Part shown: positions 1-64,000 of the stretch, piece after piece | Numbering within the stretch: the first letter of the stretch is position 1 | Layout of the letters: every line of letters starts with the position of its first letter | Assembly: GCF_025399195.1 (NCBI RefSeq) | Contig: NW_026252113.1 | Coordinates: 62,001-126,000, forward strand | Source of the DNA: Umbelopsis ramanniana AG | Taxonomy: Eukaryota; Mucoromycota; Umbelopsidomycetes; Umbelopsidales; Umbelopsidaceae | DNA length: 64,000 bases | Direction: 5' to 3' | The notes under the pieces: generated by a model | What the model saw: the letters and a program-made list of their open reading frames with translations, nothing else | What the model was told of the DNA's origin: nothing | Databases searched by the model: none | Position numbers and translations under genes: made by a program

Positions 1-489
1 ATGTTGAAACAATGGCACGGAGTCATCCAATCGATGGTAAGGATTGACGGTTATTTTAGGGTCCAGCATAGGAGTTCTCAGTAACCAGGATCTCGGCCAA
101 CCCTGCTTTCTTCCAGAAGCCATAGATCTGAACAAAAATTGGTAGTTGATAGGCGCATCTACAGAAAACCGATATCCATGGGGAGTCAGTTTATGAGATG
201 TTGCGGCGGGGTAGGTCGAGGGTCTAACATGTGCTTGCTGTGGAACATCCAGGTCCAACGCTCGCTGAGCTGCTAGTTTGACAGATGACCTCGACTGGCT
301 GTGGAAAGGTGCCAAGGTTGCTGTATCGGATACCGCACTACCTCGAAACGCACTGATATTCGACTGCGGTTTAGGAGTAAAAACAAAAAGTTGACTAGCG
401 TTGGCATCGATGGTTGGTTTATAATTGGGTGTTGAAATACGACTCCCACCAGGCACTGGCGACGCAAATGGATCTAGAAAAGAATCCAT
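1..489 (-). CDS. Unknown protein, N-terminal part, cut by the left edge
   Basis: An open frame of 163 codons without a stop runs on the minus strand from the ATG at 489 to base 1, so the 3' part lies outside the window. The N-terminus reads MDSFLDPFASPVPGG, followed by a Ser/Thr/Pro/Gln-rich, probably disordered stretch. I do not recognise the family. A GTAGAT...TTTTTGTTCAG segment (about 35 nt) inside the frame could be an intron; splicing it would switch to a frame reading IYGFWKKAGLAEIL, which looks more protein-like but meets a stop about 20 codons later unless a further intron follows. The exon structure left of about base 150 is therefore uncertain. A divergent plus-strand gene starts 317 bp away, so 490-805 should hold both promoters. 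Confidence 0.5.
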   Translation of the reverse strand, partial: MDSFLDPFASPVPGGSRISTPNYKPTIDANASQLFVFTPKPQSNISAFRGSAVSDTATLAPFHSQSRSSVKLAAQRALDLDVPQQAHVRPSTYPAATSHKLTPHGYRFSVDAPINYQFLFRSMASGRKQGWPRSWLLRTPMLDPKITVNPYHRLDDSVPLFQH

Positions 490-805
490 TGACAGGTAGA
501 AAATGAAAGGAAAGGAAAAAGAAAAAACAAGAACAGAAACCTTTGATAAACACATTCTCAAACAGCTTTATTGTATCAAGACTTTGTAACAATTCCAATG
601 AACGGCTTTTTTTTGAGTTATGTAGTCATTCTCCCAGAGATATTCAATTTCAACGTATTCAGTAAGTCAGGAGTGGGCTTCAAAAATCTGAAGTTGCTGA
701 CCAATGAACATATGGGCCAGCCTTTTCCCCACACTCACGCAAAATAAAAATATTTAAACAGTAAAGACCCAACCGAACCACTTTGTATTCCATACATCCC
801 GCCTA
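490..805. promoter_or_regulatory. Divergent intergenic region
   Basis: This 316-bp spacer separates the start codons of two divergent genes. It is AT-rich with T-runs and an AAAATAAAAATATTTAAA stretch just before the plus-strand gene, but I see no convincing named factor site. Confidence 0.4.
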
Positions 806-1746
806 ATGTCATTCCCAGTCGCTATACCTTCGAAGGAGAAACACTTCATGACTCTCCATAAGGAGGGAGGGTTGTACATTCTGCACATGCACAATGCGGA
901 CAATAGATTCAATTCAGAATTCGTTGCCGCGTTGAACCAGGCCCTGTCGATTGTTGAGGGAGAGTACAACTCTGCTGAAGAGCTGCAGGCCACTGCACTC
1001 GTCACCATTGGAAACGACAAGATTTACTCCAATGGTCTCGACCTCATGCATGCTTTTGCCAATCCCGCCTTTATGGACGGCTATTTGGCCTTATTGAGGC
1101 GTCTTTTGACTTTCTGTATCCCCACTGTCGCTGCTCTCAACGGGTAGGTAGAGCAGAATTACTGAATGGGGTGAAATTTGAATTTGCTAAAATTGAAGTG
1201 TTTTGATGATAGACATGCGTTCGCTGGTGGTTGTATGATGGCATTTGCTCATGGTAAGCATCGTTGTATCACACGTGAAGGATGAGCCATTGGAAACTGA
1301 TGGCATTGTCGTGTCTTATATGATAGATTATCGTGTTATGCGTTCCGACAGAGGATACATTTGTATGGTAAGCCCACAAATTCCCCCCTTTTCTTTTTGA
1401 ACATTAGGATTAAAAGCTTAATTTCCCCATTTAGAATGAGGTGGATCTGCCTGCTCCTCTAGCACCAGGTATGGCGGCTATTCTTCGTGAAAAAATGACT
1501 CCTCATGTCTACCGCGATATGATTCTACAAGGTCACCGCTTTACGGCAAAGGAAGCGTTGGAAACCCACCTTGTGGACGAAATTGCTGAAGCTGACAAGG
1601 TGTTGCCTGCTGCCAAAGCCTTGGCTCTTAAGTGGGCTCCCAAGGCCAAAGCTGGCATTGTGTACAAACAGCTAAAGGATGAAATGTTCACTAATGTAGT
1701 AGCTAAATTATCGATACCCTACCATCGATTAGCACCCAGAATGTAA
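806..1746 (+). CDS. Enoyl-CoA hydratase/isomerase family protein (plant-type peroxisomal delta3,delta2-enoyl-CoA isomerase-like)
   Basis: Four exons (806-1143, 1213-1253, 1327-1367, 1435-1746) give 243 residues, the usual size of short crotonase-fold isomerases. Visible features are the oxyanion-hole stretch FSNG-like 'IYSNGLDLMHAF' at about residues 72-83, the glycine-rich 'GHAFAGGCMMAFAHDYRVMR' turn at about 113-132, and 'EVDLPAPLAPGM' at about 140-151. The order and wording resemble plant ECI-type isomerases, which shift cis/trans-3 double bonds to trans-2 during beta-oxidation of unsaturated fatty acids. The C-terminus is Pro-Arg-Met, which could be a weak PTS1 peroxisomal signal. Exons 2 and 3 are only 41 nt each. 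The start was chosen as the first ATG of the frame (MSFPVAIPSK). Isomerase versus hydratase activity cannot be settled by eye. Confidence 0.85.
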
Positions 1747-2168
1747 GAATAGAATTAAGAAAAAATATAGCGGCCATAAATTGTTTTTATTACCCTATGG
1801 CGCGATGCAGTGGTGAAATAACGCAAGGGCATTTGACCGTCACAGGGCGAAATTGTTACAGGTCCCCGCACCCACGGCTCACTTTATCCATGGTTGTACG
1901 TTGCAAATCCATGGTTCTACCCTCGCACTAAAGCCATGATCGATAAACTCAAATAGTCCACATCTTCACAGTATTCAATATCTATTTGCTTATCTATCCA
2001 CTTTGCCAACTAGCTTTGGCTTGTCTTTCTGTTGTACACTTGATCCCAAGACGACAGATTGCGCAATAACAAATTAGCGTGGTAAAAGCAACCCCTAGCA
2101 TTGCGCAATAAGTGGCATGGTGCGATCAATTGCCGTTTAGATTGGCTGACAGATCTCAAACACCAAGC
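1747..2168 (+). promoter_or_regulatory. Upstream region of the bZIP gene
   Basis: The 422-bp spacer holds the 3' end of the isomerase gene and the promoter of the bZIP gene. It contains two copies of the perfect palindrome ATTGCGCAAT (annotated separately) and two copies of ATCCATGGTT near 1890-1920. Confidence 0.5.
2058..2109. promoter_or_regulatory. Paired ATTGCGCAAT palindromes (C/EBP-type bZIP site)
   Basis: The 10-bp palindrome ATTGCGCAAT occurs exactly twice, at 2058-2067 and 2100-2109, 42 bp apart start to start (about four helical turns). This is the classic C/EBP-family bZIP half-site pair. The pair lies 60-111 bp upstream of the start codon of a bZIP gene. Autoregulation is an inference; the copies and spacing are directly visible. 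Confidence 0.5.
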
Positions 2169-3351
2169 ATGGTTGCCATCATTTCAGTCAAAAATGGCGA
2201 GCAATATGGAAACACCCCCATTCAGGTAAGTTTTGACTTGATAGTGGTAGTCAGTCTTTGGTTTCCCAATTTTACCTCATTGACCATTTCCTCTTTGATT
2301 GCGCCATTACTTGCCGAAAAAATTCGTTGCAACCTTATCCTTCCCTCTTCTTATCTCTCTATTTCCCATTCCTTCTTCCCCCCAATGACACAGCCCGATA
2401 CCCAAGCTATGCGAACTCTACCTCCCATAAGTTCATTAGCACATCAATCAGATTTGACCAATCGTCCCAAATCGATTCTGCCGGCCACTACCCCTCGAAT
2501 CACGCCGATACTACCTCACATTGTCACTACGGCGACCACCACTTCCACATACCATCCTTCATCTCATGAACCTGTGATGAACTCTCTATCCTACTACCCT
2601 TTACATGTAACATCCACGCCCCACCTTCCAGATGGGTATGCATATGATCCCACCAAGTCGCCACCAAGCCATTTGGACGGAAAAGGCGGTCAGCTGACCT
2701 CTGAACAAGTATTGGCGGAAAAACGACGACGAAACGCAGGCGCATCGGCTCGGTTTCGTGATCGACGAAAGCAGCGTGAAAGAGATATGACTGATAAATG
2801 CCATCAATTAGAAGAACGAGTAAGAGAGCTCGAAATAGCCCTTTCGCGCGCTACTGGCCAAAGCGTAGAAGAGATTCAAGAGGGAGCTCGCAAGCCACTA
2901 CATCAACGAAGACGAAGTAGTTCTGTGTATTCAGATGAATCGCAAGACAAAAGTGATAATTTCCAAACCCTCGGTGAGCGAGTTTCTGAACTGGAAAATT
3001 TAGTCGGGCGGTCCCGTCGAGAGAAAGATGCAAGTGTGAAACAGCTGCAAGAGCTTGAGAAAGAAGTGAGTGATCGATCCCCTTTGTTTTCCATGCCTGA
3101 CTGTCAAAAACTCTAAACTCGGTTCTCTTCAGAACGCTTACCTTCGCTCACTGCTGACCCCAGCCACAGCTCCAATAGCAATGGCCCCCTCCACGCCGCC
3201 AATGTCAGTTTCATCGTCCCCTCCCACTAGCAGTCATAAAATCGTCCAACAACGCTCGACCATCGCTGTAGAAGAATCGTCGTCCATCGAAGCAAAGAGA
3301 CGAAAATTCAGTCATGACGCTGCTGAGGATATCACTGTAGAATCGTCCTAA
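2169..3351 (+). CDS. bZIP transcription factor (Cys3/MetR/Gcn4-like basic region)
   Basis: Three exons (2169-2225, 2394-3065, 3133-3351) give 315 residues. The basic region 'KRRRNAGASARFRDRRKQRE' (about residues 122-141) carries the N-x7-R signature with the ASARFR core typical of fungal sulfur and amino-acid regulators (Cys3, MetR, Gcn4/Cpc1 type). A leucine zipper follows, then a Ser-rich linker and a second coiled coil ending LEKENAYLRSLL, created exactly by the exon 2-3 junction. The N-terminal part is Ser/Thr/Pro-rich; a short basic KRRK sits near the C-terminus. I chose the ATG at 2169 because its exon ends at a good GTAAGT donor in phase 0; the open frame extends up to 2112. Intron 1 is 168 nt with no in-frame stop. 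The paired palindromes upstream are possible self-binding sites. The regulated pathway is not determinable here. Confidence 0.85.
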
Positions 3352-3782
3352 ATAGCCCAGCCGTAGCTTCTTTGCTTTGAAATGTATATAATAAAAATTT
3401 ACCCACATAAAACCAGAACACTTATGTCATTCTTGCAGTTTTGAGGCCATCATGACTCCCCCTTGTCGTTTTTCCTTTTCGAGCAAATGTCAATGAACGT
3501 GGCTCTCCTCCACTTTTGACAAAAACCGTGGTCGTTTTCTTCCTCCTTTTCTTCGGTCATGTACAACTTTTTCAAGGAGGATTCAGTTGGAAACGAAAAC
3601 CTCATCATGCGCTGCTACTCACACAGGGTTAGGGTACATTGGATTGGTTGGTGTTAAATGCAGTCGACACAAGTTTGGAGCGGCGCCCTAACGGCTGAGG
3701 TTTGAAAAGGTGGGAAGTTTGGATCTGAAGAACGAGAGAATTTTTTTTCATCCTTCCCCGCCTTTTTTCTTCTCTACTCAAC
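3352..3782. other. Intergenic spacer
   Basis: This 431-bp spacer holds the 3' region of the bZIP gene and the promoter of the next gene, with pyrimidine-rich tracts (TTTTTTTTCATCCTTCC) just before the next start codon. I see no RNA gene or mobile element in it. Confidence 0.4.
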
Positions 3783-4685
3783 ATGTTGCACTACGACACT
3801 GTACTTGGTACGATATGATCCATGAACACCCCACATGTAAACCGGTAGCTAACCCCTATCATCACTAGAACCCCAGCCAGTTGCCTCGCATACTGCTAAA
3901 TCTGTTCACCATGTCATAACCGACGACATGCAAGAGATGTACATGTCGTCGGACGAAGAGACCACCACCACGTTTAGCACGGTTGCCGCTGGCGACTCTG
4001 CTAACATGGATCACGACATGGAAAGCCCCATGAGAGAAGAAAGTTATAAACAGTTTCAACATGCCATGGAAAGCGCCACCGATACACACGTTTCCACTTG
4101 CAAGAGCACGTATTTCTTCGATGGCGGCAAGCGCTTTATTTCTGTAAGTATCCCGCGGCATGTGCAACGCAACGTCCACCTTGCCATGTTAACCCTTGAA
4201 CTTTTTTTTTTGTAAAGCTTCCAACCCTGGGTAACTCTAACATCAAGGCAGCTTCGTTGGTATCACGCATGTTTGAGCACTGGTTGGAAAATAAAATTTG
4301 CCACACAAGTCATACCGACCAAGAAGATCACGTCCCCATCTTAGAAGACAGTGTTGAACTGTGTTCAGAAGACATCATGAATACACTCAAACAAAAAGGC
4401 TCTGTTCGTGCCTTCAACGGCCTGTCTCATGTGTTGGTCAAAATTCGAGCTGGACACGCTTACTTTTATCACCAACTGGATGACGGTCAGCCCTTATTGT
4501 CACAAGACATGGAGGACTTTTTCCAGCAATTTCCTTTATTTGTTGAAGTGACCATCCACGTCAAAACCCTCGACACCAAGCGACTTTCTCCTCAACAACC
4601 TTGCAAAGTTCTCTTGTCTATGGAGAACATGGGTATCAACGCTACCAAGCCTTACAGATTGATGGAAGAAATTCATCTTTCATGA
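3783..4685 (+). CDS. Unknown conserved-looking protein, 255 aa
   Basis: Three exons (3783-3807, 3869-4143, 4218-4685) join in phase to 255 residues starting MLHYDTVLEPQPVASHTAK. The first exon is only 25 nt. The N-terminal half is acidic and Ser/Thr-rich (MSSDEETTTT), the middle has 'STYFFDGGKRFIS', and the C-terminal 150 residues look like a folded domain (about 'LVSRMFEHWLENK' to 'MEEIHLS'). There is no signal peptide or membrane segment. I do not recognise the family. The consistent intron phases and protein-like composition argue for a real gene. It is convergent with the Saf4-like gene. Confidence 0.65.
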
Positions 4686-5174
4686 TCTTGGTTAAAAAAA
4701 AAACCCAAAAATTGCCACCCATGCCGCTCTGGCATTTGATGATGAGCAAGCAACATTTTTTTTTTCCACCTTTCCATTCCCCGCCGCCCTGTTTTCTATT
4801 TCTCTCTATCCCTTTTTTCTTTCTTTTTGAAACAAGCAGAGATGCTTTCCAAAGGGAAAAAAAATTGCATACCCGTACGTACATTCTTCCCCTCAAATCA
4901 ATGCCTTTCTAGATAGTATCCCTTCAAATCCTTTTAGTATTTCTAAGTTTGTGTGTTCTGTTCTCCATCCGAGAATGGTTGTAAATAAAATCACTCTTTC
5001 ACCCTAATGTTGTTGGCTATTATGGAAGGATTTCAATGAACTGGTATCTATGTACAGGGGTAGGTTCAATCGCTGTTGTCTGAATCAGTATAGTCGACGG
5101 AAACAAGGGATATTGCGGAGGAACTTGATTCAGGCACTGTCCAAACCATATATTAATAAGAAAAAAGGTTCCGG
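4686..5174. other. Convergent 3' intergenic region
   Basis: These 489 bp lie between two converging genes. They are pyrimidine-rich with T- and A-runs and an AATAAA-type signal (GTAAATAAAATC near 4981). Nothing else was found. Confidence 0.4.
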
Positions 5175-6562
5175 TTAGCGCACGGTGATTGGCATAGGAG
5201 AACCGGACCAATACGAACCTTCTTTGGACTGCTGCTTCACAACTACGATGTCAGCCAAGGTATCTTGCTTGGACAACTGTCCAAAGGAAATAGTGCTTTG
5301 TAGAAATGGGTCGACTTTTCGTCGAGTCTGAGTGACCAATCGACTGGCCAGATCATCTTTCGCGCAGCCTTTGGTGTCCCGGCGCCGCTTGCTAAACAAT
5401 GGGCTCACTTCTGCATCCTTTTTTCTCTTCTCTGCAGAAGCAATGACGGGATCTGCGAGAGACAAAAAAAATATAAACGACGTCAGAGACATGAAACCAT
5501 TTCACTTTCTCATCCCCCCATCATGTACCTTCAAATTCGGTGAGCTTGGCTTTGATCTCATCATCGGGATGCTCGTCCACAAGATCAATGTGAAGTGACA
5601 TCTTGTCCTTCAATTTATCGGCTTTCTCCACATTGGCTTTTTCAATCTTCTTTTGTTCTCTGAACTTCCGTCGTAATTGCTGCGACAGGGTATAGGGATC
5701 ACTCCACTGAGCGTCATTTAGTCGCTGAAGCTGGGTGAGAACGGGCACAGTTTCAGCTGCCTTCCGTTGATCCTGTACTCCATGTTCCAATTTGAAAAAT
5801 GCGTCATTTTCCAACTTTTCCAAGGTCGCTTCATCTGGTATCGAGGGTTAGTCCCGCTATGTTCCAGGCCATGCAACCATCGAGCAATGAATTTACCTTT
5901 CAGCCGGATCACTTCGGAGTCCTCCGGCTCCCATTCCTCTACTTTTTGCCGCGCTCCGCTCACGACATCGTATTTCGTTTCCTAGAAATTCCGTTTGACT
6001 GAGTTGGTAAAAAAAAAAGTCGGAACTTCCTACCACATGGCGACATTTACCTTTGGGTTGGTATGAATTTCGATCCAGTTATCGCACAAGTGACATTTCA
6101 TTCGAAATTGCCATATCGGCGTTGAGAAGTAATTCCCAATCTTTTTCTTCTCCGCATTGTAGCGTACGCCTAGAAGGAAGGAACATTCAGCAAGGCCGCA
6201 AACGCGCGCTATGTCTGTGGACTTACCCATGCCAATATGATTGTCGCATCCTTCGCACCAGATATTGAAAGGAAGTTCAAACCTGAAATGAACAAACCCA
6301 AGCCAGGTGTTAGTACAGCCGAACATCACACGAGATATCGCCTGGATCAAATCAAATCTTACCGAACCACCAAGATCCCTTGGTCTATCTTGCGTGCCCG
6401 ATCTCCAAGGGGATGTTTGCCTACGAATGTATTGACGGAGCCCTAGCATGATGGAGTTGCAACAAAAAAATGAGACCAAAGCTCGAGTACTTGACTGACC
6501 CGCCTACAACATACCTTTTCAGGCGTCCAGTCTGGAGGATAGTACTTGTTGAATGGCTGCAT
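5175..6562 (-). CDS. CWC16-family splicing factor (Saf4/CCDC130/YJU2B type)
   Basis: Seven exons (6515-6562, 6363-6442, 6227-6282, 6051-6169, 5897-5981, 5529-5834, 5175-5452, read downward) give 323 residues. The N-terminus MQPFNKYYPPDW, then 'GKHPLGDRARK', 'FELPFNIWCEGCDNHIGMG', 'RYNAEKKKIGNYFSTPIW' and 'RMKCHLCDNWIEIHTNPK' follow the CWC16 domain order, with two CxxC pairs forming the zinc site. The GDRARK/IGMGVRYNAEKKK wording matches the CCDC130/Saf4 branch rather than YJU2 itself. The family associates with the catalytic spliceosome in the nucleus. The C-terminal half is charged, coiled-coil-like and basic (KRRRD), as usual. The acceptor of exon 5 was chosen at 5981, because the upstream AG would lead to a stop and lose the DVVSGA motif. 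Confidence 0.92.
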
Positions 6563-8141
6563 GTCGTGCGCAGCTTCAATGGGTGTTACCAGGAGACGAG
6601 CTTGTGGCAGGACTGCGAATGTGTTTTTTTTTCCACGCACGCACATTCAGTTCCAGCCCTACTACCCACCTAGCAAATCGAAATATCTAAAACCAATGCC
6701 ACCGCACGTCGTTGTCAGATCGATCGCTCCTATTCTCATCGAACGATCCCCCCACGGCTTCATGGTCTACGCACGGAACCACCCAAAAAGAACCATCATG
6801 TGGAGCGTCTGGTGCGACTGCAGCACAAAAAGCTGCTCAGTGCATCGCTTGTTCACGTGCACTACGGGCCGATTACAACCCTGCGCTTTTGCGATGGTGG
6901 CAATTAAGGTTGCCCATTTTTTCGCAATAAGATATTACAAGAATTGGATTTCTAACGCAAGGCATTTTCACTTGAAGTATAGACATCGATCATTCCCCTC
7001 TCAAAAAAAAATAACACTCCATGACCTTTATGATAAGCTTGTAAATGTTTACTACTGTGCAGTTGAGTCACCACCTCGGGATGAGTCAAATCCCCTCTTC
7101 AGCTTAATCCACTTTCCCGACCTGCCCACTCATATTCACCCTCACCGAATTAAGCGAAGTGGTCCGCAACGGAGAAACTGTTTGAGCGAAGCTGGCTACA
7201 TTGTATATCCGCTGAAGTCGAATGATGCATATTTGTAAATATTGGATAAGAAAGTCGAGACTGCTGGAAAGCGAAGAGACCACGTTGAGATCCATGGGCA
7301 TTGCCTGACATTTGCTTACGTATCCTTGCCGGCATTGGTGGCAAAGCAAAAAAAAAAAATATGCGAGTGATACGATGAGGTGTCCCAACCTTTTCACAAC
7401 GGGCCAATTGAATGTCACTGGTTTCAAGGATAAACTTCTTCCGCGACCCAATTTGTCAGGTCGGAGTCAGTAAGTGAATTTGTCTACGTAGGCCGTTTGT
7501 CATCCGCCTCCTTGTGAATGACACATAAGCGGGGACGATCACAGATCAGACAAATCATAGTAAAACCAAGATATTTGTTTAAATAAAATTGAACAACCAT
7601 GATAAAACAGAACACAATGAATAGAAGTGTTTAATAAAAATCAAACTTGTATGTTCACTTCTTCATGGTCGGCGCACTTCGGCGATCCACTGGAAAGAAA
7701 AATCATTAATGGATAATTAGTTTGTTTGCAGGGACAGCTAGAAAAGCGATCAGAAACCTTGTAACAAATCAAATCGTAGACTGCGGTTGCAGCGATCGGA
7801 GGGTGGGTGCATAGCCACCTTTTTTATGACTTGTTCATGGTTATATCTTAAAGCCGTTAATATCCTGTTGGGTATTGCTTAGCAATACGGGCTGCGAAGT
7901 GCAAGTACCCGTTCATGTCCAGGCGGGGGTTTATGGCGCTTCGGGAAACGTGGATGGAGGGTGGATAAACCTCGGCCACGAATTCTCAGAAATTTTTAGC
8001 CGAGATTTCTTGGAGAGAGGGCAGCGATTACACAATCCCCCCACCCAACCAACCTGACACCCAAAAAATTGATATATAATCCATCACTGTTCCCAACCTC
8101 CTTTTCTTACTTTTCCCTTTTTAACCTATCTTTCTCCAACC
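6563..8141. other. Intergenic region
   Basis: This 1.58-kb spacer separates two divergent genes. The reading frames here (for example a 230-codon plus-strand frame at 6546-7238) have compositions unlike the neighbouring proteins and overlap the Saf4 start, so I treat them as chance. A weak spliced mini-ORF (7655-7812, minus) is listed under findings. A CT-rich leader and a TATATAAT element precede the gene at 8142. Confidence 0.4.
8073..8080 (+). promoter_or_regulatory. TATA box of the GATA-like gene
   Basis: TATATAAT lies about 62 bp upstream of the ATG at 8142 and is followed by a pyrimidine-rich leader (CCTCCTTTTCTTACTTTTCCC), a common layout for a fungal core promoter. Confidence 0.45.
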
Positions 8142-9626
8142 ATGAATCGATTGGACAATTATTCATTAAATTTACGACATGGCCCTTCCATCAAAGCCAT
8201 GCTCAATGACGGTCAGATCAACCATTACCACTCTTCAGACGAGCAATTAGATCACCATCATTATCATAATACAACACCCCCAACGCTAATGCCATCACCA
8301 CCTGAATTACTCCATGATAGTGGAGAAGACGAATCAGATGACGATATGATCCAGGATCATGTTAGCCCGTTACCTTATCTTGTTTCCAATTTCCAACGTC
8401 ATCAAAGCAGCAGTTCGCCAGTATCAGTATTAAGGCAGCGAGAGTCCTCCATTAGATCAGACTCTAAACCTTCAGTGTCATTTGATGATACCACCAAGGC
8501 TGCCCAAGAATTCGGCGCACATCACCAGAGACATTTCACCACCGCGCGGCAGAACCGTTTGTCCGCTCACCGAAGCAAATTTTCATCTTCACCAGAAGAA
8601 GACTCTCAGATCAATCGTAGAAAATCGATACCTCATCGATCGCCTGCCGCGATCCAAGATGCTTTACAGGCCACTGCTTTGGATCAAAGTATTGTGTTCC
8701 AACTCAATGTATCGGGCGATTTATTTGATCATCAAGAATGGATCGACAAAGATAACATTGGATGCAAGCCAGAAGTGATTTGTGGTGAATCGCTCTTGAC
8801 CGCACTGCAATCAAGAGTGACTTCAGCGAGACATGAGCGATCTAGTATGAAACCTAAGCAAACTTCACCTAGACGTCATATCGTAGCTCATAAGATCAAT
8901 ATTCCCCGTTCCCCTAAATCGCTTAAGCGAAGAAAGAGTCCTGAAGCCGTCAGCCCTTCCGAATTGGCCAACGCTTTCACAGACATGACGGTGTATACAC
9001 CTCATAGTGATGAAAAACACCACCATCGACGAGCACATGCCATTGATTATAGAGCTCAATTGGATAATGATGATGAAGACGAGGATGAAACCCTCAAGTC
9101 TCCCATTAGCTCGGAGGAGGTCGCCGACAAATCTGCATCTCCTTCCACCACCTCCCATCGCAGCAAGTCAAAGGGTCCATGCCAAGCTTGCCAAGAAGTT
9201 TCCGATGGATGCATGCGTAAAGGGTTCAACTGGCCCTTCGAAGCCAGCCTCATCTACTATGACAAGGGCAAGCCTTTCGTCTACCTGTGCAATAAATGCG
9301 GACTCCGGTATGTACCGATTTTTTTTTTTTTTGGATCTAATGATATTAATAATACATCAGCACATACTGACTAAACAAAAAAAAAATTAATTTCATCCAG
9401 CTATAACAAGAGTAACGGTTGCGTATGTAGGAATTGCCGATGGGTGTTCTGTAAAGAAGAAAAACGCAAGGCTCTCCAGCATATCGAAAAGATGCGTGCA
9501 TCTCGGCCTGATGGTCAGATCGATATGGATGAATTCATCGAAGGCTTCGTCTGCAGTCCAAAGTACTGGACGTGCGGGCAGAAATGGCGTGTCAGCTGGG
9601 TCCTGAATGCCAATGCCAATGAATAA
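8142..9626 (+). CDS. GATA-like zinc-finger protein
   Basis: Two exons (8142-9307, 9401-9626) give 463 residues. The first 340 residues are low-complexity: His-, Ser- and acid-rich with basic patches (SPKSLKRRKSPE), typical of a disordered nuclear regulator. The C-terminal part holds a GATA-type finger: CQAC at about 348, a stretch of 32 residues, then LCNKCGLRY at about 384, the last string being almost the canonical GATA LCNACGL. The loop is much longer than the usual 17-20 residues, and further cysteines follow (GCVCRNC, VFCKEE), so an extra zinc site is likely. The intron splits CGLR|YNKS. A role as a DNA-binding transcription factor is inferred; I do not recognise an orthologue. Confidence 0.75.
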
Positions 9627-10363
9627 GCGATACCAACGACTGACTAATTATCCACCAGCGTTTTTTCCTTTCTTACCTCTTGTACATAGACTTTTTTTTT
9701 TTTTTTATGATTCTTACACTTCATCGTACTTCACCATTCCCCCCCATCTCTATCTCTGAATAATTTTCTCTTTTTCACTTGTCATTTAATTCTTTCTTCT
9801 GTCTTCCTTTTGTCCTGTCTTCTACCGAAGCAAGGACTGTATCATAATTTTGTAAACCTCTGTTTCAATACAGTAACAACATACTCATTTTTTCCACTCG
9901 ATGTTTACCTCGTATCACCTTGTTGCTATTGTCCTTATTTGGAGTTTTATCTTGGCGGACCGAATGCATGAAGATGCTACAGTGTTGACGCTTTTCGTCT
10001 CAGGGCAATCCAACTTGCTGGATGCTCATGAAACGATCTTCGTCATGGTACTTTATGGTTTGTGTGATCTATGTTTCGAATGGTTTCAAATCTCGTGGAA
10101 AAATGGGGGATGCCATATATGGCATACTCCCAGGCCCCCCAATGTGAGACCCGCCTCATACAAACTACAGTATGCGTATAGACACGTATCAGGTGCCGGT
10201 ATGATTACTTACTGTTCACAGTATAGATTTATTTTTTTTATGACGTGTCCTCTCGAGACACAAGCTTTGATCTTTTTATAACACAATAGCCGTTCTTCAT
10301 TACACAGCGGTTATATATATATTATGCTAATGTAACGAAGGTTCAAATGATCCTTTCCGTCGA
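9627..10363. other. Convergent intergenic region
   Basis: This 737-bp spacer lies between two converging genes. It contains T-runs, a 16-bp perfect palindrome ATGCCATATATGGCAT at 10110-10125, and a 126-codon chance frame (9901-10281) with no recognisable motif. Confidence 0.4.
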
Positions 10364-12116
10364 TTATTTGCCGTCCGCAGTTGGATCAAGGGGACCATTA
10401 ACAGGGACCTGTTCACCCATGAACTGAGCGGTATCGAATCCGTTTTCTTCCAAATATTTCTTAAAATCAATATCTTCTTGTTCCAGCGAATCGGGCCCAA
10501 TATTGGGGATGCAAAAGAAGGCAATGATTCCAGCTAAAATAGCGATGCCACTTCCTAATAAGAACGGGCCTTGGTTTCCCGCACGTTCTATCAATGGTTG
10601 AAACGCAAGCGTTCCTACCGTTGCGCCGACCTTACCGACGGCTGAATGAGATCGAAAGCAGTTAGTAACAATGAAACCCCCACAGCAGCCATGGGTTGCT
10701 TCTTCTTTACCTGCTGAAATGCCATAACAGGTTCCTCTGACCGAGGTGGGCCAGATTTCTGCGCTAACAAGACCAATGGTGTCGCCGGGACCTAATTCTC
10801 CCATCATCAGGAAGAGACCATACATTACCACAAACATAGGGAAGCAGTTCTTGACCAGCAAGTTAAGGCAGCCACCCATGATGAGACCAATAATGCCTTG
10901 AGCAATGAATCCAAGCGACATGGTTTTTCTTCTTCCTATCCGATCCACAAGCAAAGCCCCAGCCACGGCTCCAGGTAAATAAAACGCATAAAGTAGTGTA
11001 TTCCATCCAGCGGTTTGAATCAGGGGGCTGCCAGGAGCGACGACGACATCGAGGATAGTGGTAGAGAACACGCCACTTGGATATGAGATAAAATCATACA
11101 CAAACCAAAGACCTCCAGTGGTAAGAAGACGTCTCCAATAGCGCTTGAAGATGAGCCAGTACGGCACTTTGCGTTTAATGTGAGATTTTCGATATCTCGC
11201 AGGATCCGCCATACGAAGTCGGACTTTTTCCAACAACCAAGGAGAAAAAAAACAACGGTTAACCAGGCGGACATTTAAACATGTTCTCACATAAATTTCC
11301 AAACTCACAATAGAGAACACTAAGAGGTGGAATGACTCCAAGGCCTAAGCACAGTCTCCACACAGGTTCCAGATGACTCTCTCCAAAGATGGCCAATAGA
11401 ATGATGGGCACCAACGCTGAAATAACATAGCCCAGATCAATGACAAAGTTCGTCACCATGATGAACAGAAAACCACGTCGTCCAGGCAGAACTTCGTCAG
11501 CACTTTCACCGGCTGCAACACTTGAGCATGGATATTCTCCTCTACATTTATAACCCATTAGTCTGACTATCCGCGGTTCAATAATGATTGTGAACACTTA
11601 CCCTACACCAACGCCCATAATGCCTCTGGAGACAACCAACATCCATAGTAGTCCTTGTGGAGTGGTGCCACTACTAGCAGCACACATAGCGGCACCAATG
11701 ATCACCAGTAACGTTGTCGAGACCAGACCGATTTTACGACCAATTCGATCGCAAATGACGCCAAAGCCAAGTTGACCAATGACAGCCCCCACGAACATAG
11801 AGTAGGAGATACGAGATGCAACGGTGGCATTGAATATATCGGTTCCGTAGATCAGTTTCAGTGGGACCTGGACAAATGAGATGATACCAGACTGATAGCC
11901 GTCGGAAAAGAGAGCCGCACCAGAGAAGATGGTAGTGAAGTAAGCAGCTCTTTTAGATTTGGCAGTGAAGTACACTGGAGACGACGTGGATTGGTGGTCT
12001 GAGCTGACGTCTTCCTCTTGTACTTGATGCGACAGGTTGCCCTTTGTATCCTGGCTGGTAGACCTACGATGCCCTGCTGTCTCAACATGATAGGTGGAGC
12101 TGGTGCTTGAATCCAT
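10364..12116 (-). CDS. MFS permease, Git1-like (glycerophosphodiester/phosphate:H+ symporter subfamily)
   Basis: Four exons (11602-12116, 11309-11541, 10711-11223, 10364-10641) give 512 residues, normal for a 12-helix major facilitator. MFS signatures are visible: 'CDRIGRKIG' between helices 2 and 3, and 'VDRIGRRKTMS' in the second half. The segment 'GVGGEYPCSSVAAGE' with the following 'RRGFLFIMVTNF', and 'EIWPTSVRGTCYGISA', match the Git1/Pho84 branch of the family rather than hexose carriers. Git1 in yeast takes up glycerophosphoinositol at the plasma membrane. The N-terminal 55 residues are Ser/Thr/Gln-rich and cytosolic. The substrate here is inferred from the subfamily only; inorganic phosphate or another organophosphate is possible. 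Confidence 0.85.
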
Positions 12117-13460
12117 TGAAGATGAATGGAGTTCACCTGCTTTGGAGAAAGGAAAGGCGAATTAAAGAGAAGAGAGGAAAGAAAAGTAAAGGCAGTTCAA
12201 AAAATGATCATTGTATATAAGGTGTGCCTTTCCAAATTGAGAATTCACATGCCCCTTCCTGCTTATGGTCATTTGAGACCATGCTACTTTGGCTTCACCA
12301 CTTCATTGTTGAAAAGAAGTTCTCCTTTTCACTTCTTCTATCGAATCCTTTCGATTCTGTTGTTACTGCCATATAGGAGGCAAACCAGTGTTAGCTCCTA
12401 TACGGACCGCCTCCTGGTAGCTTGAATCGCTGCTCGGAAATATGCTAGGTCTACAACGGTTTGAATACAGGCAGAAGTTTTGTGCTCCCCGCTTTTGAGC
12501 GAGCGACCGCATCTACGTATTTGATTCTTTTCGAGTAAGAATTTATTTTTCGAGTTAGTCCCACCGCTTGTTTCTGCAACAAAATATATTATGTATTTGC
12601 CTATAGCTCCCCCAATTAAACTTACTTGGGTCCGATACGACAATGGCTATGATGTGTTAAGCATGTCAACAACAAACAAATGCAAGTAGCTTGAATGAAT
12701 TTCTGTAGAAAAAAAGAGACTTCATGTCTTATATTAAAATAAAAACTGTCTCTGTAGGGTGCCAGTCTTCACAGGGTGGCATACACTGCCGTTGATGGAC
12801 AGGTAATCTGTGATAATGTAAAAAAAAAAAAAATTGAACTGTTACAAGTAATGCAGACGATTTTTTCTTACTCTTTAAATCAGATCTTTTATGATGCTGT
12901 TGATTCGATTGGAGTAGTGTTGGCTACCGTTTTGATAAGGTTGCCACCGCTAGATTATGCTATGCAATGCATATGGTTTCATATTTAGCGGTAAAGTACA
13001 GTATATGATCTCGTCTATAAAGCAAACGAAGTCTATTTAAAAACGGATGAAGGGTATCTGTCTATAACTCTGATAGGATATGGCAATGGAAGGTTGAATT
13101 TACTAATGTGTAAACATGGATCAGCGTTGGTGGTGCCTAGCTGAGTATTCGGCTATCTAAAATTTTTGATACGCTGATGTGAGTGCTTTGTGGTAGAAAT
13201 ATAGCAATTTGTCTATGAAATAAGTAAATTGGGGATGGTAATAAGAGACCCTCAATGTGTATATGAATGAGTGAATAGGTAAAGTTCGAGAGAAGCAGCG
13301 GTTATAAAGAGCTGCACCCATCAGCGATAAAGTGATTTGAACATTATCCACGTGACTTTGTCGATTTGCCACAATTTTTTCCAAATGGCCTGACTGGCTG
13401 TCATGACAAACGCGTAGTTGTACTTTTGGGCCAATCGTCACTTCAAACGCTTTTTCACAA
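12117..13460. promoter_or_regulatory. Divergent intergenic region between permease and CCT5
   Basis: This 1.34-kb region separates two divergent genes. A GTATATAAGG element lies at about 12213 and a CCACGTGAC E-box at about 13350 near the CCT5 start. No reading frame here looks coding, and I see no repeat or RNA gene. Confidence 0.4.
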
Positions 13461-15609
13461 ATGTCCATCGATCCCAATTCAGCTGTGTACGCCACCGATG
13501 AATACGGCAGACCTTTCATCATTGTCAGAGAGAGCCAGAGGAAGTCGAGATTGAGCGGCATTGATGCTATCCGCGTATGTTCCTGTGTCCGATGCAAGTT
13601 TTCATCTTGTTCTCGATCAAACGTCTAATCTACCCATCCCTTCTACCTGCAGTCCCACATCCTCGCTGCCAAGACCGTTTCCAACATCATCAAAACTTCC
13701 CTTGGACCAAGAGGTAAGTTACTGGCGATCATCTCGTTCTTACTGTCTTACTCAGCCCCTAGACTAACTATTTCTCTCGGGATATTTCGTTGATCTTCAT
13801 CTCAGGTCTTGACAAGATCTTGATTTCTCCAGATGGCGACATCACAGTCACCAACGACGGTGCTACTATCTTGGATCAGATGGCGGTTGAACATCAGATC
13901 GCCAAATTGCTAGTTCAGCTGTCAAAATCTCAAGACGATGAGATCGGTGATGGTACTACTGGTGTAGTTGGTAAGTCCCTGCGGCTGCTGTCTTTGTGTA
14001 GAGGACCATTCAATAACCCAGAGGATTTCCTTTTTCTGTAGTTCTCGCCGGTGCTTTGCTTGAACAGTGCGAAGAGTTGTTGGACCGCGGTATCCATCCC
14101 ATCCGTATTGCCGACGGTTTCGAACGTGCTTGCGCCGTTGCTGTTGAACATCTCGACAGCATCTCCGATACCATTGAATTTTCAAAAGAGAATGTTGAGA
14201 ACTTGTACAAAACGGCACGAACCAGTTTGGGCAGCAAGATGTAAGTTGACACCCTGTCATACTATGACTCGTGTTTCCCTCCCCAACTCACATCTTTTCT
14301 TTTCTTAGCGTCTCCAAGTGCCACGATCAATTTGCCAACATTGCCGTTGACGCTGTCTTGTCAGTTGCCGATTTGGAACGCAAGGACGTTGACTTTGAGT
14401 TGATCAAGGTTGATGGAAAGGTTGGCGGCTCTTTGGTCGACACTGCCCTGGTTCAAGGTGTTGTCATCGACAAGGATATGTCCCATCCCCAGATGCCTCG
14501 CGAGATCCAAGATGCCAAGATTGCTATTCTCACATGTCCCTTCGAGCCACCGAAGCCCAAGACCAAGCATAAGCTTGATATCACATCCGTCGAAGAGTAC
14601 AAGAAATTACAAGAATACGAACGCGCCAAGTTCCAAGAAATGATCAAGCAGGTCAAGGACACTGGAGCCACTCTTGTTATTTGCCAATGGGGTTTCGATG
14701 ACGAGGCTAACCACTTGTTGTTGCAAAATGAACTCCCTGCTGTTCGATGGGTTGGAGGTCCCGAAATCGAATTGATTGCCATTGCCACCAACGGTAGAAT
14801 CGTTCCCCGTTTCGAGGATCTTACCCCCCAGAAGCTCGGTAAGGCTGGTCTTGTGAGAGAATTGTCCTTTGGTACTACCAAGGACAGAATGTTGGTCATT
14901 GAGCAGTGCGCCAACTCTAGAGCCGTTACTGTCTTTGTCCGAGGTGGTAACAAGATGGTAAGTTTAGGTGATGGGATTCCTATGTTTAAAATCGATGGCT
15001 GCTAACTCCTCATCCTTTCCTAGATCATTGATGAAGCCAAGCGTTCTCTTCACGATGCTATCTGCGCCGTCAGAAACCTTGTCCGTGATAACCGTGTTGT
15101 CTATGGTGGAGGTGCTGCTGAAATCAGCTGCTCTCTTGCCGTTTCCAAAGCTGCTGACGAGGTAAGGACACGTCCAAAGGAAAATGAAACCCGTTGGACT
15201 GAACTAACTTTTTCAATCTATTCAGGTCTCCACTATTGAACAATATGCTATGCGTGGTTTCGCAGATGCTCTTGATGCTACCCCTCTTGCTCTTTCTGAG
15301 AACTCTGGTCTATCCCCCATTGAGACCCTGGCTGAAGTCAAGGCCCAACAAGCCACCACTGGAAACTCTCGACTTGGTATTGACTGCTTGTATGTCGGTT
15401 CAAATGGTAAGTGCTTGCTTGATGGATGTCGTGTATGCAGGATGGAAAGGGACATGTATGCTAAACTGTCTGGTATAGATATGAAGGAACAGCATGTGTA
15501 TGATCCTCTTATTTCTAAGCGCCAGCAATTCTTGCTCGCCACTCAACTGGTCAAGATGATTCTCAAGATTGATGACTGTATCGTTTCTGGAGCACCTGAT
15601 GCAGAGTAA
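13461..15609 (+). CDS. CCT5: T-complex protein 1 subunit epsilon (CCT5)
   Basis: Eight exons (13461-13574, 13653-13713, 13806-13970, 14042-14240, 14309-14957, 15024-15161, 15226-15406, 15479-15609) give 545 residues, the normal length. The group II chaperonin motifs are intact: 'VTNDGATIL', '[18 protein letters not shown]' (ATP site), 'RIADGFE', '[15 protein letters not shown]', '[15 protein letters not shown]', and the C-terminal 'MILKIDD'. 'DEYGRPF' at the N-terminus and '[19 protein letters not shown]' in the apical region are specific to the epsilon subunit. The product is one of eight paralogous subunits of the cytosolic CCT/TRiC ring that folds actin, tubulin and other proteins with ATP. 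All joins are in phase. Confidence 0.98.
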
Positions 15610-16138
15610 GAGAGAGACCCCCCACAAAAAGGAATGGGCTCCCCGTTGTTTGTACAGTCAAGCCAAGCCTTTAAAATCAAAAACTTAGTATAACAATCGC
15701 ACCCTCAACCCCTTTGACCTCCAAAGAAGATTCCCTTCTTTTGAAACAAACCAAACCAAAAAAAAAAAAAACCTCTTTATACATTCGAATGAAACCCCCA
15801 AAAAGAAAGTACAGACTTTTGCTATCCTTAGACGCTCACTTCTTTACATATAAAAAAAAATGTCAGATTCAGTCTGATCTTTACCAATACGCCTTTTGAG
15901 AATTTTCCTGTGATTGCCCGCCCGCCCCATGAAGGAGACAAGGACCTTTCTACACTCATTTCAAAACATCTGGCTTCCCTTTTTTTTTTCTCTTATACTT
16001 TAATATTCGACATAGCTTAGGTGAGCTTATACTATCAAGCGGAAATAGGAAGAAGAAGAAAAAATTCACAATGGGGAAAAATCATAAACACAAGACATTA
16101 TTATAGGTTGGGGGAAAGGCAATATTTTTTTAAGCAGA
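15610..16138. other. Convergent 3' intergenic region
   Basis: This 529-bp region lies between the CCT5 and RabGAP stop codons. It is A/T-rich with several poly-A and poly-T runs and contains no gene that I can support. Confidence 0.4.
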
Positions 16139-19100
16139 TTAGGCTTGAGCGTCGGCAGGGTATTCAGTGGTATTGTTTGTTACTTTTTCAGTGGTAGAAA
16201 CAGGTGAAGAACAACGGACGGTGTTCTCAAGATCTTCTTCAGCAACTGGCAGATCAGTGCTGGGCCTTGTGGATCCGAATGCGTTCCACATCCTAGCATA
16301 CATGCTGGAGCGTTTGTTATTGCTCTGGCTGGAGACGCCCGATGCATTCGACATGATGCTATCGGTGGACTGGCGGCTGCTCTCCATCCAAGATGCAGAG
16401 CTACCACGTCGATCCAGGGCTGGGGTATTGGTGCTCGACCTAGCTGCAAGCATGGAGAGAGATGCTACAGAACTGTGTCTAGAAGGTCTATACGATGATT
16501 GCATAGAGGGTCGAGGCGAAGTCAACGGGGTATTGGAAGTCTCGTACTCCACAAGCTTAAGTTTGGCTTCTGCCAAAAGTTTCTCCAACTCGCGGCATCG
16601 AAGATCACTTTCAACATACTTGTCTTGGTAATCGGTGGAGTCAAGGTTTACACCGCCACTGAACAGTTGAACGGTGTGTCTTCGGTTAAGTTCTTTAGGC
16701 CGGAGGTTGTTGTCAGACTTCTTGGGGGCATGGGTACGGTTGAAGGCTTCAAAGACATCTTCCGAGAAGGTTCGTCGAGCAGCAATGGCTTGTTCTTTTT
16801 CAGCTTCCAGTTTCTTCATGCGGTTGGTACATTCTTCCAGCTCCCGAGCCAAAGATAACTTTTCAAATTGTAATTCAGAAGCCATCTTCTTGTTGGCTTT
16901 GGTTTGCTGTCTCATGGCATCGTTTTCACGATACAGTTCATCATGCATGCCGAAGAGCTGATCACGTTCTTGACGCAAACCGTCAGCTTCGTTCTTCACT
17001 ACGCCATACTTCTCAGACAAACTGTTGTAAGATGCTTCCAATAGCTTGAGTCGGGTCTTGAGTTCTTCGTTATGGTGGCACAGTCTTTCATATTTTTGGC
17101 CCATTTCAAAATTAGCCAGCTTGAAATTGACCAATTCTTGGGTCAACGTCTTACGCTCATTTTCGTACTCGCGATCACTGTCCTCCACCGTGGTGGTGGC
17201 ATTGGTATCGTATTCGCTATCTTCAGCAGGGTGATGACTACCATTGAGGGAAGAGACCAGAGAGGAGGATGAACGGCTGGATGAAAGGCGTTGCTCATCT
17301 TCATTGGGTTTGGCAGTAGAGACCGTCAATGCTCCAGCCACCAAGGAGCCAAAATCACCCGTCAATTTAAGACTTTCCACAAAGCTAACAAAATGGTTAT
17401 CTTGTTCCATGATATCCAACGCCCGAACTTGTTGCTCGTGTCTATCGTCCGAATCAAGTGACTTGGGAGAAAGTCCAAGTCCGTATAGATCCGTCTGATT
17501 TCCAGAGGACATGTCAGTATGGTTGGAGAGTCTAGCCTTGAATTTTTTAAGTTCTCGTTCCAAGTCTGTATTGCGTTTGATGAGGGTTTCTCGCTCGGCA
17601 TGAGCATCCATTTCTCTCATCTTGGCAGCCATTAACTGTTCATTGTTCTCCAGCTGATCCTTTTGCAGTTGCGATAAAACAGTGACCAGATCTTCGATCT
17701 GTTGATGAAGAACGGCGGTGGAAGGGCTATGGCGTGAGCTGGCTTGAACTGGCTCTTCCGTGGTAGGAGTCATAACCGTCTCGTTGCTGGTAGGTTTGGT
17801 TTCGGACGAAGGTGTATTGCTACCCCAGTTGAACCAACCTGATTCCCGCTTGTTGCGCTTGCTATTGGATCTTCCAAGACCTCCTCCAAATCGAATGGCA
17901 AATACTTGTTCGGTTCGCTTCTTCTCATCTCCGATTTCCTTCTCATGCAACGCTGCAATGTCGTCCATCTTTTGCTTCGTGATCAAGCTGCTCAACTCCA
18001 TAGCATCATGAATGACCTGTTCAGGATCGCTTCCATATGCCTCTTCATAGAGTCTTTTCGAACAGAGTAAATCCATCAATTGCTCAAAATCATCCAAAGC
18101 CAGAATTTTTTCTTCGTTCTTCCTCAACAGTGCTATGGCGATACGCATGATGGTTTCAACTGCACCTTCAGCAAACACCACATCATAGATACGAAGTACA
18201 AGTGAGATTGGGAAGCAATACGCGAACAGTGTTAAATACCACTGGGATGCATACATGGCAGGATGGATGGCATGCTCTGACAAATGATTGGCAATTTTTG
18301 GGCAGGTTTGAGAGAGCAACGTTTGAAGTTGATGGAGACGCAAGTGAAGACCTTCCATGTTGAGGGTGAACATGGTACGCATATCGTAAGTTTCCATGAG
18401 GCGAACAAATACGCAAAAAGCTTGCTTTTCAGGCATCTACAAAGAGGGGGAATAAGTTTAGATGGGAGTCTTGTCAAATGTAGAAAATGAGGTGTAACGT
18501 ACATTCATTAAAAGTGGACCCACTACAAAGGCAAGACCTTGGCAGTAACCAACATGGGCATCATACATGCTATATGCCTTCAAGATTCGTCCCATGGCTT
18601 GTTGGCCACTTCCTCCATCCAGCTTGAACATATCGACGTTAGGGAAGGTGCGAGCTAAATCGCGATTAATGATCCTTTCATATCTCGACTTCTCGGCGTC
18701 ATCCGCGGAAAGTTGTTCATACAGCGATTCTAAGTTGGTGGCGGATGATTGGGACATGGTTTGCCACACCAAGCCTCTCAGCGGTTGTGGAACACCAGCA
18801 CGAATTTTGGCAGATAAAAGGTGGGGTAATTTTCCTGCGACTTTCGGAAAATCGTCGATCAGGCAACCCCAAAAGTCCCAGTCGATGGTAGGATCTTGTT
18901 CTTGCTGCTGGGTGTCAAAATTCATTTTGAGGGGGCTGCTAGGATAACCAGCGGCACCACTGTCGGGTTGGTTGGGTATAAGTGAATCAGAGACTAAGTT
19001 GTGCAAGGTATCAAAGTGGGCTTTCAGTTGATTGGATTCAATGCAAACTGACTTTGGATCATTATCCAATAATGCGTTTTGACGTTCAAGTCGTGCCAAA

Positions 19101-19509
19101 AGAAAGTCCGTGGATTCCTATTGGGACAACAAAAGGGATGGTCAGGGACCGATTATGCAAAGTGATTGTGGCCTTTCAGGGAACCCCTCACCCACCCACA
19201 GCGATTGTATCCAAAGGTGGGATCACACTGTAATTTGGGCGGGCGGGCACCATAGCTTGTACATACCTGAGGTGGCAATTGTGCGTTTTGCTCAGCAAGA
19301 CGATTCAAAAGATCAAGGTTGATAGTGTCGTTCGGTGAGGATGGACCTTGTTTCATATTAGCATATAGCTTCAATTTTTGAGGTGGTAAGCGTCGTCTTT
19401 GAGCCAGAGTATCCGGGGAGACATGACCAGATGGTTCAGATGTGGTGGATTCGAGTTGATCAAGCGTGGACACTGGCTCAGCCAAACACACCGTTCCTTC
19501 ATCTGACAT
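16139..19509 (-). CDS. TBC-domain Rab GTPase-activating protein with C-terminal coiled coils (Gyp5/EVI5-like)
   Basis: Three exons (19267-19509, 18503-19117, 16139-18436) give 1051 residues. The TBC domain spans about residues 170-420. Both catalytic fingers are present: the arginine finger in 'IINRDLARTFPNV' (IxxDxxRT) and the glutamine finger in 'GYCQGLAFVVGPLL' (YxQ). Later TBC blocks 'QWYLTLFAYCFPISLVLRIYD' are also intact. After the domain come Ser/Thr-rich linkers and long heptad-like coiled coils (about 510-560 and 660-830), then a Ser-rich tail. This architecture matches Gyp5/Gyl1 and metazoan EVI5/RabGAP1L, which stimulate GTP hydrolysis by Rabs on secretory or endocytic membranes. 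The target Rab cannot be told from sequence. The third exon (2.3 kb) is unusually long for this window. Confidence 0.92.
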
Positions 19510-19890
19510 GATGACAATGATTAAACCCTATTAGTGAAAGTCTCAGTAGAGTTATGAAAAATATAAAAAATAAAAAAATTGGATGGCAGCTGTTTTAGAG
19601 CCTGCATCCACTTTGTAAGGAGAAAAACGTGGACTTGTCCTACATTCATATCACATCGCACAGAAAGCTGAGTTTTGATACAACCCACACTCGCTCGCTC
19701 CATGATGCCTCTCTACATGTTGGCACCCCATACCAATGCTCTTTGCTATCTGCTTCTATATTGACCAAAAAAAAAGATCCCGTCTGAACGTATCCTGGGT
19801 GTTTTCTCTCCTCCTCTGCCCCTATAGCCAGGAGACTTGCACCCAAAATTTCACGCTGTTTTTTAAAAAATGTACATTTTTATTTCAGGA
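19510..19890. other. Spacer between RabGAP start and velvet gene stop
   Basis: These 381 bp hold the RabGAP promoter and the 3' end of the velvet gene. A-runs occur; no specific element was recognised. Confidence 0.35.
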
Positions 19891-20929
19891 TTAGGATGAC
19901 GCAGAGTAATGTTCGATCACGTTCCGGCTGAGCCTTGAACCTTTTCTAACGGCAATTTTGATACCTTGCTTGGCAAAGGCAATAGATAGTGGGGTGGATT
20001 CTGAAGGACAGTCAGTCGGTGAGTTAGCAATAGGGAAAAATCATCTGAGAAGAATGAAAGAAAGACAGTACCACGCATCCCGGGGAAATGTTTAGGGGAA
20101 TAGACTGTAAATGGATTGGAACGCACTTGGCATTTAATACGCGTACTCATGGTGGAAGGTTCACTACAGGGAGAGCGAGATTTTAGCACTTCAAGTTGAA
20201 GTATCACGTGATCTGATATACCGGCGTTTAGGGACCCGTTTTTGACTTACCCATCACTCAAGTCAATCAAGGCAAAGTTGAGCGTGAATCGTCCTTCGGT
20301 ACGAACAGAAATATCAGGGAATATGAAAAAAACACCAGGCTTATTGTCAGTGTCCAGCAGCTGGCAAGCATTGGCAATGCTCGATCCTGTCAAATTGCGA
20401 AGCGGAGTCGGTTCATGAAGGGGTCGAACAGTCATGACCGAACTATATCCTGAAGAAGACGATGAGCCCGCCGCATGTAAGGCTTCAGGAAGCCGGGATG
20501 GATTATAAACGAGACTACAGGAAGTCATACCGTCTTCAGAGTATAAATCGCACTGTACAACCATGAATAATATATCGGTAGCATCGCTAGTGAAATAAAA
20601 ATGCACAGTCAGTTCTAATTTGCTGGCACCCAAATTATCGGTAGTCTGGACTTACACAACAGGCTCCCAGTGATTTTCGCTGACCTGCCTAGATACCTGC
20701 AATATAGGTGGTGGATCTACAGGTCGCCTATCCTTTTGTCCAAATCCAGCTGAACGCACTCGATCTGGATGCTGTACAATGACTGCAAATTAAACCATTA
20801 GCTTTAGAGCTCCACCTTCCTCGGTGGCAATTGGTGTGGTGTTGGCTTACCAAGGCGATATACTCTATCGCTGTGCTTCTTTTCACCCAAGGGTGTAGAT
20901 ATCGTCTCTGGTGGTTCATCATTGCTCAT
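19891..20929 (-). CDS. Velvet-domain regulator (VosA/VelB/VelC type)
   Basis: Five exons (20851-20929, 20656-20782, 20251-20586, 20072-20163, 19891-20000) give 247 residues, essentially one velvet domain. Diagnostic stretches are 'RVYRLVIVQHPDRVRSAGFG', 'KDRRPVDPPPILQ', 'CQLLDTDNKPGVFFIFPDIS', 'RTEGRFTLNFALIDL' and the terminal 'SPKHFPGMRGESTPLSIAFA'. Velvet proteins are fungal nuclear factors with an NF-kappaB-like fold that form homo- and heterodimers and control development, sporulation and secondary metabolism. There is no long Pro-rich tail as in VeA, so a VosA/VelB/VelC-like member is more likely, but the exact class needs a tree. Intron 2 begins after the second base of a Val codon. 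Confidence 0.93.
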
Positions 20930-21254
20930 TGTATTAAAGTGATGGTAAAACAAGCGCGTTGGCGGATTATATGCTACACGGTTGTAAACAATAAGCGCTA
21001 AAAAAGCTCATGGATTTAGATGAAAATTAGACCAGAGTGTGGAAAGGAAAGAGAAAAGTCGATAGAAGAAGCTTAAAAAAATTCTTTTATAAAAAAGATT
21101 TCTGCCCATCGAACCATTTGCTTCGATGGAGACTAATTTAGTCTAGCGACAAGTCTAATTGAATTTTAGCAATCGGGGTAGGAAGATTTTCCCGATCTAC
21201 CAGCTTATATTTTTTATTTTTTCCATGCTAGATTATTAGTTACTCGAGCCGAGC
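20930..21254. other. Spacer upstream of the velvet gene
   Basis: These 325 bp contain the velvet promoter and the 3' end of the dioxygenase gene. A-rich stretches are present and nothing further was recognised. Confidence 0.35.
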
Positions 21255-22650
21255 TTATTTCCACAATGAAGCATAAATTCTTCGACTTCCTTCAAAAGAA
21301 TTACGGCTGTGCATCGTCACAACATTGTCAATTAAAATGACATCGCCCGTCTTCCATTCGAATGAGCAGCAAAGCTCATTCATGATATCGAGGCATCGCC
21401 TTAAGATCACGGGGTCAAGTGGACTACCGTCACCGTAGACCACAGCTTTGGTGGCATCGTTACGAGAATCTTGCCATCCCGTGAACGCTCTAAAATGGGT
21501 TACTGTTAGTGTTTCATAATACAGCGAAGAGGGAATAGTCCAGAAAAAAAAAAAAAAAGCCTCAAATAACATACGCGACAATGGAATTAAACCATGAGAC
21601 CTTTCCTGTACGCTCGTCTAACTTAGTAGCTGACAAGATGGGAGAAGTGGTCTTGAGAGAACCATCAGGTAGCCATTCGAGGGTCATGCCGAGTTCCTCA
21701 GCTTGTCGCTTTTTTTCACTTGCAATCAGTACCGAATCCTGTTTCATGTCAAGTCGCTTTGCAACCCACTTACCTCCGCTTCCTTTGCGTCGGTGGTCAT
21801 AAAGGTAGACTGCCATCCACGTCCGATTGCACTAGTGGCGTCGTCTTCAACAGGTAAGACACGAATGTATTTCACGCCCTAGAGGAGAACGCATTGTTGG
21901 TAAATAACAAGGTTTGGCCGGAAGCCTTTCTTTCCTTGTGGCAGCATTCGCTTGGTTCACACGTCAGAATGCATACCTTTTTACCAATTTCCTCCATAAA
22001 ATCAGGGAACTCTCGGCTAATTTGTTCGTAAATGAGGTTGGACAAACAAATAGGCGTCTCTCCACCCTTATCTGCAGGTTTGTCACAATAAAACATGATG
22101 TGCAAAGGGTGGTTTTTGGACTGAGCCAACTCATGATGGTAAGGGATCAATTGGTCCGCAGGTGATTCATTGGCTAAAAAATCAAACAGCGTTTCAGAAA
22201 CTCATTGGGCGTGCTAATGTTTTTTGCAGCGTGGGTTCTTACCAGTGAACACGGATCCTGTAATAACCTATTAAAGTGTGATAGACAAATGTACATTTAG
22301 ACTTAAAAAGAGGAAAGTAGGTGTGTGTGAGAATATAGACTAACCGTTCTCGGTGCAGCTCCTCCAATGTAAGGAAATTCTTCAAGACCGACAGCTTTTC
22401 CAATGGCGTCGAAATGTTCAGCGGTGGAAATGGGGAAATCTCGAAGCAAAATAGCGCCATGTACTTTGGCAAGTTCGAGTAGTTTGGCTTTGTTTGTATC
22501 AACCCAAGCGACGGCTTCCTCTATCGTCGAGAGCTTGGACTCAGCTTCCGGGGTGAAAACCAATGGGAAGGTCACCGTACCTTCATTGGGGACGTCAAGT
22601 TGGCGTTGAAATTCAAAATTAGCAGCACGAGCAGGTGTAAGGACCTCCAT
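21255..22650 (-). CDS. TauD/TfdA-family Fe(II)/2-oxoglutarate dioxygenase
   Basis: Six exons (22345-22650, 22243-22267, 21977-22173, 21774-21878, 21575-21738, 21255-21489) give 343 residues, a typical size. The iron-binding H-x-D/E is in 'LIPYHHELAQSKNHP' and the distal His plus the co-substrate Arg are in 'TMHSRNSFEGSRRIYASLW'. 'FPYIGGAAPRT', 'GGETPICLSN' and 'GDVILIDNVVTMHSR' are standard for fungal TauD-like (clavaminate-synthase-like) proteins. The substrate is unknown; taurine, sulfonate or small organic acids are family possibilities. There is no signal peptide, so a cytosolic location is expected. Exon 2 is 25 nt, and the intron between exons 4 and 5 is only 35 nt. Confidence 0.9.
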
Positions 22651-23075
22651 GATAAGTCAAATAGTACAGAAGGTGAAAGGAACCAGGGTAAAAAGAATGG
22701 CGAAGGATCACGCAATTTTTACCATATGCGAGTGCGAGCGGATCATCAATCCGCGCCCGAAATACTGGACAATAAGCTTTACGAATAACCGAAAGCCGGA
22801 ATCCGTCTCTTCACCAGATTTAGATACTTTTATCAAGGTGTGAGAAGTAAACAAGATGGGCTGGCCGATGTGGAAGCACACCCTACTGTTGTCTTTGTTC
22901 TTTCCTCCCCTCTTCCCGTCATCATTCACTTGCAAAAGATACTGTTGTATTCCGAGCATCGTGGGGTGTAACTGAGCATGTGTGCATTTTCTTTTTTAAT
23001 TCATTTGGTCTGAATGGCATATACGAATTGGCATATCTACAATTACAATTGGGTAATTCAATCTACATCACTATT
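22651..23075. other. Spacer between dioxygenase start and ThrRS stop
   Basis: This 425-bp region holds the dioxygenase promoter and the ThrRS 3' end. No gene or repeat was recognised. Confidence 0.35.
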
Positions 23076-25516
23076 TTAAAACTTGTTATGGATGCTGCGG
23101 CTCTCCTTAAGTTCACGAACGCCCTCAAGAACAGTGTCCAAGGGAATGGTTTGACCCTTGGCCTTGCTACCGACGTCATCACGGTTGCGAACGTTAATAG
23201 ATCTGGTAGATTCTTCCTCGGCACCAACAACTACATTGGGCAAAAGGGTTTAGTAAGACAGTCGTCGGAGATGGGTCGGAGTGATCGAGAAGATTTGGTT
23301 ACTTACCGAAAATGAAGTTGTACTGAGCCAACTCAGCGTTACGAATCTTCTTGTTCAACGTATTGTCCGACAAATCGGCATCAGCGTAAATACGCAAAGC
23401 AGTCAATTTGTCGACAATTTCTTGAGCATAGCCATTGAAGGCAGCAGCGACAGGAACCAAGCAGATTTGACGAGGAGAAAGCCAGAAGGGGAACTTTCCA
23501 CCAAAGTGTTCAATCAAAATGGCCATCATACGTTCGACAGAGCCGAGAATAGCACGATGGATAATAACGGGGCGAGCAAAAGCACCATCACCACCTTCCT
23601 GGTTACCGTGGTCGGTACGGAACTGAAGTTGGAAACGTTCTGGCAATTGGAAATCCAATTGAATAGTAGCGCACTGGTGCTTGCGGTTCAAGGCATCGGA
23701 GATGACAATGTCGACCTTGGGACCATAGAACGCACCATCACCAGGGTTGAGTTCCCATTCTACATTGTTGGACTGGCAGAATTTGTTCAAAGACTTCTCC
23801 AACATAGCTTCGGCATTGTTCCAGACGCTAAGCTCACCAAGGTAGCTTTCAGGACGAGTGGACAACTTGAGATGGAATTGGAACCCGAAGATACCGTACA
23901 CATGCTTTAAGAAGTCAAAGCAGCCATCCATTTCATTTTCAATTTGTGCGGGCATACAGAAGATATGAGCATCATCCTGTTGGAAACGACGAACACGAGT
24001 CAAACCTGACAAGGCACCGGAGAACTCGTTACGGTGAAGAACACCGAAATCAGCAAAACGCAAGGGAAGTTCACGGTAACTGCGCTCACGATGGCCAAAG
24101 ATGAGACAGTGACCAGGGCAGTTCATAGGCTTAAGACCGAATTCTTCCTTCTCAACCTCAAGGCAGAACATGTTCTCCTTGTACTTGGCAGCGTGGCCAG
24201 AAGTATTCCACAACTTCATGTTGTACATGTTGGGACTCATGACTTCAGTGAAACCACGGTGGTGGTATTCCTCCTTCATCAAATCCATCAAGGTGTTGTA
24301 GATACGGGCACCGTGGGGAAGCATGAAAGCTGATCCAGGAGACAATTCGTGGAAGAAGAACAGCTCTTGTTCCTTGCCGATCTTACGATGATCACGCTTA
24401 GCTGCTTCTTCAATGAACTTCTTGTATTCAGTCATCTGCTTCTTGTCAGGGAAAGAGATACCGTAGATGCGTTGCAAAGAGTCGTTCTTAGCATCACCCA
24501 AGAAGTAGGATGCAGAGTTCTGATAGGTAATACAATCTGTTAAGACAAGGTCTTCTATAATCGCAAACATGTTCAAACGTTTTCATTACCTTGGTAACAC
24601 TGAAAGCCTTGATTCTGCCAGTGTGAGGAACGTGAGGACCAACACACAAATCAATAAGAGGACCACATCGGTAAACAGTGGTAGAGGTACCATCCTGGAT
24701 CTTGTCTTTGATGATATGTTGCTTGTAAGGGTTGTGCTTGAACATTTCAAGAAGGTTCTCTTTGGAGACGATAAGACGCTCGAAAGGCTGCTTTTCCTTG
24801 ATAGCTGAGTTGGCAAGAGCCTCGATGGAGGGGTAATCTTGTTGCGTAACGGCACGATCCTTCAAACCCATTTCGTAGTAGAAACCGTCTTCCAACGGTG
24901 GACCGATGCAAAGATGGCCGCCATAATGTCTCTCGCAAGATTCTCCGAGAACGTGAGCACTAGAGTGCCAGAAGACACGCTTACCCTCTTCATTTTCAAA
25001 GTCAAGCAATTCAAGTTGGCAGGATTCTTCGAGAGGACGGTTCAAATCCCAAAGGTTACCGTTGACCTTGGCAATCACAATACGGTCACCAAGAGACTTG
25101 GCAATGGACAATGCGACGCTCATGGGAGTGGTTTCCCAGGAGGTACCTTCCTTGGTGTTACCGTCAGGCAAGGTGACAGTGATGGGTTCGCGTGGTTTGT
25201 CTATGGAGAGAAATGTAGAGTCAGCGACAAGGAAAGCGTAAGTGGGTTTACCACAGATCACATGTATCACTTCCATGAGTAAAAAGAAATACTTTTACAT
25301 ACTCTTGATATCTTCATCATACTCTGCCTTCAGGCGCTCAAACATTTCAATACGATGATCAAAGTATTCGGGCTTGGGAGTGAATTCCAGAGGGTAAGAT
25401 GGGCCATCACCAGCGGGGGCTTTGGCCTTCTTGGGCTTCTTTTCTCCTTTGCTGGAAGGCTTTTCTTGGTTAACGTTGAGATTTTGCATCTTTTGTTCCA
25501 CTTCGGCGGTAGACAT
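23076..25516 (-). CDS. Threonyl-tRNA synthetase
   Basis: Four exons (25303-25516, 24590-25200, 23307-24519, 23076-23230) give 730 residues, close to yeast cytosolic ThrRS. The order is a TGS domain ('[15 protein letters not shown]'), the HxxxH editing/SAD domain ('[18 protein letters not shown]'), class II motifs with '[20 protein letters not shown]', motif 2 '[15 protein letters not shown]', motif 3 '[16 protein letters not shown]', and the anticodon-binding domain at the C-terminus. It charges tRNA-Thr and clears mischarged Ser. The acceptor at 24519 was chosen because it restores the conserved K-N-S-A-S-Y block. Another in-frame ATG at 25579 would add 21 residues. Confidence 0.97.
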
Positions 25517-26174
25517 GTTCAGTGACAGCAAACCAAACGACGATAGGTGTAAAGAATCTTGAAAACTGAAAGCTGTCACTTTTTAATTCGATGGACCTGG
25601 CTAAGCCACCGGACTGGCACATTCTGACTCAGTCTTTGCAACATCCACCCTTTATAGCATATGGTCTTGGTATGAACGCTGAGCTGTCATGATACTTCAT
25701 AACTACTTAATTTTGGTAGAAAAAGTGACTTAAAATTGATATATGAAGGTGCAGTTTGCTTGTAGTGACACCTCAAAGATTTCCTATGAATACTCAACAT
25801 TTTAACACACGCAAATAAAAGGTGCATCTTTTTGTTTAATGAATCATAACTGCACTCGATAATGCATATGAAATACAGAATATTGAAATGGCAAATGAAA
25901 TAATATAGCACATGACATATGAAAGCAAAGAGGCTATGTAACAATTATGACTCGTACTCCTCGGTTAGTAGGAACCGGTGCGAATTTCAACGTTTTTATA
26001 TAGTAAGTGCAATTTATTCAATCAATTCTTGTTGTTCTTCTTTTTAGAGAATGCCTGGGTTCAGCTCACTACTTGCTTCATACGATTCTTCATCGTAACT
26101 TTAAAGGTAAATTGGTCCAAATTATCAGTATTTGCGAGACACAGTAACTCATCGTGGGTGCGCAAGAGACTTAT
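25517..26174. other. Spacer upstream of the ThrRS gene
   Basis: This 658-bp AT-rich region contains the ThrRS promoter. I see no tRNA, repeat or supported coding frame in it. Confidence 0.35.
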
Positions 26175-26525
26175 TTATTTCCATTGAAAGTAGCACCTCG
26201 ATCCTATCTTATTGTGCGGCTTTAGTTCATCTTTATATACAACTATGTACGTCTTTGCATCTTCGTCTTGCAACTTATAAGCTTGACTCGTATGGCAGAA
26301 GTTATGTCTTATATTGTTCGCCTCTTCGCTCCATGAAATTTTATCGTTTGATATATGCAAGTACTTTCCAGTCTTGGTGTTACTAATACGTATAAATTTG
26401 GGATCTTCTTCATGATATACATGTACTTCATCTGCTGCATATTCATCATCGACCACACGTAGAATACCATCCTTTGTTTTGAGATAATTCTTCTTCAAAT
26501 GAATGCTTTCAAAATATAACTTCAT
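26175..26525 (-). CDS. Small unknown protein, 116 aa
   Basis: A single open frame of 116 codons starts at the ATG at 26525. The sequence is charged and mostly beta-like, with 'FIRISNTKTGKYLHIS' and 'DAKTYIVVYKDEL'; the repeated pattern of short strands with aromatic and turn residues recalls a single beta-trefoil-like unit, but this is impression only. There is no signal peptide or membrane segment. It sits in a long AT-rich region with no clear neighbour within 600 bp. It could be a real small gene or a chance frame; the sensible composition and lack of overlapping alternatives favour the former weakly. Confidence 0.45.
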   Translation of the reverse strand: MKLYFESIHLKKNYLKTKDGILRVVDDEYAADEVHVYHEEDPKFIRISNTKTGKYLHISNDKISWSEEANNIRHNFCHTSQAYKLQDEDAKTYIVVYKDELKPHNKIGSRCYFQWK

Positions 26526-27664
26526 TTTTCACAGTGCCTCTAGAGTAGCGAGAAATTTCTTGAGTGCTCGGTGAGCAAAAGGAGTTTTTGTGAGTTGTGA
26601 AAGAGAAGAGATTGAACATTTTATGCCAAACATTTTTTAAAAACTAAAGGATTTGTGCAACACGCACCCATACAGCTGATACGTATTCGCTGCGCGCAGT
26701 GAGCTGTTACAGATGCCCAGAGATTCTATTCAGTTATACTTCTTGGCGGTGACAACAATATCACAATCAGCCGAAATTGCTTGTAATTGGCAATTATTCT
26801 ACAGCATTAGTTATGGGAGATATGTAACGTATGATCATTTTTCATGTTTAATATCCACAGATGTGGTTTCAAGGTTTTTCTTTCTAAGACGTCATTACTA
26901 AGGCTTCATTGCTGCATTTTACAAAATGCACTGTTATAAATGTAGGAAAGATACTAGGCTTGTAATCATCCTTAAAATGTCACCTTTCAGCCAAGGTGTA
27001 GTGGCTCACTTTGTCTTTTTGAAAAAGATCACAGTCCACTTGGAAGCGAGAGAATGCATCAGATACACTAACTGTCATGTTTATTTTGAAGCCTAATTGT
27101 CTATAAAATGATATAGAGATATATAGCCTTGGCTACATCAAGAATCAGCAGCTGGACTCTACATTTCAATAGTAGATCAACTAGTTCTAAAACCTGTCAT
27201 GTTCAGAAATAGCCATATCCATAAGTAAGGATTAAAGAAGACTCTTTAACATTTCCACATCCTCCCCTCTGATCTGGAATAAGGTAAGTGCAGTAGGGCA
27301 AACTATATAATTTCCACTAGAAATTCTTTTTACCTTTGGATCGGTAATAGGATGTCATATTTTGGATCAACACTGCAGAAGACTCTACTAAAACACTGTC
27401 AACATTGATAGTTTGTTGGTTACTGCGTCAAGGCAAAGGTAAAAGCCTTTGTAGCATCCATAACTTAGTTTACTTTGTGCATCGTAAGCAGTTATTAGTT
27501 TAGGCTTTGTGCCTAAAGGCCGTGGTGAAGGCTGGCTTCATTGAGGATAGGTAAGCATTATGCGGTGTTTGAACGCCGCGGTCGTCGAGCCTGGTTCCAG
27601 CATGTGATTGAAACAAGGTAGCCCCAAAGAACAAACTTTTGTATTCTTGTTCTTCTCAACACCA
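26526..27664. other. AT-rich intergenic region
   Basis: This 1.14-kb stretch lies upstream of the enoyl-CoA hydratase gene. The reading frames in it are short and featureless, and I see no tRNA, transposon end or notable inverted repeat. Confidence 0.35.
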
Positions 27665-28959
27665 ATGTCACGCCTCATTACAAAGTCTGCTCTTCTCAAG
27701 CCCTTGACTGCCTCAGCTCGGGTTTCTCTTGCCAGACCATTCAGCACCACATTTGTGCGATGTAAGTTTTCCTTTCTTACCCATTCCTTCACAACGCCAT
27801 ATAGTCTCACGTTCCTGTCAATACACCACAGGCAACGCCAGCACTACAGACGGAAACTACCAAAACATTGTCTCTGAGACCCGAGGCAAGGTTGGTCTTA
27901 TTACATTGAACCGCCCTAAGGCTCTTAACGCGCTATCCAGCGCTTTATTCCATGAGGTTAACGATGCTCTTTTCAAATTCGATGCGGATGAAAACATCGG
28001 TGCTATCGTCATCACCGGAAGCGAGAAGGCCTTTGCCGGTAAGGATGAGAGGAACTAATGCATGTATGTGCTTTTGTACTTGATTCTTACGTTCCTCACC
28101 TTGCCTAGCCGGAGCTGACATCAAGGAGATGAAGGATAACGTTGCTATTGAATGCTATAAGACCAACTTCCTTGGTCATTGGACTGACATTACCAAGGTC
28201 AAGAAACCTATCCTTGCTGCCGTCAATGGCTTCGCTGTAAGAGTTGTTTACGTGCATAAGCGTGGGAAACTAATCCCGAAACTTACCCTTTTCAATTCCA
28301 GCTTGGAGGAGGTTGCGAGCTTGCCATGATGTGCGATGTAAGGCTTACCTATCCTTGTCACACCTACGGTTGCTTAAATATAGGAGCTAATATTTCTTTT
28401 AGATCATCTATGCAGGAGACAAGGCAGTGTTCGGACAGCCTGAGATCAAGCTCGGTATCATTCCTGGTGCTGGTGGAACTCAACGTCTTGTTAAGGCAGT
28501 TGGCAAGTCCAAGGCTATGGAGATTTGCTTGACAGGTTCAGTCAATCTTAGTGCTGAGGAAGCTCTCAACCTTGGTCTTGTTAGCAAGGTTGTCCCAGCA
28601 GACCAGCTGGTTGATGAGACTATCAAGACCGCTGAGAAGATCGCCAAGATGTCACAGCCCATGACTCAAATGGTCAAGGAGTGCATTAATCAATGTGAGT
28701 CTACACCATACCGTCAGTAAACGAATACCTTTCGTCAATCTTACCAATGCATTTTCCGTTAGCCTTTGAGTTGTCTTTGACCTCCGGTTTGCTTTTCGAA
28801 CGTCGCCTCTTCCACAGCGGGTTTGGCACAGTAAGTGAAATTTGAGGACTGGTCAGGTATTGTCACATGCTGATAAGTTTTACTTCTTTCTAGCATGATC
28901 AAAAGGAAGGAATGAGTGCTTTCGTAGAAAAGAGAAAGCCTACGTTCGAAAACAAATAG
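27665..28959 (+). CDS. Mitochondrial short-chain enoyl-CoA hydratase (ECHS1-like)
   Basis: Seven exons (27665-27761, 27832-28038, 28109-28236, 28302-28337, 28403-28694, 28763-28830, 28894-28959) give 297 residues. The first 32 residues ([20 protein letters not shown] and on to FSTTFVR) are a typical mitochondrial presequence: Arg/Ser-rich, no acidic residue. The crotonase core is complete, with oxyanion-hole '[10 protein letters not shown]' and '[11 protein letters not shown]', and both catalytic glutamates present (GGGCEL and '[19 protein letters not shown]'). The enzyme hydrates trans-2-enoyl-CoA in mitochondrial beta-oxidation or amino-acid breakdown. The C-terminus '[13 protein letters not shown]' is family-standard. 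The window thus has a mitochondrial hydratase and a peroxisomal-type isomerase of the same superfamily. Confidence 0.95.
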
Positions 28960-29076
28960 ATAACTGCGCATGACACGTTTATTCATACTTTTAAATTCAA
29001 GTATATTAAAATACGAGTCATCAACCAAAACTGTTTACAAAAATGGAAAGTAGAAAATTCACAAGATCAGAGCTCT

Positions 29077-30663
29077 TTAGACGAGGATGATGCAGACAGC
29101 AAGTGCTACCAAAAGGGCATTGTAGGATGTACCGGTGATGGAAGCTGCGCTGCCGGGCGTAGTGCCGTTGGTGCCGTTGGTGCCGTTGGTACTATTGGTA
29201 CCGTTGGAAGTAAGGTTGGCTGGGATGAGCACTGAAGAGAAGAATAATCAAAGTCAGTCTAAATGGAGGAAAACAAAACCGAGAATGCATGCTATACACT
29301 TTACCTTGGTTGATGATCTGAATGACACCGTTGTTGGTCAAGACATTCTTATCAACGATGGTGGCATTGTCGACTATGACAACGAGAGAATCAGTATCCA
29401 TATGCTTGATAGACGAAGGCGGGACAGGGAGGCTCACTTACCGGTGTATTGAGTTCCGCTATCTTGAGTAAACAAACGCTTCAACAAGGCATACATCTGA
29501 CCGTTTTCACCAGTCATGTTGGTGGTGGTATTAGCCAAGCTCAAGTTTCCGCCCGCTAAGCTAGGGAAGGTGCTGTTTTGAGTGACATTGCTAGTATATA
29601 CAACACCCTGGACAACATGGTTCTTGAGGATGGCAGCAAGAGTAGCGTTGTCATACTGAGTGAGGTTAGCAGCCTTAATGGCATCGTCTGTGGGAGCAAA
29701 GAAAGTGATCTATGAAACCAAATGAGTCAGATTCAGAAGAAATTGTTTCACTTCGAAATTAAAGCTAGGGCCACTTACACCGGATGCGTTGTTAATCTGT
29801 GAAGACAAGTTGTACTGGTCGATGGCTTGCATGATCATGGAAGTGGAGGTCTTCTTGGCCAAAGTCGCAGTGGGAGAAACGGGAGGCAAGAGAATGCTGT
29901 CAATGTAGTAGATTATTCCATTGGAGGTAGTGACGTTTTCCTGCGACAAGCTATTGTATTGATCGAATCCATAGCCAATTTCAATGGTTCCATTGCTGGT
30001 AGCGTTTTCAGCCAAAAGTTTAGCCATGTGGGTTTGAGTGGTAGCATTGAAGTTCTTGACCAAGCCAATTGGGAGTCCAGTATTGTTAGGTAGTTTGTTG
30101 AGTGTTTCATTTGTTAACAACGTGTTGAAAAATTGTGGCAGTGTCGTTAGGTTGGCAGTATCAATAGTCTCGTTGACAACGTGGTAAGCAACAATATTCT
30201 CCCAGCCACCATAAGTTTCATTGATCAAAGTCATATTTGCTTGTTGGATAGCACTGTCCGTTGGGACGAAGCAAGTGTAAGTTCCAGAGGAGTTCAAAGC
30301 CTGTACAAGAGTGTTGTTGGTACCAAGGCCAGCAGCAATTTGAGCGAATGCAGTAGCATTGGTACTATTGGACATCAAGTACTCTACAATAGTTTGATTT
30401 TGAGGGGAAGGCGGAACAGATTCAGTAGGTTGAGGCAATCCCGAGCTTGTTTGGTTGGCAGGTGGAATGCCAGTTTGTACTGGTTGGCTAGAGGTGGGCT
30501 GCTCTGTCGAGCCAGGTTGGTCTGTTGAGCTAGGTTGGTCTGTTGCGCCAGGTTGACCCACCTCGGTAGTGGTAGGTTCGGTAATGATGGTGGTAATAAC
30601 TTGAGTTGATTGAGCAGCGACCACAGCAGCCATGACCAACGGAGTGAGCAATTGTAAACGCAT
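29077..30663 (-). CDS. GPI-anchored-type surface protein with two FAS1 (fasciclin) domains
   Basis: Four exons (29779-30663, 29442-29709, 29305-29373, 29077-29231) give 458 residues. An N-terminal signal peptide (MRLQLLTPLVMAAVVAA) leads into a Thr/Ser/Pro/Gln-rich stalk with TDQPxST repeats (residues about 30-85). Two fasciclin domains follow, recognisable by 'NQTIVEYL', 'TYTCFVPTDSAIQQ', 'NGIIYYIDSILLPP' and then 'ITFFAPTDDAIKAANL', 'ILKNHVVQGVVY', 'NNGVIQIINQVLIP'. An Asn-Gly-Thr repeat and a hydrophobic C-terminus (ALLVALAVCIILV) after small residues fit a GPI-attachment signal. About 30 N-glycosylation sequons are present. Such proteins act in adhesion or wall organisation at the cell surface. 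The start was set at 30663, because the upstream in-frame ATG would spoil the signal peptide. Confidence 0.9.
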
Positions 30664-32331
30664 CTTTGAAAATAATAATAAATAAAGACAAGTCTTAGCA
30701 AGAAATGTCAAAGCGGGCATGCAAAGCCCGTTTTTTTATAGAGACATCGGACTTCATATCTCGTTTTACTAACCCCATCCATTTGGTAATGCATGGGCAA
30801 ATACGAGCAAACCTTGGCAATGATTTCAGAGATTATATCTATCTGCCAGTTAAATTGGCCCATTTTTCTAATTTTTCATGCAATCGATACAATTGCCCTA
30901 TAATCTGAAACAAACAAAAACAAAATGTTTTACATCGTGGTGAAACGATTGTTTTGAATTTGGTAAGAAAGTTCACAAGGCGCGATTCATCAAAAACAAC
31001 GTAATTAGATGATTCTAAATAGAACAAGAGTCATGACATGGATTAAAAACTTTGTTGTTCAGATACAAACGTACACTGGTTCTCCCCATATGCTAAGTCG
31101 GCATGAATGCGGACCCGCCGTATCGGACAGGGATAACAATGGTTTCTCATCATAACGACAGTAATTAGGTAGCTGTTCTAGGTCGAACGAGCGACCCAGT
31201 CAACTCCCACTTTTCCGCGCAGGCAATGTTTGCCCCAAAACGGAAAATTTCCGCTGTCATGTGACTAGTACGCGACATCCGTTTTGCTGGAAAGAGGTTA
31301 TCTTTGCATTTCTGCTGTATGAGCCGTCAAAGTGAGGCACCAAAAGGAAAATAAACGAACCCAGTATTTGTTTCATGTCATCGAAACGAATATCATGTTA
31401 TTTTTCTGATCGCAAAGTGTCGTGGCGCATGCAAGTACAAGGATATGACACTGGACGTGCTCAGAACGCTTGGTATGCAGGCTACGGGTAAGTCTCACTT
31501 CAAGCGGTTGCATTAAAATGGAACAAATGCTAGGTACAATTTAAAGAAAAGAACATGTATTTAAAAGGTTGACTCTAAAAATGCAGAAACGATAAGGCAG
31601 TTTACATAGAAATCTGCTTTGATCAAGCTCAACAAAACCAAACAAAGTGATGACTTTCCTTAATAAGGTGTTCTATATTAAAGTCATGGGGATCAACTGA
31701 AATGAAAGTGATTGATTATGTGATCAATCTACAATTGGAAGTTAGAAAAGGAATGGCAGCTATAAAAAAAATTTCAGCTTCCTGGTAATCCATTGGTACG
31801 GAACGAAAATGATGTTGTCTGATTTTTCCTTTTTTACTGATTTACAGTATGTGATTATCAGTATTGACCTAGGTTTTTTTTTATTATATCTCTGTGTTAT
31901 GCTTAAGTTCTGTATATTACAAAAGGGTCCAAAGTGCCTTTGATGCGATGCAGTTGGTTGTTGTGATCTTGGGTAATGTACAGACGAATAGTCTCAAATA
32001 ATGTTATAGTGAGTGATTGGCCACCACGCAACAGATCGTTTGCTACAAGAAGAGAAATTGTATATATGGGTTATTATGTAACCGCAGTTGCGTGAAGCGA
32101 ATCATAAATAACGATATATTGAATTGGATTACTCTATATTATGTGCCAACCTATATCGTCAACACAGTCTCTCTACTTTCTGATGACTACAGGCCACAGA
32201 TCAGCCTGGCAGCATTCAAAATTTTGATAAGTCACAAAAAGGCTCAAATGAGCAGTCACAACAGTTCGAATTTTTGCTTTCAGATTTTTTTTTTTGGTGC
32301 AACGAAGGCGAACCAACTCTACATTGACGCA
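30664..32331. other. Divergent intergenic region
   Basis: This 1.67-kb region separates the FAS1 gene and the NOL11-like gene. It is AT-rich. A candidate short exon at 31429-31487 (MQVQGYDTGRAQNAWYAGY) with a good GTAAGT donor is described under findings. A poly-T/CT tract directly precedes the NOL11-like start. Confidence 0.35.
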
Positions 32332-35300
32332 ATGCCCGGATTCACTCTAGAAGATCCGTACCCGCTCTCAGCATTCAAGAGTACAACCTTGGAAGCTGTT
32401 GGTCAACGTTTTTGCGTTGATGTTCTTCCAGTTGATGCCTCAATTCCTACTGGCGATGCTAGTGAGATTGACGGTACAGCCGAGAGCAATTTGGCTGCTG
32501 TAACAGTCCAGGGCGAGGCAATCAAACTATACAACGTATGTAAAGACTATTAAGCCTGTTACAATAAGAAGACATTTTGATTAGCACTAACCTTTTGTGC
32601 ATTTCATTTCTAGATCTCGGATCAAAATTGTATCAAGTCTTGGTCAACTCCTCCCAGCGTTGTGTTCAACGGTCCAGCACGCATCCTTACTAAACAGAAC
32701 GACAACCAATTGGATAGATATATATATATTGCTGTTGCCTCTGGTCCAGACATCACCTCAAAGGAGGAAGGAAGAGTAGTGTGGTTGTGGAAAGATTGCG
32801 ACGAATCAGCCCATGTTGACAGTGCACAGGATGCCGGTTTGAAAAAGACAACAAAAATGGTGTGCTATCTTACGAAGAATCCATGTTCAAAATTACTGAT
32901 TTACTAACGGTTAGCTCACAATAGTTCAAAGACAAAATCCAAGCTGTTCTCGTGTCACCGGTTTTACAAGCATATGTCCTACTCGTTAATGAGAATGGTT
33001 CAGTGGCTTTGGTTACTGCTGATCTTGGACGAGTCGCAGCAAATTATGAGCCATCAAAAAGGTATGTAGAAATGGCATCCGAACATCTTAGCTTGCAACG
33101 CTGGCTTATACTCTACTAGTGATAGAACTGTCGTATGGTCCAACATCATCACAACGCCAAGCACCATTGGGCAATCATCATTCATTCCTACATCAATGGT
33201 GCCAGTAGCATCAACGCTTGTGGCGACACTTACAAAGACGAAAAATGCATACTCTCTCACAATACTCTATGTAAATGAAGAGCGACGAAGTGTTGATGAA
33301 TTGACCAGCTTCGACATTCAATCAGAAAAGGAATTGGTGTCATATAGCTTTCATTCACAAAAGGGCATATTCTGCGTTCTCGGTATGTACTTGCTTTCAC
33401 TATGGAAGACATGAGCGTAGTGCTCACTCTCTATTTTCTACTCAGACCAATCTGGAACATGGTCGGTGTATCAGATCAAACTGAAGCACGGTCCATCCAA
33501 CAAAGTTGTAGCCGATGTTACGAAACCAATATCATTACCATTGAACAACCTTCACCGAGATACTCCCACTAAATCACAAGCGTCTTTGGTATCTAACCAT
33601 AACACATTGGCCATGACCACCCTTCAAGATAACTATGTTGCCATTGTCACCGGTAACAAGCATTCAAGTAAGGCATTCCCACCTTCTGGGCGAACATGCA
33701 TACATCATGCTAAATGCCTCAATTTTTTTTTCTAGCTGAGCATATCGTTAGCATTTGGGATGTTCGATACGGTACTCTCCAAACTTCTACAAGCATCAAG
33801 AATGATACATCATCCCAGAAGACCAAAGATACCAAAAGCTCAGATAGTCACATAATGTACAAGGTAAGCGGATGGTCAATTAGATATTCATCAGCGTTAC
33901 CAAGTCCCGTTTCTGACCACCATACTACTACTTTAGATCACATCGCTACCAAACACAACCATTGCCTTGACGGTGTCATCACTTAAGCGTTCTGGCATTA
34001 AGCAATCGAAAGGAAGTGTTATTTCGAGCTCAGTTGTCTATCTCATCCACTATCATTATGCTCCAATGTCACTTTTGGCCGCTATGAACACCATGAAGGT
34101 GACTAGTCAGCAGCTCAATATTCAAGGCTCTGGTGCTCATCACGGAATTGGTATTCTACAGAGCGGACATGATGCTATGAATAATTTTATATCGGTAAGG
34201 CTCAAACCAGTGTTTCTGCTTGTTTGCGCACGGTCTTTAATCTTTTTGCATGTTTCAAGTTCGATGATCAGGAACCCGCACAACAGGTGTATGACTCTTG
34301 GGTGAAAAACATTGACTCGAATCAGCAGGCTCAGGACCAAGTTCTTGCCAAGCTTATGGCAGCTGATATCTCGACTGCCGACTTCACCAAGACCTTCCTC
34401 CAATATGCCAAGCACGCTAGTGAGGCCCAAGTCACATCAGATATTGTCATGGCCGAGAATGGAAATGACGTTAGTGATACACTGGACAACGTATCTGCTA
34501 CCGAATTATCGAGTCAATCGACAAAGCAATCAAGAAATGTAGATGTGGAGGTAAGAATGGGTTCTATTTATGCGCTGTCCACGTTTCTACGGAAGCTCAG
34601 AAATAACATCGAGTCTCTATTTGTAACAGAACGTGGCCAACCTCTCGTATCAAGTCCTTCAGGCTGTGGTATCCAAATGCTTTGCCACCCTTGACAACGG
34701 AAAGCCCAATTTAGATTTCTGGCCGGTCGCGGTGTTGGAGTTCCTCGCATCTCGTGGTGTCTTATACAGCAATTTCGTATCAGGAGGAATCGTTCCGGCC
34801 GTCATGGCACGGGAAGACTGGGTACAGTACCACGCCTTTTGAGCGATGATGTCATTCATGACATATGAAATGCTAACGACTTTTGTATGATAGCATATAC
34901 TTGCAGTGGTGTTGAAGCACGTACAAGATATACCAGAAGCCGATCTTATTCGTGTTGTTCGGACCATGGCGGAGAAGGTTAGAGAGGATGAAGCAAATTG
35001 GAAAGACAAGTTTGCGCTGTACTTCAAGTTGGTCGTGGAAGCGCCCCGCAATGATATCTTTATGCAACAAGCCGTCAAGCGTATTGGTGCTGATGAACTT
35101 TTCATTGTCCTTCAAACGCTACGTGACTGGATGGACTGGTGGGATGAACAAGGAGGAGGATCTTCTAGCAAAAACTCAGAACCGGCGGGTGTACCTAAAT
35201 TTGTCCATGTAATTTTTTTTTTGAAGTCCACCATGCTGCAACACAGACAAATAGTTGACTGACCCCATCTTTTTATATCAGGTCATTGAGTTCGCCAATA

Positions 35301-35599
35301 TCTTCTTGGACGTTCACTTCCCAACATTGATTTTAGAATCATCCATGCACGAGTTGGTACAAGCACTTAGAGAAAGGGTACAGCAGGAACTGCAAATGTG
35401 CTCAGATATGGAAGAACTTCGCGGAGTTTTGGATTTGTTCTATAGGAAAGATCTCGCTCGTAAAGCTGCCCCTGCTAACAAAACGCGGCCGTCTGATGCC
35501 CCACAGAACGAGCTTAGTAAATATCGCAAGGAACTTAAGGGCAAATTTGGTGGTGAACAAGGTGTTCCTCAATATAGAGTGGAGATATTTCAGTTTTAA
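32332..35599 (+). CDS. NOL11/UTP8-like nucleolar protein (SSU processome, t-UTP)
   Basis: Eleven exons (32332-32535, 32614-32859, 32925-33061, 33120-33382, 33446-33667, 33736-33863, 33937-34194, 34260-34550, 34630-34821, 34894-35208, 35282-35599) give 857 residues. The N-terminal half is a degenerate beta-propeller; the diagnostic stretch is 'HIVSIWDVRYGTLQTSTSI', matching the human NOL11 pattern 'LSVWNIKFQTLQTSKEL'. The C-terminal half is helical and ends 'YRVEIFQF', like the human 'YSIEVLELF'. Human NOL11 and yeast Utp8 act in the t-UTP subcomplex for pre-rRNA transcription and 18S processing. The start at 32332 (MPGFTLEDPYPLS) was preferred because upstream frame extension crosses a poly-T tract. 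All joins are in phase. Confidence 0.8.
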
Positions 35600-35762
35600 T
35601 CTTCCAATACACTTGAAATAAAAAAAGAAAACCCAACCTGCCCATGATGTCCATCCCCCCATAGCCTTGGCCCAAGTTCCGAGTTTGGACAGCCAGCACG
35701 AGTGCTTCGCGATGATGAGATACGTTTTGTGTAAAATCATTTGCAAAAAAATTTTTTTTTTT

Positions 35763-35770
35763 TATATAAG
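35763..35770 (+). promoter_or_regulatory. TATA box of the small-exon Ala/Pro/Glu-rich gene
   Basis: TATATAAG lies 76 bp before the ATG at 35839, followed by a CT-rich leader. The arrangement suggests a strong core promoter, consistent with the biased codon use of the downstream gene. Confidence 0.5.
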
Positions 35771-35838
35771 GCGCATGAAAAATCCAAACCCTCATTGAAA
35801 TCGTTTTTGTGCTTTCTCTTCTCACTTTAATACACAAA

Positions 35839-37160
35839 ATGTCTGCCCCTGTCGACACTGTTCCCGCTCACGGTAACTACTTTTCAACCAACCCAGAAAA
35901 AAAAAAAAAAAAGTTCCATTCAAACTCACTCATATCCTTTCTTTCCTTGCCGCAGTCGAGGAAACCCCTGCTCCTGCTGCTGTTGAAGAAACAACTGCTG
36001 CTCCTGCTGCCACCGAGGAAGCTCCTGTTGCCACTACTGAAGGTTAGTTGCGATTAAAGTGTTGTCTAATCCATGGTGGAACCTGACTTCTGATCTCGTT
36101 TTCTCCTCTTATCCACTCAGCTGTCAAGGATGAAGAGCCTGCTCCTACTACTGCCGAGACTACAGGTAACACGGTCTTTTCCCTGTGACATGCTACACAA
36201 CGCACCCTCTTTCATCATACCCTATACAAATATGTAATGATACGATTCTATGCTCACTCACAATTCTTCACACGTTAGCCCCTGCTCCCGAAACTGACGC
36301 CGCCGCCAAAGTTGAGGAGGCCAAGCCTGGTAAGTGTCTTACACTAACGAGGGGTTAATGTCAGCTGAGATGAGGGATTTCCTCACTAAACAAGCATGCT
36401 CATTTAAATTAGCTGCTCCTACCACTGAGGCTAAGCCTGTTGCTGCCAAGGTAAAAGATCATTTTTATTAAGTTTGTCTGGTTTGTATAAACAAACATTG
36501 ATGATGAATTGCTTTTTAGCCTGCTGCTACTGATAAGAAGGTCAAGCGTTCTTCTACCATTTTGCAAAAGATCAAGGCTGGTTTCAAGAGCTTGAGCAAC
36601 AACTCTAAGCCCAAGACTGCCACCGCCTCCAAGAAGGTCGAACCCAAGAAGGATGTCGTTAAGCCTGCTGGTGGTAAGGATTCTTTTTGCGTGATCTGCA
36701 CACCCCCCAATAATTTTTTTTACTCATCGGCGCTTTAATCACTTATTTGCAGACGCTGCTACTCCTGCTGCTGTTGCAGATGCTGCCACTAAGCGTGAGT
36801 ACAGCTTTTTTCGGTTTTTATGTTTAGCCTGAATTCAATTGTGCCTAACCTTAGTGCCTTGCTAAAATAGCTACCCCCGAGACTCCCCAGACTGAGGTTG
36901 CCGCTCCTGCTGCTACTGAACGTAAGATGACCGTACGATCATGCTATGAATGAAATATGGACACTAACTTTAAATCTTCTTTGGGCTTCTATTAGCCGAG
37001 ACTGCTGGTATGTAATCCGCCCAATAACACGCTTTATCATGTGAATACCTTTGAACTGACTTTTTCCGTAGAAGAGGCTCCCGTAGACCCTGCTACTGAA
37101 ATCAAGCCTGAGGAAGTTGCTGTTCCCGTCATTGGTGGCACCATGGGCCATGCCGCATAA
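35839..37160 (+). CDS. Ala/Pro/Glu/Thr-rich low-complexity protein built from ten small exons
   Basis: Ten exons (35839-35872, 35956-36042, 36121-36165, 36279-36329, 36413-36450, 36520-36673, 36753-36794, 36871-36921, 36996-37007, 37072-37160) give 200 residues. The protein is a run of EE/AP/TT/KP units, likely disordered, with one central basic segment (KKVKRSSTILQKIKAGFKSL, about residues 91-110) able to form an amphipathic helix, and the tail 'VIGGTMGHAA'. No signal peptide or membrane segment is present. Six internal exons have lengths divisible by three and phase-1 introns on both sides, including a 12-nt exon (PETA). Codon use is strongly biased to GCT/GCC/CCT/GAG, suggesting high expression. 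Function unknown; a membrane- or nucleic-acid-binding disordered protein is possible. Confidence 0.8.
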
Positions 37161-38210
37161 GCTCTTTCAACCCTTAAGATATCTAGTTTTCTTCCCAAAA
37201 CAAGCAGCCTCTAATGATATATTCTATACGGTATTTTTGTCCTAAAATTGGGTGGCATCTACAGAATCAGCTCTTTTTTTGTATCTCGTCTCGCGTCTAA
37301 TTTGTAATACAGCTCATTTTGTCACACCATTCTTATCAGTATTCTACGTGTTTTTGTTTCGCGCCGTATTTTCTTAAAGGCTTGTGTGGTACTTCGTGTG
37401 GTGGGGTTGCTGGCTAGCTCCCTTGGCGTTGGATGGGGCCAAGGTGTACACTACGTGGTTTGGCAATCCGCTTCTCATAGAATTTGTGATCTGCGGAAGT
37501 TCAATAGTATGCATGCCGAATCGACACCAATGGCAGATTGCACGTTTGTAAATGTTGTTGACTCGTGCAAGATGAAGCGCCGCTTAAGATGTTTATATTT
37601 GGCACATATTGCCGTACCGGTCCAAGAATTGACCATCTGTCAGATTGGGTACTTTAACCTTATTGCCCACCTTGCTCGGATTTTTCAGATCCGCCCACTT
37701 TCGCTCCTTCATTGTTGTCTGCAGCCGTTATAACGTTTGCGGAGACCTGGTCATCATCACAACACAGTCTATCAACTATTGATATATATATTTTGAAATA
37801 TTTCACACAAAATCACAAATGAACTTGTGACAAACTAAATGCTCGATTTTAAAATCAAATGGAATGAAAAATGTGTGGTTCAACAGAGGCCAAGCGTAGC
37901 CAATCAGTTCTATGGTCTCACTGCCATCACTTACTTGTACGACCGTCTTGCAAGGTAGGGTAGAACACCTGGAAAGACTTGCTGAGGTTGGGAGCCTGCA
38001 AAAGTGATATATAAACAAGTCTGCGCGTATATATCTGGGGGCTCATGAACCATTTCTTTTTTTTTAAAAAAAAGCAAACCACATCCTTTGGTTTTGTGGT
38101 GCCATAATTTATTGTAAACACAATAAATGCAAACCTGGAAAGGGGAATTGAAATGTACGATCGGTCTTACCACATGACTCGAGTAAATACAAATGAATGA
38201 ATGGTCTTCC
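37161..38210. other. Convergent intergenic region
   Basis: This 1.05-kb region lies between two converging genes. A 115-codon frame at 37386-37733 begins with a signal-like stretch but is otherwise featureless, so I do not call it a gene. A- and T-runs are present. Confidence 0.35.
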
Positions 38211-39330
38211 TTAAATACCAGCACCCTCATAGCCTGGTACTTTCTCATGAAGAATCTTTTCCGAGAAATCCCAAAGTTTGATCTGATTTTCTGGAGACAT
38301 AGAGTGACCACCCACCGAACCAGGCACAGCAAAGGGAACATAATACTGGCCACGGATATCCTTTTCTTCAACCTCAGGACTAGTGGCAAGATACATTTGT
38401 GTGATCGCTCCATCTTCTGTTGATATCATGAATGACTTGATGATGGAATTAAGAAAGCTGTTACTGTGTCTCATCAAATCAGATTTGACTGTACCGGGGT
38501 GACAACTGTTTACATATATTCCCTGCATTGGGTTGAGTTAAAAAATGAATCGATTCGAATATGCCACTATCAAGCCAATCTTACTTTCACACCCTTCTGT
38601 TCCAATCTCTGTGAGAGCTCACGTGTGAACAAAATATTGGCAGCCTTGGATCGACCGTATGAAACGAAGGCGCTATACTTGCTTTCATCATTCATAGTCT
38701 CAAGATCTAAACCGTGGAAATAGATGGTATTGTGTCCCCATGAAGAGACATTGACGACACGACTAGGCTGGCTCTCCTCCAGAACCGGGAGCAATTGCAT
38801 AGTGAGATGGAAGTGAGCTAGCTGTAACACAAATCTTTTTTGGTAAGAAAAATTCAACTTCCGTTGAAGGTGAAGCGCGTACCTACATGATTGGTAGCAA
38901 ACTGTGATTCATAACCATCTTCAGAGAGAGCAAAAGGGCACGCCATAACTCCAGCATTGTTCAGCAAAACATGGAGCGGAAGCTTCTTGGCCTTGAACTC
39001 ACTTGCAAACTTGGTGACAGAAGCAAGAGAGAGGAGGTCTAACTGGATGAATTCAACAAGTTCGTTCTTGGTTTCATTCTTGATTTCTTCTACAACTGCA
39101 AGAGCTTTTGAAGGCGTACGAGAGGCGATAATGACATGGGCGTTTTTCTTTGCGAATGCAAAAGCGCAAGCTTTGCCAATCTATTTCAATCAAGATTTCT
39201 GCTTTTAACATCACCACGTACACATATTACAGTAGATATTCCCAACGCTTACTCCAGTATTGCCGCCTGTGACAATGCAGACCTTGCCTGTCATATCAGG
39301 AATTTGATCGAGAGTAAAATTCTTTCCCAT
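38211..39330 (-). CDS. Short-chain dehydrogenase/reductase (retinol dehydrogenase/WWOX-like)
   Basis: Four exons (39253-39330, 38887-39180, 38585-38821, 38211-38522) give 306 residues. The Rossmann motif TGGNTGIGK (TGxxxGxG) spans the exon 1-2 junction; 'LNNAGVMACPF' (NNAG), catalytic 'NVSSWGH' and the 'YGRSK' (YxxxK) are all intact, followed by 'HPGTVKSDL'. This wording is typical of the retinol-dehydrogenase/WWOX-type classical SDRs. NADP use is plausible from 'ASRTPSK' after beta-2. The substrate is unknown. There is no clear targeting signal. It is the nearest neighbour on the 3' side of the Fanzor gene. Confidence 0.92.
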
Positions 39331-40223
39331 ATTGATAAATTTGTGTGAAAGAGTGATCTGCCTGGCCGGTAGATCAATTGTGCCGTTTTTATACACTTTT
39401 GTGACTGACGCGTCCCGCCGCTGACTTGTGAATTTGTTGTCTTGGCGTATTTTACGTGATCCTGGCCGGACGTTTTGAGTCATGCGGAGAGTGTTGAAAA
39501 TTTGGTTGCAACGGCTTATGTTTAGTGGTAAGGACAACACATCGTTATGAATCCTTCAGAAAGCAGAATTGCCAATGCTAGAAGAAAAAATATTGAACGG
39601 CCATAAACCCATGTATCAACGCAGTCGCACTCTTAACTGCTGAAGGATCAGCCCTTCCACTTCAACATCTTATGCTACCCCCTTCTGTGACAGAGAATTG
39701 CTTGTGTAGTACCAATTGATCGAGGAATAATCACTACTGCGTGGTAAATATGTTGTATTATATTAAAAGGTGTGAGAACATGGTAGCTAGCGACAAGACG
39801 CTCATGATGCTGGTACGCAGGCTTCTACACAACCATTGCGATCAGAGAATATGTAATCTATGCTAATGTGTCAGTGACTTGCCTAAGTTAAAAAGTTTTT
39901 CTGAAGATGACTGTGGAAGCCACAGAGGGGATGACTCAATTACTCGAGCTCTCAAACGTTATATTTGCAGATCAATTTTTTTGGGATTCATGCGCAGCTT
40001 ATAAGCCATCCATCTGGGTCTCAGAAGCAAGTGTACTGTTTATTGATCACAAATTTACGGAAGATGGAATGATAATTTGCGTTAGATAGAATGATCATTT
40101 TGCGTTGGATATTGCGTTAGATACTTTTTACATTGTTTGCTTCTTGTGAAAAAAGACACAAACTCACCTCTTTCAAGTATCGCTTTAAGCGCGTGGGGCT
40201 TTCATAGCACCCTTCTCATGATA
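39331..40223. other. Spacer 3' of the Fanzor gene
   Basis: This 893-bp region lies between the SDR start and the Fanzor stop codon. It holds the SDR promoter at its left side and, at its right side, three 13-nt repeats and the palindrome CGCTTTAAGCG (about 40185) just downstream of the Fanzor stop. In Fanzor/TnpB loci the guide RNA is usually encoded around the 3' end, so this is where to look for it. Confidence 0.4.
40076..40123. repeat. Three tandem-like 13-nt repeats 3' of the Fanzor gene
   Basis: TTTGCGTTAGATA (40076-40088), TTTGCGTTGGATA (40099-40111) and ATTGCGTTAGATA (40111-40123) are near-identical, and the first two are each preceded by GAATGAT. They start about 100 bp past the Fanzor stop codon. 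They may mark the element end or belong to its noncoding RNA; this is inference. Confidence 0.5.
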
Positions 40224-42804
40224 CTACCTCTTATTCCAGGTAGGTTTTTCACCGGTGAGAGCATACGACTTCACGATCCTCCTCATATTCATGGCGGCAA
40301 GGACATCTTTGTGCCAAACGGCCTGGTGATCATGACGACGAGTGGCTACAGCATCCAAAGTGTAGGTCCATGGTAGCCGAGGATTAGTCAATGTACCAGC
40401 GTTGTAATTGGCCCGGCAAGTTGTGCAACTTCTGTGTCGAATTACAGCGCAATCGTTCTTTATGACACGATCTTGGCATTCATTAAATGGGTGGAGGAAT
40501 GATATGTTGCCGTCATCGTTTCTCTCACAACACCACTTCCTCCTCTTCTTCCACCGCTTGCCGGGCACTCGATCATCGTACTTTGATTTTGCGAGGTGGT
40601 CACATACTGAGACACGAGTTTTGTAGTCGACAGTCCTAGCATCACATAAGCAGGTGATACTCGTCCGGAATTCGTCAACTTTGATTACTTTGGCAAATCG
40701 TGCTACGTATTTAGCCAAACCCTTGACGGGCAGTGGTGGCGACCCCTTCCTGTTGCCAAAGCATCCAGTACCCCATGCTACAATTTTTGAATTCGATAGA
40801 TGTAGCAGTGGTATGCGGTCGGACGGAGGACCAGCAGCAGCAATTGGTTTCTGCGGTGGCAACACCGATGAATTGCAGAGCAGAGTATTCTTCATTGTGG
40901 CGTAGGCTCTCTCTGTTGCAATTTCTCTCGTCCTTCTCCATCTTCGGTAAAACCCCAGCTTTGACCATGCATGCAAGATGTTGAAGTGTCTGTAACAGAC
41001 AGCCAAATAGGCAGCCCATTGATCGTAGCTATCTCTTCTCAACAATGATAGCTGGTCAGTTGCCTCTTTCACAAGCCTTTGCTGCAGACGAGATTCTTTT
41101 TTGGAAAATGCTTGTGATAGGCGTGCGTTAACCCAGTATCCTAATTAAATAGAGTTATGTTGTCATTTAAATTAATAATTTTCAATCATATCAAAGTATG
41201 CATGCTGACATACCTTTGGTTATCTGCATTTTATCGTATAGATTCTCGGATCTGACAGCAGTAATCAAGGACTTCAGGCCAGGATCAACCCCGATGAGAT
41301 CAGCACTTTGGAGCTCAGCTTGTACGGACTGAGGGTCCAATTTCAGAAGCTTAAACATTCCTTTACTGTAGCTGCTCAGGTCTATAAGTTCCTGTTGTTG
41401 GTATATGTATTGATGTCAGTGAGTACATCAACAACAGCTATAATGTTTAATTTTCTCCATAAAACAAACCTCTGTTGATCTGCTAGGTAGATTTCGGCTT
41501 GCTGATTCATTTGGCTGAGGTTTGAACGAAACACTACAGCCAAAACCATCTGTGTTTATACCTATATGGTGAGTCGCCGCTCTGAGTTTTTTTTAAAGCC
41601 ATGTTATTAGTGCTTTACGGCTGTGATCTTACGGCTGTGATCATGACTTACTTCTTACTAAGTCGATCCAGATCAAAGATTTGATGCCATATCGACGTTG
41701 ATGATGAGGTTTCTGCACTTTCCTCTACAGTGTGACGTGGTTGGCGTTGACGTCCTACGGGCCATTTGCTTTCAGCCACTATTGTATACCTTTTCAGCTC
41801 ACCAAGAATCCTCTCATCCAAACGAAAATATTTTGTTGTCATTGTGTATTCCGGAAAGAGCTGGAACCTACGAGCGTCACAGTTTGAGCGGATAATGCGC
41901 AAGAACTTGTAGTATGACAATATCAAAGACAGTAGTTTTCGCTCTTTCAACAGTGTCCTTGTCAGCCTTCGATACCTGTGATCAGCTTCACGGTTTTCTT
42001 GAAGAAGAATGCCCATAGCTCGGCGATGTGCCATTATAAGATCTTGCAAATCGTCATCAGGAATGTAGATATTCACTAATCGTTCACCTCTTGATGTACG
42101 GATTTCAACAGATTCATCATCGGAATCATCAGAATCCGAGTCATTATCAATTTCTTCATCCTGAAAGGCCGCAGTGTTTTCAAATGGTTCTTCCGGGTGT
42201 GAATTATCCGTGCTACTACTTGCTGATGATGGGTCGACATTGTCTCTGTTCTCGACAAATACGAGCTCATTTATTTGACGTGAGATGTACATGGCCATTT
42301 TGTTGACGATTTTCTTCCTATCAGAGCCTTCGGCTTCCTCTTCTGGGATATATGGGTCGATTCACTTTTCAAGGTATGAAATTGAAACTTAAAAAAGTGC
42401 GTAAAGAGATGAGCCTTAAGGTTGGCAATCATCATTCTAGCATTATATGCCCGTATTTGTGCGGACAGGACTGAAGGTTTGGAAATGCCGTTTATACCAG
42501 AAAAGTAGCTATTGAAAACATCGTTATACGTTTGTTGTAAAGCCTCTTTGTCTGGTGTCAGCGCCGTGGGACGGAAGTTATCCATGAACAACGCTTGAGC
42601 AAACGTGAAATAGGACTGTAGCTTTTCGGTATCCGTAGGTAGAGCAGTGTTTTCTTTGTTTAAATGTACGTTTATCAGCAAACTGGCCTGCCGCCGTACG
42701 AAGGATGCAGCAACGGCTATTTCCCTAATAACAGGCACAAGGTGTTGAAATTCTGGACGTAGTATTGCTATCAATCCTGTTTTAATGGTTTGTTGTCGTG
42801 GCAT
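40224..42804 (-). CDS. Fanzor: eukaryotic TnpB-like RNA-guided nuclease
   Basis: Five exons (42366-42804, 41659-42342, 41470-41561, 41214-41391, 40224-41140) join in phase to 769 residues. The N-terminal helical part holds 'ARMMIANLKAHLFTHFFKF' and an acidic Ser/Asp linker; then comes the TnpB-like core: 'INTDGFGCSVSFK', RuvC-I 'LIGVDPGLKSLITAV' (catalytic D), RuvC-II 'VIKVDEFRTSITCLC' (catalytic E), a Cys-rich finger ending 'HRSCTTCRANYN', and RuvC-III 'WHKDVLAAMNM' (catalytic D). All three acidic residues are kept. Fanzors are encoded by eukaryotic mobile elements and cut DNA guided by a noncoding RNA from the 3' part of the locus. The join between the first two exons would need a 23-nt intron (42343-42365); without it there is a frameshift. 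An in-frame upstream ATG exists at 43002. No transposase or clear terminal repeats were found. Confidence 0.88.
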
Positions 42805-43330
42805 TTTGTAAAGACTTTTAGGTGAATGCTGAGAGTGATGCCCAGTGATTGAATATAAATAGCGAGTGATTGAAAATAAACGCCCGCCAAACCCCCTTTT
42901 CGATTTTGAGGATTTCGAGAAAAAAAAAGGGGTTCGAAAGAAACTGCTTACATACACTTTCGTGTATTGGATTCGTCTTAACGTATGACTTAATGGCTTC
43001 AAATAATAGCGCGATGGACGGTTAAGCTATCTAGTTGCCTCTTCAAATGTGCTCGAGATATCATGAGAAGAGATTTTCTTGAGTCTCTTGCCTTACGATC
43101 AAAAAGTATGCCAATATTTATCAGTACCAATCAATACCGATCAATTAAATCTTATGTCTGCTTCTATATCTAATTACTTTTAATTGGATTCTATAATTTG
43201 CAATAGAGAAAGATATGAGGACAAGATGGAATTCAATGATGCAGCGTGAATGACACCACATTCTATCATTCATACCAAAGACATCATGTATTTGACAACT
43301 TCTGTTTTGTAGCTTAGCTTTCGGCGATTA
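42805..43330. other. Region 5' of the Fanzor gene
   Basis: This 526-bp AT-rich region contains the presumed Fanzor promoter. Short partly repeated words (AGTGATTGAATATAAATAGCG, AGTGATTGAAAATAAACGCC-like) occur near 42845-42880. No terminal inverted repeat was found by eye. Confidence 0.35.
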
Positions 43331-43576
43331 CTATGGTGAAGCCGTTCCTGTGGATAGCGAGGCGTCCAGTCCCACCATATCAACATCCATCAGGGCTCGC
43401 AACGGTACCAGAATGGTATCCTTGTTTCCACCTTTCTCCTCGATATCCATCGGTTGACTTGGTTTTTCCATCATAGTCTCCTCATTTTGCATGTAGGACC
43501 CTGTAGGGGTAGAGTTATCAGCTTCACACAAGATCATGTTTTCGCCTTCAATAAATGTGATATTACTGTTTTCCAT
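43331..43576 (-). CDS. Small acidic unknown protein, 81 aa
   Basis: An 81-codon frame with ATG at 43576 reads MENSNITFIEGENMILCEAD and is acidic and Met-rich (MDIEEKGG, LMDVDMVGLD). It lies between the Fanzor start and the Nudix gene, on the Fanzor strand. No family is recognised. It may be a small gene, a remnant exon or chance; the single uninterrupted frame is the only support. Confidence 0.3.
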   Translation of the reverse strand: MENSNITFIEGENMILCEADNSTPTGSYMQNEETMMEKPSQPMDIEEKGGNKDTILVPLRALMDVDMVGLDASLSTGTASP

Positions 43577-43907
43577 GTCATATGCTCACTATGCAAGGGC
43601 TTATAGTCCGTATATTCAATTTTCTATGAAAACCTGAATTCGCGTTTAAGGCTACTAGGCGAAATATAATTATAGTTTGCGTATACAAATCAGAGGATCT
43701 GCGCCAATTATTTTGAGAAAGACTGTAGTTTGCATGGAGAGCTGGCTGTCAGTCGCGTGCGAAAATATGACATAATTCATTAGCTAACAACGGTTACCTT
43801 TTTCGCCGCTAGTGAAAGGTGTAAAGTTCGCTTTGCAGCTAAAAAAAAAGAATGATTTGCCCAAAAACGAGAATAGGCTGTCATTATTACGAAAAACGAA
43901 AGAAGTC
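43577..43907. promoter_or_regulatory. Divergent spacer before the Nudix gene
   Basis: These 331 bp include the Nudix promoter. The Nudix frame stays open upstream to 43812, so the true start may lie slightly further left. Confidence 0.35.
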
Positions 43908-44936
43908 ATGTTTTTACGTTCTTATGCAAGTCGTGTTCCACACCGATTACTCTTTCGAACATTCACAACCATGGAATATAATATCTCTGTTGCTGGCAAA
44001 AACGTTCCCGTCAAAGCTGCTACTGCTGACATTGACATCAAACCGGTTTTTGAATTCCAACCTTTCAAAGACTGGTGCGCCTCATTTGACAAGGAGCTGA
44101 GTCAATCCAAAGACATTACTTTGAACTCAATTCAGATCCAAAGTGTCGATATCTTCGGCAATGACAAAATAGGATTTGTCAAATTCAAGGCTGACGCTGA
44201 GCTCACGGAAACCGGAAAGAAAGTGCCCGGTATTGTGTTCATGGTACGTGCGATTCGTTGAGCTTCTCCGCTGCATTCAACATATTGACTAACAGCCAAA
44301 TATCAGAGAGGAGGAGCTGTATCGGTGTTGATTATTTTGAGATCCTCAGACAATCCTGAAAAAGGTGATCGTGTTATTTTCACACTTCAACCACGCGTGC
44401 CAGTCCCTTGCATCAAGATGCCTGAGCTTCCAGCCGGCATGCTCGATGGATCCGGTAGCTTTTCTGGTACTGCCGCCAAGGAGATTGAGGAAGAAACAGG
44501 TCAGTTTTGAACTGTGAATGATGCTCATACATTTTATTGTACTGACGGATGTATTATAGGCTTAATCATTGAAGAGCGAGAGTTGACCGATATGACAGAA
44601 TTGGCATACGGTAATGCCTGGCGAGGCGTATATCCTTCTGCAGGTGGATGTGGTATGAAATTCTGCCTTTCTATGCAAATATGCCGTTCTTATCACTAAC
44701 TGAACTACATCTTGCTTCGCACAGACGAATTTCTGCGCCTGTTCCTGTGCGTCAAGTCACTGCCTTCCAAGCAAATTGATGAATTGGAAGGAAAATTGAC
44801 AGGATTAAGAGATCATGGAGAGTCCATCACGCTCAAGCTGGTTAAACTGGAAGATGCATGGAAGGAATCACCAGATGCCAAGCTTCTTTCAAGCTTAGCA
44901 CTTCTAGATGCGCTCAAAAAAGCTGGAAAGTTGTAA
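43908..44936 (+). CDS. Nudix hydrolase, ADP-sugar/UDP-sugar diphosphatase type (plant NUDT14-like)
   Basis: Four exons (43908-44243, 44307-44499, 44560-44652, 44725-44936) give 277 residues. The Nudix box is 'AGMLDGSGSFSGTAAKEIEE' and on to ETGL, preceded by 'PCIKMPELP'; 'GVYPSAGGCDEFLRLFL' and 'GLRDHGESITLKLV' further match plant NUDT14, which hydrolyses ADP-glucose and ADP-ribose to AMP and sugar phosphate. The metal-binding REUxEExG core (KEIEEETG) is present with Lys for Arg. The N-terminal extension from the ATG at 43908, MFLRSYASRVPHRLLFRTFT, has five Arg and no acid, like a mitochondrial presequence; the second ATG at 43971 (MEYNISVAGK) would give a 256-residue cytosolic form. The substrate is inferred from the family. 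Confidence 0.9.
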
Positions 44937-45141
44937 ACATATAGTGTCTAGGTTTAGCCAACAATCTAATTTGGCAAATGAATGTAGTATATGTCCCATT
45001 TAAATATGATATCCATTGATTTTTGAAGAAAGACACAGAATGAGGGGAGCAAATGTCAGGTTTCCGCTCTTCACACTTTTTTTATTTTAAATTTCCGTCT
45101 GCAACAATTTGCAACGTCGTGTTCGAACTGTGAAGCCTCCA

Positions 45142-45970
45142 ATGGCAAAGGATCCTGTGCAATTACTGGATGACGAAGATAACTTCGCTCCCAGATTTGA
45201 GCAGGTGAGTGCACATAAGAATCTGCCTCCAGTCATTGGACATGCCTATGCGACTGGCAGGTCTGTGATCCTAACGACCATTGTTGGAAGGAGAATACTA
45301 ATTACAAGATTTGGTATGACAGGTACTAGAAGAGATTTTCAAACGCTTCGACAAGGTGAGCTTTTTCATAGAGGAACATTTGATGTCCAAAGGGAATGTG
45401 AAACTAATATAGGATGATCAATCGAATGTAATCAGAGCAACAAAGGCTCATGGACTAGAGATGAAATCAACGAGTTTGCTACTCAAACCAACGGCAAGCC
45501 TGTAAGTGATTGAACTCGGGACTATAGTACACACGCCATAAGCTAGCTTACGATTTTTTTTAACATTATAACAATTCTTGACAGTTTGACAAAGATACAT
45601 TGGAGGTAAAGATGCTCACGCCACTGTCTGATTTTGATGCCTCTTGTCTCTATAAGTTTCTAAATCACAAAATGGCTAAACAAACACTTTAGGAAATCGA
45701 AACTTTTTTTGAAGTAACAGAAGAGGGTAATCTTACTACTAATGGGTTCATGCAAATGTATCACTTGCAAACACAAAACGATCCTGAGGAGACGTGGAAG
45801 GATTTGAAAACATGTAAGTGTTGAACTGTCCAATATGGCTATAGATATCGTGCTTGCTGATCCCAAAAAACCATATTGCTATTATTAAAGATGGATACGA
45901 TGACAACTTGGACCTTGTATCTAGTAGAACTGAAGATGAAAACCCCATTTCACCAGCACCAGAGAAATAA
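45142..45970 (+). CDS. Small EF-hand protein, 127 aa
   Basis: Six exons (45142-45204, 45323-45355, 45436-45501, 45585-45605, 45693-45813, 45891-45970) give 127 residues starting MAKDPVQLLDDEDNFAP. One EF-hand is clear: helix 'VLEEIFKRFD' then loop DKSNKGSWTRDE with D1, S3, K5, G6 and E12, so position 5 is Lys instead of Asp/Asn. A second, degenerate hand may be 'FFEVTEEGNLTTNGFMQMY'. Calcium binding is therefore plausible but weak. Exons 2 and 4 are only 33 and 21 nt. The tail 'PEETWKDLKTYGYDDNLDL' and an acidic C-terminus follow. I do not recognise the specific family. The acceptor of exon 3 was chosen at 45436 because the alternatives put a stop in frame. Confidence 0.7.
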
Positions 45971-46269
45971 ATACTACACTGAATGGATATTTAAAATTGC
46001 AATGTGGTAGTGGCATTTTTTTCTGTGATGCGTTCCAAGTGTGACTTTGCTCTCCTGCTGAGAAACACACACCAGTTTCTTGAATACCAGCGCAGCTTAA
46101 ACGGTCTCCAGTTGTATCTTACCGTCCTCACAGCCATAGACACACATCTCAGTTTAGCCTGTAGACACTATAACTGCGTATGCATTCTGAAGCAGTCTGA
46201 CATTCTTTTAAATAACGAACCATGACTAACCATAATGTCCCCTCATAGTGACGATTTACGAAGGAACTC

Positions 46270-48183
46270 ATGACAGTCCCCGAGGCCAAGCGACAGCGAA
46301 GAGAAAATATGCTTGACACTCACGAAGGTACCCATTCGTCACTTATTGGAATGACAATAACAGATCGGAGGTTACATTAAACTGACCTGTTGTTCATAGA
46401 GAATGCCCATAGCTTAGACAGCAACTCGCCCCAACCGGTAGAGACAGTTACACCTGTAAATGAAGATAGCGTCATGACTGATAGCAGTCAAGTTGAAGAA
46501 CCAGAAGTAAATGGGCACATTGTTCCTCTAAACTCTACTGAGGTGAATTCTCGTGGTGGAGACATACTGTTTGTACCAAAAGGTTCGCTGACAGACTTGC
46601 GTTAAACAGATAACTACGGCATTGGAATCGTGCAAAATTCTAGTTATTGGCGCCGGTGGACTAGGTTGTGAGATTTTGAAGAACCTCGCTCTCACCGGTT
46701 TTAACGACATTCACGTAATTGATATGGATACTATTGATGTCAGCAACCTTAATCGCCAGTTCTTGTTTCGGTAAGTTCAACTCATTCATCTGACGGTGTC
46801 TTAATGGATTGAAATTCATCAACGGCCATATAGGTCCGCCGACGTTGGAAAATCGAAAGCATTAGTGGCAGCTGAATTTGTGATGAATCGTATGCCAGGA
46901 GTCAAAATTATACCGTAAGTTGCAAGATGCGATATGAAATTTACTAGTGGAATCTCTTCCAACGTACTTTTCGTAGGTATATGGGAAGGATCCAGGACAA
47001 GGATGAAGATTATTACTCTCAATTTCAAATTGTCATCTGTGGTCTTGATTCTATCGAAGCTCGGCGGTGGATCAATGCTATGTTGGTCAGCCTTGTGGAC
47101 GATGAATCTCCTGAAAGTTTAATTCCAATGGTGGATGGTGGAACGGAAGGTAAGGACGAAGTGTGAGCATGGTCGGCTTACCTAAGCACAACATAAAGTT
47201 ATATTGACAGAATAACATAGGATTCAAGGGCCAAGCTAGAGTCATATTACCTACCATCACGTCATGTTACGAATGCTCCCTTGATATGTTTAACAAGCCC
47301 AACAGCTTTCCCATTTGTACCATCGCAAACACACCTCGATTACCTGAGCATTGTATAGAATGGGCTTCAGTACTGGAATGGCCTCGTGTGTTCCCAGGTC
47401 AGTAATTTGTCGAGCAATCTGCACCATGATTGTGTACCTAACAATTATGGCTGCAGATCAAAAGTATGACACGGATAACCCGGAACATATTTCATGGCTT
47501 TATGAAACTGCGTTGACGCGAGCAAAGAAGTTCAATATCGATGGAGTATCTTACTTCCTGACCCAGGGTGTAGTTAAGAATATCATACCCGCAATTGCAT
47601 CGACGAACGCCATTATCGCCGGTACGTATATGGGTCATTTTTCGAAGAAAGTAATGGCCTGTGGCAAATTTCTAATTTCAACACTTCTTAGCTGCTTGTT
47701 GTAACGAGGCTTTCAAAATTGCAACATCAGTTGCTCCCTTTTTGAACAACTACATGATGTACACAGGCAATGACGGAGTCTACACATATACCTTTGAACA
47801 TCAAAAGAAACCTGAATGCCCTGTTTGCGGAACGGTAGCCATCAAGATCGAGATTAACCCAGACATGATACTGGAAGACTTTTTGGATGTTTTGAAGGAA
47901 AAGCCCGACACGTAAGCCTACATAGCATTTTTCAAACCTAGGACGCTTCGTTCATCCTGTTTGCTTACGCCTTTTTTTTTTACTAAGCCAACTGAAGAAG
48001 CCAAGTCTTCGTACGGCGACAAAGGCCTTGTATATGCAAGCTCCACCACCTCTAGAAAAGGCCAGTCGACCTAATCTTGTCCTCAAAATGGGAGACCTAG
48101 TCGAAGACGGTGATGAAATTACTGTTACGGACGTAGCTCTACCTGTTAGTATGCAGCTCAAGGTCAAATTGATTACAAAATAA
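46270..48183 (+). CDS. UBA3: NEDD8-activating enzyme E1 catalytic subunit (UBA3)
   Basis: Nine exons (46270-46327, 46400-46542, 46610-46770, 46834-46914, 46977-47149, 47221-47397, 47457-47621, 47692-47911, 47988-48183) give 457 residues, close to human UBA3. The adenylation site '[19 protein letters not shown]', '[20 protein letters not shown]', '[15 protein letters not shown]', zinc-ligand cysteines ('SCYECS' and 'CPVC') and the catalytic cysteine in '[18 protein letters not shown]' are intact. It forms a heterodimer with NAE1/ULA1, adenylates NEDD8 and passes it to UBC12 for cullin neddylation. The N-terminal 65 residues are acidic and unconserved, starting [12 protein letters not shown]. 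The exon 2 donor GTGAAT is the least certain join; the result keeps the frame. Confidence 0.96.
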
Positions 48184-48395
48184 TCGTTCTTCTGTGAAGA
48201 AGATCAAATCAGTAAAAATTGTTTAAAAAGACAAAAACATTTAAAGATGTGTTCCATTAGTGTTTACGATGGACACAAATAAGCCCTTCAGCTAGTATGG
48301 CGCTGCTCATACCTATGGCTGATAAGGCGGGCAGCACGTATTTATTTAAACAATGATAAAAGTAGTGGGTGAACCAATTCAGAACGGTCCATGTC

Positions 48396-49312
48396 CTATT
48401 CCTCGTCCTCATCCTCATCTGCTCCGAATTGTGTGTAATCAATCTTCTTTCCACGGGTGCGTCGACCGGTAGAGATGATAACAGATTTATCCAAAAACTC
48501 CAATTCATCATCTGCGAAATGAAAAAATGTCAGATATTTAAAGGCTTACTTGACATAGTCATAGTTGAAAAACGTACCCGACACATCAGATGCTTCTTCG
48601 CCTGATTCTTCATCACTGCCACGCTTTTTACTCTTGGATTTACTAGGCTTGCTGGCGGGTTTGCTTGGTTTGCTTGGCTTGCTAGCTTTGACAGGCTTGC
48701 TAGGTTTTTTCGACTTCTTGGATTTTTTTCTGTCATCATCGCTAAAGTCGTCTTCATCGTCATCATCGACGTCTTCATCATCATCGTCATCATCTTCTTC
48801 TTCTACGGCGTGTAAAAAATAGGTTTAGTTTTTCGACTTCATTAAGCTATCATACCACTCTAAACCTCACCTTCTTCTTCGTCATCAGAGCCAACGACAA
48901 ATCCATCCCCGGTCTTATACTTTTCCTGTCGGCGGCGCTCTTCAGCTCTACAACCAAACTTAGTGTCAGTAATGGATGAATTTACCACGGCTGTTGTAAC
49001 TGGTCAAGTTTGCTGAGGCTGTTTCGAACGTTTCATTTGGTGTTTGATATCAATTAATTGTAAAGTTCCGTATTGCTTTCGAATGAATATATTCCGGCCA
49101 CAAAACGCCAGTGATCCGTCGATTTACGCGTTTAGGCAACCGAAATGCCTGGGGCATGCTCGTACACATGGTGTATTCTCTCAAAAACCAATCAAGGTGA
49201 CTTACGCATCCTCAACTGCTTGCTTCTTAGAAGTAGGGCGATTTTCTTCATCCTCCTTTCCGCCACGTCGTCCAGCAGCAAGTGCCTCGAGCTTTCTCTT
49301 TCTATCGCTCAT
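48396..49312 (-). CDS. Acidic, Lys/Ser/Pro-repeat nuclear-type protein, 174 aa
   Basis: Four exons (49206-49312, 48871-48947, 48578-48802, 48396-48511) give 174 residues. The protein starts MSDRKRKLEALAAGRRGGKE, has 'ERRRQEKYKTGDGFVVGSDD', a long run of Asp/Glu, then a Ser-Lys-Pro repeat region, and a conserved-looking end 'DDELEFLDKSVIISTGRRTR' with 'KKIDYTQFG' and an acidic tail. Bipartite basic clusters suggest a nuclear location. The blend of acidic patches and SKP repeats recalls histone chaperones and chromatin-associated factors, but I recognise no family. It is convergent with UBA3 (212 bp between stops). Confidence 0.7.
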
Positions 49313-49997
49313 TGTCGATTGTTCCAAGGTAGAAGGTTGGGTCTGTGCCAAAATTTGGCACGCACACAAAAAAACGTCTCGTATCACGTGCGGGTGCCTT
49401 GAATAGGGTTCCTGATCTACCGACCTGGGGACAAAGCACCGACGTTTCGAAAAAAGATCGTTGTGCGATTTCAAACAACGAAGGCTTTCATTTCATTTCA
49501 TTTCACGTTGCCAAAAAACAGAAAAACGATCTCCAAATGATATCTTTCGGCCGAGTGAACTACCTTTCAGCATGCGTATTCAATTTCCCTAAGCGTTGGT
49601 AAACTTAATAACTCAGATAGGTCGGACATCTCAGAGCGAAGAGGACTGTGATGATAAAGAATATTGGGTTGTGTGATCCTCGCTTGTCCCAAAGGATTGG
49701 GCTTATATAGTCTATGTGGCTCTTTCTGCATGTCGGTTATAAGGTTGTACCGTTGGATTCATGCTGTAAGGTTGAAACTCCACATTCCAAAAAGCTGCAA
49801 TCCCAGATGAAGAGGTTGTACAGTCCACGCTTACAAACTCACACCCATCCTATCGGAGATGGAGGAATGCTCTGGCGTACAAAACATGTACGGCTTTGTA
49901 TCACCGACGAAGTGTATCACCTGCCAATTACCCATATAATTGTCGAAGTTTTGTTTTCGGTCTAGTGAAAAGAGTTGCTCTTGAACACTTCAAAAAG
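49313..49997. promoter_or_regulatory. Divergent region before the first P450
   Basis: This 685-bp region separates the acidic-protein gene from the P450 array. A TATCACGTGCGGG element lies near 49384. No coding frame is supported. Confidence 0.35.
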
Positions 49998-52076
49998 ATG
50001 GCTAGCATTGATTCTATGGTATCTCAATTGTTGCAAGCTCGCCATGGCTTCCTCGACAATATCATCCATCATTTAGGAAAACACTCCAAGGCTACATACA
50101 TTACTACAGCGATAGCTCTTTATATTGGTGCCAAAATATACAATGTATTGTCTTTGCCCAAAAGCTTGCGACACATTGCCCATGTTCCAGCGCCTGTATG
50201 GATGTCTTCTTTGATGCGTGGAGAAACTACACTTGATAGAACCAAGAGGTTGCTTATTTCGCGTATGACCGAAACAAATGGCATGGTCTGTAAGTTTTCC
50301 CAGCTAGGATGGGAAGTCACAGTCATGAACCCTAAAGCTATCAAGACATTGTTGCAAAGAACAGGTTTGTACCTTTTTTCAAAACCTGGTTCACCTGGTT
50401 TTTTTTTTCTTACCGAAATGCTAACGTTCATTCTTCAGACATTTTCCCAAAGTCGGAAGTGACGATTGATAACTTTGATAGTAGATCGCTTATCCGTCGA
50501 TACTTCGGTAAGACCAATCTCACTCTGGCCAATGGTCATGAATGGATGCGACGAAGAAAGGTTAGTCGGTTATCTGAACATACAACGAGAAGAGCATATA
50601 TCTCACAAAGCTATTGTTCAATAGATCGCAAACCCCGCTTTCAAACGAGCTCTGCCTGTAAAAATGTTTGCACGTTTGACAAGCCAGGCGTCAGAGCAAC
50701 TGGATCAGTCCAATGGCGCGCCTGTTATGATAGCATCCTTGATGCAAAGGTACCTCCTCATACTACCAGTCTTTGATACATGGAAACATCCCACATTACT
50801 AATAGCTTGCTCTAGATTTACACTTGATGTCATCGGCCTTGCTGGCTTTGGCTTTGACTTGAACTCCATCAGCAGCCCGGATGGTCAGTGGGTGACAGCC
50901 TACAATGACGTTGCAGATGGCTTTATGGCGTTCCCTTTCATTTTCCTTCCGATATTGGAAACGGAATTCATCCAGTTTTTTCCAAATCGCCGCAAGAAAC
51001 ACGAACAATTGACGAAATTGGATGGGTTTTTTGAAAGCATTATCGAGCACAAAAGGGAAACTCTAAAAAATGTAAATTCGGAATCGGTAGACGATAACGA
51101 GAAAGACTTGTTGACATTGTTGATGGAAGCTGGCCGTGGAGAAGACGATGATAGCGAACCTTTGACGAATCAAGAACTTCGGGATGAGCTCGTACTCTTC
51201 TTTTTTGCTGGGTAAGAGAAAGGACATAGTCAGGCATATGATATGACCGTCCACATCTGACTATTTGTATAGACATGATACAACATCTCATGCGCTGACC
51301 TGCGCACTTTACTATCTGGCCGTTAATCCAGTGAGTGAATGGTTGCACTAGCGACGTTTCCGGGTACTCACTTCATCTAACTGAATGTTGTAATAGGATA
51401 TCCAAGAGAAGGCGCGACAAGAGGTGCTTGATGTGTTGGGAGACGCACAGGAAGAAAAGTTCCCGACCATTCAACAATTAAGGCAATTTCCTTATCTTGC
51501 TCGTGTGATGAAAGAGGTATGTTTGTCGTTATGCTAACTAGTGATCAAGACCCATTTCTAACTCTTCTACCCAAGACTTTACGCATTGCCTCACCTCCAG
51601 TCAACCTGGTCCAGCGCATCGCACAGCATGACACAGAGCTAGAAGGCGTGGTGATTCCAAAGGATACGTTACTCACCGTCGATTTTTATGCAATTCATCA
51701 CAATCATCACCTTTGGAAAAACCCAGAGGTCTTCAATCCAGACCGGTTTAGCGAAGGCGGTGAGCTGGAATCCATGGACTCGAGCTACGCATACTTACCA
51801 TTTGGTGGTGGTGGCCGACAATGCATAGGTAAGTTGACGATAGTGTGTGGGATCATATCACGAACAATGAGCACTGACCACTATGAGTTTGTAGCGATGA
51901 ACTTTAGCATCGCGGAGCAGAAAGTGGTGCTTTCTGGCTTGCTCAGAAAATACGACATCAGTCTTCCAGAAAACTCCATACACAAACATAGCCTCCAATT
52001 TGGGCCAAGTACTGGGCTCATCGTCCCAACCAAAGATCTTGAACTCAAATTTATCCGACGAAACCAAGTTATTTGA
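49998..52076 (+). CDS. Cytochrome P450, array copy 1
   Basis: Eight exons (49998-50364, 50439-50560, 50625-50749, 50816-51211, 51273-51330, 51397-51516, 51576-51828, 51895-52076) give 540 residues. An N-terminal hydrophobic anchor (about residues 34-50, TYITTAIALYIGAKIY) points to ER membrane insertion. I-helix 'FFFAGHDTTS', K-helix ETLR (ExxR), 'FNPDRF' (PERF region) and the heme loop 'FGGGGRQCIA' are present; the usual Gly after Cys-x is Ala here, created at the exon 7-8 junction. The closest relatives are the three following copies, all on the same strand with the same exon pattern. The Mucorales-restricted CYP509 group is my first guess for the family but is unverified. Substrate unknown; a monooxygenase needing P450 reductase. 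Confidence 0.93.
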
Positions 52077-52765
52077 TCATGAACATCCGACATACATTTC
52101 TTCCATGTCTTTTCTCAGAAAGCATCTCCTCCTCCATCTTACTGCGACGCATGCACTATAGGCATATCATCTTATGTTAATAAATCAATTGAACAGTAAG
52201 CTATACGTGGTACTAATGGCAGGTCATTATGTAATGTAACGTGAAATCGATCGTTGTACGATCGATGTGTAAATAACCTAAGGCGGGAAAGGCTTGTTCA
52301 TCCAAACAATTCTACTTTTGTAATTTGACAATGCTTAAACATTATGATAATAGCATGCTGATCTTTTCGTCCAACAACGACTGCCATCAAAACTCAAATG
52401 CAGGTTAATTTGCATTTTCTTGCAGCAAAGTAACCATCCCAGGGCATGGGTTGCACCATACCATACTGCACCTTACCGCTTTAGCGATCGGTTGGATTGA
52501 AACTCCTATGTAACAAGAACTTGCAGAGGCAGAGAGGTCAGGACAGCGAGTATAGAAAGGCTTTCATATTCAAAGTAAAAAAATGGATTGTATAAGATAA
52601 TAAATGAAAAAGTAAGCGAGATTTGTAAGAGTAGCTGATCAGTAAGCTTTGCCAGGCAACTTGATCTCTACTACCGCGCATTTCCATTTACGGCTGTACA
52701 CAAAATTTGCAACACAGTATAAAAGGCGTGGCCGATTATTTTGCCTTAACCTCGGCCAGTAAAAA
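52077..52765. promoter_or_regulatory. Spacer between P450 copies 1 and 2
   Basis: This 689-bp spacer carries the promoter of copy 2, including a TATAAAAG box. The palindromic string ATCGATCGTTGTACGATCGAT (21 nt imperfect) lies near 52247. No gene was found. Confidence 0.4.
52718..52725 (+). promoter_or_regulatory. TATA box of P450 copy 2
   Basis: TATAAAAG lies 48 bp upstream of the ATG at 52766, the clearest TATA element in the array. Confidence 0.6.
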
Positions 52766-54847
52766 ATGTCTTCGAATTCAGTCCTTTCAAAAGCAGAGAC
52801 CTTTGCTTCGTCCACACTTTCTCAACTTCTCGAATATCAAAAGTACGCTGGAAATCTCTCTATTGTTGAGCTGAAGAAACATGTGAAGCTCGGTCACGTA
52901 GCTGTAGCGGTCGCTTTGCTCGTAGCGTCCAGCATTTACAAGTCCTTATCGTATCCGAAAAAGCTCGCCCACATAGCGCATGTACCTGCCAGAAAGAACA
53001 TAAGATCCTTTATCAAAGGTGAAACAAATGTCGACCGAGCCAAGCAACTTTTTATACCTTTGTGTCTTGAAACGAAAGGTTTGGTTGCAAAATATGCTCA
53101 ATTCGGATGGGAAGTTGCAGTCATCAGCCCAGAATCTGCGAGGACGGTTTTCCGTAATCCAGGTACAGTAACTTTATTAAAGCTTTCTCAAGTTTTTTGA
53201 ATCATCCGGCTGACATTCTCGGTAACTTGTAGATATCTTTCAAAAGACGGAGAGCTTGAGCTTGTTAGATCCTCAAACCCTTTCTATCCGCTTCTTGGGC
53301 AGTACCAACCTAGCTCTTGCTAATGGAGAGGATTGGAAGAGACGTAGAAAGGTTGGTACGTACTATAGTTACCGAAATAATGACACAGCGAATAACAAAG
53401 TCATTTATTGGAGTTTAGATTGCCAATCCGGCATTCCATCGATCCATGCCTGTGAAGGCATTTGTTGATTTGACCGGCACTCTTCTCCAACAGATCGACA
53501 CCATGAAGGGTCCTATTGATGTTCAACCCTTGCTACAAAGGTTAGGGACGATCTAGTGCGAGGACACATGTTTCAGTTTGGCTGACTTTTTGTTCCATCA
53601 AGGTTTACCTTGGACGTTATTGGACGCGTGGGCTTTGGCTTCGAGTTCAACGCTACTAGAGCTCCCGATGGCGATTGGGTACACACTTATAACGAGGTTT
53701 CAGACAACCTCTTGCAGTTTCCTTACATCTTCTTCCCAATTTTGGATACACGCTTTCGGTTCTTGTTTCCTCGTCGCATGGAAAAGCATGCGAAACTGAC
53801 CGTGCTTAACAACCTTTTTAACACGGTGATCAGGAACAAGAGAGAGAATCTTCAAAAGTTGAATGGAGAAATTGAGGATTCAGAAAAGGACCTTTTGTCT
53901 TTGTTGATCGAATCTGGACGAGGAGAAAACGATAACTATGAACCATTGACCGATGAGGAGCTTCGCAGCGAGCTGGTCTTATTTTTCTTTGCTGGGTATG
54001 TGTTAATGTGTTACCATGGTCATACATGAGTACGTAACGCTAACTTTAAGCTCAGGCATGATACTACTGCTAATTCGCTGGCATCTACACTTTATTTCTT
54101 GGCTGCAAACACAGTAAGTAAATACCATGATTGGTAGGAAGCGCTATTCAGAAGTGCTAATCGATAGTGCAGGCTATTCAAGATAAGGCGAGACAAGAGA
54201 CTTTGGAGCTGTTAGGTGACGAACCTCATGATGCATCACCGAACAACGAGCAATTGAAGAATATGCATTATCTGACCCGCGTAATCAAAGAGGTAAATGT
54301 TCAACCATTCCAATGCCAAGTTTGATATACGAAGGAAACTGACTGGCAGTTAAAATTTAGTCAGCTCGCATGTCGCCACCGGCATCCGCTACCATTCACC
54401 GACGAGCGGCTCAGGATACTGAAATTTCTGGCCTGTTCATCCCCAAGGAAACGTTGATAGTTGTCGATATTATTGCCAACCACTACAACCCTGCATACTG
54501 GAAAAATCCTAATGTCTTTGACCCTGATCGATTTTTGGAAGGAGGTGAAGCCGATCAACAATCGCCATTTTCGTCATATATGCCTTTTGGTGGAGGAGTT
54601 CGACAATGTATCGGTACGTAGAGAGCGGTATATGTGAAAGTGAAGCAATGTCTGACTGATGATGATTTGGGTCATAGGCATGAATTTTAGTTTGGCTGAA
54701 CAACGTGTTGCGCTATCTGCCATACTGAAGAAGTATGAGCTTAGCATTCCTGAAGGTTCAATTCACAAGGACAGTCTACAGTTCGGAAACCATTTGTTTA
54801 CTCTAGCGCCTAAGGACCTGGCTATCAACTTTACAAAACGGTATTAA
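52766..54847 (+). CDS. Cytochrome P450, array copy 2
   Basis: Eight exons (52766-53162, 53233-53351, 53419-53540, 53603-53995, 54056-54113, 54173-54292, 54361-54613, 54678-54847) give 543 residues. Membrane anchor 'VAVAVALLVASSIYKSL', I-helix 'FFFAGHDTTAN', ExxR as ESAR, 'FDPDRF' and heme loop 'FGGGVRQCIG' are all present, so the enzyme looks active. The intron positions and phases equal those of the other copies. The SRS-type regions ('SARMSPPASATIHRRA' before the beta-1 sheet) differ clearly from copies 3 and 4, so its substrate may differ. It is the most diverged of the four together with copy 1. Confidence 0.93.
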
Positions 54848-55185
54848 GTATTCATATATTCAATGCATTAAATAAAACCACTTATGTTAACAAGAATCAC
54901 GGAGTCAGATGAGGGTTATTTGGCTAGCCATAGGTTTTGAAAATTTGTTCACGTAACATTTTAAGATATTGATAAACAATGTCTTGTACAATATACGAGT
55001 ATTACCACACTACCCCTGCTGTTTACATATGGTTTAAAGTAACTGCTTTTTTGTAAAGATCGAAAATGTTCACTTGATGCTGTTTTTCTTTTTTTTTTAG
55101 GTATCAATTTACCCTTAGAGACCATACTGTTATATGTCATTTGGTAGCGGCGGGTGGTATATGGGCCAAAAGTAGAACAGAAGCC
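54848..55185. other. Spacer after P450 copy 2
   Basis: This 338-bp AT-rich spacer lies between the converging P450 copy 2 and the NmrA-like frame. A 10-nt T-run occurs at about 55089. Nothing else was recognised. Confidence 0.35.
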
Positions 55186-55545
55186 TTAACAACCAAATTC
55201 TTCATGTCCAAGACTTGGTGTGGTTAGGGCTAATAATCTGTGGATTCCTTTTTGCTTCATGCAGTTCATCATAAGGCGATATCTATGGGTGATCGGCAAG
55301 CCACCAGGATATTCCCCTAAATGTGGTTCTAATGTAGAGATGACTGCGTTCACACCATCCATACTGGATAGCATAGTAGATTCATCAGTCAAATCGCCAT
55401 GGAAAACAGTGACCTTTTCTTTGATATCGTCAAGTAATTTGTCGGGCGACCCTACCATCACATTTACTTTGTGGCCTTCTAATAGAGCCTTTCTAGTGAT
55501 TTCCAGGCCGGTGGGGCTAGTAGCACCAAATATCAGCAATTTCAT
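55186..55545 (-). pseudogene. NmrA-like NAD(P)-binding protein, probably truncated
   Basis: A 119-codon frame starts MKLLIFGATSPTGLEITRKA, the GxxxxxG dinucleotide-binding motif of atypical SDRs (NmrA/biliverdin-reductase-B-like), and continues with 'VTVFHGDLTDESTM', 'AVISTLEPHLG' and 'RLLALTTPSLGHEEFGC' before a stop. Full-length relatives have around 210 residues, so roughly the C-terminal half is missing. I found no convincing downstream exon on the minus strand, so this is likely a decayed or truncated gene, though a short functional form cannot be excluded. It sits inside the P450 array on the opposite strand. Confidence 0.6.
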
Positions 55546-56285
55546 AATGCTGTGAAGCGCGACAAAATGAAGGAGGCAAAGAAGACTGGAAAAGACAAAT
55601 AGTTAGATTTTATATAGGTGCAAAACTTGAAAACAACGCGTTTCCTCATATTGAGGATGGTTCAAGCGAATAACCAGTTCATCGCATAACTTACTTGTTG
55701 AAGGAGAAGATATAGTTGAAGGAATGGTAGAGTAGTTCATGGTTTGTTATAAAAGACGATCTATTGAACAACACAACTTTGACGGTGGATTACGACGGCT
55801 TGCGTTGACCGAAATTATTCCCAAATTTGAAGTAGGGTGTCTGGCGCACTGGGCAATGACTCTCACAGTCAAGTTTTTCCTCTTTACTTTCTTTAACTGA
55901 ACTGAACAGCACAATCTGCCAATTGTCCATTTAGGTTCCACACCGCCTACACAGCACCTAGTCTCTCTGAGCTCATACAAACAATGTCTTCTGGGACCTG
56001 TGCACAGTTCCTGCATCAAATCAAGGCTGCGGAACCATTGCTCTTAGAAAGTCCGCTGTTATTCAATGACAAGTTTTTATGATCAGACCTGCAACAACAA
56101 GCGATTTTTGTTCCATACTGCGCCACCCAAAATTCAAGCTATCCAAGCAAGCCATCCCTTCAAGTTCATTGATTGGACGAATTTCTAAGGGAGCAAACTT
56201 AAACAATACCGTTTTTGTTTTTTTTATAAATGCTTTCAAACAAACGACCCTAAATAACGAGATAGCTACTTCTTTCGGTTAATCG
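55546..56285 (+). promoter_or_regulatory. Spacer and promoter of P450 copy 3
   Basis: This 740-bp region contains a block (55787-55816) reading GGATTACGACGG then CTTGCGTTGACCGAAATT, nearly the same as 61345-61374 upstream of copy 4, at almost the same distance from the ATG (about 499 and 496 bp). Further short matches (AAATAACGAGAT before the ATG) support a common promoter origin. Confidence 0.55.
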
Positions 56286-58372
56286 ATGTCTTTTATATCC
56301 CAACATCAAGTAGATCACCTGAGATCTATGGTACTTTCACTAGGCTCAGACCCTGTCAACACATTCAAGAACGCGCTCCTTCCATCTATCAAGCGTTCCA
56401 AGTTTAAATACCTAGGCGCTGCTATCGCGTTATATGTGGTCAGCTCAGTGTATCGGTTTTTTGAACGACCAAAACAACTTAGACATTTAAAGAGTATCTC
56501 AGTGCTGTCAATGTTTAGATCCTTGATAGCATCGGAAAACGACCTTGACCGGACTAATAAGCTGGTGCTACCCCGTTGGGAAGAGACCAACGGCGTGATA
56601 TCCTTTTGGGGCCAGTTTGGATGGACAGTCAGAGTGACCAACCCAGAGGCCGTTCGAACCATTTTGTACAAGACAGGTATGTGTGTAGATTCATGTATCT
56701 AATTCAACCTTCCTTACTGACATCATGGCAACGAAGATATCTTTCCAAAAACGGCTATATTTGACGAGCTGAAATACAAGAATTTGTTGACAAAGTTTCT
56801 CGGAGAGAAAAACATGGTGTCTACCAATGCTCATGAGTGGCGTAAGAGAAGAAAGGTACGTACGTGCTTTCATGATGAGAAAATACGTGCGGTTCAACTC
56901 AATAAGTCGATCTATTCCTGTAGATTGCCAACCCAGCTTTCCATCGTTCCATGCCTGCAAAGACATTTGCTGTATTGACTAGCAGAATGTTTGAGCAGAT
57001 CGAGAAAGCTGATGGACCAGTGGATATACAGAAATTACTGCAAAGGTGAGGCATACTTTTTAACATCCTCATAATGGAATGTGGCCATAATCTAACCTTG
57101 TGCTTAAGGTTTACCTTAGATGCTATTGGCCTCATTGGATTTGGCTTTGAGTTCAATTCCACTAACACACCTGATGGTGAATGGGTGAAAACCTACAATG
57201 ATGTTGCTGATCATGTTGGTGACTTCAAGTATCTTTTCTTTCCCATTCTTGATACTACACTCCTTCCATTATTCCCAGAGCGACAAAAGAAGCATGAAAG
57301 CTTGGACAAGCTGAATGGGCTTTTTAATGAGATTATTCAACACAAGAAATCGGAGCTAGCAAAGGGTGGATCGAATGTTGATGACAACGAAAAAGATTTA
57401 TTGACACTAATGCTTGAAGCTGGAAACGGAGACGATGATAAAGATCCTCTCACATCTGAAGAACTCAGAAATGAGCTCGTATTGTTCTTCTTGGCAGGGT
57501 AAGTGCTTCTTGATCAAAGATGTATGGCTGACTTCAACTTCTCACAATGATATGCATTCTAATCGTATCATGAACTTTAGTCACGACACCACGTCTAACG
57601 CCATGAACGCTGTGTTGTATTTCTTGGCTGTAAATCCGGTAAGAACTTGGATATGAAATAGGTTGGTATACTATAGGCTTCATTTTGACCTTGGTAAATA
57701 GGATGTGCAATCAAAAGCTCTACAAGAAGTCTTGGATGTTCTTGGCGATGAACCATCGGACGTTTGGCCAACTCTTGAGCAACTTAAGCAATTCCCTTAC
57801 CTTTCGAAAGTCATGAAAGAGGTATGTAGCGTCAAAAGGTTCAGAGCCCTTTATGTCCATACCCCTACTAAAATTATATGTTTCAGGCGATTCGCCTAGC
57901 ACCACCCATATCACGTCTCGTTGAAAGACAATCAGCAGTAGATACAGAATTGGCTGGCGCTTTCATTCCCAAAGGTACTAGCATCATGATCGACGTACTC
58001 TCACTCCACTATAATGCCAACCTTTGGAAGAATCCAACCAAGTTCGATCCTGAGCGATTTGCCGACGGAGGCGAGCTTGAGTCGATGCCATCTACCTACG
58101 CTTATCTTCCATTTGGTGGCGGTGCACGACAGTGTATAGGTGAGTAACCTAATCATAATGTCAAATGCCCCTGTATGTGTGTGGCTGACCTTTATGGATC
58201 AGGAATGAACTTCAGTTTGGCCGAACAACGCGTGGCTTTAAGTTCCATCTTAAGGAAATACGAGCTCAGTCTGCCTGAAGATTCCATTCATAAGGATGGC
58301 ATTGTATTTGGTTCGCAGACGCTTACTTTTGCTACCGAGAAAATGATGATCAACTTTACCCGACGACACTGA
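56286..58372 (+). CDS. Cytochrome P450, array copy 3
   Basis: Eight exons (56286-56676, 56737-56855, 56924-57045, 57109-57498, 57581-57638, 57702-57821, 57887-58139, 58203-58372) give 540 residues. Anchor 'YLGAAIALYVVSSVYRF', I-helix 'FFLAGHDTTSN', ExxR as EAIR, 'FDPERF' and heme loop 'FGGGARQCIG' are intact. It is a recent duplicate of copy 4: exon 3 differs by only two bases in 122. Regulation may also be shared, because the upstream blocks match. No substrate can be named. Confidence 0.94.
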
Positions 58373-61300
58373 ATAGGCTGATTATATGCACGTCGTCCAT
58401 TTCTGTGGAGCATTTACTATCATATTTATGAAGTATACAATACACGCCATTATATATTTTTGCAGTAGTCATAAGGTCATTGTACATTATAAAAGAAAGT
58501 TTACGGTTCGGTCGCAGTATTTTGGTGCTAGATGTCATGAATGATAGGAGCCCTTTACAATTTAACCGATGTGCTTTCTTCTAATCTCATTCGATACCCC
58601 TCTCTCGTATGCAGACATCCAGAGAACTACTTTCTTGACCAGATTGCAAAATACTGGAGAGTTAGAGATATAGACACTTTAAAGCGTATACGAAAGTCAG
58701 TATAATAAATCTGCAGTGCGCACAGACATTTTTTGCTAGAGTGCTGGTTGGATCAGAAAGGATTCACGACACAGAAAATATTCATACGCCATGGAGAATA
58801 AACACGCAAATGTATACTGGTAATTAAAATGGAAATGCTTTACTAGGTATATATTGTTCAGCTTGCTTCTCTTGATCTAGCTATAAGTATCAATAAACAA
58901 CGAACATAAATCGTTATACTCTAGTAGCAAGTTCATCACGGAACATTTGGCAGAAGCTCAATTCATTTCATATGGGTCATTAAAATAAACACCCGCCAGT
59001 AAGACGCGGTCTCAGCTGTCAATGGCAATCTGCATTTGCACATCAGTAACTCACAAAAGGTCTTGTACCGTACTTTAATAAAACCATGTCTACTCAGACG
59101 TACTAGGGTGTTTAACAACTATATAATCGCTTTCCTTTTCCTATGGCTTGAATAAAGTACCAAGTTGTCATTCAAGCTTCCCCTTTATCCCTGATTTCTT
59201 TGCCCAAGTTGTACCGTCTGTATGCTCAACAACTATGACCATTAGAGCGAATACACGCGACTGCTTCACCTTTAAACGCCTAAGAGCACATAAATGGTTC
59301 GCTTTGAACGAATTTACGCCCTTAAAGCTTACTAAACACGCTCCTTAGCTTAAAAACAACTCTAATTTACCCCGCATCTTTGATACACAAGGTCTGTGCG
59401 CACTGCCACTCTGTTACACCGACTTTCTTTCAAGCTGTGAGATGTCTATTTCTCTGGTTCTTCATCCCCTCGATGCTTTAAAAAATAACTAGTACTATAG
59501 AAGTATGAGGAGAAGGGAGGGGTATGATATGGGAGTCAAATGGAGTCTGTGGTGAGGCTGGGGGTCGAGGAAATGGCGATTTTGTTCGTAAAAGTGATGG
59601 TCATGATCATGTCATTTTCATTACATTTTTGAGACGGATATGGTATGTAGAGAGTGCGTTAGTGTCGTTCCTCGCGTTAAGTATCCTTGGTTTCAGTCGT
59701 AGTAGTCAGCCCCGTGCTTCTAGTACCGACTCTCCGTCCGTAAAATAAGTTAATCCAGAGAAAAGATGATTTTTATTAACCACAAGAAGTCCGGCTTTTA
59801 TAGCCATGTGACTTCCACGTCTAGCGGAAGGTCCGGCATAATTATCTACCGAGTACAGCGAAGAGAGGATGGCAGTCACTGATAATAAGGATTACAGCGG
59901 CGCAACATTTTGAGGAAGGTCTTCTGGTCTAGTGGTCTAGGCGACCCCCATATTCTGAGGTTGTTGTTCGGGCTCGGGTTCGATTCTCGCCGTGTGGCGG
60001 GTATTCTGATTCGGCGTCTGACCTTCAACTGAGGAATATAGGGGGCCGCCCAAGGCCACTGCCGGGAGACCGCCTCACCCTTTGTGCCAAGTTACTATCG
60101 TGACAATGAGCTCTTTTACGAACATAATCGCCATTTTCTCGACGCTTAAGCCCTCCGCATTACCTTCTCTCTTCATCGTTTTCTTCCAAAAACGTTTTCA
60201 CGTGACCAGTCTTTTCTAACAAGCGGTTGCCGGTCACCTGCTACCTCTTGTGTCGTCGCCTAAAATACAAAATGACAGTTCAACCGAACGCCGGTTCAAG
60301 GGGACTTCTTTACCAGCGAAGTCACATTGAATATCCTCTTAAAATTAGATTTCTTTTACATTTTTATATAATAAGTCACGAATCAACAAGTATAAATAGA
60401 GCAGTTGATTAATAGAATAAAAAGCAGTTTTTAACCTCACGAGAAGTTCACTCGTCTGCAGGATAATACAATAAGTCATACAGTAATCTAAACGACACTT
60501 GTCGCAAACGACATTCACTTAAGCCAATGTCTCTGGGCATATTGCTTCATGTCTGAGGCTGTTTTAACATAGCGTTCAGAGCTGAGGGCAGAAAATTTGA
60601 ACTCCTCTCATTCATTCACTTCTCGAGACGCGCATTCATGCAGGGTCACTTACAATTCTGCTGCGGTTCTTGAGGACAATAGCTCAAAGTCTTGGAGAAT
60701 GTAGTTGCACTGTTAGTTGTTAAATTCTCTTTGGTCAAGTTTAGCTTCTAAAGAGCAACTAGATGGTGGTCATTTGGCCCCTGAACCCACTTTCTGTTGA
60801 TATCAGTATGAAGTTACAGCCCCACCTACACGTTTCCATTCAGTTTCAATTCTTGTCATCATGGCTTCAGCTCTTGTATCGAACTGCACTGGGACTGAAC
60901 CAAACCAGAAATATGTTCACCAACTAGCGGTCCCAAGCGGATATGACTGCGATCACATTATCCTTACTGTGGAGCATTATAGTCTCATCCGCCAATTTGC
61001 CATGGAATACACTGCACGTTTCATAATATTGTCGAGTGTCTTCTCATGATACCGTAACTTCTGATTCACTGGATAGCCTCTAGATGAAGCCCTTCCAGTA
61101 ATTTCCCAACTTATTCCAAAATGTAGGCGCCAAATAAAAAAGGAAAGGGTAAATTACTAAGTTTTATCAAAAGAAAAGGATGTCCTCTAGGGACAGCCTT
61201 CACCTTTTGGTTGAACTGATCAGCGACAGCTATTGAACCGCACAAACTTTTCTTGAAAGAGGTTATACGGTTTTACAGGGCGTTTCGTAGTTTGCTATAC

Positions 61301-61840
61301 AAGATCATCTGAGTCAACAAGATGCTTGAAAATGCGCATTGCATTGATTACGACGGTATGCGTTGACCGAAATTGGAAGAGCGACTTCGGCGCACTGGCC
61401 TCGCATGCATTTCCCGCTAGATTGATGAGAAGGGTCTCATTGCTAATTCTGTCCCGATACGCACCGCTTCAACTAGCATCACATTATCTGGAACTTGCTA
61501 CTTTAAGGAAATTATGTCTTCCTGGACGTAGTCACACAATCATATCGAAACCACAGACCCATAGATCTCAAAACCATCGCTTTTATTCAATTAAATCGTA
61601 GTTCCTTTGACCCGTTTTTATTATCTCATAAGCAAAGAATGCAGAGATCGGTAAACAGGGTTAAATTTTTGGTCATGCTGCGCCACAAAAATCGAACAAT
61701 TTCCCTAAGCCTTGCTTTCATAGTTCATTTATTGGATGAATTTAACCGCTAATCCTCACGTTATTTGTTGCTTTTTTTAATGCTGCATCAAATGTATGAA
61801 CATAAATAACGAGATTGTTGCTATTTCTTTTAATTGAACA
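58373..61840. other. Long intergenic region between P450 copies 3 and 4
   Basis: This 3.47-kb region is the longest gene-free stretch. It holds a tRNA-like element with Pol III A and B boxes near 59918-59990, GC-richer sequence around it (about 59800-60120), and the copy-4 promoter block at 61345-61374. The reading frames are short and without motifs. A decayed mobile element is possible, but I see no transposase or reverse-transcriptase motif. Confidence 0.45.
59918..59990 (+). repeat. tRNA-like Pol III element (tRNA pseudogene or SINE head)
   Basis: The A box TGGTCTAGTGG (59925-59935) and B box GGTTCGATTCT (59977-59987) match the internal promoter consensus at roughly tRNA spacing. The acceptor arms do not pair (GGTCTTC on the 5' side has no partner after the T arm), so it is not an intact tRNA. 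A tRNA-derived SINE or a decayed tRNA is the best reading; a GC-rich tail continues to about 60105. Confidence 0.5.
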
Positions 61841-63940
61841 ATGGCTTCTCCTACATCAACCTCCCAATATCAAATAGACCGCATGAGGTCTATGATACTC
61901 TTGCTAGGTTCAGACCCTATCAACATCATAAAGACCAAGCTACTTCCGTCTATCACACGCTCCAAGTTCAAGCTCCTTGGCGCTGCCATTGCATTGTATG
62001 TGGCCAGCATAGTGTATCGAGCCTTCGCATACCCAAGGAAACTTAGACATCTTAAGAGAGTACCACTGCTACCGACGCTCAAGTCCTTGATGGCAGGTGA
62101 CAGTGACCTTGAGACATCCAAAAAATTTATGCTACCCCATTGGAAAGAAACCAACGGCGTGATGTCCTTTTGGGGCCAGTTTGGATGGACGGTTAATGTC
62201 GCCAACCCAGAAGCTATTCGAACCATTTTGTACAAGACAGGTATGTGTAAGCTTATGGGTCATGTTCAGACCTTTTTACTGACATCATAACGCCGCCCAA
62301 GATATGTTTCCGAAAACGACAGTTTTTCAAGAGCAAAAGTATAAGAACTTAATGACAAAGTTTGTCGGAGATAACAACTTAGTATTTTCCAATGCCCATG
62401 AATGGCGTAAGAGAAGAAAGGTTAGGATATGTGGTCATGTTGAGACGATTCAAGTGATTTCCTCTCAACAAGTCAAAATATTCCTGTAGATTGCCAACCC
62501 AGCTTTCCATCGTTCCATGCCTGCAAAGACATTTGCTGTATTGACTAGCAGAATGTTTGAGCAGATCGAGAAAGCTGATGGACCAGTGGATGTACAGAAG
62601 TTACTGCAAAGGTGAGGCATACATATCGACATCACATAATGGAATGTAGCCATTATCTGACCTTATGCTTAAGGTTTACCTTAGATGCTATTGGCCTCAT
62701 TGGATTTGGCTTTGAGTTCAATGCTACTAACACTCCTGAGGGTGAATGGGTGACAACATACAATGATGTTGCTGATAACGTTGGTGATTTCAAGTATCTC
62801 TTCTTTCCCATTCTTGATACGACACTACTTGGATTATTCCCAGAGCGACAAAAGAAGCATGAAAGCTTGAATAGGCTGAACGAGCTTTTTGACCGGGTTA
62901 TCCAACACAAGAAATCGGAGTTAGCAAAAGGTGGATCGAATGTTGAGGAGAATGAGAAGGATCTATTGACACTTATGATGGAGGCTGGGAACGGTGATGA
63001 TCAACATGAACCTCTTACTTCTAAAGAAATTCGAGACGAACTCGTGTTGTTTTTCATAGCAGGGTAAGTACCGCTCCATGATAGATGGAATATTGACTTC
63101 AATTCTCACAATTATGTGCGTTCGAATCATTTTGAAAACTTTAGTCATGACACTACATCTAATGCCATGACCGCTGTGTTGTACTACTTGGCTGTGAATT
63201 CGGTAAGAATATATACAAGGAATCATTGAAAAGCTATAAGCAATTATTTTGACCGTGATGATTAGCATATACAAGCAAAAGCTCGAAAAGAAGTCTTGGA
63301 TGTTCTGGGAGATGAACCATTGGACGTTTGGCCGACTCTCGAGCAACTAAAGGAATTTCCTTATCTCTCGAAAGTCATGAAAGAGGTATATGGCGTCGCG
63401 ATATGCACATTAGTGTCCTCATGCTAAAACTCATACTGATATGATACGTTTTCAGGCTATTCGACTAGCACCACCAGCAACTAGTCTCATTGAAAGAGTG
63501 GCTAAAGTGGATACGGAATTGGCTGGCGTTTTTATTCCCAAAGGCACTCTTCTTCAAGTTGACGTTATATCACTCCACTATAACGAGAATCTTTGGAAAA
63601 GTCCAACAAAGTTCGACCCCGAGCGATTTGCCGATGGAGGAGAGCTAGAGTCAATGCCATCAACCTATGCTTATCTTCCATTCGGTGGTGGCTCACGGCA
63701 GTGTATAGGTGAGTAAACACATCATAACGTAAATGCTTTACTTCATGTGTGGCTGACCACCATAATTCAGGAATGAACTTCAGTTTGGCTGAACAACGTG
63801 TGGCACTAAGCTCTATCTTAAGGAAATACGAGCTCAGTCTGCCCGAGAATTCCATTCACAAGGACGGCATTGTTTTCGATTCACCAAACATAACTATGGC
63901 TCCTAAAGGAATGGAGATTAACTTTACCCCACGATATTAA
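61841..63940 (+). CDS. Cytochrome P450, array copy 4
   Basis: Eight exons (61841-62240, 62302-62420, 62490-62611, 62674-63063, 63145-63202, 63266-63385, 63456-63708, 63771-63940) give 543 residues. Anchor 'LLGAAIALYVASIVYRAF', I-helix 'FFIAGHDTTSN', ExxR EAIR, 'FDPERF' and 'FGGGSRQCIG' are intact. It is the closest relative of copy 3, with most differences in exons 1, 2 and 7 (the substrate-facing parts), and near identity in exon 3. It ends 60 bp before the right edge, so the array may continue beyond the window. Confidence 0.94.
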
Positions 63941-64000
63941 GCAGGCTAGCTATTCACCTAAGGCTCATCCTTATAAGCCGTCCAACTCCATTGATACAAT

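Follow-up and report, generated by a model that had tools for sequence, protein, structure and literature searches.

Fanzor1 genes carried by Tc1/mariner elements have been known since 2013, with PGv-1, PUl-1 and PUl-4 as described cases (Bao and Jurka, PMC3627910, in its account of these elements), and the same source gives the motif of TnpB and Fanzor proteins, in the part that defines it, as D-X(125,275)-[TS][TS]XX-[C4 zinc finger]-X(5,50)-RD. For Spizellomyces, PMC10432273 describes Spu-1 with inverted repeats of 30 nt, counts 42 Fanzor loci alongside 134 ghost loci, and places the Fanzor omegaRNA between the stop codon and the inverted repeat, with a guide 14-15 nt past the conserved part. 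Umbelopsis is absent from the main text of PMC3627910, and the literature searched contained no paper treating Fanzor with Umbelopsis or with Mucoromycota. Here we describe a Fanzor gene in a 64,000-nt stretch of the Umbelopsis ramanniana AG genome (hereafter the window), together with its copies in the 22.8 Mb of genome that was searched for them.

The window gene and its reading frame

The Fanzor-like gene lies on the minus strand (42804-40224) and was modelled with four exons encoding about 776 residues, as follows.

41659..42804, minus strand: Fanzor exon 1, N-terminal lobe, with a single frame break near 42362
41470..41561, minus strand: Fanzor exon 2, NTDGFG..VSF strand, GT-AG sites placed by hand
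41214..41391, minus strand: Fanzor exon 3, RuvC-I GVDPG, D codon starting at 41286
40224..41140, minus strand: Fanzor exon 4, RuvC-II (E codon 40673), RuvC-III (D codon 40307), stop codon 40226-40224
40652-40416, minus strand: Cys-rich TNB-like region within exon 4

Splice sites were chosen manually as GT-AG pairs preserving the frame, and the model comprises 777 positions, including one X at the frame break, which was read through. Judged by its position, exon 2 (NTDGFG..VSF) may be WED-like. The motifs follow one another in the order GVDPG, VDEFRTS, Cys-rich region and KDVLAAMN, and in the read-through model the presumed catalytic residues are D449 (41286), E629 (40673) and D751 (40307). A preliminary description of this DNA, made from the letters alone, had reported RuvC-I, RuvC-II, a Cys-rich finger and RuvC-III in TnpB order with the three acidic residues present. 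This order was confirmed on the minus strand, and D, E and D were invariant, along with one C-x-C and one C-x2-C pair, in an alignment of the nuclease half (A5) that contained three rows, namely the window protein, the metagenome protein P0002 and the protein of a sibling element on contig C4.

While the RuvC motifs and catalytic residues are thus kept, the reading frame is not unbroken, since it shifts once, near 42362, relative to a second copy on the same contig (C27b). Both C27b and the predicted proteins P0001, P0004 and P0005 are unbroken at this site, and no intron of plausible length that would account for the break was found by eye. Because of this break, the window copy is not intact as assembled.

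Similarity to Fanzor1 proteins

With the A5 profile (nuclease half, three rows), the top PDB match was Parasitella parasitica Fanzor1 at E 0.035, one of two matches. The same protein again came first, at E 0.0015 and as one of two matches, with the six-row profile A6, which consists of A5 plus three relic fragments, one of these rows being bridged by hand (without the relics E is 0.035). The match comprises three collinear stretches, each weak alone, which pair GVDPG with MDPG, VDEFRTS with IDEFRTS, and KDVLAA with RDQAAV. A single-sequence PDB search returned zero matches, and there was no Fanzor among the 8 matches (E up to 10) of a full-length profile of three relatives. TNB was the sole Pfam family matched by all three A5 rows, below the Pfam cut-off (E 0.074 at best and 2.9 for the window row), and the full relatives P0001-P0003 yielded nothing above any family cut-off in Pfam, NCBIfam or PHROGs. 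Two AlphaFold2 models built from 5-row alignments had mean pLDDT values of 34.6 and 38.8 and were unusable.

We compared the window protein with the motif of Bao and Jurka and found that order and spacings agree: D449 is followed after 182 residues by TS, the Cys-rich part runs from C636 to a last Cys at C714, and another 35 residues lead to K750-D751. The departures are KD for RD, a first Cys pair of the form C-x-C, and a long stretch between the pairs of the putative zinc finger. PpFz1 of P. parasitica (PDB 9cf0-9cf3; PMC11423790) has the same order of RuvC-I, RuvC-II and RuvC-III, with IDEFRTS in place of VDEFRTS. Going by the profile alignments, the spacings differ, as D and E are 270 residues apart in PpFz1 versus 180 in the window protein, and E and D are 63 versus 122 residues apart; the window protein would therefore be without an FRI-sized insertion between RuvC-I and RuvC-II, and its Cys/His-rich region from RuvC-II to RuvC-III would be the longer one. 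SpuFz1 of Spizellomyces punctatus, with D383, E541 and D606 as listed for it in PMC10432273, has spacings of 158 and 65 residues compared with 180 and 122 here.

The initial identification of a Fanzor-like nuclease is thus upheld by motif order and by the PDB profile search, which ranked Parasitella Fanzor1 first, and by sequence the gene belongs to the Fanzor family. Its best match is a Fanzor1 and its carrier is mariner-like, so that it may group with Fanzor1 rather than Fanzor2. The weak family scores and the lack of a usable structure model would also suit a RuvC look-alike that is not RNA-guided, but we consider this very improbable, given that the best PDB profile match is a Fanzor1, that the catalytic motifs are collinear, and that a conserved block follows the stop codon, where Fanzor loci keep their omegaRNA (PMC10432273, in its treatment of these loci).

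The closest proteins found were P0001 from U. ramanniana, at 75% identity, one from a metagenome, at 36%, and one from U. nana that aligned over 65% of the query at 33%; the first of these supports a fungal origin. Further relatives are possible, as the protein searches scored only about 8000 candidates sharing most words; additional protein searches contributed only P0004 and P0005. Among viral contigs, 84 stretches fitted the pattern and 0 were relatives.

A mariner-like element bounded by TA

The gene sits in an element with the following features.

40036..43725, minus strand (Fanzor sense): mariner-like element of 3690 bp, with boundaries common to other copies
40034..40035, no strand: TA on the Fanzor 3' side, half of a presumed target-site duplication, found at three of five left ends (window, C27b and C4)
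43726..43727, no strand: TA on the 5' side, found at six of seven right ends examined
43316..43725, minus strand: element 5' end, common to C4, C53, C26, C79, C68 and C27b at 87-94% identity
40036..40127, minus strand: element 3' end, equal to C4 at 91 of 92 positions
43331..43576, minus strand: 81-aa ORF upstream of Fanzor, N-terminal remnant of the C4 DDE_3 transposase

Twelve ends from eight copies were examined, and TA was present at all nine where similarity reaches the boundary; in the other three (C95 left, C79 left and C26 right) similarity stops short of the element end. We presume from these sequences that the TA repeats are a target-site duplication. The element 3' end occurs at five places including the window, plus a sixth, weak one at an inverted relic (C27c), and every occurrence adjoins Fanzor sequence.

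The preliminary description had placed the gene between ordinary genes with no transposase nearby. The second point did not survive the comparison with the C4 sibling, which carries a transposase interrupted by one stop. The C4 protein matched DDE_3 in Pfam (E 4.3e-20), and is encoded by two adjacent ORFs upstream of Fanzor that are split by one in-frame TAG. As a query, it produced 35 matching stretches in the genome, with full coverage only on C4. In the window, the terminal part of the 81-aa ORF (43576-43331) corresponds to the start of this transposase (75% over 20 aa, tblastn E 8e-4), and the ORF itself had no Pfam match. Since the ORF holds only the start of the enzyme, the window element is a member of the family that has lost most of its transposase.

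The C4 sibling element (L028 3484-8521) measures 5038 bp and contains both transposase and Fanzor. The exons of the latter look open, and an intron possibly splits its start codon. More distant Fanzor relics, with in-frame stops and recognizable RuvC-I or RuvC-II stretches, were seen on C40, C5 and C105 (L030, L031 and L032), and none of these three loci had a match to the C4 transposase.

Long terminal inverted repeats were not found, as the local scores were reached by 317-939 of 1000 shuffles. When the outermost bases were compared in inverted orientation, the window element had 5 of 8 alike (275 of 5000 shuffles) and 10 of 20 alike (177 of 5000), and the C4 element 6 of 8 (50 of 5000) and 11 of 20 (79 of 5000). 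Because clear terminal inverted repeats are missing, the filing under Tc1/mariner is provisional. Along the Fanzor strand, the 5' TA is preceded by the triplet A-N-(A/C) in 6 of 6 copies (window 43726-43732 and five others), which in this very small sample could reflect a target or TAM preference.

Related copies and decay of the window copy

The second copy, C27b, is full-length and 97% identical, and is located on the same contig at a distance of 180 kb, in inverted orientation relative to the window copy. C95 is a 3' fragment of 517 bp with 98% identity, and more distant Fanzor copies are located on C4 and C79. On contig C27, a third and more diverged Fanzor 3' end (C27c, L007 6889-7171) is inverted and stands tail to tail with C27b.

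Two copies on one contig, 180 kb apart and inverted, could also have arisen by duplication of a chromosomal segment instead of transposition. This is scarcely credible here, as the homology is cut off at TA on either side, and on other contigs these ends occur within different flanks. The preliminary description had proposed a single-gene element or a host-captured copy; what we found instead is a multi-copy, TA-flanked family in which the same Fanzor occurs at least twice more. A captured Fanzor with a cellular role would be in keeping with the position in a gap between other genes, on which that proposal drew, and with the intact catalytic residues. We nevertheless hold host capture to be extremely improbable in view of the broken frame, the TA-bounded transposon ends and the other copies with the same ends.

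Six exon indels separate the window copy from C27b, five of which are C27b's own and one the window's. Over the exons, the two copies differ by 17 synonymous and 36 nonsynonymous changes, with a pairwise dN/dS of about 0.61. Among the 35 residue differences, the residue of the relatives is kept in the window copy at 19 and in C27b at 10, with 6 undecided. Decay is the rule in the window subfamily, because C27b has five indels and C95 is truncated; the window copy and C27b have the appearance of recent insertions in decay, which is less advanced in the window copy.

One may ask whether the frame break is an assembly error, so that the window copy would be an intact, active Fanzor. No second break was seen in the 2.3 kb of coding sequence, the RuvC motifs are all present, and the count of relatives' residues (19 of 35, against 10 in C27b) favors the window copy. 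Against this stand the five exon indels of C27b and the truncation of C95, a dN/dS of 0.61 between the two copies, which indicates weak constraint, and the loss of most of the element's transposase. Thus, we regard an intact window copy as unlikely, and the copy is probably inactive unless the break is indeed an assembly error.

A conserved block after the stop codon

Two adjoining stretches follow the coding sequence.

40167..40214, minus strand: conserved block of 48 nt immediately past the stop codon, predicted to form three small helices and regarded as a candidate omegaRNA scaffold
40128..40166, minus strand: subfamily-specific stretch, alike in the window, C27b and C95, unlike C4/C79 and C27c

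The post-stop block equals C4 at 39 of 47 aligned positions, and equals C27c, which retains it, also at 39 of 47. Its identity to C4 (83%) is to be set against 31-41% at the third codon positions of the genes. The C4 Fanzor reading frame extends into the block.

RNAalifold predicted a three-helix fold for the block. Over six rows, pairing holds in 95.2% of the 84 cells, against a mean of 92.1 for shuffled rows, and 4 of 500 shuffles reach the observed value; the structure had been derived from the same six rows on which the pairs were counted. Changes on both sides affect 2 of 14 pairs, which 248 of 500 shuffles reach, and the number of cells changed on both sides is 4, which only 5 of 500 reach. 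Because every changed cell stems from one lineage difference, this covariation is suggestive only. An Rfam search over 39900-43900 gave zero matches at E up to 1, and a bacterial promoter and terminator scan is not meaningful in a fungus. On its position and conservation, we treat the post-stop block as a candidate omegaRNA scaffold.

In its multi-copy nature and its conserved noncoding stretch from the stop codon to the element end, the element resembles that of SpuFz1 as portrayed in PMC10432273. Spu-1 differs in that no transposase was found inside its repeats, according to the same account, while the C4 sibling carries one here; a single DNA query with the element 3' end revealed no ghost loci in this genome.

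A distance of 131 nt separates the end of the block from that of the element, and the first 39 nt of it are the subfamily-specific ones. Hence there are two options, an omegaRNA that extends as far as the element end or a guide that begins within the element. For a 21-mer from 40166-40128, no further genomic match turned up within 2 mismatches. As to a genomic target of 40166-40128, only the three copies match exactly, and a single further match with 3 mismatches is close to the chance expectation by our own estimate, so that no target was retained. It is conceivable, but in our judgment very improbable, that Fanzor and its RNA scaffold form a module that ends at 40167 and is exchanged among the ends of a single mariner-like family, with a fixed guide from 40166-40128 inherited along with the element. 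If this were true, the guide would be inherited inside the element instead of being set by the flank of the insertion site.

Fanzor genes and element ends

Between the window and C4 copies, compared over exon 4, taken in two pieces, and the initial portion of exon 1, residues are 49-57% alike and third codon positions 31-41% alike. The low likeness at third positions indicates that the Fanzor genes are near saturation. The element ends, by contrast, agree at 91 of 92 positions at the 3' end and at 94% at the 5' end. Near-identical ends around saturated Fanzor genes suggest that Fanzor modules have been exchanged between elements. Selection on the element ends could contribute to their likeness, but part of the 5' end codes for transposase, and the simpler reading is that Fanzor has been exchanged within one element family. 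Comparable chimeric elements are described by Bao and Jurka (PMC3627910), where, as here, ends are in common but cargo is not.

Discussion

Taken together, the locus is best explained as a mariner-like DNA transposon whose cargo is a gene for an RNA-guided nuclease of the Fanzor1 type, with the window copy decaying, a reading to which we assign a probability of roughly 0.75. The copy is taken to be decaying because most of the transposase is gone and the Fanzor frame is broken once. The window gene is a further case of a kind already in print, Fanzor1 in a mariner element (PMC3627910). Like PGv-1, PUl-1 and PUl-4 as presented there, the family found here includes an element that carries a putative Fanzor1 together with a mariner-like transposase and others that carry Fanzor only, and it has presumed TA target duplications. 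The elements of that paper, in the descriptions it gives, differ in coming from other hosts and in having terminal inverted repeats, which are not clear in the window element.

As for mechanism, the DDE_3 enzyme would carry out transposition at TA: the transposase, provided at present by other copies if by any, would excise the element and insert it at TA. The post-stop transcript may then serve as omegaRNA and direct Fanzor to the emptied or uninserted site, and repair of the Fanzor cut from an element-bearing copy would keep or spread the element. This proposal follows the model put forward for TnpB of bacteria, in which cutting and repair would restore the element (PMC11870625, in its outline of that model).

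The benefit that Fanzor brings to its eukaryotic transposon is an open question, and the Spizellomyces elements are reported, in the part of PMC10432273 devoted to them, without a transposase found in their repeats. Because the window copy is decaying, its importance alone is modest, and the main interest lies in the element family of this genome and not in the single gene. With its near-fixed ends flanking saturated Fanzor genes, this family also provides a further probable case of cargo exchange. Within one family, there are a member with transposase and Fanzor, Fanzor-only members, and members in which only the transposase side was found, and such a mixed family would allow transposase and Fanzor to be separated experimentally.
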